From NCBI GenBank assembly GCA_003134375.1, contig PLAY01000060.1:6773-54297 (forward strand): DNA of 47,525 bases, written 5' to 3'. This document shows, one piece after another, positions 1 through 47,525 of the stretch. The DNA comes from Limisphaerales bacterium (GTDB taxonomy: Bacteria; Verrucomicrobiota; Verrucomicrobiia; Limisphaerales; UBA11358). The position numbers were made by a program, and so were the translations under genes. Position 1 is the first letter of the stretch. Every line of letters begins with the position of its first letter. The notes beneath the pieces are model-generated. The model did no database searches. It was not told the DNA's origin and worked only from the letters and a program-made list of their open reading frames with translations.

Positions 1-150
1 CGAAAAGCGGTGTCGCCGCTGTCCACCCTCCGCAGTATTGCTACGCCCGTCCTCCGCAGTAGCCCTGCTACGGAGGATGGAGAGGACGGGCGCTCCAGTC
101 TTCGCTGCGCTTCGCCTCGGCAAGCTGCCACCGCAGTCCAAAATCCTCGC
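1..150. repeat. Composite palindromic repeat with a nested insertion
   Basis: The outer parts (1-20 and 91-146) are almost identical, in reverse orientation, to 12897-12970. In that other copy the two parts are contiguous; here they are split by about 70 bases (21-90) that are themselves palindromic (the CCTCCGCAGTAG / CTACGGAGG type). This reads as one repeat inserted into another. Both copies lie in non-coding DNA. Seen directly by comparing the two sites; mobility is inferred. Confidence 0.75.
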
Positions 151-233
151 AAATTACAACTCTATCAAACTTCGCTTTGCAACCGCCCCTCGCTCCGCTA
201 CTCTCGTCCGCGTCAGAATTTCAAAAAGACTCC

Positions 234-476
234 ATGCCGACGCTGAACTGGATTGGGAAAGAAGCGATGGTGAAACCGATGATTGAAGCCCAGGAACTCG
301 CGCGCCGGTTCAACGAAGATGAAGCAGTGTGGCGCAGTTACGAACACAAGCGGGCGTTGCGCCGGTTGCTTGGGTCGCGCTCGCCATTGCCAGAGGACAT
401 TTTGGATTATCTCGACTGGCAGGCAGCCGAACGGGAATGTCGCGCGGTGCGCGCCGTCGGGTTTTTCCATCCATGA
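234..476 (+). pseudogene. Remnant resembling the N-terminus of a site-specific DNA methyltransferase, joined to unrelated sequence
   Basis: The 80-residue reading frame opens with MPTLNWIGKEAMVK, which resembles the opening of many type III-like (Mod) site-specific DNA methyltransferases (MPTLNWIGKEAV-). The family's next blocks (DNA-binding linker, DPPY and FxGxG motifs) are absent. Instead the frame continues with a charged segment (ARRFNEDEAVWRSYEHKRALRRLL, then a PLPEDILDYLDW stretch) that I do not recognise, and stops at 476. No complete methyltransferase or restriction subunit lies nearby. I infer a truncated or recombined remnant rather than an active enzyme. It overlaps the upstream extension of the next frame, so translation is uncertain. 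Confidence 0.4.
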
Positions 477-541
477 AGCCAAGGAAACAATCCCGAAGCC
501 GCAGCGATGCGCGGGAGTATTGGCGCGGGGTGAAACTGACC

Positions 542-2896
542 ATGAATATTTTTCCCCGAAAGATAAATTCCATCGCCGCCGTGCTGCTGCCGGCGATTTG
601 GCGGACGCATCCTGACACTGCCCCCGTAGCGCAGACTTCCAAGTCTGCTGTATCGCGGGTTTCCAAACCCGCAAACGGTGTGATTCCCAACGCCTTGCCG
701 ACTTTGAAGTCGGCGATACGGCAGGTTTGGAAACCTGCGCTACGAGCCGGCGTGTCTGGTCGATTGGAGACGGTATCAAGTTGCGCCGCTCTATTATTGC
801 TCGTGCTGCTGGCGGGCTGCCGGACGGTGCCGCACCAGCCAACAGCTTTCAATTTTCCCAACGTCAATCCATCGCACACGCACACACGGCTGCTGCTGGA
901 AAACGCGATGCTTTATACCAGCGCCGCCAACGTGATGACTGACCCGGCGTCCGGTTATCCGGTCGAAGGCTGGAATCAGGAGCCGAAGAAGGGCCTTTAC
1001 CTGCGCCAGTTCACGCAGTTGACCGCCATCGGCGAGTGGCTGGAATTAATGGCCAATGTCACCGCTGGTTACGCGGACAATCCGTATCTGTCCCGCATCG
1101 AAGCGCAGGCGCGGCTGGCGCAAATCACCGACAGCTTGCTGCACGACCAGCAGGACCCGCGACTCGGCGCCCAGGGTTTGCTCGTGAATTTCATCGGCTT
1201 TAAGAACTCGCAACGCCTACCGCCGCTGTCGGAAATCATCGAGAAACAGAAATTCATTGACGCTTTCGGATCGGAAACCGCGGAGTCCCTCTGGAAGGGA
1301 ATGCGCGAAAAGGGCTGGATTATTCCCCGGCACGACGGCAAGGAAGCAGACATCAAGCGAAGTGCCCAATATGGAACGAATTATTTCAACGGCCCGTTGG
1401 CGCCCTACTCGGACGATGCGACGACGGCGCGGGTCATGGCGCTGATGGACCGGCGGGTGGTGCAAATCATTTTCGGTGACAATGCCAATCTCTCGGCTTC
1501 CGTGGCCAAGGCCATCGGCGCGTTGTTGCGGCCGGAAATCAAGAACGATCCGGCCATCGCAATGGTGCGGGCCAGGTTGGAAACATTTTTGGAGAACCAA
1601 AAGCCGGGTTACGAGCATTTGGTTGACACGAACACCGGCACGTTTGTTTTCGGCTGGGACGCCACGCGCGATCGGTTATTCGGCTGGGAGGATGGCGCCG
1701 GCAACTTCACCGTCGGGCACATGAATTATCTGGTGAACGAATTTCGCGGGCCGCTGATGTTTGTCACGCTGCGTTACGGTATTCCGGCGGCGGCAGTGGC
1801 CAACGCGGGCTTCTGGATCAAGCCTTACCGCCCGCAATCCGGCAATGACATTTACACCCTGGCCACGTGGGAAGGTTCGGCGTTTCAATCATTCGGCCTG
1901 ACGGTGTTCATGCAGGAACTGGAGCATCCCGCCTGGCGCAAAATCCTGAACGACACGGCAGACATTGAATTCGATTTTGCGAACCGCCACCGCTTGCCGG
2001 GGTTTTTATCGGAAGCTTACAGCGGTCGGGGCGTTGAATACACCGGCATCATTGGCATTCCGGACCTGGCCATCACCGAACAGCCGCGCATTACCAATGC
2101 GCCGTCGCTTTACACCTTGGGTGCCGCCAGCCAGATCGCGCCGGACAAGGTTGAGCGTTTTCTGGAGACGAACTGGCCGGCGATTTCAAAACTCTTTACG
2201 AAACATGGGCCGTGGGAAGGCTATGACACCGCGCGGGGGGCTGTCATCAAACACCAAACCACCGCCCACACACTCGCGCTCATCCTCGGCGGCATCGGCT
2301 CCGCGCCGGACAACATGCGGCGCTATCTCGAATTCAAGGGATTGTACAGCAACCTGCTCGCGTGGTACGCGCCCGGCAGCGCCGTGGATTTCCTGTCGCA
2401 GGAAACGCAAATCGTTCCCTGGACCAGCGACGGCAGCCCGATCAATTTTTCCCGTGACGAGAATTCGTTTCACATCGCCGGCCATCCGCTGCGAAACAGT
2501 CGCGTCACATTGACGGTGCCGCAAACTGGAGGCGTCAACCTTGCCGATGGCGAGTTGATCATCCGTTACCGCGCCTCAGCATCAATCGAACACGCGGTCA
2601 TCACGCTGACCAAGGTTCAAGGCAGTCCTTATGCTGAACCGCAGTTTCCCACTCAGATATTCGTGCGGTTCAACGCGACGAAAAGCGGGGCAGGGGAAAT
2701 CCATGTTCCGCTCCCGGCCACGCCGGGTCTGGCCCGCACCAAAGAACTCGTGCTGGCTTTGGGAAAAGACAACGAAGCGATGGAGGCGGATTTGACGATC
2801 ACCGCGCTGAAATTCGTCCCGTTGGCTCGTGGAACCGGGCAAATTCCAGGTTTGGATTTGCAAGGATTCCGCCTCCGGCGAACCGGCGGACTTTGA
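542..2896 (+). CDS. Putative carbohydrate-active lipoprotein with a C-terminal beta-sandwich; repeat inside the signal region
   Basis: Large predicted lipoprotein, up to 784 residues from ATG 542. The hydrophobic run LLLLVLLAGC is a lipobox, so the mature protein should be anchored by the Cys to a membrane. The body is rich in aromatic and helical segments (GHMNYLVNEFRGPLMF, TLATWEGSAFQSFG, YSGRGVEYTGIIGIPD), suggesting an all-helical glycosidase-like fold; the last 150 residues look like a beta-sandwich of carbohydrate-binding type. I cannot name the family. A palindromic repeat (605-787) is translated between the ATG and the lipobox. A GTG at 752 would skip most of it and give a normal-length signal peptide and a 714-residue protein, so the true start is open. 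The next gene is another secreted protein 38 bases on. Confidence 0.7.
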   Translation: MNIFPRKINSIAAVLLPAIWRTHPDTAPVAQTSKSAVSRVSKPANGVIPNALPTLKSAIRQVWKPALRAGVSGRLETVSSCAALLLLVLLAGCRTVPHQPTAFNFPNVNPSHTHTRLLLENAMLYTSAANVMTDPASGYPVEGWNQEPKKGLYLRQFTQLTAIGEWLELMANVTAGYADNPYLSRIEAQARLAQITDSLLHDQQDPRLGAQGLLVNFIGFKNSQRLPPLSEIIEKQKFIDAFGSETAESLWKGMREKGWIIPRHDGKEADIKRSAQYGTNYFNGPLAPYSDDATTARVMALMDRRVVQIIFGDNANLSASVAKAIGALLRPEIKNDPAIAMVRARLETFLENQKPGYEHLVDTNTGTFVFGWDATRDRLFGWEDGAGNFTVGHMNYLVNEFRGPLMFVTLRYGIPAAAVANAGFWIKPYRPQSGNDIYTLATWEGSAFQSFGLTVFMQELEHPAWRKILNDTADIEFDFANRHRLPGFLSEAYSGRGVEYTGIIGIPDLAITEQPRITNAPSLYTLGAASQIAPDKVERFLETNWPAISKLFTKHGPWEGYDTARGAVIKHQTTAHTLALILGGIGSAPDNMRRYLEFKGLYSNLLAWYAPGSAVDFLSQETQIVPWTSDGSPINFSRDENSFHIAGHPLRNSRVTLTVPQTGGVNLADGELIIRYRASASIEHAVITLTKVQGSPYAEPQFPTQIFVRFNATKSGAGEIHVPLPATPGLARTKELVLALGKDNEAMEADLTITALKFVPLARGTGQIPGLDLQGFRLRRTGGL
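605..787 (+). repeat. MITE-like palindromic element, copy A, inside the lipoprotein gene
   Basis: About 180 bases made of nested hairpins (GTAGCGCAGACTTCCAAG with its complement, GCGGGTTTCCAAACCCGC, GCAGGTTTGGAAACCTGC). It is nearly identical, in reverse orientation, to 34235-34419, and related to 41346-41470. The right end GGTATCAAGTTGCGCC is inverted relative to the left end (imperfect here, clearer in copy B). The copy lies in the open reading frame of the lipoprotein, immediately before its hydrophobic segment. Confidence 0.85.
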
Positions 2897-2934
2897 ACTG
2901 GCAGGCACAAAATGAACGGATAGGATTATTCAAA

Positions 2935-4791
2935 ATGAAAACATGCATATCTATCGGCAGGATCGGTTACTGGAGAAACGTGTTTCTCATCGGGGTGATG
3001 CTGGCCCTAATGCCAGGCGCCCGGTTCACCGCCATGGCGGCGGACACCAACAGCTACCAGAACTTCGATGTCGCACTCTTCGTTGAGTTGGCGGACATGC
3101 GCCGCATGGCGTCCGATCCTCAGTGGATGGAGGAGAGCTGGAACCTGATCAGCCATTACCTGAAGGTGGACAAGGTGTGGCTGGAAACCTACCGGGATGG
3201 CCAGCAAACGGCGGAAGCCGATGTGCGGAAGGTCAAGAAGTTCTTCACGAGCAAGGGCATCAAGACGTCCGGCGGCCTGATGTGCACCAGTCCGGGCCGG
3301 CCCGGCGACCGCCTCACCGGCTTCGACTACGGGAATCCGGCCGATCGCGAGCGGTTCCGCAAGGTGGTGGCCTACACCGCCGGCCTTTTTGACGAAATCA
3401 TCTTCGACGACCTGTTTATTTTCAATTCCCGGTCCGACTTCGATCAACAGGCCAAGGGCGACCTGAGCTGGACCGATTATCGCCTGAAGGTCATGAAGGA
3501 AGTCGGCGAGGACCTCGTCGTCAAAAACGCCAAGAGCGTCAACCCCAAGGTCAATCTCATCATCAAACCGCCGAACTGGTACGAACAATATCAGTTCTGT
3601 GGCTACAACCTTGAAGCGCAGTCCAAGGCGTTCGACATGATCTATTGCGGCACGGAAACGCGGGACCCGGACAACACCGTCATGCACCTCCAGCAGTACC
3701 AGAGCTACGACATCATGCGGTATTACGAGCACACCAAGCCGGGCCATTTCGGCGGCGGCTGGGTGGACCCCGGCGCGCGTCAGACCCTGAACCGCTACAC
3801 CGAACAGCTCGAAGACACGCTGTTCGCCAAGCCCAAGGAGATCACACTCTGGAGTTACGGCAACGCGCTCGAGACGTTGCGGGCGGCGGATGGGACAACC
3901 AACATCACGAGCATCCTGTATGCGGACGCGGGCGACACCTTCGCGAAACTGGACTCGTTCCTCGGCAAACTCGGCCAGCCTTATGGCGTCGCCAGCTACA
4001 AACCCTTTGCGTCATCGGGCGAAATGTACCTGCACAATTACGTGGGGATGATCGGCGTGCCGATGGATTTGTATCCGTATTTCCCGGAAGAGCGCGGGAC
4101 CATTTTCCTCACGGAATCCGCGAAGTTCGATCCGGACCTCGTCAGCAAAATTTGGAAACACCTGAACGCGGACAAGACGGTCGTCATCACCTCCGGCCTT
4201 TTGAAGGCGCTGCAGGGGAAAGGCATCGAAAAGGTTGTGGAAGTGGAGGACACGGGCCGGAAGGCGCTGGTGAGCCAGTTCACGTTCCGGCGGTTCATGG
4301 ACGAGGAGCCGGCGAACGTGTATTACTCGGACAGCGGGATTCTGATTCCGGAGCTGGCCTACGGCCTGGTGGATTCGGAGGAAATCATCCAGGGCCTTTA
4401 CAAGGAAAACAGCCGTTATCCGTTGTTGATCCAGGTGCGTGGCCTGCCCAGGGGCAAATTTTTCATCCTGACCATCCCGGAGAATTTCGACGACCTGTAT
4501 CATCTGCCGCCGGAGGTTCTCTCGCAAATCCGGCGGGACCTGATGGATGACATCCCGGTGTATCTGGACAGCCCGGCCAAAATCTGTCTGTTCACCTACG
4601 ACAACAACACCTTCATCGCCAAGTCCTATCAACCCTTTCCGGTGCGATACAACATCGTCATCAAGAGGGCGGGGGCCAAACTGTTCAATCTCCAGTCCGG
4701 CCGCGAGTTGCACGGCTACGTGAACGGCGAGACGACGGTCTTTGAAGTGTTGCAACAACCGCGGACGTACAACGTATATCGGTTCGAGTAG
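2935..4791 (+). CDS. Secreted protein of unknown family, possibly a glycosidase-like barrel
   Basis: 618 residues from ATG 2935; the open frame extends to 2893 but the ATG start gives a proper signal peptide (MKTCISIGRIGYWRNVFLIG, cleavage probably after AMA-A near residue 36). The first 350 residues alternate strands and helices with acidic and aromatic clusters at strand ends (FDEIIFDDLFIF, NLIIKPPNWYEQ, FDMIYCGTETRDP), as in TIM-barrel glycosidases; the last 100 residues look like a beta domain. I do not recognise a named family, and the catalytic residues are not assigned. It lies 38 bases after the preceding lipoprotein gene, probably co-transcribed, which fits extracellular polysaccharide use. 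Confidence 0.75.
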   Translation: MKTCISIGRIGYWRNVFLIGVMLALMPGARFTAMAADTNSYQNFDVALFVELADMRRMASDPQWMEESWNLISHYLKVDKVWLETYRDGQQTAEADVRKVKKFFTSKGIKTSGGLMCTSPGRPGDRLTGFDYGNPADRERFRKVVAYTAGLFDEIIFDDLFIFNSRSDFDQQAKGDLSWTDYRLKVMKEVGEDLVVKNAKSVNPKVNLIIKPPNWYEQYQFCGYNLEAQSKAFDMIYCGTETRDPDNTVMHLQQYQSYDIMRYYEHTKPGHFGGGWVDPGARQTLNRYTEQLEDTLFAKPKEITLWSYGNALETLRAADGTTNITSILYADAGDTFAKLDSFLGKLGQPYGVASYKPFASSGEMYLHNYVGMIGVPMDLYPYFPEERGTIFLTESAKFDPDLVSKIWKHLNADKTVVITSGLLKALQGKGIEKVVEVEDTGRKALVSQFTFRRFMDEEPANVYYSDSGILIPELAYGLVDSEEIIQGLYKENSRYPLLIQVRGLPRGKFFILTIPENFDDLYHLPPEVLSQIRRDLMDDIPVYLDSPAKICLFTYDNNTFIAKSYQPFPVRYNIVIKRAGAKLFNLQSGRELHGYVNGETTVFEVLQQPRTYNVYRFE

Positions 4792-4859
4792 GTGCCGACG
4801 GCACCAACGTCACGCTGTGGTGGCCCGCCTCGGCCGTCTTCGCCCTTGCTGGGCTGCGG

Positions 4860-4955
4860 CAGGGAAGGAAGGCTAAATTCTAAAGGCTAAAGGCTGAAGG
4901 CAGCGTCGGCACTGAAAATTACTTTAGCGTTTAGCATTTATCCTTTAGCTTTTCT
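4860..4955. repeat. Imperfect inverted repeat of TTAGC/GCTAA units
   Basis: Between the secreted-protein gene and the zinc-ribbon gene, units such as CTAAAGGCTAAAGGCTGAA are followed by TTAGCGTTTAGC and CCTTTAGCTTTT, which can pair. Its layout resembles the ACGATTTACG/CGTAAATCGT repeat at 17243-17334, though the sequence differs. It could act as a weak bidirectional terminator; no T-tract follows directly. The rest of 4792-4962 shows no gene. Confidence 0.45.
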
Positions 4956-4962
4956 CGAAGTT

Positions 4963-5424
4963 ATGAACCGGAATTGGACGCCTGAAAGTCGTGTTTCTGT
5001 TACCGATGCTGGAATGGTCATCGAGATCGAGTTGGGTGCCGTTCAGACGGGTGATTTGGAAATATTTGTCGAAGCGGACCAGTTATGTGTCCGTGGACAG
5101 CATGACGACTTTGGCCCATTCGAGACCAGGTTTGGTATAAAGCCAGATCATAGCTTGGCGGACGCCAAGGCAAGGTTGATGAACGGCATCCTGCGGATTG
5201 ACGTGCCGACGAAAGATAACTCGTCGGGCTCCAAACCGCGCACCATGATGATTTACTGCAATGGGTGCGGGAACCATTTTGACATCGTGGTCACCCGCAA
5301 AGGTTCCAGGGATTATCGTTGTCCGGCTTGCGGGAAGGTTCAGGCTTTTGATTTGGAGGCTTTCGTGAAAAAGGCCATTGAGCAGGGCAAGCAGATGCTT
5401 AAGAAAAAGCGCGGACGCCAATAG
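4963..5424 (+). CDS. Hsp20/alpha-crystallin-like domain fused to a zinc ribbon
   Basis: 153 residues, predicted cytoplasmic. Residues about 8-85 resemble a small heat-shock (Hsp20) beta-sandwich: strand pattern ending in LMNGILRIDVP, which matches the family's NGVL-VPK type motif. Residues about 95-130 form a zinc ribbon with two CxxC knuckles (CNGCG and CPACG), followed by a Lys/Arg-rich tail (KQMLKKKRGRQ) that could bind nucleic acid. Hsp20-like domains normally act as holdases; joined to a zinc ribbon the role is unknown. The gene stands alone between two repeats and converges with the glcD-like gene, whose stop lies six bases beyond. The Hsp20 similarity is by eye and moderate; the zinc ribbon is clear. 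Confidence 0.75.
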   Translation: MNRNWTPESRVSVTDAGMVIEIELGAVQTGDLEIFVEADQLCVRGQHDDFGPFETRFGIKPDHSLADAKARLMNGILRIDVPTKDNSSGSKPRTMMIYCNGCGNHFDIVVTRKGSRDYRCPACGKVQAFDLEAFVKKAIEQGKQMLKKKRGRQ

Positions 5425-5430
5425 ACAGGG

Positions 5431-6807
5431 TCAAACGAACTTTCCAGGATTCAAAATGCCCTTCGGGTCAAGGGCGCGCTTCACGGTGCGATGGAGGTCG
5501 CGCGCTTCTTTTGAAACTGCCCGCGGCCACCAGCGTTTTTTGGCCAGGCCGATGCCATGTTCGCCGCTGATGGCGCCGCCCCACGCAATGACTTGGGCAA
5601 AGAGTTCATCGAGCGCGGCTTCAGCGCGTTGCTCGGCGCGCTGCTGGTTCAGGTCCACCATGACGTTGGTGTGGATGTTGCCATCGCCGGCATGGCCGAA
5701 ACACGCGACGGGCAGACCATGCTTCTTCTGCAATCGCGCGGCGAACTGGAACAGATCGGCCAGCCGGCTGCGCGGCACGACGATGTCTTCGTTGAGCTTG
5801 GTCAGGCCGGTGTCGCGAAGGGCATAGGAAAATTCGCGCCGGATTTTCCAGACGGCCTCACATTGGGCCACACCCAGGCCGCGTTCAACGAACAACGGTT
5901 TCTGCCGGCGGATGATTTTTTCCAGGTCCTGAATCTCGGGCCGGACGGATTTTTCCTGGCCATCCAGTTCGACGATGAGATGGGCGCGGCAATTCCGAAG
6001 GCGTTCGCTCCGGGTGCGTTTGTAAGCGGCAGCGAGGGTAAATTCATCGGCCAATTCGAGTGCGCAGGGCAAAAAACCGGCGGTCAAGATGGCTTTCATC
6101 GCGCTCACGGCGTTTTTCATGGAACCGAATCCAACGGCCAGGTTGGCCCGGAACGGCGGCAGCGGAATCAATTTCAGCGTGGCTTCGGTGACCACGCCGA
6201 GCAGGCCCTCGGAGCCGACAAAAAGGCGGTGGAGGTCAAAGCCGGTCTTGTTTTTGTGCGTTCGGCCCCCGAGCCGGACCACCGTGCCGTCAGCAAGGAC
6301 GACTTCGAGGCCGAGAACATAATCGCGGGTGACGCCGTATTTGAGGCAGCGCGGGCCGCCGGCATTGGTGGCGATGTTGCCGCCAATGAAATTGTCCGCG
6401 CTGCTGGCTGGGTCAGGCGGATAAAAAAGCCCACGTTTCTCGACGGCCGCCTGCAATTTCTCCGTGTTGACGCCCGGCTGGACGACGGCGACAAAATCGC
6501 CGGCGTTGATTTCCCGGATGCGGTTCATGCGTTCGAGCGACAGGACGATGCCGCCGCGCACAGGCACGCAGCCGCCGACGTAGCCGTGACCAGCGCCACG
6601 CGCGGTGACGGGTATGCCATGCTGATTCGCAAAGCGCAGAATCGCCGAGACGGATTGGGTGGAGCGGGGCAGGGCGACGGCGTCCGGTTGATGCGAGGCG
6701 AACCATTTGTCACCGGCATAATTGGCCAGCGTGGCGGGTGCCAGGACAATTTCACCCGGCAGGATTTTTTCGAGCCAGCGCAGGAGTTGTAATTTTGCAG
6801 GACTCAT
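5431..6807 (-). CDS. glcD: FAD-linked 2-hydroxyacid oxidase/dehydrogenase, GlcD-like
   Basis: 458 residues, the usual length for the glycolate oxidase GlcD / D-lactate dehydrogenase family, which oxidises 2-hydroxy acids with FAD. The PCMH-type FAD-binding half shows PVTARGAGHGYVGG near residue 70, the PPDPAS-NFIGGNIATNAGGP loop around residue 130 and GSEGLLGVVTEATLK around residue 200. The C-terminal half has the family signatures FGHAGDGNIHTN and GGAISGEHGIGLAKK, ending DPKGILNPGKF. No GlcE or GlcF partner is adjacent, so the exact substrate (glycolate, lactate or another) cannot be given. It is separated from the upstream DUF2007 gene by a palindromic repeat, so it may have its own promoter. 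Confidence 0.9.
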   Translation of the reverse strand: MSPAKLQLLRWLEKILPGEIVLAPATLANYAGDKWFASHQPDAVALPRSTQSVSAILRFANQHGIPVTARGAGHGYVGGCVPVRGGIVLSLERMNRIREINAGDFVAVVQPGVNTEKLQAAVEKRGLFYPPDPASSADNFIGGNIATNAGGPRCLKYGVTRDYVLGLEVVLADGTVVRLGGRTHKNKTGFDLHRLFVGSEGLLGVVTEATLKLIPLPPFRANLAVGFGSMKNAVSAMKAILTAGFLPCALELADEFTLAAAYKRTRSERLRNCRAHLIVELDGQEKSVRPEIQDLEKIIRRQKPLFVERGLGVAQCEAVWKIRREFSYALRDTGLTKLNEDIVVPRSRLADLFQFAARLQKKHGLPVACFGHAGDGNIHTNVMVDLNQQRAEQRAEAALDELFAQVIAWGGAISGEHGIGLAKKRWWPRAVSKEARDLHRTVKRALDPKGILNPGKFV

Positions 6808-6841
6808 GGCAATGCCAAACTAAATGCCCCTCGCCATGGAC

Positions 6842-6928
6842 CTCCTGGGAGCGCCGGCGTCCCGCCGGCCAGTCGGGAGCCGAAAACTGGAACTCGCCGG
6901 CGAGACGCCAGCGCTCCCAGGAACTGTG
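6842..6928. repeat. Palindromic repeat (CTGGGAGCGCCGGC family), intergenic copy
   Basis: The ends CCTGGGAGCGC and GCGCTCCCAGG are inverted repeats around a GC-rich core. The reverse complement matches 43671-43755 almost base for base, including a few bases of flank. That second copy lies within the coding frame of the HAD-lnt gene. The remainder of 6808-6990 shows no gene. Confidence 0.85.
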
Positions 6929-6990
6929 CCCCGGTTCAGGGGTTCAATGCGCGAAATCATGCGTGGAATTCTCACTCAATAAAATGGAAA

Positions 6991-7215
6991 TCATTCAGCG
7001 GGCGCGGTCGGCGTTTCCAAAAATTCCTTCGCATCAATGGCTTCGGCTTCGGGCACCTGGACGTGGATGCCGCCGGCAGCAAGCGAGTAACCGTCCATGC
7101 TCAAGGCGGACAGTTCGCCCGCCACGAACGGATGAAAGGCCGCCGCTTCGAGCCGGGAGCGGACGATCTGCGCGTCGGCTGGACTCAGGGCGGTGAAAAC
7201 GGTGGCGAAGTCCAT
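6991..7215 (-). CDS. DUF2007-type putative signal-transducing protein
   Basis: 74 residues from ATG 7215: MDFATVFTALSPADAQIVRS then RLEAAAFHPFV. This matches the start of DUF2007 proteins, small PII-like-fold domains of unknown function in which the VxxALSPADAxxVRSxLEAAGF region is typical. The open frame extends to a TTG at 7248 that overlaps the stop of the PIN/TRAM gene, but the family's usual first residues favour ATG 7215. It is the last gene of the mlaE-mlaF-mlaD-PIN run on the minus strand. Confidence 0.75.
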   Translation of the reverse strand: MDFATVFTALSPADAQIVRSRLEAAAFHPFVAGELSALSMDGYSLAAGGIHVQVPEAEAIDAKEFLETPTAPAE

Positions 7216-7244
7216 GGCGGAGTTTAATTGGCGCGGAATGGCGT

Positions 7245-8261
7245 TCAAACGGTCGGCACGGCTATTTCCGCGAAAACGATGACGCCCGCGCCGGTTTGGA
7301 GGAGGGTCTGGACCTGGACTTCAACCTGTTGGCCGATGTGCGACTGGCCGTTGTTGACGACAACCATGGTGCCGTCGGGCAGGTAGCCGAGACCCTGTCC
7401 CTTGTCCTTGCCTTCGCGCACGATTTTCAGTTGCAGTGTTTCACCGGGGAGCAAAATCACCTTGAGGCATTTGGCGACCTCATGGAGATTGACATAGCTG
7501 ATCTTTTGCAACTCGGCGATCCGGGCCAGGTTGTAATCGTTGGTGTAAAGCCGGGCGTTGAGGTTGTGCGCGAGGTGGATAAGTTTGGTGTCCACTTCAG
7601 ATTCTTCGGGGAAATCGCCATCGTGAATGCGGACTTCCGTGTGCGCGTTGTGCTGAAGGCGGTTGAGCATTTCCAGTCCGCGTCGGCCGCGGGCGCGTTT
7701 GATGGGGTCGGAGGAATCGGCAATCTGCTGGATTTCCTTCAACACAAAACGCGGCACGACGATCAGGCCCTCCAGAAAGTGGGTTTCAATCAAGTCGGCG
7801 ATGCGCCCGTCAATGATGACGCTGGTGTCGAGCAGCAACAGATTGTCCGGTTTGTTTTGCGGCGCAAAACGGACATAGGGAATAATCAGTGAAAAATCCT
7901 CCTTGTTGCTGCGCATGGCGAGGATGATGCCGATGTAGCCAAAGCCGAGAAACAATCCAAGCCGGATGAGCCATTGAACATTGTCGGGGGCATTAACAAA
8001 AAGGCCGGAGCTGTTCACCAGCAGCGCAACGACGGTGCCGAGCAACAGGCCGAACGTCGTGGCCGAAAACGCGCGGAGCGAAAAACCCTTGAGCATTTCG
8101 TCCACGGCAACCATCAGCCCGCCAAAACCGAAGCCCATCATCATTCCGTACACGCCGCTATGACTTAGCCCGATAAATTCCGGGCGCACCTGGCTGACGG
8201 CGTAACCGCCCGTCGTGCACAGAGCGAGAAACAAAAGCCGGATGGCCCAAAGTGGAGTCAT
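7245..8261 (-). CDS. Membrane-anchored PIN/TRAM domain protein (YacL-like)
   Basis: 338 residues. Four hydrophobic segments fill residues about 1-125 (for example LLFLALCTTGGYAV, TFGLLLGTVVALLVNSSG). A PIN nuclease domain follows, with acidic residues in LLLDTSVIIDGRIADL, in VPRFVLKEIQ, in EEVD-type SEVDTKLIHLA and in LYTNDYNLARIA. A TRAM RNA-binding domain closes the protein (GETLQLKIVREGKDKGQGLG). This order is that of the YacL family, putative membrane-tethered ribonucleases. The start lies three bases after the mlaD stop, so it is transcribed with the lipid-transport genes; a functional link to them is not established. Confidence 0.9.
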   Translation of the reverse strand: MTPLWAIRLLFLALCTTGGYAVSQVRPEFIGLSHSGVYGMMMGFGFGGLMVAVDEMLKGFSLRAFSATTFGLLLGTVVALLVNSSGLFVNAPDNVQWLIRLGLFLGFGYIGIILAMRSNKEDFSLIIPYVRFAPQNKPDNLLLLDTSVIIDGRIADLIETHFLEGLIVVPRFVLKEIQQIADSSDPIKRARGRRGLEMLNRLQHNAHTEVRIHDGDFPEESEVDTKLIHLAHNLNARLYTNDYNLARIAELQKISYVNLHEVAKCLKVILLPGETLQLKIVREGKDKGQGLGYLPDGTMVVVNNGQSHIGQQVEVQVQTLLQTGAGVIVFAEIAVPTV

Positions 8262-8264
8262 GGT

Positions 8265-9233
8265 TCAGTGATGGAGCGAAGTTGCCGGGGCGTTTGTGCG
8301 CAGCGGTTCGTGGTGCCAGAGAAAATGCCACAGTCCGAGCCGGTTCAAATTGCTCGATGTAATGGCGAGATTGTTTGCGATGGCTTGCACGTTGGTGGCC
8401 AACTGTTCGTTCCGTATCATGGTTCCAGCAAGACCTTTGCCAGATTGAATGTCGTTTAACATACTTTTCAACACTTCGGTCGAAGATTCAATGTTTTTCA
8501 CCGCGGTGGTGATATCCGTGCTGTTGGTGGCCAACACGCCCTCGGCGGCGTTGGCCAGGTGCATCAACTCCTGTGAAAAGAAAACGACGTTGCTGACGGC
8601 GAGGTTAATTTGCGAGCCGTTGGTCGCAACGAGCGCATTGACGTCGTTCACCGTGCCCATCGCCTGCTCGGAAAGCGTGCGCAGATTGTGCATGGTCGCG
8701 GAAAAATTGGTGAGCGTCTGTTCGTTCAGCACGACGCGTCGCAAATCGGTGACCGAGTCGTCGAGTTTCTTGGCGGTTTCGTCAATGCGCTGGATAAACC
8801 CGGAGGCCGAGCGCGCGACTTCCTGCAAATTAAACGGCTCCTGACAGACGACGTCCGCACCGTCCTGCAGCACTGGCGGCGAATTCGTTGTGGGAATGAT
8901 GGAGACGTATTGGTCGCCGAGAAAGCCGGACATTTCGATGACGAAACGCGCGTCGTGGTAAATTTTGTTTTCTTTATAGATGCTCAGGAGAATGGTCACG
9001 CTTTTGCCGTCATTGGCGAGTTTGATGTCGGAGACGCTGCCGACCTGCACGCCGGCGAGCAAAACGCCCGCGCGTTGCTTCAGGCCGCCAACGTTGGCCG
9101 CGTGCAGGCGCAATTCGTAGGTGCCGCGGAACAGGCTCGCGCCCTTGCTGAACTGAATCAGCAACACCGCCAGCAGCGCCAGCCCGATGAACACAAACAG
9201 GCCGACTTTGATTTCCAATCGCGATTTATCCAT
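8265..9233 (-). CDS. mlaD: MlaD/Mce-family lipid transport substrate-binding protein
   Basis: 322 residues. One N-terminal membrane helix (VGLFVFIGLALLAVLLIQF) is followed by the MCE domain (YELRLHAANVGGLKQRAGVLLAGVQVG and the GFLGDQYVSI block), then a long helical C-terminal half (residues about 150-300) with repeated Asn/Val-rich segments likely to form a coiled coil. MCE proteins form hexameric rings in the periplasm that pass phospholipids between membranes together with MlaE and MlaF. The gene sits three bases downstream of mlaF. No MlaC or MlaA homologue is in the window, which is common for short Mce operons outside Proteobacteria. Confidence 0.9.
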   Translation of the reverse strand: MDKSRLEIKVGLFVFIGLALLAVLLIQFSKGASLFRGTYELRLHAANVGGLKQRAGVLLAGVQVGSVSDIKLANDGKSVTILLSIYKENKIYHDARFVIEMSGFLGDQYVSIIPTTNSPPVLQDGADVVCQEPFNLQEVARSASGFIQRIDETAKKLDDSVTDLRRVVLNEQTLTNFSATMHNLRTLSEQAMGTVNDVNALVATNGSQINLAVSNVVFFSQELMHLANAAEGVLATNSTDITTAVKNIESSTEVLKSMLNDIQSGKGLAGTMIRNEQLATNVQAIANNLAITSSNLNRLGLWHFLWHHEPLRTNAPATSLHH

Positions 9234-9236
9234 GGC

Positions 9237-9983
9237 TCAAGGCAAATTTTCCTTCGGATCGGCGACGCCGTCAACGAATTGCCGCACCACCGGGTCCAAC
9301 GAGTCAAAAATCTGGTCCGGCGTGCCGTTCACGTAAATCTTTTTATTGTGCAGCATCAGCACCCGTTGGCCGACGCGCCGGGCCGTGCGCATGTCGTGCG
9401 TGACCACCACCGTGGTCACTTTCAGCCGGTCGCGCACGCGCAGGATCAACTGGTCAATGCTGTCGGACACAATCGGGTCCAGGCCGGTCGTCGGTTCATC
9501 ATAAAGCACAATCTGCGGTTCGTAAATGATTGCGCGCGCCAGTCCCACACGCTTGCGCATGCCGCCCGACAGTTCGGCCGGATTTTTGTCTTCCGTGCCG
9601 GGTAAATCAACCATTTCGAGCGTTCCGGCCACGCGCCTGCCAATTTCCGCCTCGGTCAAATGTTCATGCCGGCGCAACCAGAACGCCACATTTTCCGCGA
9701 CCGTCATTGAATCAAACAACGCCGCGCCCTGGAACATCATGCCGAATTTCCGACGCACGCGCAGCAACTGACGTTCGTTCATCGGCACGATGTTTTCGCC
9801 GTCAATCAACACCTCGCCCGTGTCCGGCTGCAACAGGCCGATGAGGTGCTTGAGCAGGACGCTTTTGCCGCTGCCGCTGCGACCGATGATGGCGACCGAT
9901 TCGCCATTTTCAATCCTAAAGCTGATGCTGTCGAGGACCAGTTGCGCGCCGAAACTTTTTGTCAAATCCCGGACTTCAATCAT
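9237..9983 (-). CDS. mlaF: MlaF-type ABC transporter ATP-binding protein
   Basis: 248 residues from ATG 9983, whose first bases overlap the mlaE stop by four (ATGA). This start gives MIEVRDLTKSFGAQLVLDSI, standard for the family; the longer open frame is antisense-like. Walker A is GRSGSGKSVLLKHL, the signature is LSGGMRKRVGLARA, Walker B is IVLYDEPTTGLDP and the switch His is in VVTHDM. It powers lipid transport through the MlaE permease at the inner membrane. The four-base overlap suggests translational coupling with mlaE. Confidence 0.93.
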   Translation of the reverse strand: MIEVRDLTKSFGAQLVLDSISFRIENGESVAIIGRSGSGKSVLLKHLIGLLQPDTGEVLIDGENIVPMNERQLLRVRRKFGMMFQGAALFDSMTVAENVAFWLRRHEHLTEAEIGRRVAGTLEMVDLPGTEDKNPAELSGGMRKRVGLARAIIYEPQIVLYDEPTTGLDPIVSDSIDQLILRVRDRLKVTTVVVTHDMRTARRVGQRVLMLHNKKIYVNGTPDQIFDSLDPVVRQFVDGVADPKENLP

Positions 9984-10834
9984 AACCAACTCACCAGTTT
10001 GCCCAGGATCAGCGTGAGGAAAAAGTTCGCGATCAGGATGGTGATGGAGGCGTAAACGACCGCCTCCGTGGTGGCCTGTCCGACGCCTTCCACGCCCAGC
10101 CGGCACGTCATGCCCTTGTAACAGCCGATGAGCGCGATGACGCCGCCATAAATGAATGCCTTGATCAGGCCGATGACCAGGTCTGACTGGTGCGTGTATC
10201 TCAGCATGTTCGCCCAGAGATAGGTCGGCTCGATGTCGAGCAGGTTCACGCTTACGAAATAGCCTCCCAGGATGCCAATGCCGATGGCTTCCACCGTGAG
10301 CAGCGGCAGTGCGAGGTGCGCCGCTATCAGCCGGGGTACGACCAGATAATCCACCGGATGCGTGGCCAGGGCGCGAAGCGCGTCAATCTGTTCCGTCACG
10401 CGCATCGTGCCGATTTCAGCGGCCATCGCCGCGCCGACGCACCCGGCGACCATCAATGCCGTCAACACCGGGCCGAGTTCGCTGCACATCGAGATGCTCA
10501 CGACCGCGAGCGTGGCGGTGTCCATTTTGACCTTGTGAAATTGGAAATAAGTCTGCGCCGCCAACACCATGCCCGTGAACGCGCCGGTGATGAGCACAAC
10601 CGACTGCGATTTCACGCCGATGTAATAAATCTGGTAGAGCAAATCGCGCCACGAGGCCCGCCCCTTGAGCAGCGATGCAGCCGCCTCCCTGGCCAGCAAA
10701 GTGATCTGGCCCAGTTCGGCGAACACTCCGTTCACGCGTTTGCTGGCAGAAAGACTGAACATCACAGCCACAGTATCAAATCGGCGGACTTTGGCCAGCA
10801 TCGGATTTGGCATTTCTTGACCCGGGCCAGCCAT
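9980..10834 (-). CDS. mlaE: MlaE-type ABC transporter permease
   Basis: 284 residues with about five membrane segments. The block ELGPVLTALMVAGCVGAAMAAEIGTMRVTEQIDAL contains the conserved family motif (GPVLTALLVAGRVGAAMAAELGTM type), and ATHPVDYLVVPRLIA follows as usual. It forms the inner-membrane part of the Mla/Mce phospholipid transporter. First gene of the minus-strand operon; the start at ATG 10834 leaves 72 bases to the divergent fucI, so the two share a short promoter region. An internal Met (residue 12) is a possible alternative start. Confidence 0.92.
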   Translation of the reverse strand: MAGPGQEMPNPMLAKVRRFDTVAVMFSLSASKRVNGVFAELGQITLLAREAAASLLKGRASWRDLLYQIYYIGVKSQSVVLITGAFTGMVLAAQTYFQFHKVKMDTATLAVVSISMCSELGPVLTALMVAGCVGAAMAAEIGTMRVTEQIDALRALATHPVDYLVVPRLIAAHLALPLLTVEAIGIGILGGYFVSVNLLDIEPTYLWANMLRYTHQSDLVIGLIKAFIYGGVIALIGCYKGMTCRLGVEGVGQATTEAVVYASITILIANFFLTLILGKLVSWL

Positions 10835-10906
10835 GAAAAGTTCAACTGGTTTTGAAAAAAACAGTGACAGTCATTGTGCCGCTTGCAAAACTAGAATCAT
10901 CCTATT

Positions 10907-12694
10907 ATGAAAAATCCATTTCCACTCATCGGTTCGCTTCCCAAAATCGGCATCCGGCCCGCCATTGACGGCCGCCGAAAAGGCGTTCGCGAATCGCTTG
11001 AAAAACAGGTCATGGGCATGGCCAAAAACGCCGCGAAATTTTTGTCCGCCAGCCTGCGTTACCCGAACGGCAAGCCGGTTCAATGTGTCATTGCCGATTC
11101 TTGCATCGGCGGCGTGGCCGAGGCCGCCGCGTGCGCCGAAAAGTTCGCGCGCGAGGGCGTGGGCGTGTCGCTCTCCGTCACCAACTGCTGGTGTTACGGC
11201 AGCGAGACGATGGACATGAATCCGCTGACGCCCAAGGCGGTCTGGGGTTTCAACGGCACGGAGCGGCCCGGCGCGGTTTATCTGGCTGCCGTGCTCGCCG
11301 GGCACAACCAAAAGGGCCTGCCGGCGTTCGGCATTTACGGGCGCGACGTGCAGGACGCCGGCGACGCCGGCATTCCCGCCGACGTGCAGGAGAAAATTCT
11401 CCGGTTTGCGCGCGCGGGCCTGGCTGTGGCCCTGATGCGCGGCAAGAGTTATTTGTCGCTCGGCGGCGTGGCAATGGGGATTGCCGGGTCCATCGTGGAC
11501 CAGCCGTTTTTTGAAAATTACCTCGGCATGCGCGTCGAGAGCGTGGACATGTCGGAATTGATCCGGCGCATCGAGGAAAAGATTTACGACGAGAAGGAAT
11601 TCAAGCGCGCCCATGCCTGGACGCGGGCAAATTGCCCGGAAGGCAAGGACTGGAACCTGCCGAAATCGCAGCACGACCAGGCGCGCAAGGACTGGGAATG
11701 GGAAACGGTGGTGAAGATGACGATGATTGCGCGTGACCTGATGGTGGGCAATCCGCGCCTGGCCGCACTCGGTTTCGGCGAGGAGGCGCTCGGCCACAAT
11801 GCCATCGTCGGCGGTTTTCAGGGGCAACGGCAATGGACGGACCATTTCCCGAACGGCGATTTCATGGAGGCGATCCTGAACTCGTCGTTTGACTGGAATG
11901 GCATCCGTCCACCGATGATATTCGCCACGGAAAACGACAGTCTGAACGGCGCCTGCATGTTGTTGGGATATCTGCTGACAAACACGGCGCAGATTTTTGC
12001 CGATGTGCGGACGTATTGGAGCCCGGAGTCGGTCAAACGCGTCGCCGGCCACTCCCTGTCGGGCAAAAGCGAAAACGGATTGGTGCATCTCATCAATTCC
12101 GGCGCGGCGGCGCTTGACGGCTCGGGCCGGCAAACCCGCGATGGCAAGCCGGCCATGAAACCCTTCTGGGAAATCAGCCGGGAGGAAGCCGCAGAATGTT
12201 TGCGGGCGACTTCGTGGCCGTCGGCGGTTTACGAATATTTCCGCGGCGGCGGCTTTTCATCGCTCTACCTCTCGCGCGGCGGGATGCCGATGACGATGAG
12301 CCGCATCAGCCTGGTGAAGGGGCTTGGCCCGGTGTTGCAAATCGCCGAGGGCTGGTCGGTGGACCTGCCGGCGAACGTTCACAAGACGCTCCACGAACGC
12401 ACGGATCGAACGTGGCCGACGACGTGGTTCTCGCCGAACGTAACGGGACAGGGTGCCTTTCGCGATGTCTATACGGTGATGAACAACTGGAGCGCCAACC
12501 ACGGCTCCATCAGCTACGGCCACATCGGCGCGGATTTGATTTCGCTGGCCTCGATGCTGCGCATCCCGGTGGCGATGCACAACGTGGCCGAGGAAAAAAT
12601 CTTCCGGCCGAGTTCATGGAACCTGTTTGGCGCGTTGGAACCGCAGGCGGCGGACTACCGCGCCTGCCAGAACTTCGGCCCGATCTACGGGTGA
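10907..12694 (+). CDS. fucI: L-fucose isomerase
   Basis: 595 residues, close to the 591 of the E. coli enzyme, which converts L-fucose to L-fuculose (also D-arabinose to D-ribulose) with Mn2+. Family blocks are clear: [20 protein letters not shown] at the start, [27 protein letters not shown], and the active-site region with [20 protein letters not shown] and [19 protein letters not shown], which hold the metal-binding Glu and Asp. The C-terminal [21 protein letters not shown] holds the metal-binding His region. No fucK, fucA or fucP is beside it, so it is not in a classical fuc operon; the secreted glycosidase-like genes upstream may supply sugar, but this is inference. Confidence 0.95.
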
Positions 12695-13181
12695 GTGAAG
12701 GCGTGTGACATGTGACGAGTGACAAGTGACAGGAAAAGCGGAGGATGAACCGGGATGCGCCACCTCACCCCAGCCTCTCCCCGTTCGAGGCAAGAGGGTG
12801 AATTGTCGTCGGTTGATTGGTATATTTATCGGCTCTTTTCAATTTCCAGTAAATCCGTAATACAATCCCGCAACTTCGCGCACGAACGACAAAGATTTGG
12901 ACTGCGGTGGCAGCTTGCCGAGGCGAAGCGCAGCGAAGACTGGAGCGCAGCGGCGACACCGCTTTCCGTACGGCCGGTTGCGTCCAAAAGCGGCGTGGCT
13001 CCCGCTCTGCGGGATTCCCGCCGCAATCCAAAATCCGTGGTTGCGGCGTCAGCCGCTCTGGGTTTATCCGTGTCCATCCGTGGTTAAGAAACTTTGCGCC
13101 TTGGCGTTTTTGTTGTTCAATTTCCGCGGTCAAAATCCAGCGCTGGCCGAAAGCCGCCATTTGGTGTAATTCTTTCCGCGC
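12695..13181. other. Repeat-rich gap without a convincing gene
   Basis: Contains a GTGACATGTGACGAGTGACA run (12706-12730), a CACCTCACCCCAGCCTCTCC tract (12762-12800) related to tracts at 42660 and 47300, the inverted partner (12897-12970) of the repeat at 1-150, a CCCGCTCTGCGGG hairpin near 13009, and a TTATCCGTGTCCATCCGTGG tract (13065-13084) also found at 39188-39215. Frames here show no protein character. Confidence 0.6.
12897..12970. repeat. Second copy of the start-of-window repeat, uninterrupted
   Basis: In reverse orientation this matches 1-20 joined directly to 91-146, so it represents the empty site lacking the 70-base insert present in the first copy. Confidence 0.75.
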
Positions 13182-13751
13182 GTGAGGAAACTAATCAAAC
13201 GAACCGCGTCCGGCTTTTTCGTTTTGCTGCTGTTGCTGGTCGTCGCCGCGATTTTTTTCCCGCAACCGTTTTTGTGCGTGGACAGCGGGCCGGTGAAAGC
13301 CGACGTGATTGTGGTATTGGGCGGTGGTTCGCACGAGCGGCCTGAACGCGCGGCGGAACTTTTCAAGGAACACGCCGCGCCGCGCATCATCATCAGCGGG
13401 CTGGGCGATTACGAAATTAACCGGCGGCTGTTGATTGCGGCGGGCGTGCCGGCGAATGCGATTGAACTGGAAACCCAATCCCGCACGACCAGGGAAAATG
13501 CGCAGTTCACCGTCAAATTGCTCCGCGAACAGAAACAGAGGGGTGTCATCCTCGTTACGTCGTGGTATCATTCGCGCCGCGCGATGGTGTGTTTCCGGCA
13601 TTACGCGCCGGAAATAAAGTTTTATTCGTGCCCCTCTTATTTTGCCTCTTCTCGCGCCGATTGGTCGCATAACCGTATTGGCAACCGCATCCGGCTGGAG
13701 TATCTGAAACTGCTGGGGTATTGGGTGCGATACGGGGTCTCTCCGTTTTGA
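13182..13751 (+). CDS. DUF218/YdcF-like membrane-anchored protein
   Basis: 189 residues from GTG 13182. An N-terminal anchor (GFFVLLLLLVVAAIFF) precedes a DUF218 domain: ADVIVVLGGGSHERPERAAELF, PRIIISGLGDYE, IELETQSRTTRENAQFT and VILVTSWYHSRRAMVCF match the family's GGG, SRTTxEN and SxxHxxRA motifs. The family includes ElyC (SanA/YdcF type), implicated in envelope carrier-lipid metabolism. The protein lies just upstream of the initiator tRNA gene and is a stand-alone gene. The start is set by the signal anchor; no ATG lies in frame nearby. Confidence 0.85.
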   Translation: MRKLIKRTASGFFVLLLLLVVAAIFFPQPFLCVDSGPVKADVIVVLGGGSHERPERAAELFKEHAAPRIIISGLGDYEINRRLLIAAGVPANAIELETQSRTTRENAQFTVKLLREQKQRGVILVTSWYHSRRAMVCFRHYAPEIKFYSCPSYFASSRADWSHNRIGNRIRLEYLKLLGYWVRYGVSPF

Positions 13752-13809
13752 GTTGGACTGAAACTTCTTGCGCTGACAGCGGGCGTTGGCCATATTGAGT
13801 ATTCCTAAT

Positions 13810-13886
<77 letters not shown>

Positions 13887-13893
13887 ATCTCAT

Positions 13894-13916
13894 CCCCGCC
13901 ACGCGCGGGGCTTTTT
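13894..13916 (+). terminator. Terminator after tRNA-fMet
   Basis: CCCCGC and GCGGGG form a six-pair stem around a five-base loop, followed directly by five T. The last T abuts the ATG of the GIY-YIG frame. Confidence 0.8.
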
Positions 13917-14189
13917 ATGTCCGAGACCAATGTCTATCAGGTTTATGTAATCAGGAACGCCGCCGGAAAATTTTACATCGGGTTGAGTAAAAATGTTCAA
14001 ATCCGGTTGCAACAACACAATCAAGGCGTTTCAACATGGACGCGACATCGTGGGCCATGGTCATTGGTCTGGGAAAGTGAATCGTTGACACTTTCCGAGG
14101 CGCGCAAACTGGAGAATCGGCTCAAGCGGCAAAAGGGCGGAGCGGGTTTTTACAAGCTGACGGAACGGCCAAGCTCGTCAGGCTCATAA
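13917..14189 (+). CDS. GIY-YIG nuclease-domain protein embedded between tRNA-derived repeats
   Basis: 90 residues. The GIY-YIG fold signatures are YQVYVIRNAAGKFYIGLSKN (VYV and YIG with the spacing of the family), the Arg in VQIRLQQHN, and a Glu in the helix EARKLENRLK. Such single-domain proteins are related to homing and repair nucleases; the exact role of the small ones is mostly unknown. The ATG lies immediately after the tRNA terminator T-tract, and the last residues (PSSSGS) are encoded by a copy of the tRNA-fMet D/anticodon region, the stop TAA lying in the copied anticodon loop. Similar small GIY-YIG genes reading into tRNA sequence occur in Bacteroidetes, to my recollection. Expression must bypass the terminator or start within it, so translation is uncertain. 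Confidence 0.75.
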   Translation: MSETNVYQVYVIRNAAGKFYIGLSKNVQIRLQQHNQGVSTWTRHRGPWSLVWESESLTLSEARKLENRLKRQKGGAGFYKLTERPSSSGS

Positions 14190-14266
14190 TCCCGCAGAGC
14201 GGGATCGCTGGTTCAAATCCAGCCCCCGCAACCAATCTCACCCCCGCCACGCGCGGGGCTTTTTAT
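14171..14266 (+). repeat. Partial tRNA-fMet copy plus terminator copy
   Basis: Repeats the D-arm end, anticodon loop, T arm, CCA end and the following terminator of the gene at 13810-13916. The acceptor 5' strand is missing and the 3' side of the anticodon stem is replaced by a CCCGCAGAGCGGG hairpin, so it cannot fold as a tRNA. The terminator copy at 14244-14266 is intact. Confidence 0.85.
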
Positions 14267-14287
14267 GCCTGAGGCGTTCCCAGGTTT

Positions 14288-14390
14288 CACAACCAATTTC
14301 CACCCCGCCGCGCGCAAGGTTTTCGCAAGTTGACGGGATCACCAAGCTTGTGAGGCTCATAATCCCGCAGTGCGGGGTTCTAATTCCAAG
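14288..14390 (+). repeat. Second, decayed module: tRNA tail plus end of a GIY-YIG frame
   Basis: 14288-14323 is a degenerate copy of the CAACCAATCTCA tail and terminator; 14324-14390 matches the end of the GIY-YIG gene and its tRNA junction (GCAAGTTGACGGGATCACCAAG then GAGGCTCATAATCCCGCAGTGCGG). So a second, internally deleted copy of the same module follows the first. The rest of 14391-14631 shows no gene. Confidence 0.65.
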
Positions 14391-14631
14391 GAGAATGGCC
14401 GTTATTTCATTTTTGGGTGGACGGTTTCCCCGCCCACTAAATTTCGTGCCTAAAAACAAATTCATGGTCGTCTAGAAGTGATACACCCGAAGGAAAAGTA
14501 TTCAGCATTTGAAGTGACAGCCGATGGCATCAAAGCTGCACTACGCTGTAGCAGGATGTTGGAGGAATAAATTGATTACGCACAGGAGTAAATCGCAAAC
14601 GTCCTGAAACCAGCGAAATCAAACGAAATTT

Positions 14632-15030
14632 ATGAAAATCAGCAACTCAATGGCTCTCGTGGCTTTGGCCATCACATTAACCTCCTGCGCGACCCCGCCG
14701 CCACCGCCGCAGGCATTTCACAATACTGACAATACTGCGTTGGTCATCGCGTCTTTGGATGACAAAACCTGCCAGATGATTCAACCAACAACCTCCAGCG
14801 GGGAGAAAAACGAGGCGGTTCTGGCAAAAGCCATGACGCTGCCCCAACATCAGGCAGCCGTGGTGATCCTTGAGAATTACACCGAGCCGCAGATCGGTGA
14901 CCAGTTCCGCGACAGAGGCACAGCCTGGTTCGTCGGATTACGAAACCTCGGATATCAGCACATTGTCTTCCTCCAAGGCAATGGCGGTGTCAACCCCGAG
15001 GGATTAATCACACTTGCCGAATATAATTAG
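14632..15030 (+). CDS. Small lipoprotein, paralogue of the one at 33738-34136
   Basis: 132 residues with signal peptide and lipobox ITLTSC (Cys at residue 19), then a proline run and a compact domain of about 105 residues. I do not recognise the family. A second copy at 33738-34136 shares about 70% of residues over the mature domain by eye (AFHNTDNTALVI, LPQHQ-AVVILENYTE, GDQFRDRGT-W, NLGYQHI-FLQG), so those residues are likely the functional core. It is followed by a strong terminator and flanked on both sides by tRNA-tail repeats (14288 and 15104), as if carried in the same island as the GIY-YIG frame. Confidence 0.8.
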   Translation: MKISNSMALVALAITLTSCATPPPPPQAFHNTDNTALVIASLDDKTCQMIQPTTSSGEKNEAVLAKAMTLPQHQAAVVILENYTEPQIGDQFRDRGTAWFVGLRNLGYQHIVFLQGNGGVNPEGLITLAEYN

Positions 15031-15047
15031 CGTATCGGGTTACAAAT

Positions 15048-15094
15048 CCCGCCCGCCGGATTACGAGCCTCATCCTGCGGGCGGGTCGTTTTTT
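15048..15094 (+). terminator. Strong terminator after the small lipoprotein gene
   Basis: CCCGCCCGC and GCGGGCGGG form a nine-pair stem with a 20-base loop, followed by TCG and six T. Confidence 0.85.
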
Positions 15095-15103
15095 AGATCC
15101 GTC

Positions 15104-15120
15104 CTCGCAACCAATTTCAC
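15104..15120 (+). repeat. Further tRNA-tail remnant
   Basis: CTCGCAACCAATTTCAC matches the end of tRNA-fMet and its flank (CCGCAACCAATCTCA). Short, so it could be chance on its own; it is listed because three longer copies of the same tail lie upstream. Confidence 0.4.
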
Positions 15121-15177
15121 GGATGAAAATGACCGGCAAAACTTTGACACCGCGCGTTCAGCCTTTATTCTTGGTCC

Positions 15178-16305
15178 GTGCGCACCGTTTCCGTACAACT
15201 GGGAAATCGCAGTTACGCGATCAAAATTGCGCCGGGTTTGATTGACCAACTCGGCCGCGAATGTGCGCGCCTGAAACTCGGCGCGCGGTGCGCCATTATC
15301 ACCGACACCAACGTCGGCAGACGGTTTGCCAAAGCGGCCTTCAATTCCCTCGCCACGACAGGTTTTTCGCCTTCACTGATTGTGGTTCCAGCGGGTGAAA
15401 CGGCCAAAAGTTTGAAAACCGTTCAAACCTGCTACGACCTGCTCGCGGCGCACCGGCTCGAACGCAAATCCTTCATCATCGCGCTCGGCGGCGGCGTGGT
15501 TGGCGATCTGGCCGGGTTCGTCGCCGCGACGTATTTGCGCGGCCTCGCGTTTGTACAGGTGCCGACGACGCTGCTGGCGCAGGTGGACAGCTCCGTCGGT
15601 GGCAAAGTCGGCGTCAATTTAATGGCCGGGAAAAATCTCGTGGGCGCTTTTTACCAGCCACGTTTGGTGCTGTGCGATCTCGATACCCTGCGCACTTTGC
15701 CCGAACGTGAGTTTCACGCCGGGCTCGCCGAAGTCATCAAATACGGCATCATTTACGATGCCAGGCTGTTCGCGCAACTGGAACGTGATTTGCCGAAGCT
15801 GCTGTGGCGCGAACCGAAGACGCTTGCCGCTGTCATCGCGCGCTGTTGTGAAATCAAGGCGGAGGTCGTGGGCCAGGACGAAACCGAGAACGGCTTGCGC
15901 GCCATTCTGAATTTCGGCCACACCATCGGCCACGCCATCGAGAACATTTCCGGCTACGGGAAATTTCTGCACGGCGAGGCGATTTCCATCGGCCAGGTTG
16001 CCACGGCAAAACTGTCCGCCGGATTGACGGGTTTGTCAGAAGACGAAGTCGGACGGATCCGGGATTTATTCAAGCGTGCCGGCCTGCCGGTGGGCATCAA
16101 ATTAAGCACGCCGCGGCGAAGGAAGCTTTTTGCCGCGATGAGGCTGGACAAAAAGGTCAGTGGCGGTGAAATCAAATTTGTGCTTGCCCGAAAAATCGGC
16201 AACGTAACCTGGGGGCAGCGCGTGCCTGAAAATCTGATCAACCGCGCGCTCGATGAAATCGTAAGTCGTGAATCTAAAAACAAACATGGTCCTGGTCATA
16301 GATAA
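15178..16305 (+). CDS. aroB: 3-dehydroquinate synthase
   Basis: 375 residues from GTG 15178. Second step of the shikimate pathway: converts DAHP to 3-dehydroquinate using NAD and a divalent metal. Clear motifs: [40 protein letters not shown], the Glu of GLAEVIKYG (metal ligand), and the ligands in [11 protein letters not shown]. The GTG start gives [17 protein letters not shown], the expected N-terminus, and no upstream ATG fits. The end overlaps the trpG start by 20 bases, so the two are probably coupled. Confidence 0.95.
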
Positions 16306-16852
16306 CTACGATTCGTTCACCTACAACCTCGTGCAGTATCTCGGCGAGTTGCAGGTGGAATTGCAGGTGCGGCGCAACGATGAGGTCTCGCTCGATCAAA
16401 TTCGCGCACTGAAGCCGGAGCGCATTCTCGTGTCGCCGGGTCCGTGCTCGCCGCGCGAATCAGGCTTGTCCAACGAGGTCATCCGCACGTTCGGGCAGGA
16501 AATGCCGGTGTTTGGCGTCTGCCTCGGCCACCAGTGCATCGGGCATGTGTTCGGCGCGGAGGTGGTGGTCAATTACCGCATGATGCACGGCAAGACCTCG
16601 CCGATTAAGCACAACGGCAGGGACCTTTTTGTGGGGATGGCCAATCCCTTTGTCGCCACGCGCTATCATTCGCTCGTCATCAAGCGCGAAACGCTGCCCG
16701 ATTGCCTGGAAATCACAGCCGAAAGTGATGAAGGCGAAATTATGGGCGTGCGGCACAAGGAACTGCCGATCTGGGGCGTCCAGTTTCATCCGGAAAGCAT
16801 CCTGACCGAAAACGGGCGTCAGATTATTAAAAATTTTCTCAAGTTGAAGTAA
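16286..16852 (+). CDS. trpG: Anthranilate/aminodeoxychorismate synthase glutaminase subunit
   Basis: 188 residues from ATG 16286 ([20 protein letters not shown]), the standard start; GTG 16268 is an alternative. Class I glutamine amidotransferase: [11 protein letters not shown], the nucleophile in [15 protein letters not shown] and the His/Glu of [10 protein letters not shown]. It releases ammonia from glutamine for anthranilate or 4-amino-4-deoxychorismate synthesis; TrpG/PabA proteins often serve both, and no partner (TrpE/PabB) is in the window. It overlaps aroB, linking it to chorismate supply, and precedes panD by 28 bases. Confidence 0.93.
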
Positions 16853-16880
16853 TGGCGAGGTGCGCTATAATCAAAAGCTC

Positions 16881-17243
16881 ATGCAAATTGTTTTGCTGAA
16901 ATCGAAGATTCATCGCGCCACGGTCACGGGCGGCAACGTGAAATATGAGGGCAGCCTCACCATCGCCATTGACCTGATGGAAAAGGTCGGCCTGTGCCCT
17001 TATGAAAAAATCCTCTGCGGCAACATGGCCAACGGCGAACGGTTCGAGACTTACGCCATTCCCGGCCAGCGCGGTTCCGGCCAAATCATCATGAACGGCG
17101 CCGTGGCGCATCTGGGCAAAAAGGGAGATTTGCTGACCATCATGAACTTTGCAGTCGTCGGCAAGGCAAAGGCGAAAACGTGGCAACCCCGCGTTATTGT
17201 CCTCGGCAGGGGAAACAAGATCGTGGACAAACGGGGGATATAA
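16881..17243 (+). CDS. panD: Aspartate 1-decarboxylase
   Basis: 120 residues. Makes beta-alanine for pantothenate. The Gly24-Ser25 self-cleavage site is present in KYEGSLTI, giving the pyruvoyl group; SKIHRATVT, AIPGQRGSG, IMNGAVAHL and the WQPRVIVL block are all standard. The frame opens further upstream (16860) but ATG 16881 gives the usual N-terminus (MQIVLLKSKIHRA). Third gene of the aroB-trpG-panD run. Confidence 0.95.
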   Translation: MQIVLLKSKIHRATVTGGNVKYEGSLTIAIDLMEKVGLCPYEKILCGNMANGERFETYAIPGQRGSGQIIMNGAVAHLGKKGDLLTIMNFAVVGKAKAKTWQPRVIVLGRGNKIVDKRGI

Positions 17244-17334
17244 AAATTTACGATTTACGATACACGATTTACGCGGCGCGCGTGATCGGCGGCAGCACGC
17301 GTAAATCGTAAATCAAATATCGTAAATTCAGAGA
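17243..17334. repeat. Inverted repeat of ACGATTTACG units between panD and sod
   Basis: TTTACGATTTACGATACACG on the left faces CGTAAATCGTAAATC and ATCGTAAATTC on the right. The pairable arms sit between two convergent genes and may terminate both; no clean T-tract. The repeat's right end overlaps the sod stop region. Confidence 0.55.
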
Positions 17335-17942
17335 TTTTTGGCGGCTTCGTTCCAGTTGATCACGTTCCAGACCGCTTTCAGATAATCAGCGCGCTTGTTC
17401 TGGTATTTCAGATAGTAAGCATGTTCCCAGACGTCCACGCCGAGCAACGGCTTGCCTTCACAGCCGGCAATGGCCCTGCCCATGAGCGGATTGTCCTGGT
17501 TGGCGGTGGAGACGATTTCCAGTTTGCCGCCGTTCGAGACGAGCCAGGCCCAGCCGCTGCCGAACCGGCCGATGCCCGCCGCTTCAAACTTGGCCTGAAA
17601 ATCGGCGAACGAGCCGAACGCGGCCTTGATGGCGTCGCCGAGTTTGCCGGTGGGCGCGCCGCCAGCTTTGGGCGCGAGGATTTTCCAGAAGAACGAGTGG
17701 TTCCAATGGCCGCCGCCGTTGTTGCGCACCGGGCCGCGGATGTTGTCCGGCACGGAAGCGAGGTCCCTGATCAACGCTTCGAGCGGTTTGGCTTCCAGCA
17801 CGGCGTTGCCGGCGATGGCCTTGTTGAGATTGTCCACGTAAGCCTTGTGATGGCGGTCGTGATGGATTTCCATCGTCAACGCGTCAATGTGCGGTTCCAG
17901 TGCTTCCTTGGGATAGGGCAGGGGCGGTAGTTCGTGTGCCAT
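17328..17942 (-). CDS. sodA: Superoxide dismutase (Fe/Mn type)
   Basis: 204 residues, usual length; no signal peptide, so cytoplasmic. Converts superoxide to peroxide and oxygen. Metal ligands fit: His27 in [16 protein letters not shown], the His of [11 protein letters not shown], and Asp/His in [17 protein letters not shown]. The [10 protein letters not shown] and GSGWAWLV blocks occur in Mn and Fe forms; I lean to Mn or cambialistic, but the metal cannot be fixed by eye. The ATG at 17942 is the only sensible start. Confidence 0.95.
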
Positions 17943-18030
17943 AATTTTTAATCGTTTTGTTTCATTTAGTTAATACTTGAAATCAAGTTGCGCCACTAAC
18001 GATGGAAAATCAAGTGCGGATAAAATGAAA

Positions 18031-18246
18031 TTATTCAGGACTTTTCTCCTCGATCATTTTAACCCGTTTACCTGCGATTAATTTCTGTTGCCCAGCTGGA
18101 GTGAGGGCAATGACCTCACCGTTTAATTCGATTTCTTCTTCACCCGCTAGCAGTTTTTCTAAATTATTCCCAATAGCAATCGAAGCCTTTTTCAAATGAT
18201 CGTCGAGTTGTTCCGTGGAAATATCACGCTTCTTCCCGTCCAGAAT
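18031..18246 (-). CDS. Small ORF without an AUG start, downstream of a lipoprotein gene
   Basis: On the minus strand a frame runs from just after an in-frame TGA (18253-18255) to TAA at 18031, with no ATG, GTG or TTG at its beginning; ATT (18246) or CTG (18243) are the first plausible codons, directly at the stop of the upstream lipoprotein gene. The 70 or so residues look protein-like: DISTEQLDDHLKKASIAIG, then LEKLLAGEEEIELNGEVIAL and TPAGQQKLIAG, ending in MIEEKSPE. Its composition is AT-richer than its neighbours. It may be translated by coupling from a rare start codon, or be the tail of a broken gene. Function unknown. Confidence 0.45.
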   Translation of the reverse strand: MLDGKKRDISTEQLDDHLKKASIAIGNNLEKLLAGEEEIELNGEVIALTPAGQQKLIAGKRVKMIEEKSPE

Positions 18247-18866
18247 TATTTTTCAATGTAGGGTGTATTCCAGCGCGGATCCTTGTGCAGGGTGCCTTTC
18301 TCCTTCACTTCGCGCATGATGTCGAACACTTGGCTCCAGTCCAGTTGAAGCGTGGTTTTATCCGGCCAGTCCCTTTCTTGCGTCCAAAACTCCAGTTGCA
18401 ACTCCAACTGGCCGTTCTTTTCCTCCGGAGACACCATGCTGAACCGGTCCAAAGCCTTCGCGAAATCTTTACCCGATTTTTTTGACCACTGCCACAACAC
18501 TTCATCGGTAATGTCCAGCGGCAGGGCGGGTGACCGCACCGCAAACAGTCGTGGCTTGGTGCCCCGGGGGGTGTCCGCGTCCGGTGACAGATAGGCCTTG
18601 TCGCCCACAAAGATCGCCACGTCACCTTTGACGACTTCGCCAACGCCGTACAAGGAAGGCCAAATCAGGGTGATTTTGCCATCGGGTGCGCGGTATTGAA
18701 ATGAAACCCGCGCGTCGGCGGGGTCCGGCGAGGATCGGTTCGGGTGGCCTTTTTCTTCATAACCACCGCCCAAGGGCGCGACCGGGTTGGGAGTCATGCA
18801 GCCGGCCAAACCGGCGTACAGCATCACCAGTAAAAAACGGATGATCAGATTTTTAATCGGTTTCAT
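18246..18866 (-). CDS. Lipoprotein of unknown function
   Basis: 206 residues from ATG 18866 (MKPIKNLIIRFLLVMLYAGL); ATG 18881 is five codons upstream. The lipobox is GLAGC. The mature part has a Pro/Gly-rich linker and a mixed alpha/beta domain (VSFQYRAPDGKITLIWPSLYG, GDVAIFVGDKAYL, then TTLQLDWSQVFDIMREVKEKG). I do not recognise the family. The small ORF without AUG follows its stop directly, so both may be on one transcript. Confidence 0.75.
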   Translation of the reverse strand: MKPIKNLIIRFLLVMLYAGLAGCMTPNPVAPLGGGYEEKGHPNRSSPDPADARVSFQYRAPDGKITLIWPSLYGVGEVVKGDVAIFVGDKAYLSPDADTPRGTKPRLFAVRSPALPLDITDEVLWQWSKKSGKDFAKALDRFSMVSPEEKNGQLELQLEFWTQERDWPDKTTLQLDWSQVFDIMREVKEKGTLHKDPRWNTPYIEK

Positions 18867-18907
18867 AGATATGTTGGTCATCGTTACGCCAGCCGATCCT
18901 TAAATTT

Positions 18908-18962
18908 GATGTAGTGTCGAGCCCGCGGCTCGATTTGTTCGGCGCGCGCCGACTCTACACCC
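18908..18962. repeat. Palindromic intergenic element
   Basis: TCGAGCCCGCGGCTCGA is a perfect palindrome and GTAGTGTCG at the left faces CGACTCTACAC at the right. It sits between the lipoprotein gene and hisH; it could end hisH transcription but has no T-tract. Confidence 0.6.
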
Positions 18963-18973
18963 CAATCAGAACG

Positions 18974-19597
18974 CTATTTGGCTGCCAGTTCCACAAAATT
19001 CTTCAGCAATTGCAAGCCGACCTTCTGGCTTTTTTCCGGGTGAAATTGCGTGGCGAAAACATTGTCGCGCCAGACGGACGATGCAAAGGTGTCGCCGTAA
19101 TCCGTTTGCGTGGCGACGATGCCTGCATCCACCGGTTGCGGATAAAAGCTGTGGACGAAATAAACGTAACTGCCATTGGCCACACCTCGAAACAGCGGGC
19201 AATCCGGTTTCACAATTTCAAGTTGGTTCCAGCCAATCTGCGGAATTTTCAGTCCATGCTTTTCCGAAAAGCGGACAACTTTGCCTTTGAAAATGCCGAG
19301 TCCGGCGGCGCAGGAGTCGAACTCCTCGCTTTTTTCAAACAGCGCCTGGTAGCCGACGCAGATGCCGAGGAACGGTTTGCCGGATTTGATGAATTCGCGT
19401 GCGGCTTCGAGCAGTTCCTGTTTGCGCAGGGCATTGATGCAATCGTCGAACGCGCCGACGCCGGGCAGCACCATCGCCCCCGCATCGCCGATTTCAGCTG
19501 GTCGCTGTATGATGCACACGTCCGCGCCAACCTTGAGCAGCGCCTTGTGGACGCTGCGCAGGTTGCCGGAGCCGTAGTCGAGCAGGGCAATCATCAC
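18974..19597 (-). CDS. hisH: Imidazole glycerol phosphate synthase glutaminase subunit
   Basis: 207 residues. Supplies ammonia to HisF for imidazole glycerol phosphate and AICAR in histidine synthesis. Typical start MIALLDYGSGNLRSV, oxyanion region MVLPGVGAFDDC, nucleophile Cys in FLGICVGYQALFE, and the His/Glu pair in ATQFHPEKSQ. The second codon is also ATG (19594). It is not with other his genes here, which is common in genomes without a compact his operon. Confidence 0.93.
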   Translation of the reverse strand: MMIALLDYGSGNLRSVHKALLKVGADVCIIQRPAEIGDAGAMVLPGVGAFDDCINALRKQELLEAAREFIKSGKPFLGICVGYQALFEKSEEFDSCAAGLGIFKGKVVRFSEKHGLKIPQIGWNQLEIVKPDCPLFRGVANGSYVYFVHSFYPQPVDAGIVATQTDYGDTFASSVWRDNVFATQFHPEKSQKVGLQLLKNFVELAAK

Positions 19598-19691
19598 GGT
19601 TCAATTTAGCCACAGATGAACACAGATGAAATACCGATTTTTCGGCAAATAGACTTTTGCTCGAAATTGTTCCGTGCTATTTCAACACGCG

Positions 19692-21350
19692 ATGAATAAC
19701 TCACCGGCAACCACGACCGAGACGGTGCGCGCTTCGTGGTTCCGGCTTTGGCCTTGGCTGGTGGTTGTGCTCGTGCTTCTGTTTGTCGGCTTCATCCGCG
19801 TGCGTCTTTTGGAAATACCGCTGGAGCGTGACGAGGGAGAATACGCCTACGCGGGTCAACTAATCCTGCAAGGGATTCCCCCCTACGAACTGGCCTATAA
19901 CATGAAGCTGCCGGGGACCTTCTTCGCCTACGCCCTCGGCATGGCGGTGTTCGGGCAGACCGCCCGCGGGGTGCATTTGACGCTGCTGTTGGCAAACAGC
20001 CTTACGCTGGTTCTTATTTTTTTGCTGGCACGAAAACTTTTTGGCGCGACCGCCGGTTTGGTGGCGTGTGCCGGATATGGAATCATGTCGCTGAGTCCGG
20101 CGGTGTGCGGCACGGCGGCTCATGCAAACCATTTTGTAGTTTTGTTCGCAGTACCAGCGACATTACTTTTATGGCAGGCCGGAGAATCCAAACGGTTGGC
20201 GCCCCTATTTTTCAGCGGGTTGCTTTACGGGCTGGCATTTTTGATGAAGCAACAGGGAATCTGGTTCTGCCTGTTTGGGTGGGCCGGTCTTGTCTGGCAG
20301 GTCATTCCTCCCAAAGCCGTCTCCCGGCTTCCATTCGCCAAAGCGGCCTCCACTTTTGGAGTGGGAATGGTTTTGCCCTTGGGTTTGACCTGCCTTTATC
20401 TGGCGGCCACCGGGGTATTTGCCCAATTCTGGTTTTGGGCCTTTGGCTATGCCCGCTATTACGTCATGTCTGACGATTTCGGGTTGGGCTGGCAGTATCT
20501 TGTCCAGCACCTGGAGGGAACTGCCCGGGTTTCGGCTGGATTCTGGCTTCTTGCCATCATGGCCCTGCCATTGGCCTTGCGTGATCGGGAACTCCGCCGG
20601 AGCGCGGGCTTCGCGGCGTTTTTCTGGGTTTGTTCATTTCTCGGCACGACCACCGGATTCATTTTCCGGGAACATTATTTCATCCTTGTTCTGCCCGCGT
20701 TTGCCATGTGGGTTGGGCTGGCGGTCGGTTCCTGGCGGCAGGTTTTCCAGTCTGCAACCCTGAAAGCCATGCCATTGATTTTATTCGTTGCCATTCTGGG
20801 TTGGAATGTCTGGGCCCAAAAGGAACTGTTTTTCCGGCTGTCTCCGGTCCAGGCCAGCCAGACCATTTATCCGGGCAATCCCTTCGTGGAATCCCTGGTG
20901 GTCGCCGAATACGTTCGCGAACATTCCTCCCCGTCGGACCGGCTGGCGGTCCTCGGCTCGGAGCCGGAAATTTATTTTCTGGCGCAACGGCATTCAGCCA
21001 CCGGTTACATTTACACTTATCCGCTCATGGAGTTGCAGCCTTACGCCGTGAAGATGCAACAAGAGATGATCAGTGAAATTGAATCCAACCAGCCGGCCTA
21101 CCTGGTGCTGGTCATGTATAAAACTTCGTGGCTGATACGCCACGCCTCGGACGTAACCATCCTCCACTGGTTTGACGCCTATACCAGGGCGTTCTACGAG
21201 CGGGTGGGAGTGGTTGGTGTGCGCCCAACCGGGGAAACCGTCAGGGTTTGGGATGCTGGGGCCTTTAATTTTCGCGATCCGCTCGACCAGTTCATCATGA
21301 TTTACCGGCGCCGGCCAGATCTGGCGACGGGTCCGCACCACCCGAACTAG
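19692..21350 (+). CDS. Membrane glycosyltransferase, ArnT/PMT-like family 39
   Basis: 552 residues from ATG 19692 (GTG 19674 is an upstream alternative). About ten to eleven membrane segments from residue 18 to 370. The first periplasmic loop carries the family's acidic motif (LEIPLERDEGEYAYAGQLI), followed by GTFFAYALGMAVFGQT, as in PMT_2-type dolichyl/undecaprenyl-phosphate-sugar transferases of GT-C fold. The C-terminal 150 residues form a soluble domain (SDRLAVLGSEPEIYFLAQ). Substrate unknown; such proteins often modify lipids or surface glycans. Confidence 0.85.
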   Translation: MNNSPATTTETVRASWFRLWPWLVVVLVLLFVGFIRVRLLEIPLERDEGEYAYAGQLILQGIPPYELAYNMKLPGTFFAYALGMAVFGQTARGVHLTLLLANSLTLVLIFLLARKLFGATAGLVACAGYGIMSLSPAVCGTAAHANHFVVLFAVPATLLLWQAGESKRLAPLFFSGLLYGLAFLMKQQGIWFCLFGWAGLVWQVIPPKAVSRLPFAKAASTFGVGMVLPLGLTCLYLAATGVFAQFWFWAFGYARYYVMSDDFGLGWQYLVQHLEGTARVSAGFWLLAIMALPLALRDRELRRSAGFAAFFWVCSFLGTTTGFIFREHYFILVLPAFAMWVGLAVGSWRQVFQSATLKAMPLILFVAILGWNVWAQKELFFRLSPVQASQTIYPGNPFVESLVVAEYVREHSSPSDRLAVLGSEPEIYFLAQRHSATGYIYTYPLMELQPYAVKMQQEMISEIESNQPAYLVLVMYKTSWLIRHASDVTILHWFDAYTRAFYERVGVVGVRPTGETVRVWDAGAFNFRDPLDQFIMIYRRRPDLATGPHHPN

Positions 21351-22477
21351 CCAGCAGCACCGTGCAATCCCCGCTCCGTCTTCAACCGCAACTGACCGCA
21401 CGCGGCGTCAATGTCGTGGCCTTTTTCACGGCGCAAGGTGGCGACAACTTTTTGCTTTTCCAGCGCGGCGAGAAATTTTTCCTGGGTTTCCTCGTCCGGG
21501 CGTTCCCACGGCAGACCCTCGACTTTGTTGTAAGGAATCAGGTTCACCTTTGCGAAAAGTTTGCGCGCAAGCGCGGCGAGCGGCCTGACTTGCTCAATCG
21601 AATCGTTCACTCCGGCGATCAAAATATACTCGAATGTGAGCATCCGGCCCTTTTGTCCCTGGTAATGCTCGCACGCCGCGACCAGCTCCTTGAGCGGATA
21701 CTTGCGGTTCACCGGCATGATTTTGTTGCGCACTTCGTCGGTGGCGCCATGCAGCGATATCGCGAGGCGAAATTGCAACGGTTCATCCGCCAGCCTGCGA
21801 ATCTGCGGCGCGAGGCCGCTGGTGGAAATGGTGATCTTGCGGGCGCCGATGCCGCCGCCCCACGGCGCATTCAAAATGCGCAACGCCTGGAGCAGGTGGT
21901 CATAATTCGCCAGCGGCTCGCCCATGCCCATGACCACCAGATTGTCCACAGTCCGTAGTCCACAGTCCCCAGTTGGTGGTTGTGCTGCGGATGACTGACT
22001 GCGGACTGTGGACTGTGGACCAAGTCTTTCGACTGCCATGACCTGCTCCACGATTTCGTCCGGCGTCAAATTGCGTTTCCAGCCGTCAAGGCCGCTGGCG
22101 CAAAATTTGCAGCCGTAGGCGCAGCCGACCTGGGTGGAGACACAGAGTGTGTGACGGTCGCTCGCTTCGCCATAAAGCGCTGGATTGGCGGGGATCAAAA
22201 CACTTTCAATAAGCGCATGGTCGTGCAGCCGCCAGAGAAATTTCTGTGTGGTGTCGGGCGCGCCCTGTTTGCGGAGGAGTTCGAGTGTTTGGAGCGAAAA
22301 GTTCTCCTGCAATTTTTCGCGGAGCGGCTTGGGCAGGTTTGTCATCGCTTCCCAACTTGTGACGCGATGGACATAAAGCCATTCGAGCAACTGGGCCACG
22401 CGATACTTGGGCTGCTGCCAGGCGGCGAACTGCGTTTCCAGTTCCTCGCGCGTCAGCGATTTGATGTCCTGCAACAC
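21347..22477 (-). CDS. rlmN: 23S rRNA/tRNA adenine-C2 methyltransferase RlmN, with a repeat-derived insert
   Basis: 376 residues. Radical-SAM enzyme methylating A2503 of 23S rRNA and A37 of some tRNAs. The cluster motif is CAYGCKFCASG preceded by VSTQVG; SAM-contact VVMGMGEPLANYD and ISTSGLAPQIRRLA follow; the C-terminal Cys lies in IDAACGQLR. Between VERLG and LVVMGMGEPL, where relatives have a short linker, about 25 residues (including STVRSQSSAAQPPTGD) are encoded by an inverted repeat (21944-22020). All catalytic motifs are intact, so the enzyme is probably active. The stop overlaps the end of the convergent glycosyltransferase gene by four bases. Confidence 0.93.
   Translation of the reverse strand: MLQDIKSLTREELETQFAAWQQPKYRVAQLLEWLYVHRVTSWEAMTNLPKPLREKLQENFSLQTLELLRKQGAPDTTQKFLWRLHDHALIESVLIPANPALYGEASDRHTLCVSTQVGCAYGCKFCASGLDGWKRNLTPDEIVEQVMAVERLGPQSTVRSQSSAAQPPTGDCGLRTVDNLVVMGMGEPLANYDHLLQALRILNAPWGGGIGARKITISTSGLAPQIRRLADEPLQFRLAISLHGATDEVRNKIMPVNRKYPLKELVAACEHYQGQKGRMLTFEYILIAGVNDSIEQVRPLAALARKLFAKVNLIPYNKVEGLPWERPDEETQEKFLAALEKQKVVATLRREKGHDIDAACGQLRLKTERGLHGAAG
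21944..22020. repeat. Inverted repeat inside rlmN
   Basis: TCCACAGTCCGTAGTCCACAG on the left faces CTGCGGACTGTGGACTGTGGA on the right with a loop near 21980-21998. The arms pair over about 20 bases. The frame of rlmN continues unbroken through it. Confidence 0.8.
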
Positions 22478-22693
22478 GCCTGCAACTTAACCGGCGCGGG
22501 ACAGGAAACCAAGAAATTGCGTGCCAGCCCCGATTGATGGAATGCAAATCGAATGCAAAATCGAGGTTGCAGTTTAAGTGGTTGGTGTTAATAGTAAACC
22601 TGTGTCACGAAACGGCCAGGTTGTCAGCCGGCCGCGTATTACCGCGCGGTCTTTAAAAGTTTGCCACCCGTCATCCCTTGAAAGTATTCAGTC

Positions 22694-23629
22694 ATGAAAA
22701 ATTCCAGCATAAAACGCCACGGACTTAATCGCCGTCAGTTTATCCATTCTTCCGCCCTCCTGGCCGGCACCGCGCTGCTGTCGCCGTGGGCGCTTTCCAG
22801 TGTCCGCGCCGCCGGCGCTCCCGCCGGCAAACGCACCGCCGTGGACCAGGTGACGCTGGGCAAAACCGGCATCAAGCTCAGCCGGCTGGGCATTGGAACT
22901 GGAAGCAACAACGGAAGCGAGCAAACTGCCCTTGGCCGGGAGGGTTTCACCAAACTCATCCACCACGGCTACGATCAGGGCATCACTTACATTGACACTT
23001 CGGAATCATACCGCACTTTTGAGTGGATCAGTGACGCGGTCAAAGGATTGCCGCGCGAAAAACTTTTTATTCAGTCCAAGATGGAAGACAAACCGTCTGA
23101 CGTGCTGGCCGTGATTGACCACCACCGCAAGGTGTTCAACACGGACTACATTGACAGCCTGCTGGTTCATTGCATGACGAGAGGCCAATGGACCGACGAA
23201 TGGAAGCGCATCATGGATGGTTTCAACGAGGCCAGGGAGAAGAAATGGATTCGCGCGAAGGGCGTTTCCTGCCATTCGCTGCCCGCGTTGCGCGCCACCG
23301 CCGCCAGCGATTGGGCCGAGGTGCTCCTGGCGCGCGTGAATCCCCAGGGCATCTACACCGATGGCGAGGTGGCGGACTGGAGCAGCAACATCCATCACGA
23401 CATCGCACCGGTGATGCAGGAGATCAAAACGATGCACGCGAAGGGCGTCGGCGTGATTGGCATGAAAATCTTCGGCGCCGGTACTTTCAACGACCCGGCC
23501 GAGCGGGAAAAATCCATCCGCTTTGTGATGGCCTGCAAGGACATTGACGCCGTGGTCATTGGCTTTACCAGCACAAAACAAATTGACGAAGCGATTGAAC
23601 GGATGAACCGCGCGCTCGCCGAAGTTTGA
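22694..23629 (+). CDS. Tat-exported aldo/keto reductase
   Basis: 311 residues. The N-terminus holds a twin-arginine signal (NRRQFIHSSALLAG, hydrophobic run, cleavage probably after VRA-A). The reductase barrel starts at VTLGKTGIKLSRLGIGTG. Catalytic tetrad by family position: Asp and Tyr in YIDTSESYRTF, Lys in FIQSKMED and His in LLVHCMTRG. VIGMKIFGAG and the C-terminal VVIGFTSTKQIDEAI are usual. Export of an NADPH-type enzyme is odd, but Tat-targeted relatives are widespread in Planctomycetes and Verrucomicrobia. The substrate is unknown. Confidence 0.9.
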   Translation: MKNSSIKRHGLNRRQFIHSSALLAGTALLSPWALSSVRAAGAPAGKRTAVDQVTLGKTGIKLSRLGIGTGSNNGSEQTALGREGFTKLIHHGYDQGITYIDTSESYRTFEWISDAVKGLPREKLFIQSKMEDKPSDVLAVIDHHRKVFNTDYIDSLLVHCMTRGQWTDEWKRIMDGFNEAREKKWIRAKGVSCHSLPALRATAASDWAEVLLARVNPQGIYTDGEVADWSSNIHHDIAPVMQEIKTMHAKGVGVIGMKIFGAGTFNDPAEREKSIRFVMACKDIDAVVIGFTSTKQIDEAIERMNRALAEV

Positions 23630-23656
23630 CGTGTCCAAAGCGCCGGTTGTGGCGGC

Positions 23657-23855
23657 TCAATACGCCAACAATTCCAATTGGCGCTGACCATTATTGACCC
23701 GTTGCCAGTGGCCATTGCGCTGGATGACCAGATGATGGCAAGGATGCGCCTTTCCCCCGGCTTATCGTTGACGGACAACAGTTGAAACTTGGCCCGATCT
23801 TTAATCTCTGAAGCGGTGCGCGGCATCAAGGCGAACGCCACGTTTTTGTTAAAAT
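23657..23855 (-). pseudogene. Decayed duplicate of the C-terminus of the M23 peptidase
   Basis: The minus strand encodes [13 protein letters not shown] then FQLLSVN, matching [13 protein letters not shown] and FQLLSVN near the end of the peptidase at 24785-25816. After a one-base frame change the match continues (HPCHHLVIQRNGHWQ and QLELLAY with stop, against [15 protein letters not shown] and ELEMLTY with stop). Only this tail of about 60 codons is present, cut off at the pseudopilin stop. It is a partial duplication, now frameshifted. Confidence 0.75.
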
Positions 23856-23865
23856 TCAGCAGGTG

Positions 23866-24711
23866 TTAATTGAAGTTTTGGCGAAAGCCGGCTTCCAACC
23901 GGTTGTAATCGTCCCATTCATCGGCCGCGACGGGTTGCATCGAGCCGCGCGGGACAGTGACCATTTTTGGCGTTTTCCACTTCCAATGTTCAACGTGACC
24001 GTCGGCAAAAGACAGGTTGCACCCCTGATTGTGCCGATTGCCGGGGATGTCAAACCAATATCCATCGTAATACCAATCCAATTCAGTGGGAATGCCAAAC
24101 ATCGTGTCAATAATCTCATCCTCATGCACGTCGAGGAAAACAATCAGCCCGGTCGGCGGCGGATTTTTAATTTCGGTGGATTTGGTGTAATGCGGGGTGT
24201 ACTGAGAAATTTGCCCAACGTAGCTCAGGCCATTGACCGACTGGCTCAGGTTGTAACTGCGCCAGCGCGTCTGGCCCAAGTTTGTGCCGGTGTGGGTTTG
24301 GACGGTTGATTGGTCGGCGGGGCAATGATAAATCGCAACCGAAGCATTATATTGGAAGAGCAGCCCATTTTGGATGCCCGCTGGATCCACATCAAATGGG
24401 GCCACATTGGTGCACCAGGAAGGTCCGTCGTTGCCAGGAACGGGCTGGTCGGTGGTAATGTCATAGACAAAATTATTCGGCGGCATGAAATCATCATTGT
24501 CGCCGACGTAAAGCTGGAAGCACAATTGCAGTTGTTTGAGATTGTTCAGGCATGCGATGCTCAATGCCCGGCCTTTGGCTTGGGACAAAACCGGCAATAA
24601 CATCGCGGCCAGGATGGCAATGATGGCGATGACCACCAGCAATTCGATGAGCGTAAACGCCCTGGGGAGGCCACCGGAGGGCCGACAACGATTGGTGATG
24701 CTGACGCGCAT
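23866..24711 (-). CDS. Type II secretion-like pseudopilin with H-X9-DG motif
   Basis: 281 residues. A prepilin cleavage/methylation signal ([20 protein letters not shown]) is preceded by a basic leader; the long hydrophobic helix follows. The C-terminal motif [17 protein letters not shown] is the H-X9-DG type frequent in Planctomycetes, Verrucomicrobia and Lentisphaerae, where dozens of copies per genome occur. Function unknown; presumably exported and assembled like a pseudopilin. The stop abuts the decayed peptidase fragment. Confidence 0.9.
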
Positions 24712-24784
24712 GATTCGGAACGGGACAATAAAAAATACTCGTTGCCGGACAATCCGCCACCGGAATTTTAGGCCATCAATCGCC

Positions 24785-25816
24785 TCAATAGGTCAGCATC
24801 TCAAGTTCGCGGATGCCGGTGTCGGTCAATTGCCAGCGGCCACCGCGCCGAACCACCAAGTGGCGGCAGGGATTGGCCTTTTCCTCATCCTCATTGACCG
24901 AAAGGAGTTGGAACCGGCCTTCGCCGTGGATTTCCGAGGCGGCGCGCGGCATCAGCGCGAATGCGACGCAATTGTAATTCAGCGCGATTTCATAGCCTGC
25001 GACGCCCTCTTTTTGGGCGATGGGATTGGGCAGGACCAGCATCGGGTAACGTTTCAGGTAGTGAAAATTCGTCGAGCGCACCAGCACGCGGCAAAGCTCG
25101 GTCTGGCCGCGGATAAAATTCAGCAGGCTGAATTTGGCGGCGGGGTTGTGTTCGGCGAGCAGAATTTCGCGCGCATCGAGGCCGTTGAGGTTCTGCCCGT
25201 TCCAGATGCCGTGGTCGTTGCGCTGTTTGGGAAAGGTTTGTTTATACCAACCGGCAAAGCCCTCGTTGACGAATACGTTCAATTCGAAATGCACATGAGC
25301 GCGGTCCTTGGTGATGGTTTCGCCGGTGTTCGACGTGCGTCCCATCGTGGCGATGACTTCGCCGGCCTTGACCTGTTTGCCGACGGCGAGGCCGGGCTGG
25401 ATTTCACTCAGATGCGCGTAGAGCGAATAAATCTCGATGCCTTCAATGACGTGACGGATGACGATGTATTTGCCGTAATTCGACAGCGCCGGCCTGGTGC
25501 TGAAATAAACCACCGTGCCATCGGCGGTGGCCATGACGGGATCGGTCGGCTCGCCGTGCCGGCCGCGCTGGAGGCAGCGGATGTCGATCCCCTCGTGCAT
25601 TTGCCGGCCATCGGTGCGCACGCAGCCGAAACTGCCGGTCGTCCACGGTTTGTCCGGCGCGGTTGGGGCAAAGAATTTCAGTTCGTCGCCCATTTCATAC
25701 AACGCGTGATTGGCGGTGGGGAATTGGAACGGCGATTGCGCAAAAAGGCTGGCGCCAAATCCCAGGGACAGCGCGGCAGCGGAAAAAATGGCGCGGTCAA
25801 CAACGGGGAAAATCAT
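24785..25816 (-). CDS. M23/LytM-family metallopeptidase
   Basis: 343 residues with an N-terminal signal peptide ([18 protein letters not shown]). The LytM domain spans residues about 55-190: zinc ligands in MHEGIDI (His and Asp) and HVHFE, with the family's ATADGTVV and YGKYIVIRH strands and the SLYAHLSEI loop. Such enzymes cut peptide cross-links in peptidoglycan. The last 150 residues are a separate domain of unknown role, and its tail is duplicated at 23657-23855. The start ATG overlaps the stop of the upstream lipoprotein gene by four bases (ATGA), implying coupling. Confidence 0.88.
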
Positions 25817-26337
25817 TTGAGCATTTTTTTGTGGTTTTCCTTCGCGACGTTGCTGAGACCGAGCGCAAGTTGATCAGCCTCCTCGCGCGAGCAGTCGGGC
25901 GTGAACGCCAGCGTGCCGTTGCTGATGCGGCGGCCGATGATGGGATCGGCAAGCCAGCGGCCATCGCTGATTTTTTTGCCCCATTGGCCGAAGATGACGA
26001 AATGAGCTCCGGGATTGGCGGCGGAATATTGTTCGAGCAGCCAGGTGCCGTTTTCGTCAAATTTGATCTCGAGGGCAAAACCGCCCATTGCATCGATGAC
26101 TTTGGCTCTGACGATGTTGTCTTCCGACAAAATCGGTTCGCGTTTGATGGTGACGAGCACAGGATTGGAGCGCAGCACGGAAATGTTCTGGCTCGTGCCG
26201 GTGAGGTCGGGACTCACCTCAATATGCACGCGCAGGGCGGCGTTTGATGTTTTCTTGCCGGTCTGGCAGCCGCAGGCCAGTCCGAGCAGGACGGCCAGCG
26301 CCAAATAGATGTTGAATCGTCGCGCCAAAACTTTCAT
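25813..26337 (-). CDS. Lipoprotein resembling a stand-alone SecD P1 head domain
   Basis: 174 residues from ATG 26337, giving a signal with lipobox LACGC; the longer frame to 26403 lacks a start signal. After residue 40 the sequence follows the SecDF P1-head pattern: ALEIKFDENGTWLLEQYS, then GAHFVIFGQWGKKISDGRW, ADPIIGRRISNGTLAFT and CSREEADQLALGLSNVAKE, comparable with the LT-x-EGA-F and DG-x-x-SAPVI ... G-F-x-x-EEA-x-x-LA blocks of SecD. In SecD this head binds exported protein; here it is anchored alone, without the membrane channel. It is coupled to the M23 peptidase gene. The similarity is by eye. Confidence 0.75.
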   Translation of the reverse strand: MKVLARRFNIYLALAVLLGLACGCQTGKKTSNAALRVHIEVSPDLTGTSQNISVLRSNPVLVTIKREPILSEDNIVRAKVIDAMGGFALEIKFDENGTWLLEQYSAANPGAHFVIFGQWGKKISDGRWLADPIIGRRISNGTLAFTPDCSREEADQLALGLSNVAKENHKKMLK

Positions 26338-26383
26338 AGTGGGCCTCACAAAACCGCAATGCGCGAACAAAGTAAAGACACTT

Positions 26384-26497
26384 ATGGGCAAACAATCCAA
26401 CAAAGTTGAAAATCGAAGCCGCCGGAAACGCTACCTCAAACGCAAAAAGGTGGCGGCGAAAACGAAAAAAGCCGCAAAGTCCAAAACTGCGACTTGA
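26384..26497 (+). CDS. Very small basic protein
   Basis: 37 residues from ATG 26384, 15 of them Lys or Arg: MGKQSNKVENRSRRKRYLKR then an alternating KKVAAKTKKAAK tail. Likely nucleic-acid or ribosome associated by charge. I believe similar tiny proteins recur in the phylum, but I cannot confirm. It diverges from the SecD-like lipoprotein gene and is closed by a clear terminator, which supports a real transcript. Confidence 0.7.
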   Translation: MGKQSNKVENRSRRKRYLKRKKVAAKTKKAAKSKTAT

Positions 26498-26518
26498 GCG
26501 CAAGTCTTTTGAAAAATC

Positions 26519-26556
26519 AAAAGGCCATCCGAATGGGTGGCCTTTTCTGTTTTTTG
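26519..26556 (+). terminator. Terminator after the small basic protein gene
   Basis: AAAAGGCCATCC pairs with GGGTGGCCTTTT (one G:T) around a short loop, followed by CTG and six T. Confidence 0.9.
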
Positions 26557-26574
26557 CGCAAATTGTTTGATTCT

Positions 26575-26775
26575 TCAAAAACAAACTTCTTCACCGCGCG
26601 GAATTTCCGGCGAAAATCCGGTGAATAATTCTTCGTTCAAATCAAGCGAACAGTTCGATTCCATTGGCTGATTCGAGTTGTTCGCAGGTTGTTCACGGGC
26701 CGTTTTCGGTGAACAAACTGTGCATATCAATTCGTTGTCGGTTTGGGAATTTGAGTTATTATGTTCACAGTTCAT
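26575..26775 (-). CDS. Doubtful 66-codon frame
   Basis: An ATG-to-stop frame on the minus strand, Asn- and Ser-rich, with two Cys (ICTVC) and a start beside the predicted promoter of the structured RNA on the other strand. Composition is AT-richer than the surroundings. Several GTTC/GAAC half-sites run through it. No recognisable domain; it may be regulatory DNA rather than a gene. Confidence 0.2.
   Translation of the reverse strand: MNCEHNNSNSQTDNELICTVCSPKTAREQPANNSNQPMESNCSLDLNEELFTGFSPEIPRGEEVCF
26684..26712. promoter_or_regulatory. Inverted GTTCAC/GTGAAC site upstream of the structured RNA
   Basis: TTGTTCAC and GTGAACAA face each other across about 12 bases. A second palindrome CGAACAGTTCG lies at 26645-26656, and further GTTCA half-sites continue to the promoter. 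This looks like a cluster of operator half-sites; the factor is unknown. Confidence 0.45.
26735..26762 (+). promoter_or_regulatory. Sigma-70-like promoter for the structured RNA
   Basis: TTGTCG at 26735-26740 and TATTAT at 26757-26762 are separated by 16 bases. Transcription would start near 26769, just before the first stem of the structured region. Confidence 0.5.
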
Positions 26776-27645
26776 TGAAAGAACGAAACGGACGGTAAAG
26801 ATCGAAAGGTTGAGTTGTCCGTTTCAGGATAATCCCAGGTGACTGGGGAAAAGTTGGGTCAGGCTGGTTGGCCCGGCTCCTCTGAAGTTGGATCGCAAGG
26901 TTTGATGAGGAGGCAGAATTCACCAGTTCCTCTGGCGGTGTTCGCACACCGTCAAATGCGAATGAGGGACTTGGCGGCGAGGGGCGATGAGAAGCCGCTC
27001 CAAGCCGGGTCAAGTAGTTCAGGCTGGTTTCGAGCCTGGGCGAATCGCAGTTACCCAGAGGGTATCCGGTTGCTACTGCGCATCAGCACGGACGGGCGAC
27101 TCTGGCGGTCACGCAAAAAAACGGGATCCGCCAAAAGAAAGACGCCGAAAGGCGGGACAAAATGAGCGTTCGCACCGGGAAGGACACGACGGCTCGGCAG
27201 GCTGCGTGAAAACCTTCCAAGCGCCGGCGATGTTAAAAACGACACCGCTGGGCTGTGAGCGAAAACAACCTGAGAGTGAAGAGGCGAGACCCGTGGCTTC
27301 GGGCGAACGCACCGTCAAAAGCGGTGGCTGACCCGGGGCTAGTGGTGGAGACGCGAAGAGCAAATCACAGACGTGTCTTCATCTGGTTTGCAAGCTGGTG
27401 GCGCAACCATCAGTAAAGCAGGCTGAAAAGCCTCACTCGAAATCCAGTGTCCGCAAGGCGCTGGACGGCCCTGCCACGAGGCCGAAGACTCCGCTTGCCG
27501 TGGAGAATGGCGTCGGGAAGCTGACAGCCTCCGAAAGGGGCGCGCCTAATGTCGGCATGGGAAAGAGAGCTTGGCGCACTCCCATCCCCCATTTGTCCCT
27601 GCTCGACCGCAAGGCCGGGCAGGGACTTATTGTTTTTGGAGGAGA
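26770..27645 (+). ncRNA. Candidate large structured non-coding RNA (about 0.87 kb)
   Basis: No convincing protein frame spans this stretch, but perfect hairpins follow each other: 26785-26793 with 26817-26825 (nine pairs); 26834-26847 (CCCAG, GTGA loop, CTGGG); 26877-26882 with 26907-26912; 26936-26951 (CGGTGT/ACACCG); 26970-26978 with 26994-27004; 27020-27038 (CAGGCT/AGCCTG, seven-base T-loop-like loop); 27046-27051 with 27075-27080 enclosing 27052-27064; 27103-27108 with 27128-27133; 27143-27154 (GAAA loop); 27395-27413; 27420-27433 (AGGCT, GAAA, AGCCT); 27444-27464; 27474-27478 with 27499-27503; 27529-27540 (GAAA loop). GNRA loops read correctly only on this strand. A promoter-like site precedes it and a strong terminator ends it. 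It is not tmRNA, RNase P RNA or 6S RNA by any motif I know. Comparable in size to GOLLD-class RNAs; class unknown. Confidence 0.7.
27595..27637 (+). terminator. Terminator of the structured RNA
   Basis: GTCCCTGC at 27595-27602 pairs perfectly with GCAGGGAC at 27619-27626; the inner arm is capped by a GCAA loop; TTATTGTTTTT follows. Confidence 0.9.
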
Positions 27646-27649
27646 GAAA

Positions 27650-27758
27650 ACATCGAACATTGAACATTGAACGCCCAACATCGAATCGAAAACAAGTCGT
27701 TGAATCGCATCTCCATTGGATGTTCGGAGTTCGATGTTGGATGTTTTCCAATGGTTGA
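27650..27758. repeat. GAACATTGAACATCGAAC inverted repeat, copy 1
   Basis: Units of CATCGAACATTGAACATTG on the left face GTTCGATGTTGGATGTT on the right. A second copy lies at 35282-35372. It separates the structured RNA terminator from cysK. Confidence 0.75.
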
Positions 27759-27836
27759 AAAATTCCTCTTGCCCTCGTCCCAAACTCGTCACAATCTTGA
27801 CTAACAACAATAATTAAACGAGTTTTGAAAAGCTTT

Positions 27837-28820
27837 ATGGGACGCATTTATAATAACATCGTCGAAACCGTCGGGCGCACTCCCTTGGTCAAACTGAACA
27901 AAGTCACCGCCGGCCTGCACGCCACCATCCTTCTCAAGTGCGAATATTTCAATCCGCTCAGCAGCGTCAAGGATCGCATCGGAATGGCGATGATTGAGGA
28001 CGCCGAAAAGCGCGGCATCCTCAAAAAAGACACCGTCATCATCGAGCCGACGAGCGGCAACACCGGCATTGCGCTCGCCTTCGTCGCGGCCGCCAAGGGT
28101 TACAAAATCATTTTGACCATGCCCGAAACGATGTCGGTGGAACGTCGCACGCTTTTGGCGATGCTCGGTGCAAAGCTGGTTTTGACGCCCGGCGCTGAGG
28201 GCATGAAGGGCGCGATTGCCCGCGCGGAACAGCTCGCCAAGGAAACGCCGAACGCCTGGATTCCGCAGCAGTTTGAAAATCCGGCCAACGTGGAAATTCA
28301 TCGCAAGACCACGGCGGAGGAAATTTGGGCCGACACGGACGGCAAGGTGGATATTTTGGTTGCGGGTGTCGGGACGGGCGGCACCATTACCGGCTGTGCA
28401 GAGGTGATCAAAGCGCGCAAACCGTCATTTGAAGCCATCGCGGTGGATCCCAAGGATTCGCCGGTTATTGCGCAAACACTGGCTGGCCAGCCATTGAAGC
28501 CCGGCCCTCATAAAATCCAGGGATTGGGTGCCGGGTTTATTCCCAAGAACCTGCATTTAAAGGATGAGAAGGGCAATCCGCTGATCAAGGAATCCATTCC
28601 CGTCGCCAACGACGACGCGTTTGCCATGGCGCGGCGGCTGGCCAAGGAAGAGGGAATTTTGTGCGGCATTTCATCTGGCGCGAACGTCTGGGCGGCGATC
28701 CAGGTTGCCAAACGTCCTGAAAACAAAGGCAAGCTGATCGTTACCATCGCACCGTCCACCGGCGAACGTTACCTCAGCACGCCCTTGGCTGCCGAAGCGA
28801 AGGCGGAAGTGGGCGGATAA
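27837..28820 (+). CDS. cysK: Cysteine synthase A
   Basis: 327 residues from ATG 27837 ([20 protein letters not shown]), the standard start; TTG 27825 is less likely. PLP enzyme making cysteine from O-acetylserine and sulfide. The PLP Lys is in [23 protein letters not shown], the substrate loop, [10 protein letters not shown] and [11 protein letters not shown] bind cofactor and substrate. Intact and of normal length. The 5' region carries the GAACATTG repeat and follows the terminator of the structured RNA. Confidence 0.95.
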
Positions 28821-29052
28821 GGCAAGAGGAGTATTGGAATGATGGAGTAATGGAAAATTGAACCCCGCCCGCCCATTGCTCCAATGTGTCATTTCACCAA
28901 TTTCTTTAAAATAATTGTTGCGTTCGGCGGGTTTTGCCCGTAATCATTGGGTGTCGAAGGTTTTAAGGACCTCGTTTTTGCGGGGTTGCTTCCAAGATTC
29001 AACAATTCAAAACTGGTTTAGGGATTAATTCCTGCCTTCGAGTACACAAAAT

Positions 29053-30195
29053 ATGAGTGGTTCAGAAAACAACGACGATAAAACGTCCAATTACGGTGCG
29101 GGCTTTCTGGAGATTTCCGAGAAGGGCTTCGGCTTTCTCCGCACGGTAGCCAACCATTTTCATCCCAAACCGACCGACATTTTTGTCACGCCGGACACCA
29201 TCCGACGCAGTTTCCTGCGCGAAGGCAGCTACGTCGCCGGGCCGACGCAGCCGCCGCATCGCGGCACGAGTCCGCAGCTCAAGGCCGTTGACAAGGTCAA
29301 TGAAATGCCGTTTGAGGATTACACCAAGGCCGTCCGCTTTGAAAACCTCACCACGATTGATCCGATCGAAAAGTTCAACCTCGAAACCACTCCCGACCTG
29401 CTCGAAACGCGCATCATTGACCTCGTCACGCCGATTGGCAAGGGCACGCGCGGGTTGATTGTCTCCCCGCCGCGCAGCGGCAAGACCACCATTCTCAAGC
29501 AAATCTGCAACGCCATCACCACGAACCATCCCGAGGTCTATGTCATGGTGCTGCTCATTGACGAACGTCCGGAGGAAGTCACGGATTTCCAACGTTCGGT
29601 CAAAGCCGAGGTGGTTGCGTCGTCGAACGACATGGATTTGGAAACGCACGTCCGCCTTTCGCGTTTCATGGTTGAGCGTTGCCGGCGCATCGTCGAATCC
29701 GGCAAGGACGCTTTTATATTGATGGATTCGCTCACGCGCATCGCCCGCGCCTACAACAGCGTTCATGGCGGCAGCGGCCGCACGATGACCGGCGGGGTGG
29801 ACGCGCGCGCGCTGGAAATCCCGCGCAAGATGTTCGCCTCGGCGCGCAAAATTGAGGAAGGCGGTTCACTGACGATTCTGGCCACCGCGCTCGTGGACAC
29901 CGGGTCGCGCATGGACGAATTGATTTTCCAGGAGTTCAAAGGCACGGGCAACATGGAATTGATTCTCGACCGCAAACTGTCCGACCGGCGGTTGTTCCCG
30001 GCCATTGACATTCCCAAGAGCGGCACGCGCAAGGAGGAAAAACTTTTCCCGGCCAAATATCTTGAAGCCATCCGCAAATTGCGCCGCACGATGGTGGATT
30101 TGAACCCCATCGAAGCGATGGAAACGCTCACCGCCGCGCTCAAGAAACATAAGACTAACGAGGAGTTGCTCGCCAAGCTGGAAAAGGGCTGTTGA
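29053..30195 (+). CDS. rho: Transcription termination factor Rho
   Basis: 380 residues, shorter than the 419 of E. coli because the N-terminal helical Rho_N subdomain is reduced to about 14 residues; the cold-shock-like RNA-binding fold begins at GAGFLEISEKGFGFLRT. The helicase part is complete: Walker A in LIVSPPRSGKTTILKQ (about residue 135), Walker B in DAFILMDSLTRIARAYN, Q-loop GGSGRTMTGGVDARALEIP, R-loop GSRMDELIFQEFKGTGNME. It works as a hexamer on nascent RNA. The 232-base leader lacks a gene and carries a hairpin-like stretch near 28955-28985, where autoregulation of rho is possible but not shown. Confidence 0.95.
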   Translation: MSGSENNDDKTSNYGAGFLEISEKGFGFLRTVANHFHPKPTDIFVTPDTIRRSFLREGSYVAGPTQPPHRGTSPQLKAVDKVNEMPFEDYTKAVRFENLTTIDPIEKFNLETTPDLLETRIIDLVTPIGKGTRGLIVSPPRSGKTTILKQICNAITTNHPEVYVMVLLIDERPEEVTDFQRSVKAEVVASSNDMDLETHVRLSRFMVERCRRIVESGKDAFILMDSLTRIARAYNSVHGGSGRTMTGGVDARALEIPRKMFASARKIEEGGSLTILATALVDTGSRMDELIFQEFKGTGNMELILDRKLSDRRLFPAIDIPKSGTRKEEKLFPAKYLEAIRKLRRTMVDLNPIEAMETLTAALKKHKTNEELLAKLEKGC

Positions 30196-30224
30196 GTTGG
30201 AAGGCGGGCGGGCTCGGGACTGGC

Positions 30225-31043
30225 ATGTTCGGATTTCTTAAAAAACGCCGCCGTGACAGCATTCGGAGCCGGCCATTCCCTTCAGAATGGCGCGACATTC
30301 TTTTGCGCCATTATTCCATGTATTCCCGCCTCCCGCCGGCGGATCGCCGGGAGTTGGAGGGCCACATTCACGTTTTCCTGGCGGAGAAACGGTTCGAAGG
30401 CTGTGGCGGACAGGAAATCACCGATGAAGTGCGGGTGTTGATCGCGGCGCAGGCGTGCCTGTTGCTGCTGCACCGGGACACGGACTGTTACCCGCTCCTG
30501 CACAGCATCCTGGTTTATCCCTCCAGCTACATTGCCAAAACGTGGTACTGGGAAAAGGACGGGACGATTACCGAAGGAGAGCAGGCACGAGGAGGTGAAT
30601 CCTGGCCGCACGGGACGGTGGTCCTGGCGTGGGATGGGGCGATCGCCGGCGCGGTGGAACTGAACAAGAGCCGGAATCTGGTCATTCACGAGTTTGCGCA
30701 CCAGCTTGATCATGAGGACGGCATCACTGACGGCGCACCGCTCCTGAGCGGGTCAAACTTGTGGCAAATTCACCACCGCTACCAAACATGGGCCAAAGTT
30801 CTGAGCGCAGAATTTCACCAACTTCGCCGCGCGGCGGAAGACGGCCGGGAGACGGTCCTGGACACGTATGGTGCCCAAAATCCCGCGGAGTTTTTCGCCG
30901 TGGCCACGGAATGCTTTTTCGAGAAACCCGCTCAACTGAAAGAACGGCATCCGGCTTTGTATGCCGAATTGAAAGAATTCTACCGGCAAGACCCATTGCT
31001 CTATGCGCCAGCAAGCCCTGAGAAAAATGAAATTTCAACATAA
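30225..31043 (+). CDS. mtfA: MtfA-type zinc peptidase (M90 family)
   Basis: 272 residues from ATG 30225 (MFGFLKKRRR), the usual start; the longer frame starts in the rho tail. MtfA of E. coli is a cytoplasmic aminopeptidase-like enzyme that binds the repressor Mlc. Zinc site HEFAH in LVIHEFAHQLDHEDG, with the third ligand in NPAEFFAVATECFFEKP. Other family blocks: LPPADRRELEGHIHVFLAEK, ITDEVRVLIAAQACLLLL and YPSSYIAK. It lies 29 bases after rho. Confidence 0.93.
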   Translation: MFGFLKKRRRDSIRSRPFPSEWRDILLRHYSMYSRLPPADRRELEGHIHVFLAEKRFEGCGGQEITDEVRVLIAAQACLLLLHRDTDCYPLLHSILVYPSSYIAKTWYWEKDGTITEGEQARGGESWPHGTVVLAWDGAIAGAVELNKSRNLVIHEFAHQLDHEDGITDGAPLLSGSNLWQIHHRYQTWAKVLSAEFHQLRRAAEDGRETVLDTYGAQNPAEFFAVATECFFEKPAQLKERHPALYAELKEFYRQDPLLYAPASPEKNEIST

Positions 31044-32049
31044 GAACCAATCCCAGCCGAGAATGACGGATGCGGGGTCGCTCCATTCGCGGCCGCCGCT
31101 GGAGCGGATGTTGCGCATCCATCAGGCGCTTCAGTCCGGCAAATTCCCCAACGCCTCCACGCTCGCCCGCGAGATCGAAGTCGCCACCAAGACGATTCAT
31201 CGCGACATCGAGTTCATGCGCGACCGGCTGGGCCTGCCGGTCGAGTTCCATCCGGGCAAAAATGGCTATCATTACACCGAGGAAGTAAGCGCGTTCCCGA
31301 ACATCCAGATCACCGAGGGTGAGCTTTTCGCACTCATCGTCGCCGAAAAGGCGCTCCAGCAATATCGCGGTACGAGCTTCGAGAAACCGATCCTCAGCGC
31401 CATCCGGAAAATGGAGCAGTCGCTGCCCGACACCATTTCGCTCAACCTTGCCGATATCGAGCAGACGATTTCCTTCCGCACCCGCGCCGAGCCGATTTTG
31501 AATCTCGAAATATTCGACACGCTGGCCCGGGCGGCCGCGCACCGGCAACAAATCGAACTGGCCTATCGCAAACCTGGTCAGCCGCAGCCGGAGAAGCGCC
31601 TCGTTGACCCATATCATCTGGCGAACATTAATGGCGAATGGTATCTGTTCGCCTACGATCACGCGCGCAAGGACATCCGCACCTTCGTGCCCGCGCGCGT
31701 GCAATCCGTGAAGCTGACCGGCCAGACCTTCGAACGTCCGCAAAAGTTCTCGCTCGAAAAACGGTTGCGCGACAGCTTCGGTGTCCACTCCGGCGAAGGC
31801 GAATACGAGGTGGTCATCCGTTTCAATGCGCGTGCCGCCGATTACGTCCGCGAAAAGAAGTGGCACGAATCGCAGCTACTCCGCGAACTGAAGGGCGGGG
31901 GAGTGGAATTGAGAATGAAACTTTCGAGCTTGATGGAAATCGAGCGCTGGATTTTGAGTTGGGGCGGGGACGCGAAAGTTTTGAAGCCGCGAGAATTGGC
32001 GGTAGCTATTCGCAATTCAGCCCAGAGGATTCTTGATTCTTCGAGATAA
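31027..32049 (+). CDS. WYL-domain transcriptional regulator
   Basis: 340 residues from ATG 31027; ATG 31003 and 31063 are also possible. An N-terminal helix-turn-helix of DeoR/YafY type (PNASTLAREIEVATKTIHRDIEFM) is followed by a WYL sensor domain (residues about 160-260: RLVDPYHLANINGEWYLFAYDH, DIRTFVPARVQSVKLT) and a C-terminal extension. WYL domains bind nucleic-acid or nucleotide ligands and often regulate DNA repair or phage defence; no target is visible here. It overlaps the end of mtfA by 17 bases, implying co-expression. Confidence 0.88.
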   Translation: MKFQHKNQSQPRMTDAGSLHSRPPLERMLRIHQALQSGKFPNASTLAREIEVATKTIHRDIEFMRDRLGLPVEFHPGKNGYHYTEEVSAFPNIQITEGELFALIVAEKALQQYRGTSFEKPILSAIRKMEQSLPDTISLNLADIEQTISFRTRAEPILNLEIFDTLARAAAHRQQIELAYRKPGQPQPEKRLVDPYHLANINGEWYLFAYDHARKDIRTFVPARVQSVKLTGQTFERPQKFSLEKRLRDSFGVHSGEGEYEVVIRFNARAADYVREKKWHESQLLRELKGGGVELRMKLSSLMEIERWILSWGGDAKVLKPRELAVAIRNSAQRILDSSR

Positions 32050-32154
32050 AAACTCTGGACAAAACGGGGCGACCGGCGTCTTCAGCGAACAGTTGGAAAA
32101 TCCGGGCTTCAAAGTGCCAATGTTGTTTGGGTTGTTAGGTGGGGTTAAAGCGCT

Positions 32155-32212
32155 TGTTGTGATGCGGTACGGCGCAAAATACGGACAATCGGTTCCCAGC
32201 ATGATCCATTTG
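32155..32212 (-). pseudogene. Short TatD-like remnant
   Basis: On the minus strand IMLGTDCPYFAPYRI resembles FMLETDCPYLAPVPY of the tatD gene at 34449-35255, and the nucleotides match well over about 45 bases (ATACGGACAATCGGTTCCCAGCATGA type). Nothing else of tatD is present, so it is a small stray fragment. The rest of 32050-32265 shows no gene. Confidence 0.5.
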
Positions 32213-32265
32213 TGATGTTTTCAGGGTTGAATCATCTGCTAATCTTGACGTAAGGTGGCTAGGTC

Positions 32266-32715
32266 ATGCGAATTGTCGGATTGATCCTCATGGTGTTGGC
32301 TCTGGCGTTCTCGTCGGTGCATGCCCAGCAATACTCCATTGACTGGTACAAAATCGCCGGGGGCGGCGGCACGAGCGCCGGCGGTGTTTATTCCGTCAGC
32401 GGTACCATCGGCCAGCACGATGCCGGCGGAGCGATGACGGGCGGTAACTATTCGCTCACTGGCGGATTCTGGGCGCTGATTTCCGTGGTGCAAACGCCCG
32501 GCGCGCCGCTGCTCACGATTTCTTTCAACCCTCAACTCTCAACCATCAACGTGTCGTGGCCGTCCCCTTCGACCGGCTGGACGTTGCAACAAAATTCGGA
32601 TTTGACGACGACCAGTTGGTCCACCAGCGGTGACATTTCCGACAACGGGACGATCAAGAGCATCACCATCGCATCGCCGACGGGGAATTTGTTCTTCCGG
32701 CTGCGCAATCCGTAG
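32266..32715 (+). CDS. Small secreted protein of the Verrucomicrobia SIDW/GGGG type
   Basis: 149 residues. Signal peptide (IVGLILMVLALAFSSVHAQ), then YSIDWYKIAGGGGTSAGGVYS, GTIGQHDAGG and GGNYSLTGGFWAL, a pattern seen in many small secreted Verrucomicrobia proteins. The C-terminal half (WTLQQNSDLTTTSW, FFRLRNP) is a Trp/Arg-containing module that in the phylum often ends larger secreted proteins. No function is known to me. The low complexity around 32355-32400 is genuine. Confidence 0.8.
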   Translation: MRIVGLILMVLALAFSSVHAQQYSIDWYKIAGGGGTSAGGVYSVSGTIGQHDAGGAMTGGNYSLTGGFWALISVVQTPGAPLLTISFNPQLSTINVSWPSPSTGWTLQQNSDLTTTSWSTSGDISDNGTIKSITIASPTGNLFFRLRNP

Positions 32716-32717
32716 CA

Positions 32718-32783
32718 GTCCCGCTCTGCGCGGGATGAGTCCGCTTGAACTTGGTTAAATAATGAGCCGACTGACGTCGGCTG
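32718..32783. repeat. Hairpin elements between two convergent genes
   Basis: CCCGCTCTGCGCGGG and AGCCGACTGACGTCGGCT are stem-forming repeats; the second is a perfect seven-pair stem. They separate the secreted protein from the hydrolase and could serve as a bidirectional terminator. Confidence 0.5.
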
Positions 32784-33551
32784 CTACGGTTGTTGATTCA
32801 TCCACTCCAAAACCTGCTTTGCTGCTTCCTTTGGCGCGGTGCTGAGGACGTTGTGGTCGGCGCGCCGGATGATTTTGTAATCGCGCAGGGCCGGACAATT
32901 TTTCCTGAGCCAGCGTCGGGTGAACGGCCAGGGCACGAGGGGATCGAGAATTCCAGTCAAGCCAAACACCGGCAGCGTGGTTTGGCTGGCAATCGGGCGC
33001 GGATCGGATTGGGCAATCAAATGCAGGCGATGCTGCGCGGCCCGGCGGTCCAGTTCCGTCCGGCGGACAACAAATTCGTCAATGGTCGCCAGCGTCTCCG
33101 GTGAACGGCGATACCGGAAGCGCGAGATTTTGGCAAAGCTGAATAAGATTCGCACGAACAACGCCGTGGAAATCCTGCCGGTGAGTTTTTCCGCCAGTCG
33201 CACCGCCCAGCGCATGGGATGCTTCACAAATCCGCCCGCCAGAATCACGCCCTGCGCCGGAAACTTCCCGCGTGCGACCATCGCCCACAAAACCTGCGAG
33301 CCATACGATTCGCCGAGCAGCCAGCCGGAGGTGATGCCATTGTGCGCCAGCGCGGTTTCGATGGTCGCCGCGTAATCGTCCAGCGACCACGTGAGCGTGC
33401 GCGGGTAGGTGATTTCGACGAAGCGCGCGTGGCCGCTGATGGCCTTGCGAAAGCTGCCGATGAGCGTCCAATCGCCGTGCAAGCCGGGCAGATAAATCAG
33501 TGTGGGCAGCGAAGGTTCGCCGTAAATGCGCAGTTGAAGTTCTTCGGCCAT
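32784..33551 (-). CDS. Alpha/beta hydrolase
   Basis: 255 residues, no signal peptide. Oxyanion strand PTLIYLPGLHGDWTLIGSF; nucleophile Ser in WLLGESYGSQVLWAM (GxSxG as GESYG); acid in GLTGILDPLVPWPFTRRW and catalytic His in RRADHNVLSTAP. Probable esterase or lipase; the substrate is unknown. Confidence 0.88.
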   Translation of the reverse strand: MAEELQLRIYGEPSLPTLIYLPGLHGDWTLIGSFRKAISGHARFVEITYPRTLTWSLDDYAATIETALAHNGITSGWLLGESYGSQVLWAMVARGKFPAQGVILAGGFVKHPMRWAVRLAEKLTGRISTALFVRILFSFAKISRFRYRRSPETLATIDEFVVRRTELDRRAAQHRLHLIAQSDPRPIASQTTLPVFGLTGILDPLVPWPFTRRWLRKNCPALRDYKIIRRADHNVLSTAPKEAAKQVLEWMNQQP

Positions 33552-33567
33552 TGTTTCAGCAATTTTC

Positions 33568-33728
33568 TTAAACTGGGGACTGGAAAGTCCCCAAAACCCG
33601 CAGACAAGAATGTCTGCGCCACGTAGCGCAGGCTTTTCCCCCTTCGCGTCGCGCCAAAGCGCCGCTCCGGCGCGACGGCGGCCAGCCTGCGGGTTCTGGC
33701 ATCTTTCCAGATGCCAGTCCTTGCCCGC
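33568..33728. repeat. Cluster of perfect hairpins
   Basis: GGGGACTGGAAAGTCCCC, GCAGACAAGAATGTCTGC and CTGGCATCTTTCCAGATGCCAG lie in a row in the gap between the hydrolase and the lipoprotein gene. They resemble the sub-units of the MITE-like element but lack its termini. Confidence 0.65.
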
Positions 33729-33737
33729 CTCGTTTTG

Positions 33738-34136
33738 TCAATCATATCGGACCAGGGTGGTCAACCCTTCCGGATTGGCGACATCCACGCCTTGAAGGAA
33801 GATAATGTGTTGATATCCGAGATTCTTCAGGCCAACAACCCAGGGGGTGCCGCGGTCGCGAAACTGGTCGCCAAACTCCTGTTCGGTATAATTCTCAAGA
33901 ATGACCACGGCTGTTTGATGTTGGGGCAATGCCACCGCCCGGGCCAGAAGCTGGTCATTACCTTCCTTGGCCGAGGGGGTCGGTTGAAGCATCTGGCAGG
34001 TCTGGTTGTCCCAGGATTGAATGACCAGTGCGGTATTGTCGGTGTTGTGAAATGCCCGGGACGGGGTCGCACACGAGGTCGAGATGATGGCCAATGCCAT
34101 CAGAGCCAATGAGGTGCAGATGTTTGATAATTTCAT
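33738..34136 (-). CDS. Small lipoprotein, paralogue of 14632-15030
   Basis: 132 residues. Signal with lipobox IISTSC at residue 22, then the same domain as the protein at 14632-15030 (about 70% identical by eye in the mature part, with differences concentrated in the KEGNDQLLARAV region). No recognised family. Unlike the first copy it has no tRNA-tail flank; a MITE-like element lies about 100 bases upstream. Confidence 0.8.
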   Translation of the reverse strand: MKLSNICTSLALMALAIISTSCATPSRAFHNTDNTALVIQSWDNQTCQMLQPTPSAKEGNDQLLARAVALPQHQTAVVILENYTEQEFGDQFRDRGTPWVVGLKNLGYQHIIFLQGVDVANPEGLTTLVRYD

Positions 34137-34234
34137 ATGTTCCTGCTGATTGATGCGTCAGTTTGGTTTGCTCTCTTCTTACCACTGCTTAATGCGCAAT
34201 TGCAATGCCATTGATTGCAGACCGATGTAATGCG

Positions 34235-34419
34235 GGCGCAACCGGATACTACCCCCCAACCGACCAGACGCGCCGGCTCGTAGCGCAGGTTTCCAAACCT
34301 GCTGTATCGCCGACTTCCCAGTCGGCAAGGCGTTGGAAATCACACAGTTTGCGGGTTTGGAAACCCGCGATACAGCAGACTTAGAAGTCTGCGCTACGGG
34401 GGTAGTGTCAAGCTGCGCC
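34235..34419 (-). repeat. MITE-like palindromic element, copy B
   Basis: Nearly identical in reverse to copy A at 605-787, including the core and both ends. The termini are GGCGCAACCGGATACTACC at one side and GGTAGTGTCAAGCTGCGCC at the other, an inverted pair. It sits in the gap between the lipoprotein and tatD. Confidence 0.85.
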
Positions 34420-34448
34420 TGATGCACTGTTCCAGTGGTTGGGTGTTG

Positions 34449-35255
34449 TTATTTTAACTTCGGGAAAAATTCCGACGCCGTTTTGCACGTCGCCGCGCCC
34501 AAGGCTTCGAGCGAACAGCCTTTCACCTGCGCGACAGTTTCGGATATTTCCTTCACATAAGCCGGTTCGCAGCGTTTGCCGCGATAGGGCACGGGCGCAA
34601 GATACGGACAATCGGTTTCCAGCATGAATTTGTCCAGCGGAGTGGCGGCGACGGTGTCACGGACGTTTTGTCCGTTCTTGAACGTGACGATGCCGGTGAA
34701 GCTGACGAGCGAGCCGATTTCCAGGATGCGGCGCATCCGGTCGGCCCCCTCGCCGAAGCAATGGAACACACCATGCACTTTGCCGGCGAACGGCTGGAGC
34801 TGGGCGAAAGTGTCGTCAAAAGAGTCGCGCTGGTGAATGACGCAGTTCAACCCGGCTTCAGCGGCGATTTCCAACTGTTGCTGGAAAATCCCGGCCTGCT
34901 TCTGTTTGTAACACGCGTCGTCGGCAGCGCCGCCGGTTTTTCCGCCCGGCAAACGGTGGTAATCGAGGCCGATTTCACCGATGGCGACGACTTTCGGATG
35001 CTTCACCAGTTTGCGCAGCGGTTCGCGAATATCGTCCGGTGCTTCATGGGCATTTGACGGATGCCAGCCGACGGCGGCAAAAACGCACGCGAAACGTTCG
35101 GCCAGTTTGATGGCGCGCGCACTGCTTCCGAGATCGGTGCCGATGGAAATGATTTTGGTGATGCCGACGGCCTGGGCGCGGGCAATGACCTCCGTAAAAT
35201 CCTTTGCGTAGTCTGGGTAATCAAGATGCGCGTGGGTGTCGTAGAAGACGGCCAT
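34449..35255 (-). CDS. tatD: TatD-family metal-dependent deoxyribonuclease
   Basis: 268 residues from ATG 35255. Family start FYDTHAHLDYPDYAKD (metal His in THAHLD). Further motifs: IGTDLGSSARAI, VGWHPSNAHEAP, VAIGEIGLDYHRLP with the metal Glu, IHQRDSFDDTFAQL and LETDCPYLAPVPYRGKRCEPAYV with the catalytic Asp. These enzymes degrade DNA 3' ends and are linked to repair. The frame extends upstream through the GAACATCG repeat without stop, but the ATG at 35255 fits the family. A small fragment of this gene's tail lies at 32155-32212. Confidence 0.93.
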   Translation of the reverse strand: MAVFYDTHAHLDYPDYAKDFTEVIARAQAVGITKIISIGTDLGSSARAIKLAERFACVFAAVGWHPSNAHEAPDDIREPLRKLVKHPKVVAIGEIGLDYHRLPGGKTGGAADDACYKQKQAGIFQQQLEIAAEAGLNCVIHQRDSFDDTFAQLQPFAGKVHGVFHCFGEGADRMRRILEIGSLVSFTGIVTFKNGQNVRDTVAATPLDKFMLETDCPYLAPVPYRGKRCEPAYVKEISETVAQVKGCSLEALGAATCKTASEFFPKLK

Positions 35256-35281
35256 AAGATTCAGGTGGCGGAGAATTCGTT

Positions 35282-35372
35282 GAGGAACATTGAACATCGA
35301 ACATCGAACGCTGAACATCGAATGCCGCATCGCCAATCTTCATTCGGAGTTCGATGTTGGATGTTGGATGTT
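35282..35372. repeat. GAACATTGAACATCGAAC inverted repeat, copy 2
   Basis: Same units as 27650-27758 (GAACATTGAACATCGAACATC on the left, GTTCGATGTTGGATGTTGG on the right), here immediately upstream of tatD. Confidence 0.75.
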
Positions 35373-35388
35373 CTGTCATGGGGAAAGG

Positions 35389-37014
35389 CTACGGCTTGGC
35401 CGGAGCATTGGTGCCGGCGGGTTTTTGTTCGAGCGCGGCCAGTCTTGCCTCGATGGCCGGCTTACCGGGGTAATCGGGTGATTCCTGGAGAAGCTGTTTA
35501 TAATTTTCAATGGCGTCGGCTTCACGATTCTGCGCCAGAAGTTTTTCGCCCAGCGTGCGCCGGATGCGAATGCGCTGTTCCGGCGACGGGTTACGGGTCA
35601 GGGCGCGTTGATACGTTTCAATGGCCGAGGACGGTTTGCCCTGCATTTCATAAAGGTCGGCGAGTTTTTCAGTGAGTACGGCGCTATTGGTGGTTGCGGG
35701 AATGGTTTCGAGAAAAGCGGCGAGTTGAGCAACGGGCGCACCGTGAGCCAGGTCCAAATCCACAATACGCAGATAGGACCATTCGATGAGCGGATTATGG
35801 GTGCGCGCGAATTCCGCGTGCAACTCCGCCAGTTCTTTGGCAAAAGGCCGGTAAAGCGGGTCGCCGACGACGGTTGTCTGCCAGGACAAAACGGGTTGCG
35901 CGGCCCAGGCGGCCTCGCCAAACGTGAAACCGCCGGCAGTCAGCCGCGCGAGAAAGGCGGCGACATTGGGGGTGCCGGGGAGATATGGCTCGTTGACGCA
36001 GCCCATGGTGCAGGTGGCGCCTTTGGCGAGCAGCGGCCCAACCCAAAACTGGTTCGTACTCCGCAACGTGGGCGCGCTGAAGGAATGCAGATGATACGCG
36101 AACGCACCGGGCATGAATTCAACCTTGGGCAGCGTGAACGGGCCGGAGACATTCTCGTCGTACCAGCCACAATAAATCGCGATCTGGCTCATCGGAAAAT
36201 CAGCGGGGAACGTGCCCGGATTCTTGTCCACCGTCGTTTCAAAACCCCATTCGCGGCAGATTTCCCCCGCGTTCAGAATCCATTCGTCGCCCAGGTAATA
36301 GCTGTTCGTTTTGTCCAATCCTCGTGCGTCAAAATAAGTGCGGCCCCACAAACCGTCGCGTTCGGCGGCGAGCGCCTTGTCCACCAGACCGCGCGCAATC
36401 TCCACGTTGGGGCCGTCGAGCCGGGCGACGATCAAAATGCCGTTGGTGGGGTGGAGCAGCGCCGTGTTTGTGGTCCCATAGACCCAGTTGGGCAGCGGTC
36501 CGGAAAGCGGGACATTCATTTTCACCAGCGGCAGCCAGGCCAGCTCGGAATCCACCGCCGCATCATTGCGCAACAGTTCCGGTCGGGCGTTCTCCCGGCC
36601 CGGTTCGCGCAAATTCGGGTCGGCGGCGATTTTCAGCGGAACGCCGTAGCAGAGGACCGCGTAACGGATCGTGGATTCAACGACGCGATTTTCGACACGC
36701 TTCGGCTGGCCGTTGGTCGCGGCGTTGGTTATGGAACCAAACCGCCAGAGCTTGTCCACGACCAGCCGGCTGGCCAGCGGGAATTGCAGCGCGTTTTCAA
36801 ACTCGGCGCGCGTCATCGCCTCGGTGATGGGCAGATCGAATCCGTAAACCTGCGCTTTCGGCACCTGGCGCATTTGGGCGTAATGGTCCGCCACCAGTTT
36901 CGATCCGGGCATGCGATTGTTGTAAATCACGACCACCTCGTCGCCGCCGGCGTAGGCGAATAGCGGTGCGAGCGCAAAGACAAAAACCGTGAATCTGATC
37001 CCAAAAAAACTCAT
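35389..37014 (-). CDS. TIGR03790-family secreted protein with C-terminal TPRs
   Basis: 541 residues from ATG 37014; the open frame extends further without benefit. Signal peptide (MSFFGIRFTVFVFALAPLFA). The TIGR03790 region begins DEVVVIYNNRMPGSKLVADHY and includes the GVPLKIAA-type stretch LCYGVPLKIAADPN and GATCTMGCVNEPYLPGTPN near the end. TPR-like helices follow (residues about 455-535: SAIETYQRALTRNP, EADAIENYKQLLQESPD). Function unknown; the family is frequent in Planctomycetes and Verrucomicrobia. A 35-base gap separates it from the upstream GH5 gene. Confidence 0.85.
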   Translation of the reverse strand: MSFFGIRFTVFVFALAPLFAYAGGDEVVVIYNNRMPGSKLVADHYAQMRQVPKAQVYGFDLPITEAMTRAEFENALQFPLASRLVVDKLWRFGSITNAATNGQPKRVENRVVESTIRYAVLCYGVPLKIAADPNLREPGRENARPELLRNDAAVDSELAWLPLVKMNVPLSGPLPNWVYGTTNTALLHPTNGILIVARLDGPNVEIARGLVDKALAAERDGLWGRTYFDARGLDKTNSYYLGDEWILNAGEICREWGFETTVDKNPGTFPADFPMSQIAIYCGWYDENVSGPFTLPKVEFMPGAFAYHLHSFSAPTLRSTNQFWVGPLLAKGATCTMGCVNEPYLPGTPNVAAFLARLTAGGFTFGEAAWAAQPVLSWQTTVVGDPLYRPFAKELAELHAEFARTHNPLIEWSYLRIVDLDLAHGAPVAQLAAFLETIPATTNSAVLTEKLADLYEMQGKPSSAIETYQRALTRNPSPEQRIRIRRTLGEKLLAQNREADAIENYKQLLQESPDYPGKPAIEARLAALEQKPAGTNAPAKP

Positions 37015-37049
37015 ATGTTGGTCATTTGACCTCGCGCCCGGTGTCCGGT

Positions 37050-38219
37050 TCAATTCAATTTGCCGAAGAGTGCTTCGTGCATGCCGGGCATGGGCTGGCC
37101 GGTTTTTTTATCCCAATAACGAAAGTTTGCGCTCCAGTCCCAGATCGCCCAACCCAAACCTTGTTGTTCCGCCGCATGCCGGAACGTCGAGTAATAACGG
37201 GCACGTGACACCGGGTCAGCCTTGAGGTAGCAGCCAAATTCGCCGATGTGAACCGGGTAGCCGTAATAATCCGACCACGCGCGGAGGAACTTTAATTTGT
37301 CCGCGAAGGCCAGCGCGCTGCTCGGGTTTTTGTCCGTCGGCAGGGTGTTGTAGGTTTGAATCCAGGCTAAAACGTTGGAATTCAAATTCAGCTTCGGGTC
37401 GGCCTTGAGCGGTTGCGCGGGCGGGCCGGGAAACTGGATGCCGGTTTGCTGCATGTCCGGTCCGGCCCAACCCGCGCCCTGATGCGTGAAGTGAAGCGGA
37501 TCGTAACAATGGACGGAAACAATCACGTTGTTGTCGGGCGGCAGCACCAGATTTTTCAACTCGTCAATGCCGCCCCAGTTTCCCGGTTCAACGACAATCG
37601 TCCGGTTGGGATTGCTCCGGCGAATCTCCGCAATGGCGCGGGCATAAATCGGATTCATCAAGCCGGTCGTGGCGTTTTCATGCGGTTCATTATCGAGTTC
37701 GAACGCGAGCCGGTTGGTGAAGTCCTGGTAATGCGCCGCGATTTGACACCACAACGCGAGAAATTTTTCCGTCTGCGCCGCCGGGTCCCGGTCCAATTCG
37801 TTGAAGTGATGGACGTTGATCATCACGGCCAGCCCGTTGTTCAGCGCGTTGGTGACGACAAAATCAACCCGGGCAAAAATTTCCGGCGCCAGCGTGAAAT
37901 CCGGCGCGGCCCCGGCGTAATGCTGCCAGCCAACCGGCACGCGCACATGATCAAACCCCGCGCGCTTCATCTGTGCAAATTCATCCGCGGAAACCGTCAC
38001 CCCCCAGCCTTGGTTCGGCGGTACTTCGAGATAGTCACCCAGATTGACGCCGTGTTTGAACCACTGGGCCGCGCGGTGTGCCGGGGAATCATGTCCGGTC
38101 AGCGGCTTCATCTCCGGTGGATTCGAAGGCGTGAACGTGTTGCCGCCGTCAGCCCGTGCGGCGTCAAGCCCGCCGCACTGAAACAATGTCGCAACTATAA
38201 TGGTACAAATGAATTTCAT
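37050..38219 (-). CDS. Secreted glycoside hydrolase family 5
   Basis: 389 residues with signal peptide (FICTIIVATLFQCGGLDA). Family 5 motifs: FKHGVNLGDYLEVPP, FDHVRVPVGWQHY, VMINVHHFNELD, acid/base Glu in RLAFELDNEPHE and nucleophile Glu in YPVHIGEFGCYLKAD. Such enzymes cut cellulose, mannan or related beta-glycans; the substrate cannot be fixed. It precedes the TIGR03790 gene on the same strand and could form an operon with it. Confidence 0.9.
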   Translation of the reverse strand: MKFICTIIVATLFQCGGLDAARADGGNTFTPSNPPEMKPLTGHDSPAHRAAQWFKHGVNLGDYLEVPPNQGWGVTVSADEFAQMKRAGFDHVRVPVGWQHYAGAAPDFTLAPEIFARVDFVVTNALNNGLAVMINVHHFNELDRDPAAQTEKFLALWCQIAAHYQDFTNRLAFELDNEPHENATTGLMNPIYARAIAEIRRSNPNRTIVVEPGNWGGIDELKNLVLPPDNNVIVSVHCYDPLHFTHQGAGWAGPDMQQTGIQFPGPPAQPLKADPKLNLNSNVLAWIQTYNTLPTDKNPSSALAFADKLKFLRAWSDYYGYPVHIGEFGCYLKADPVSRARYYSTFRHAAEQQGLGWAIWDWSANFRYWDKKTGQPMPGMHEALFGKLN

Positions 38220-38241
38220 ATCGGTAATGTCCTTTCAACGT

Positions 38242-39024
38242 TTAATTGCCGGTTATCTTCAGCCCGTCCCACGCGAGCATCACTCCGGAGGGCAGTTCCG
38301 CCTGCGCCCGGTCGTGGTCGTAATCGTGCGTGAGATGTGTGAAATAGGTCCGCGCCGCGCCGATGCGCCGTGCCGCCGCCAGCGCTTCGTCGAGGCACAT
38401 GTGGGTTGGATGCGGCGTGTAACGCAACGCATCGAGCACGGCGACTTCGACGCCCTGGACCTTTTCCAGCGCGTCGGCGGGGATTTCCTTGCAGTCGCTC
38501 AAATATGCGAGCCGTTTTTTGCCGTTTTGCATGAAGAGATAGCCGTTCGTCATCGTCGAGCCGTGCGGCAGGGGCAGGGGAATGATTTCCAGGTCGCCGA
38601 GTTGAAACGGCCCGTCCACGATGTGCGGTTCGGGGCGGAAATAGCCTTTCGGAATTGTCCGCCCGTCAAACGCATAGATGAATATCCGCCGAAGCGCCGC
38701 CATCGTTGTCTCATTCGCGTAAATCGGCAACGCGCCTTTGCGCAGATCGCAAAACCGGCGGCAATCGTCCAAACCCATGATGTGATCGGCGTGGGAATGG
38801 GTGAAAACAACCGCATCGAGCCAGCGGATGTTTTCGCGGAGCATCTGGATGCGAAATTCCGGCGTCGTGTCCACGACGAATTTGACCTGGTCCGTGGCCA
38901 CGTAAATGGAAGGCCGGGTGCGATGGTTTTTGGGATTGGCCAGGAATTCCGGCGGATATTCCTGGCCGATGATGGGTACGCCCTGCGACGTGCCGCTGCC
39001 GAGAAAAATGAATGAAAACGACAT
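38242..39024 (-). CDS. PhnP-like metallo-beta-lactamase-fold hydrolase
   Basis: 260 residues, no signal peptide. N-terminal strand [16 protein letters not shown], zinc motif [15 protein letters not shown], later His in [13 protein letters not shown] and Asp in [10 protein letters not shown], the C-terminal His in [11 protein letters not shown]. The pattern fits PhnP/lipoate-type phosphodiesterases that act on cyclic phosphodiester substrates. No phn genes are nearby, so the substrate is open. Confidence 0.88.
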
Positions 39025-39246
39025 GATTAAAATTTTCTTTCGTTACCGGCTGCCAGCCTATTCAATTCAATCACGAATGCACACGGATAAACACGGATTT
39101 GAAGACAAGTATCGCGCGAATGATCGCGAAATGCATGAATGTCTTTCCCATGCGTGCCAATTCATGGAGTCAGCGTCCAGCCATTTTTATCCGTGTCCAT
39201 TCGCGTCCATCCGTGGTTGTAAGATTTACCGGGACAAAATCCAACT
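39025..39246. repeat. CACGGATAAACACGGA / TCCGTGTCCATCCGTGG tracts
   Basis: The left arm CACACGGATAAACACGG (39078-39096) faces the right arm ATCCGTGTCCATTCGCGTCC (39188-39207) and CATCCGTGG. Related tracts lie at 13065-13084. No gene seen in the stretch. Confidence 0.6.
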
Positions 39247-41061
39247 ATGTTGACCACGCTACGCATCAAAAACCTCGCGCTCGTGCCGGACTTGACGCTT
39301 GAGCTTCAGCCCGGCTGCAATGTCATCACCGGCGAGACCGGCGCGGGCAAATCCATCATCATTGGCGCACTCAATCTCGTCCTGGGCGAACGCGCCGACC
39401 GTTCGCTCATCCGCACCGGCAGCGACAATTGTTCCGTCGAAGCCGCGTTCGACGTCACGGAATTGCACGTCAACCAACGCGGAACGCCGGCCTCCGGCAC
39501 GGCTCGACGCGGTAGTGATTTGAAACACGCCAGGCCGGAGGCCGGCGCTCCATCGCAGTTGGGAAAATTTCTGGAGGAGAATGGCCTGGAGCCGTGCGAG
39601 GCGAATCAGCTCGTCCTCAAACGCACCTTCACCGCCGGTGGAACGAACCGCCAATTCGTCAACGGCTCGGCCACCACGCTGAACGTCCTGGCGGCGATTG
39701 GCGAATGGCTCGTGGACATGCACGGCCCGCACGACCACCAGTCGCTTCTGCATCCCGCGAAGCAACTCGCCATTCTCGATGCGTTCGGCAATCTGGAAAA
39801 GGAGCGGGCGGCGTTTGGCGGACTGGTTCAACGCCGTGCCGTGCTTGAAAGCGAAAAATCCGCGCTCGTCGTGGATGAGAAGACCTACGCGCAACAACTG
39901 GACCTGCTGCGTTTTCAAGTGAACGAAATTTCCAGCGCCCGGCTTCAGCCCGGCGAAGATGAAGGGGTTGAGGAAAAATTCCAGCGCGCGAGCAACGCGG
40001 CGAAGCTGTTGCAATTAAGCCGGGGCGCGTTGGATATGCTGGACGGGAACGACCCTTCATTGCTCACCCAGGCCGGCGCGGTGGGCCGCACATTGCAGGA
40101 ATTGCGGCGCGTGGACGCGGGCGCGGACGCGCTGGTTGAATTGCACGGGCAGGCGGCGTCGGCCCTGCGCGAATTGCAGTCAGAACTTTCGCGTTACGCG
40201 GAAAAGGTGGATGTTGACCCCGCGCAACTTCAACAGCTCGAAGAACGGCTTGATCTCCTCCACTCGCTCAAGCGCAAATACGGCGCGACACTGGCCGAGG
40301 TCATCGCGTTCGGCGACGATGCGAAGCGCAAACTTGAAAACTTGGAACAGCGCGATGGCGAACTAACACGGCTGAATGCGGAACTGGAAAAGCTCGACGC
40401 GGAACTATTGCGTGCGGGCAAAGAACTTTCCGCCAAACGGCGCAAAATTATTCCGCAGCTTGCGAAAGCCGTGGGCAAACAGCTTGATGATCTGGGTTTC
40501 AAACAAAGCAAGTTTGATGTGGGCATTACAACCTTGCGGTGGGGCGAGGCTCCTGACGAGCCGTCTTCGCTTCACTTCGCCGTGCCAAAGCCGGCTCGCG
40601 GGGACGCTCGCCCCACCAACTCCACCGGTTTCGACGAAATCGAATTTCAATTCGCTCCCAATCCGGGTGAACCCGCCAAGCCGCTCCGCGCCATCGCGTC
40701 GTCCGGTGAAATGGCCCGCGTCATGTTGGCGCTCAAAACCGTGCTCGCGGTGGAAGACGAAATCCCGGTGCTCATTTTCGACGAGGTGGACGCAAACATC
40801 GGCGGCGAAACCGCCAATGCGGTCGGCGAAAAGATGAAGCAGATTGCCGCCCGGCGACAGGTGCTATGCATCACGCATCTGCCGCAGGTGGCCGCGCCCG
40901 CCGATGCGCATTATGTCGTGACCAAACAGATAAAAGATGGCCGGACGATTTCCGGGATTGAGTTGTTGGGCAAAAAGGAGCGCGTGACGGAACTGGCGCG
41001 GATGCTCGGCGGCCAGAGTGACGCCGCCCGGAAGCACGCGGAGGCGTTGCTAAACGGATAA
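39247..41061 (+). CDS. recN: DNA repair protein RecN, with two repeat-derived inserts
   Basis: 604 residues, longer than the usual 550. SMC-like ATPase acting in double-strand break repair. Walker A is ITGETGAGKSIIIGAL; the long coiled-coil middle runs from about residue 150 to 420; signature IASSGEMARVMLALKTVL; Walker B PVLIFDEVDANIGGETA; CITHLPQVAAPAD follows. Two in-frame stretches are repeat-derived: residues about 79-102 (39481-39551) between the N-terminal ATPase strands, and residues about 431-457 (40538-40617) just before the C-terminal ATPase lobe. All motor motifs survive, so it is probably active. Confidence 0.93.
   Translation: MLTTLRIKNLALVPDLTLELQPGCNVITGETGAGKSIIIGALNLVLGERADRSLIRTGSDNCSVEAAFDVTELHVNQRGTPASGTARRGSDLKHARPEAGAPSQLGKFLEENGLEPCEANQLVLKRTFTAGGTNRQFVNGSATTLNVLAAIGEWLVDMHGPHDHQSLLHPAKQLAILDAFGNLEKERAAFGGLVQRRAVLESEKSALVVDEKTYAQQLDLLRFQVNEISSARLQPGEDEGVEEKFQRASNAAKLLQLSRGALDMLDGNDPSLLTQAGAVGRTLQELRRVDAGADALVELHGQAASALRELQSELSRYAEKVDVDPAQLQQLEERLDLLHSLKRKYGATLAEVIAFGDDAKRKLENLEQRDGELTRLNAELEKLDAELLRAGKELSAKRRKIIPQLAKAVGKQLDDLGFKQSKFDVGITTLRWGEAPDEPSSLHFAVPKPARGDARPTNSTGFDEIEFQFAPNPGEPAKPLRAIASSGEMARVMLALKTVLAVEDEIPVLIFDEVDANIGGETANAVGEKMKQIAARRQVLCITHLPQVAAPADAHYVVTKQIKDGRTISGIELLGKKERVTELARMLGGQSDAARKHAEALLNG
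39481..39551. repeat. Palindromic repeat inside recN (family GGAGCGCCGGCCTCCGGC)
   Basis: GGAACGCCGGCCTCCGGC on the left faces GCCGGAGGCCGGCGCTCC on the right. The same family lies at 43235-43306 in the HAD-lnt gene. Encodes roughly RGTPASGTARRGSDL then RPEAGAPS in RecN. Confidence 0.85.
40538..40617. repeat. Second palindromic repeat inside recN (GGTGGGGCGA family)
   Basis: GGTGGGGCGAG at the left and CTCGCCCCACC at the right form inverted ends of an 80-base insert, with a GACGAGCCG / CGGCTCG inner arm. The insert is in frame and adds RWGEAPDEPSS through PARGDARPT. Confidence 0.85.
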
Positions 41062-41197
41062 TGGACGGCAAACATTGAAACCTATCCAATTTCTCACGAA
41101 CCCGTGTAACCAGAACTGGTGACTGGCAGGGGACAGGGCATGAGGTATGATTTCATTGTTGTTCGTGTGGTAATTTAGTTCTCAATTCTGTTTGAAG

Positions 41198-41230
41198 AGG
41201 CCGGACCTGTTGTCCGGCCTTTCTTTTTTT
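41198..41230 (+). terminator. Terminator downstream of recN
   Basis: AGGCCGGAC and GTCCGGCCT form a perfect nine-pair stem with a five-base loop, followed by TTCTTTTTTT. Confidence 0.92.
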
Positions 41231-41345
41231 ATCAGCCGGTTCGATCTCCTGATTGCCAATCACTTGGGACGGAAGTTCATTGCCCTACCATTGCACCTTT
41301 AACCTGCTATTTCATACTTGCTTCAATGCGAACGTGCGAAGCACC

Positions 41346-41470
41346 TGTAGCGCAGGCTTCCAAGCCTGCTGTGTCGCCGACTTCCAAGTCGGCAGAGTGT
41401 TGTCGGATGCGGCGCGGCGTCAGCGGGTTGAGAAACCCGCGATACAGCAGACTTGGAAGTCTGCGCTACG
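41346..41470. repeat. MITE-like palindromic element, copy C, without clear termini
   Basis: GTAGCGCAGGCTTCCAAGCC, CGACTTCCAAGTCGGC and CGCGATACAGCAGACTTGG resemble copies A and B, in a rearranged and shorter form. No gene otherwise in 41231-41503. Confidence 0.75.
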
Positions 41471-41503
41471 CGGCAGGCTGATGCAGGGTGTGAAATATGC
41501 GAG

Positions 41504-42535
41504 TTAAATGCCGGCTTTGGCACGGAGTTGTTCCACCTGCTTCTCCAGTTCACGCAGGCGGTGAATCATGTCCGGCAACTGCTGAATCGCGATCATCTGC
41601 CGTTTGGCCTGTTTGTCCGGTGAGGCCGGATAGCCGAGCACTGTCACTCCGTCGGGAATATCCCGCATCACACCGGACTTCGCGCCGACGACGGCCTGGT
41701 TGCCGAGCTTCAAATGTCCCGCAATCCCCGACTGTGAAGCGATCACGCAGTAATCTCCCAGGCGCGTGCTGCCGGCAAAACCCGACTGGCCCATGACCAG
41801 ACAGTGCCGGCCAATGACAACGTTGTGCGCAACATGCACCAGATTGTCAATCTTGGTGCCCTCGCCAATGACGGTGGAACCAAGCGCCCCGCGGTCAACG
41901 GTCGAGTTGGCGCCGATCTCCACATCGTCGTGGATGATCACATTGCCGACCTGCAGCACTTTGCGGTGGCGACCCTCGTCGAACACGTAGCCGTAGCCGT
42001 CCGAGCCGATGACCGTGCCGGCGTGGATGCTGACCCGGTGACCGATCTGCGTCCGCGCATAAACCACAACGTTTGGGAACAGGCACACATCGTCGCCAAT
42101 CTGACAATCCCGGCCGATATGGTTGCCGCCCATGAGCACGGAACGCGCGCCGAGCCGCACGCGCGCGCCCAGCACGCAGTCCGGCCCGATGCACGCCGTG
42201 GGATCAATTTGCGCCGAGGCATCAATAGTCGCGCTTGGATGGATGCCGGACGGTTGTTGGTCCGGCGGGAAAAAGAGCGGCAGCACCCTGGCCATGGCCA
42301 CGCGCGCGTTCCGCACGCGGATGAGGACTTTCTTCGACGGCGCGAATGCTTCCGATACGAGGATGGCGGCGGCCTGGCTTTGTTCAGCGGCGGCGAAGTG
42401 GGTTTCCTTCTCAGCGAAAGTGAGGTCGCCGGCCCGGGCACAGTCAGCGGGCGCGAAGCCGGTGAGTTGGACTGAACCGTCGCCGAGGACTTCGCCCCGG
42501 AGTTGTTCCGCAATTTGAGCAGCGGTGAATGACAT
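41504..42535 (-). CDS. lpxD: UDP-3-O-acylglucosamine N-acyltransferase
   Basis: 343 residues, the usual length. Third step of lipid A synthesis. N-terminal uridine-binding domain ([22 protein letters not shown]), then left-handed helix repeats (hexapeptides such as [18 protein letters not shown]), the catalytic His in [12 protein letters not shown] and the C-terminal helix ([17 protein letters not shown]). It indicates an outer membrane with lipid A. No lpxA or fabZ adjacent; it lies about 250 bases downstream of the HAD-lnt stop, separated by a MITE-like element. Confidence 0.95.
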
Positions 42536-42632
42536 AAAATGCTGGGTTAATGGTTAAGAGGCTCCGTTCGGGAAGAAGCTTATGCTGCCGCGAGGCGGTG
42601 GCAAGCCGCAAAGGGTCCCGAAACTCAAGGTG

Positions 42633-42783
42633 GACGCAACTTGACACCAGCATCAACTCCCTCGCCACGCCTGAGCGGGGCGAGGGAGGGTCGGGGCGAG
42701 GGGATTTGAAATTAAACGCGCCACCTCTCCCCCAACTCCGTTGGCGGAGAGGGAGAAAAATGGCGGGTGTGTCAAGTTGCGCC
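42633..42783. repeat. MITE-like element with the same termini but a different core
   Basis: Left end GACGCAACTTGACACC and right end GGTGTGTCAAGTTGCGCC are inverted repeats like those of the element at 34235-34419, while the core consists of CCCTCGCCACGC and CTCTCCCCCAACTCCG type tracts with complementary GGAGAGGGAG. About 150 bases between the lpxD and HAD-lnt genes. Confidence 0.75.
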
Positions 42784-42786
42784 CGC

Positions 42787-45219
42787 TCAAGGTTGTTGTT
42801 TGCGACGATGCCCTGAAATTTTTACGACCAGAAAAATGCCCGTGATGCCGACGCATAACCATCCAAACCAGTCGCCGTGCTGGTTGTAAAAAGTCGGTAA
42901 ACGTTTTTCGCCGGGTTGCAGCAACGGGAGATCAATCGTCATGGCGCCGACGCCGTAAACGCTGCCGGTATTGTCTTTGAAAATATCACGCAGCCGGCCA
43001 TTGGCGTCCACCCAGCACGTCAGGCCGTTGTTGGAACTGCGTACCAGCGGCAAGCCGTTTTCCACGGCGCGGAAAACGGCGGCGGCGGCCTGTTGCCATT
43101 GCGCCGCGCCCTCGCCAAACCAGCCGTCGTTGGTCAGGTTCACCACAAAATCCGTGTCGTCCTGCACGTATTCACGCGCCAGTTCCGGGAACACGTCCTC
43201 GAAACAGATGAGCGTAGCGGTTTTGACGCGAGATGGAGTGCCGGTCTCCGATCCGGCGTCGGGAATATCAGCATTCGATTCGTGCCGGGCCGGAGGCCGG
43301 CGCTCCAGTTCAAACGGCACCGCACGGTCACCGGACGCAAAGCTGCCGGGGATGGGTGTAAACCATTTGACGAACGGCAACCAGCGCACGAGCGGGATGT
43401 ATTCGCCAAAGATGACCAGCTTTTGCTTGTGGTAAACCGCCGCGCAACGGCCTTCCGGATTGAACAGGAACGCTGCGTTGAAAACGTCGAAGTCGTCCTT
43501 GCTCTTCGCATTGGGCCGCCATCGGGCGTCATCGGCGTTGCAAATCAACCAGAGATGGTGAGTGCGGACAAGGTTGGTGATGGCGGTGTAGCTGAACTCG
43601 TCGAATTCCGGCACGGCGGCTTCCGGCCAGATGAGCAAATCGGTTTTTGATCCCCTCGCCCTGCCTTGCACAGTTCCTGGGAGCGCTGGCGTCTCGCCGG
43701 CGAGTTCCGGTTTTTGGCTCCCGACTGGCCGGCGGGACGCCGGCGCTCCCAGGAGGGACGGGGCGAGGGGTTCGTTTGTTTGCTGCGCCGAAGTCAACGC
43801 CTGTTCGGAAAGCTCAAGCAGTTGCCGGAAACGATTGGTGTCTGTGTTCGGGTCCCAAATCAAAGTCTGCGGAATGCTGGGTTGAACGAGCGTGATGCGC
43901 AGCGTCGGACCGGGCGGATTTTGTCCGTTCATTCGCGCTAAACCGAACGCGAACAACACTGCGATTGCGGCCAGCGGCAGGAGAATTTCAATCTGCCACG
44001 CGAACCGGGAGGCTGGCCGGTGAAAAATCATGCAGACGGCGGAAAACAGCGACAACGAAACCCACACAACCAGAAATGAAACGCCATAGACACCCGTCAC
44101 CGAAGCGATTTGAATGAGTGGTATTAGTTGATATTGCGAAGCACCGAGAGGATTCCATGGAAAACCGCTGAACAGCCGCACCCGGACCATTTCCAGCGCC
44201 ACCCAGATGGCCGCGCCCATGAGCGACCACGATGTGCGACCGGACCAGGAGATTTGTTTCGGCTTGCGGGGATCGGTCTTCGTTCGTCTTCGACCCGACG
44301 GGCTCTCGCCCCACCAATTCACGAGCCAGACCCAGACAGCCGGGTATAACCCGAGATAGACGCCCAATAAAAACCAGCCGAGAATCGGATAGCCCGTCAC
44401 CGGAATCAGCAGCAGCCAGTAAAGCGACGAGAGGAAGTGAGTCAACCCGGCAACGTAACCAACGCGGAAGGCATCGCCGCCGCGTTTGCCATGAGCGGCG
44501 GCCATCATCAAGGCCGGCGCAATCCAGGCGCAACCGGCGATGCCGATTTTTGGGAACGCGGCGGTCAACAAAAGCCCGGCGCCAATAGCCAGGAGATACC
44601 CGCTGCGAACCAGGAGTTCGTTGAGAAAACGTTTCAACGTGGCGAATGGCGAATAATCCTGCGTGAACGTGGGGCCAGGCCGGGTGCATTCGGCGGCCCG
44701 TTTCAAAACGGCAGTGCTGGCATTGACGACGATGGCCTCGCGCGCACCGCGCCAGATGGCGAGATCGGCGGACGAATTGCCGGCGTAGTCAAAACCGCGT
44801 TCGCCGAATTTGGCGATGAGGACCTTCAACTTGTTGGCGCCGCGCAAATTGGTCTTGCCGTCGCTGCCCAGCACCTCATCGAAGAGGCCGACATGATTGG
44901 CGACGGGCAGGGCCATGTCGCGGTCGGAGGCGGTGACGAGAATCAATTTCCGGCCGGCGGCCTTTTGTTCGCGCAGATAGGCGAGAAACGGTTCGTGGTA
45001 GGGCAGGGCGGCAGGATCAATTTTGACGCGCCGGGCGAGTTGTTGCTTCAAGAAAGCCCTGCCCCGCATCCACCAAAACAAAACGGGTAAGAGCTGGAAC
45101 GGATTTCGCCGAAGCAATCGCGCCAGCGATTCCCAAAGCAAATCGGTCTTGATGAGCGTGCCATCCAGGTCCACGCAGAGCGGGACTGGATTGGCGGGCG
45201 TATCGGGCGGTGGTGGCAT
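42787..45219 (-). CDS. lnt: Fusion of a HAD phosphatase domain with apolipoprotein N-acyltransferase (Lnt)
   Basis: 810 residues from ATG 45219 (the frame opens at TTG 45273). Residues about 10-200 form a HAD-superfamily domain: nucleophile motif VDLDGTLIKTDLLWESLARL, motif LILVTASDRD, and Asp in FDYAGNSSADLAIW. This N-terminal type is familiar from UbiA-like prenyltransferase fusions. Residues about 215-450 are membrane helices of Lnt; the nitrilase part has the catalytic Glu in LLIWPEAAVPEF, Lys in HKQKLVIFGEYIP and Cys in TATLICFEDVFPELA. Lnt N-acylates the lipoprotein Cys. Two in-frame palindromic repeats lie before the Glu strand (43671-43755) and before the Cys strand (43235-43306). Catalytic residues are kept. 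Confidence 0.9.
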   Translation of the reverse strand: MPPPPDTPANPVPLCVDLDGTLIKTDLLWESLARLLRRNPFQLLPVLFWWMRGRAFLKQQLARRVKIDPAALPYHEPFLAYLREQKAAGRKLILVTASDRDMALPVANHVGLFDEVLGSDGKTNLRGANKLKVLIAKFGERGFDYAGNSSADLAIWRGAREAIVVNASTAVLKRAAECTRPGPTFTQDYSPFATLKRFLNELLVRSGYLLAIGAGLLLTAAFPKIGIAGCAWIAPALMMAAAHGKRGGDAFRVGYVAGLTHFLSSLYWLLLIPVTGYPILGWFLLGVYLGLYPAVWVWLVNWWGESPSGRRRTKTDPRKPKQISWSGRTSWSLMGAAIWVALEMVRVRLFSGFPWNPLGASQYQLIPLIQIASVTGVYGVSFLVVWVSLSLFSAVCMIFHRPASRFAWQIEILLPLAAIAVLFAFGLARMNGQNPPGPTLRITLVQPSIPQTLIWDPNTDTNRFRQLLELSEQALTSAQQTNEPLAPSLLGAPASRRPVGSQKPELAGETPALPGTVQGRARGSKTDLLIWPEAAVPEFDEFSYTAITNLVRTHHLWLICNADDARWRPNAKSKDDFDVFNAAFLFNPEGRCAAVYHKQKLVIFGEYIPLVRWLPFVKWFTPIPGSFASGDRAVPFELERRPPARHESNADIPDAGSETGTPSRVKTATLICFEDVFPELAREYVQDDTDFVVNLTNDGWFGEGAAQWQQAAAAVFRAVENGLPLVRSSNNGLTCWVDANGRLRDIFKDNTGSVYGVGAMTIDLPLLQPGEKRLPTFYNQHGDWFGWLCVGITGIFLVVKISGHRRKQQP
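43235..43306. repeat. Palindromic repeat inside lnt (family GGAGCGCCGGCCTCCGGC)
   Basis: In reverse, GGAGCGCCGGCCTCCGGC faces GCCGGATCGGAGACCGGCACTCC, the same family as recN 39481-39551. Encodes the RRPPARHESNADIPDAGSE stretch just before the Cys motif. Confidence 0.85.
43671..43755. repeat. Palindromic repeat inside lnt (CTGGGAGCGC family)
   Basis: Nearly identical in reverse to the intergenic copy 6842-6928. Encodes the LGAPASRRPVGSQKPELAGE stretch in a linker between membrane and nitrilase parts of Lnt. Confidence 0.9.
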
Positions 45220-45337
45220 GTAGTGGTATCCTGAATCCGCCGCGAAATTAGAGGAAGGCGATGAGCGTGACAAGCCTGTCCGGATTGGAAGTGGTGTCTG
45301 AACCGTGCCAATGCGGAACTCCGAACGGCAGCGGCAG

Positions 45338-46705
45338 CTAATCCACGCTGTGGCCCTGTTCCCGGAAGCGCTGAAGCTTGTAAATCAATGCGCGCCGGCT
45401 GATGCCCAGTGCCTTGGCGGTTTCCGTGCGGTTGGAGTCGTGCTGTTTCAACGCCTGCAGGATGGCCTGGCGCTCGATTTCCTCCAGTTGCTGGGCGTCG
45501 CCAGCGGGCGCGGCGGACGGCAATCCCGCGGCTTCGCGCACGCGCGCGGGCAGGTGTTCCGGCAGAATCAATTCGCTGCGGGAAAGCAGCGCCGCCCGTT
45601 CCATCGCGTTGCGCAACTCACGCACATTGCCCGGCCAGGGATAGCGTTCCAGACAGGTGGAAACCGTGTCCGAAAACCGCGCGCGGCCCTTGGTGAATTC
45701 CTCAACGAACCGGCCGGCCAGCGGCAAAATGTCCTCGCGCCGTTCGCGCAACGGCGGCACGTTCAGTTCCACCACGTTCAAACGATAAAACAAATCCTCG
45801 CGAAAACGGCCGCTCTTGACTTCATCGTCGAGAACACGATTGCTCGCGGCCAGAATACGCGCATGGGTGTGAATCTCGCGGTTTGAGCCGATGCGCTGAA
45901 AGCGCCCGTCCTGTGTCACGCGCAGCAGCTTGGCCTGGAGCGGCGGCGACAGCTCGGCGATTTCATCCAGGAGAATGGTGCCGGCGTCCGCTTCTTCAAA
46001 ACGGCCGATGCGCTGGGCGTGTGCGCCAGTGAACGAACCTTTTTCGTGCCCGAACAATTCGCTTTCCAGGAGTGTCTCGGGAATGGCGGCGCAGTTGACC
46101 TTGATCAGGGGACCCGCCGCGCGCGGGCTCCACGCATGGATGACGTCGGCGACGATTTCCTTGCCCACTCCGCTTTCACCGGTGATCAGCACGCGGGTCT
46201 CGGAGGGGGCAATCAGCGCCGCGTCACGGAACACGGCCTGCATGAGCGGGCTGCGGGCAACCACAAAATCCGGCAACGGCTGCTCCCGGTCGAGGTGCAA
46301 CGGAACGGATTCGGAAATGCCAATGGCCTGGCGGACGCAAGCCATCAGTTCATCCAGATCAATCGGCTTGGCCAGATAATTCACCGCGCCGTCCCGCATG
46401 GCGGCGACGGCATCGCGGACGTCGGTGAACGCGGTGACGAGCAGGACGGGCAGGGTGGCGTGTTCCTTGCGCGCCAGCCGCAATGTTTCCAGCCCGGAAA
46501 GACCCGGCATCCGCACGTCGGAAATCATCATGTTGAATTTTCCGGTGCGCAACGTTTCCAGAGCCTGCTGGCCGGACTCCGCCGTGACGGTTTCAAATCC
46601 CTGGGTGCGGAGGAAGGTATTCAGCAGGCTGCGCTGTCCCGGGTCGTCATCCACGATGAGGATGCGCGGCGAGTCGTGATTTTTTTTGCGCAGTTCAGTT
46701 GCCAC
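45338..46705 (-). CDS. Sigma-54 dependent response regulator (NtrC/AtoC type)
   Basis: 455 residues from GTG 46705. Receiver domain with phospho-Asp in MMISDVRMPGLSG and Lys in NYLAKPIDLDEL; AAA+ domain with Walker A GESGVGKEIVADV, the sigma-54 contact loop as GSFTGA (the usual GAFTGA has Ala; Ser is a common variant), Walker B TILLDEIAELSP; Fis-type helix-turn-helix at the end (NRTETAKALGISRRALIYKL). It activates RNA polymerase with sigma-54. No histidine kinase is in the window, so the signal is unknown. Confidence 0.95.
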   Translation of the reverse strand: MATELRKKNHDSPRILIVDDDPGQRSLLNTFLRTQGFETVTAESGQQALETLRTGKFNMMISDVRMPGLSGLETLRLARKEHATLPVLLVTAFTDVRDAVAAMRDGAVNYLAKPIDLDELMACVRQAIGISESVPLHLDREQPLPDFVVARSPLMQAVFRDAALIAPSETRVLITGESGVGKEIVADVIHAWSPRAAGPLIKVNCAAIPETLLESELFGHEKGSFTGAHAQRIGRFEEADAGTILLDEIAELSPPLQAKLLRVTQDGRFQRIGSNREIHTHARILAASNRVLDDEVKSGRFREDLFYRLNVVELNVPPLRERREDILPLAGRFVEEFTKGRARFSDTVSTCLERYPWPGNVRELRNAMERAALLSRSELILPEHLPARVREAAGLPSAAPAGDAQQLEEIERQAILQALKQHDSNRTETAKALGISRRALIYKLQRFREQGHSVD

Positions 46706-46910
46706 GGGGCAAGGCTAGACAAACCGGGCGCTGGCCAAAAGAAATTTCCCGGCTGATTTTGAAGCCACCCGGTGCATCCGCCCGATTCCCCCAACCTGGG
46801 AGCGCAGATGCGGATGGAGACGCTGACCGGAAAAAACAAAAACGCTTTTAAGAAAAAATGAAACCATTCACTTAATGCTTGACCGATGAACCCTCATAGG
46901 GGCGGCATCT

Positions 46911-47192
46911 TCATCCGAAATGCTTGTGCAACTCATAGTAAATCAAATAACCGCTACCAATGGACAAGGCCAAGAACAATGTAAATCGAATCCCACTCGA
47001 CCAACCTTCATCCTCGAAATACTCCGGCGGCGGAGGCCATGAATTACGTCGTGGCCAAATCCACCTCCGTCTCACGAATAAGCCCGTAAATTTGCCACAT
47101 CCATCCCAGAAATCACTGAAATCATAGAAAAGAATACGGTATGATATGCCTGCAGCCAAAATTCCAACCAGTATGGATAATGCAACGATCAT
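46911..47192 (-). CDS. Small membrane protein of unknown function
   Basis: 93 residues from ATG 47192 (a longer frame begins at 47225). Two membrane segments: MIVALSILVGILAAGISYRI at the start and FTLFLALSIGSGYLIYYELH at the end, with a basic and Trp-rich loop (RRRWIWPRRNSWPPPP) between. No family recognised. AT-richer than neighbours. Confidence 0.65.
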   Translation of the reverse strand: MIVALSILVGILAAGISYRILFYDFSDFWDGCGKFTGLFVRRRWIWPRRNSWPPPPEYFEDEGWSSGIRFTLFLALSIGSGYLIYYELHKHFG

Positions 47193-47525
47193 CTGACTGC
47201 CGCCTAACTGGCAAGTATGCAACAAAAGTATTGTCCATCCCGGTTCACGATTTGGACTTTATTCCCGGCTTTCCGGCTTGTCCACAGGAATTGAGTTTAA
47301 CATCCGTCCTCACCCCGGCCCTCTCCTCCACCCGCCTACGCTGCGCTACGGCGCGGTTCAGATATACAGTCGCGTCGAAGCCGAAGCGAAGACGGAAGGA
47401 GAGGGGGAATCATCCGCCGTCTCTCTGAAAAACTTGCGATTGGATTGGCTGGACCATCATCCGTAAAACCAGAATTGGACTGTGGCTGTTCCTTCTCCCC
47501 GGGGGAGAAGGTCAGGTTGAGGGCG
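47193..47525. other. Repeat-rich end of the window
   Basis: Contains CCTCACCCCGGCCCTCTCC (about 47310-47330) with a complementary GGAAGGAGAGGGGG near 47395-47410, and GGTCAGGTTGAGGGCG at the very end: the same repeat style as 12762-12800 and 42660-42760. Frames here show no protein character. The final repeat continues past the window. Confidence 0.6.

Follow-up and report, generated by a model that had tools for sequence, protein, structure and literature searches.

A verrucomicrobial MISL RNA preceded by paired DnaA-type boxes like those upstream of dnaA, suggesting a possible tie to the cell cycle

A large structured RNA encoded in the window (the whole stretch of DNA analysed, 47,525 nt in length) almost certainly belongs to the MISL family. 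Judging from its sequence, it is a stand-alone, non-coding RNA of approximately 865 nt, encoded by a single-copy locus of a verrucomicrobial chromosome. The class had already been named; the present analysis corrects its ends, adds pairings to its fold and reveals a promoter link that was not expected, in that the RNA is preceded by paired DnaA-type boxes like those before dnaA, which suggests that it may be tied to the cell cycle. MISL is most likely a trans-acting RNA transcribed under putative DnaA control, and the evidence of a tie to replication concerns the promoter and not the RNA itself. For MISL, an orphan RNA of large size, a regulator in common with dnaA would provide a direct and testable lead to a role, and it is this DnaA link that most merits a test.

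Family assignment and extent of the transcript

Comparison of the window against Rfam by cmscan aligned the RNA with RF03079 (MISL) over the full length of the model (positions 1-751 of 751; Bitscore: 604.7; gathering cut-off: 274.6; e-value: 2.5e-183). This was the sole match between positions 26600 and 27800, where the models of GOLLD, ROOL, OLE, HEARO and the group II intron gave zero matches at E ≤ 1, and a single copy of MISL is found within the window's own genome. The earlier note had assigned the RNA to an unknown class, which is wrong in view of a full-model match far over the threshold, and had proposed an Rfam search as a check; the known family found in this way removes the class claim and leaves the structured-RNA feature itself standing. 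The same note had described a self-contained large structured RNA, and rightly so; the hairpins that it listed are borne out. A survey of 224 RNAs is the likely original source of MISL. In the literature searched, the term 'MISL RNA' was encountered in the Ribonanza preprint only, where, in the portion available, it serves as a chemical-mapping example, and a search on MISL (with GOLLD/ROOL, Rfam and Verrucomicrobia) returned no stated function.

The transcript is predicted to start at approximately position 26768 and to end in the terminator tail (Table 1). Since the 5′ hairpin, a second stem-loop and the terminator are all conserved outside the Rfam model, the conserved unit would span approximately 26768-27635, to which the bounds given in the earlier note were closer than those of the model. 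The 5′ hairpin, GUUC[AC]UUGA[AU]AGAAC, is located 56-61 nt 5′ of the core in most loci, with its four positions paired in 132/133, 135/135, 131/135 and 133/135 homologues, respectively, and gives no covariation because it hardly varies. The second stem showed 29 double changes in the window's register and 48 at a +1 slide, which was read as misalignment, and each sequence was therefore folded singly. Its closing stem (26785-26793/26817-26825), already picked out as the first stem from the sequence alone, was recovered in every one of the 124 sequences that were folded out of the 135, with a mean z of -3.2. The proposed terminator likewise proved sound, its helix covarying with 115 double-change events against 5-14 when slid; a simple scan of the window did not list a terminator at this position. 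Furthermore, a CCCA..CCCC..UUUG sequence 3′ of the core is mostly kept among the homologues.

A coding gene is disfavoured, given that all three frames of the homologues contain stops. These average 6.2-7.8 per homologue, against 9.2-10.3 in shuffled letters; the median length of the longest open stretch is 127 codons.

Table 1. Positions of the MISL RNA, its predicted pairings and its flanking elements within the window
Feature	Position	Strand	Basis or remark
Small Lys/Arg-rich protein, 37 aa, MGKQ.NK..KR.RR	26384-26497	+	Conserved ORF
Inverted DnaA-box-like 9-mers TGCGAACAA and CGTGAACAA (26678-26686 and 26689-26697)	26678-26697	-	2 mismatches each to TGTGNATAA
Tandem DnaA-box-like 9-mers GGTGAACAA, 2 nt, TGTGCATAT (26708-26716 and 26719-26727)	26708-26727	+	3 mismatches of 16; 62 nt 5′ of the 5′ hairpin
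Sigma-70-type promoter, -35 TTGTCG (26735-26740), -10 TATTAT (26757-26762)	26735-26762	+	9/12 consensus matches
Whole MISL transcript, predicted	26768-27635	+	Promoter, 5′ hairpin and terminator positions
5′ hairpin GUUC-AUUGAAA-GAAC, near-invariant, outside the Rfam model	26770-26784	+	Paired in nearly all homologues
5′ hairpin loop UGAA (26776-26779) with UUCA (26919-26922)	26776-26922	+	4 double changes; held-out 68/68
Second stem-loop, outside the Rfam model, adjoining its first base	26785-26825	+	Per-sequence folding
Rfam RF03079 MISL core	26827-27582	+	cmscan, model positions 1-751
Pseudoknot 26942-26946 with 26957-26961	26942-26961	+	Covariation; held-out 81/90
Pseudoknot (~200 nt) 27068-27073 with 27265-27270	27068-27270	+	22 double changes vs 0-1 slid; held-out 77/84
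Rfam stem extension 27224-27229 with 27246-27251	27224-27251	+	15 double changes vs 0-2 slid; held-out 86/96
Pseudoknot 27253-27257 with 27366-27370	27253-27370	+	25 double changes vs 0-3 slid; held-out 51/57
Pseudoknot 27472-27476 with 27508-27512	27472-27512	+	11 double changes vs 0-1 slid; held-out 53/55
Pseudoknot 27543-27546 with 27573-27576	27543-27576	+	135/135 paired at four positions; held-out 32/32
Intrinsic terminator (not part of the Rfam model), with a GCAA-looped helix at 27595-27626 followed by a U-rich tail	27595-27635	+	Covariation

Core structure and further pairings

The homologues were aligned as 135 unique sequences out of 157 full-length loci, with a median identity of 65% to the window's RNA. 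The covariance check proposed in the earlier note came out in favour of the fold: the 171 Rfam pairs, paired in 86.8% of cells, account for 936 tree-mapped double changes, against 146 and 124 with the partners slid by two columns. Under a tree-preserving null, which is severe, 16 pairs score higher than in any of the 30 null alignments. Every one of them is a standard pair, 14 belonging to the Rfam structure and two to the terminator; at lower scores the standard pairs form a minority (129 of the 598 above 50). The plus-strand sense of the fold is borne out by the balance of G-U over C-A cells, both in the Rfam pairs (1993 versus 666) and in the new pairs (474 versus 100), and the T-loop-like hairpin (27020-27038) and nested long-range stem (27046-27080) discerned earlier are Rfam helices. 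Eight or more GNRA loops had been counted; among the seven checked, four are conserved, with GNRA in 133/134, 126/135, 100/126 and 55/74 of the homologues with letters there, and three are not (36/101, 65/132 and 19/88). The GATC-GNRA-GGTT hairpin does not hold up as a repeated module, the GNRA loop of its first copy not being conserved.

Compensatory changes among the 135 homologues predict seven further pairings, six pseudoknot-like and one a stem extension, which are for the most part upheld by held-out homologues (19 at most). The candidates were picked from the same alignment later used for the double-change counts and, taken pair by pair, none of the new pseudoknots exceeds the tree-preserving null (30 null alignments); they are based on helix-level double changes, slid controls and held-out loci. 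The held-out set comprised 65 other loci, reduced to 22 after near-copy removal, with letters present in 4-19 of the 22 depending on the helix; two of the 22 (L065 and L071) were also part of the 26-locus profile used for locus finding. In this set, partners slid by 2 were paired in 21-47% of cells.

The 5′ hairpin loop takes part in one of these pairings (26775-26779/26919-26923), with four double changes against 0-1 slid, all of them at 26779/26919; the other three kept pairs are near-invariant and the outer pair 26775/26923, paired in 0/135, was dropped. All of the cells from 17 held-out loci are paired and, because A-U, U-A and C-G all occur at one position, the near-invariant loop is likely to dock onto AAUUCAC. 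Outer pairs were also dropped from the helices 26941-26946/26957-26962 (14 double changes against 0-5 slid; 26941/26962 paired in 83/134) and 27541-27546/27573-27578 (six against 0-1; 27541/27578 and 27542/27577 paired in 14/121 and 22/135, respectively). The last pair of the ~200-nt pseudoknot is a C-A in the window, and among TTGATAG-type loci the stem extension is less well kept, with 244 of 324 cells paired. Together, the corrected ends and the new pairings provide a better construct for structure work.

Taxonomic range and genomic neighbourhood

Under strict filters, MISL was found in 39 of 59 relatives and in 25 of the 35 of good quality; that it was not found in the remaining 10/35 suggests that some lineages do without it. 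It was likewise found in 41/188 genomes of the class and 19/194 of the phylum, these samples overlapping with each other and with the relatives, and in 0/14 control genomes. Other phyla were covered by an exact DNA pattern (the 5′ hairpin and first core bases) across all genome contigs, which retrieved at least 118 loci. Among the matches listed, 117 of the at least 118 match the extended profile and one labelled Clostridia does not, and the 80 titles comprise 77 verrucomicrobial records, two named 'bacterium' and the one Clostridia record. The L-numbered loci and G-numbered genomes referred to here partly overlap. Two records titled Akkermansia muciniphila (L144 and L139) carry MISL, the title of L144 being probably wrong, and genome G204 harbors two full-length diverged copies (L050 and L067; 502 and 405 bits).

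Distances between the MISL RNAs correlate with those between the DnaA proteins of the same genomes (Mantel rho: 0.88; 36 genomes; 0/2000 permutations), also with the f45 genomes removed (rho: 0.78; 27 genomes; 0/2000 permutations), suggesting that MISL is mostly inherited vertically. A phage or plasmid element is disfavoured, as blastn, with a reach of ~65-70% identity, gave no match in 50,697 phage records or 72,556 plasmids and the exact 5′ pattern is absent from viral contigs. ROOL and GOLLD are found in phages and prophages, and in this regard MISL is unlike them; nor does it match the Rfam models of OLE, ROOL or GOLLD. By analogy with these three RNAs, which are described as forming homo-oligomers in the available part of PMC12286853, the size, GNRA loops and many pseudoknots of MISL could be taken to indicate an RNA-only homo-oligomer (dimer or cage) with a structural role, which we regard as doubtful.

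In four complete genomes, MISL is located 0.63-0.97 of the way from the origin to the terminus as placed by GC-skew, the placement being coarse (20 stretches of 20 kb per genome) and the profile of G167 noisy. An oriC at MISL is as such disfavoured, with MISL far from the GC-skew switch in these genomes. By the same coarse measure, dnaA sits at 0.31-0.94 of the origin-terminus distance in G144, G081, G136 and G167, and oriC therefore seems not to be beside dnaA there.

Clustering of gene families of at least 80 aa around MISL (up to ~8 kb per side) found none that recurs beyond 10 of the 41 neighbourhoods. The position upstream of cysK given in the earlier note is incidental, cysK being within 300 nt downstream in 8/41 loci. 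In the window the RNA is encoded on the plus strand and cysK starts 243 nt after the core, an arrangement compatible with a cis-regulatory leader or attenuator of cysK. Such a role is nonetheless highly improbable, given the conserved terminator before cysK and the rarity of cysK, or of any one gene family, beside MISL. Between this terminator and cysK lies a 33-nt imperfect inverted repeat (27646-27748; 79%), the arm motif of which occurs in 7/422 loci from three genomes and which is perhaps a small dispersed repeat. Following cysK is a Rho factor gene (29053-30195, plus strand; best NCBIfam: PRK09376), whose cluster is found near MISL in 7/41 loci.

A conserved Lys/Arg-rich protein of 29-46 aa precedes MISL in 16/41 loci, but in 0/10 f45 regions, and matches nothing in Pfam or NCBIfam at E values of up to 1. 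It was rejected as an RNA partner; with one match per genome in 137/188 class genomes, against 41/188 for MISL, it is a lineage-wide gene and merely a neighbour.

DnaA-type boxes and a possible role

The -35/-10 pair noted earlier at 26735/26757 is present, and related loci share a TTG.C / TA...T consensus at the corresponding positions. Furthermore, a TANNNT -10 is found in 56/66 loci with TTGAAAGAAC, against 8/63 others. A recognisable start was available for 131 of the 135 loci, 125 of these with 220 nt upstream, and alignment of the latter showed strong conservation only from approximately -62 on, as GGTGAA.AA..TGTG.A followed by TTG.C. The first block consists of two 9-mers in head-to-tail order with a spacing of 2 nt, both resembling TGTGNATAA, which is how the DnaA box reads on this strand. 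At a cut-off of four mismatches in 16, such a tandem pair is found at -70 to -35 in 95/125 loci (56/68 of the TTGAAAG-type, 34/52 of the TTGATAG-type and 5/5 others), against 4/125 in one control stretch, 3-5/125 in other control stretches and 0.4% of shuffles. The copies are imperfect, most with 1-4 mismatches of 16, and 30/125 loci and 3/35 of the compared genomes miss the cut-off at MISL. A second, inverted pair is found upstream in 62/125 loci, against 0/125 in the control window, and is present in 38/52 TTGATAG-type and 21/68 TTGAAAG-type loci.

DnaA titration and reactivation sites, such as datA and DARS, are known, and the box array could be a site of this kind beside an RNA with an unrelated job. 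The additional inverted pair, more boxes than an activator needs, and the location of MISL far from the inferred oriC in the four complete genomes would fit such a site. In a slightly wider scan, the tandem pair was found in 98/128 loci and, in all but one of these (97), is positioned at -64 to -61 relative to the start of the RNA, as for a promoter element, and the element at dnaA has the forward pair only, making a titration or reactivation site rather unlikely.

Across 40 genomes, the strict tandem pattern occurs at 43 sites in 25 genomes, and at 0 sites when read backwards. Twenty of the 43 sites are located at MISL (18 genomes; that of G002 assigned by its 5′ hairpin alone) and ten at dnaA, comprising nine upstream of the gene (eight of them assigned by protein cluster) and one placed by its flank alone, the gene being cut off. 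The other 13 are at neither, and the nine of these inspected have no gene family common to three or more. Two such sites, L282 and L287, have similar flanks (GTTCACC...CGTCAC) and perhaps mark another shared target. In the direct comparison, the tandem precedes dnaA in 35/35 MISL genomes (reverse strand: 1/35; shuffles: 4%), and 32 of these also have one before MISL, the stretch searched being 350 nt at dnaA and 35 nt at MISL. Of the 40 genomes searched, 36 were compared, with G049 and G147 (no dnaA match), G144 (contig starting at dnaA) and G171 (MISL start not recognised) left out, and 35 were counted, as the MISL start of G054 did not fit the search pattern. The window's own genome (L343) has the tandem TGTGAATAACTAGTGAACAA upstream of a dnaA whose product contains PF00308, PF11638 and the box-binding domain PF08299, and Pfam confirms DnaA in the four tested loci with a tandem upstream of dnaA.

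It is thus fairly probable, from the resemblance of the two upstream regions, that the MISL and dnaA promoters share a DnaA-type regulator. A regulator other than DnaA could instead bind both promoters, and the imperfect boxes are compatible with this, as is the drift of the second box to purine-rich forms at both places in the f45 genomes (presumably Opitutaceae). There the sequences differ between the two places, for example TGTCGGAAA at dnaA and TGGGAGGAA at MISL in G118 and G167. The first-box variant GTTAATAA is found at both places in G152 and at MISL only in G211 and G221, and the box variants are therefore not reliably co-varying. The 9-mers, their 2-nt spacing and their place before dnaA, by contrast, fit DnaA boxes (TTATCCACA, as given in the part of PMC8203912 available), leaving a different regulator an unlikely candidate. 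According to the same part of that review, promoters can be either activated or repressed by DnaA, and dnaA is among its repressed targets; neither 'noncoding RNA' nor 'small RNA' has a match in the main text, as available, of the review, and a limited look at the literature on the DnaA-box regulon with noncoding RNA and on DnaA boxes or the origin in Verrucomicrobia found no such RNA.

On balance we lean, by a little, towards an overall reading in which a DnaA-controlled MISL functions in trans as a knotted RNA in replication or cell-cycle control. Transcription would begin at a promoter that belongs to MISL and stop at the MISL terminator, and the product would adopt the knotted fold indicated by sequence comparison. 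DnaA would bind the tandem boxes just 5′ of the -35 and activate MISL; with 7 nt between its end and the -35, the tandem is placed where an activator could be seated, and DnaA would from there raise transcription. MISL would then follow the DnaA/replication state. The many long-range contacts point to a compact, trans-acting particle, and the folded RNA would probably work either in complex with protein or as an assembly of RNA only, and may act in replication or cell-cycle control. Taken by itself, a role for the RNA in replication or the cell cycle is a tentative proposal. Held slightly more loosely still is the notion of a DnaA-regulon RNA in Verrucomicrobiota, switched on by the box array and feeding back on initiation or linking replication to growth.

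Compared with the Rfam description of MISL, the core structure is the same, with a full-length covariance-model match, but the conserved unit is longer, by 57 nt at the 5′ and ~50 nt at the 3′ end, and has further pairings, which are new relative to the structure line printed by cmscan. MISL falls into the same size class as OLE, ROOL and GOLLD and is likewise stand-alone, with many hairpins and long-range contacts, yet it lacks a match to their models and to phages. With the dnaA promoter of the same genomes, MISL has in common the tandem 9-mers, their 2-nt spacing and their location upstream of the promoter. It differs from DnaA-regulated genes in that its product is a large RNA and in the frequent presence of an extra inverted pair and, if the notion of a DnaA-regulon RNA is true, a large non-coding RNA would be built into a bacterial replication-control circuit.
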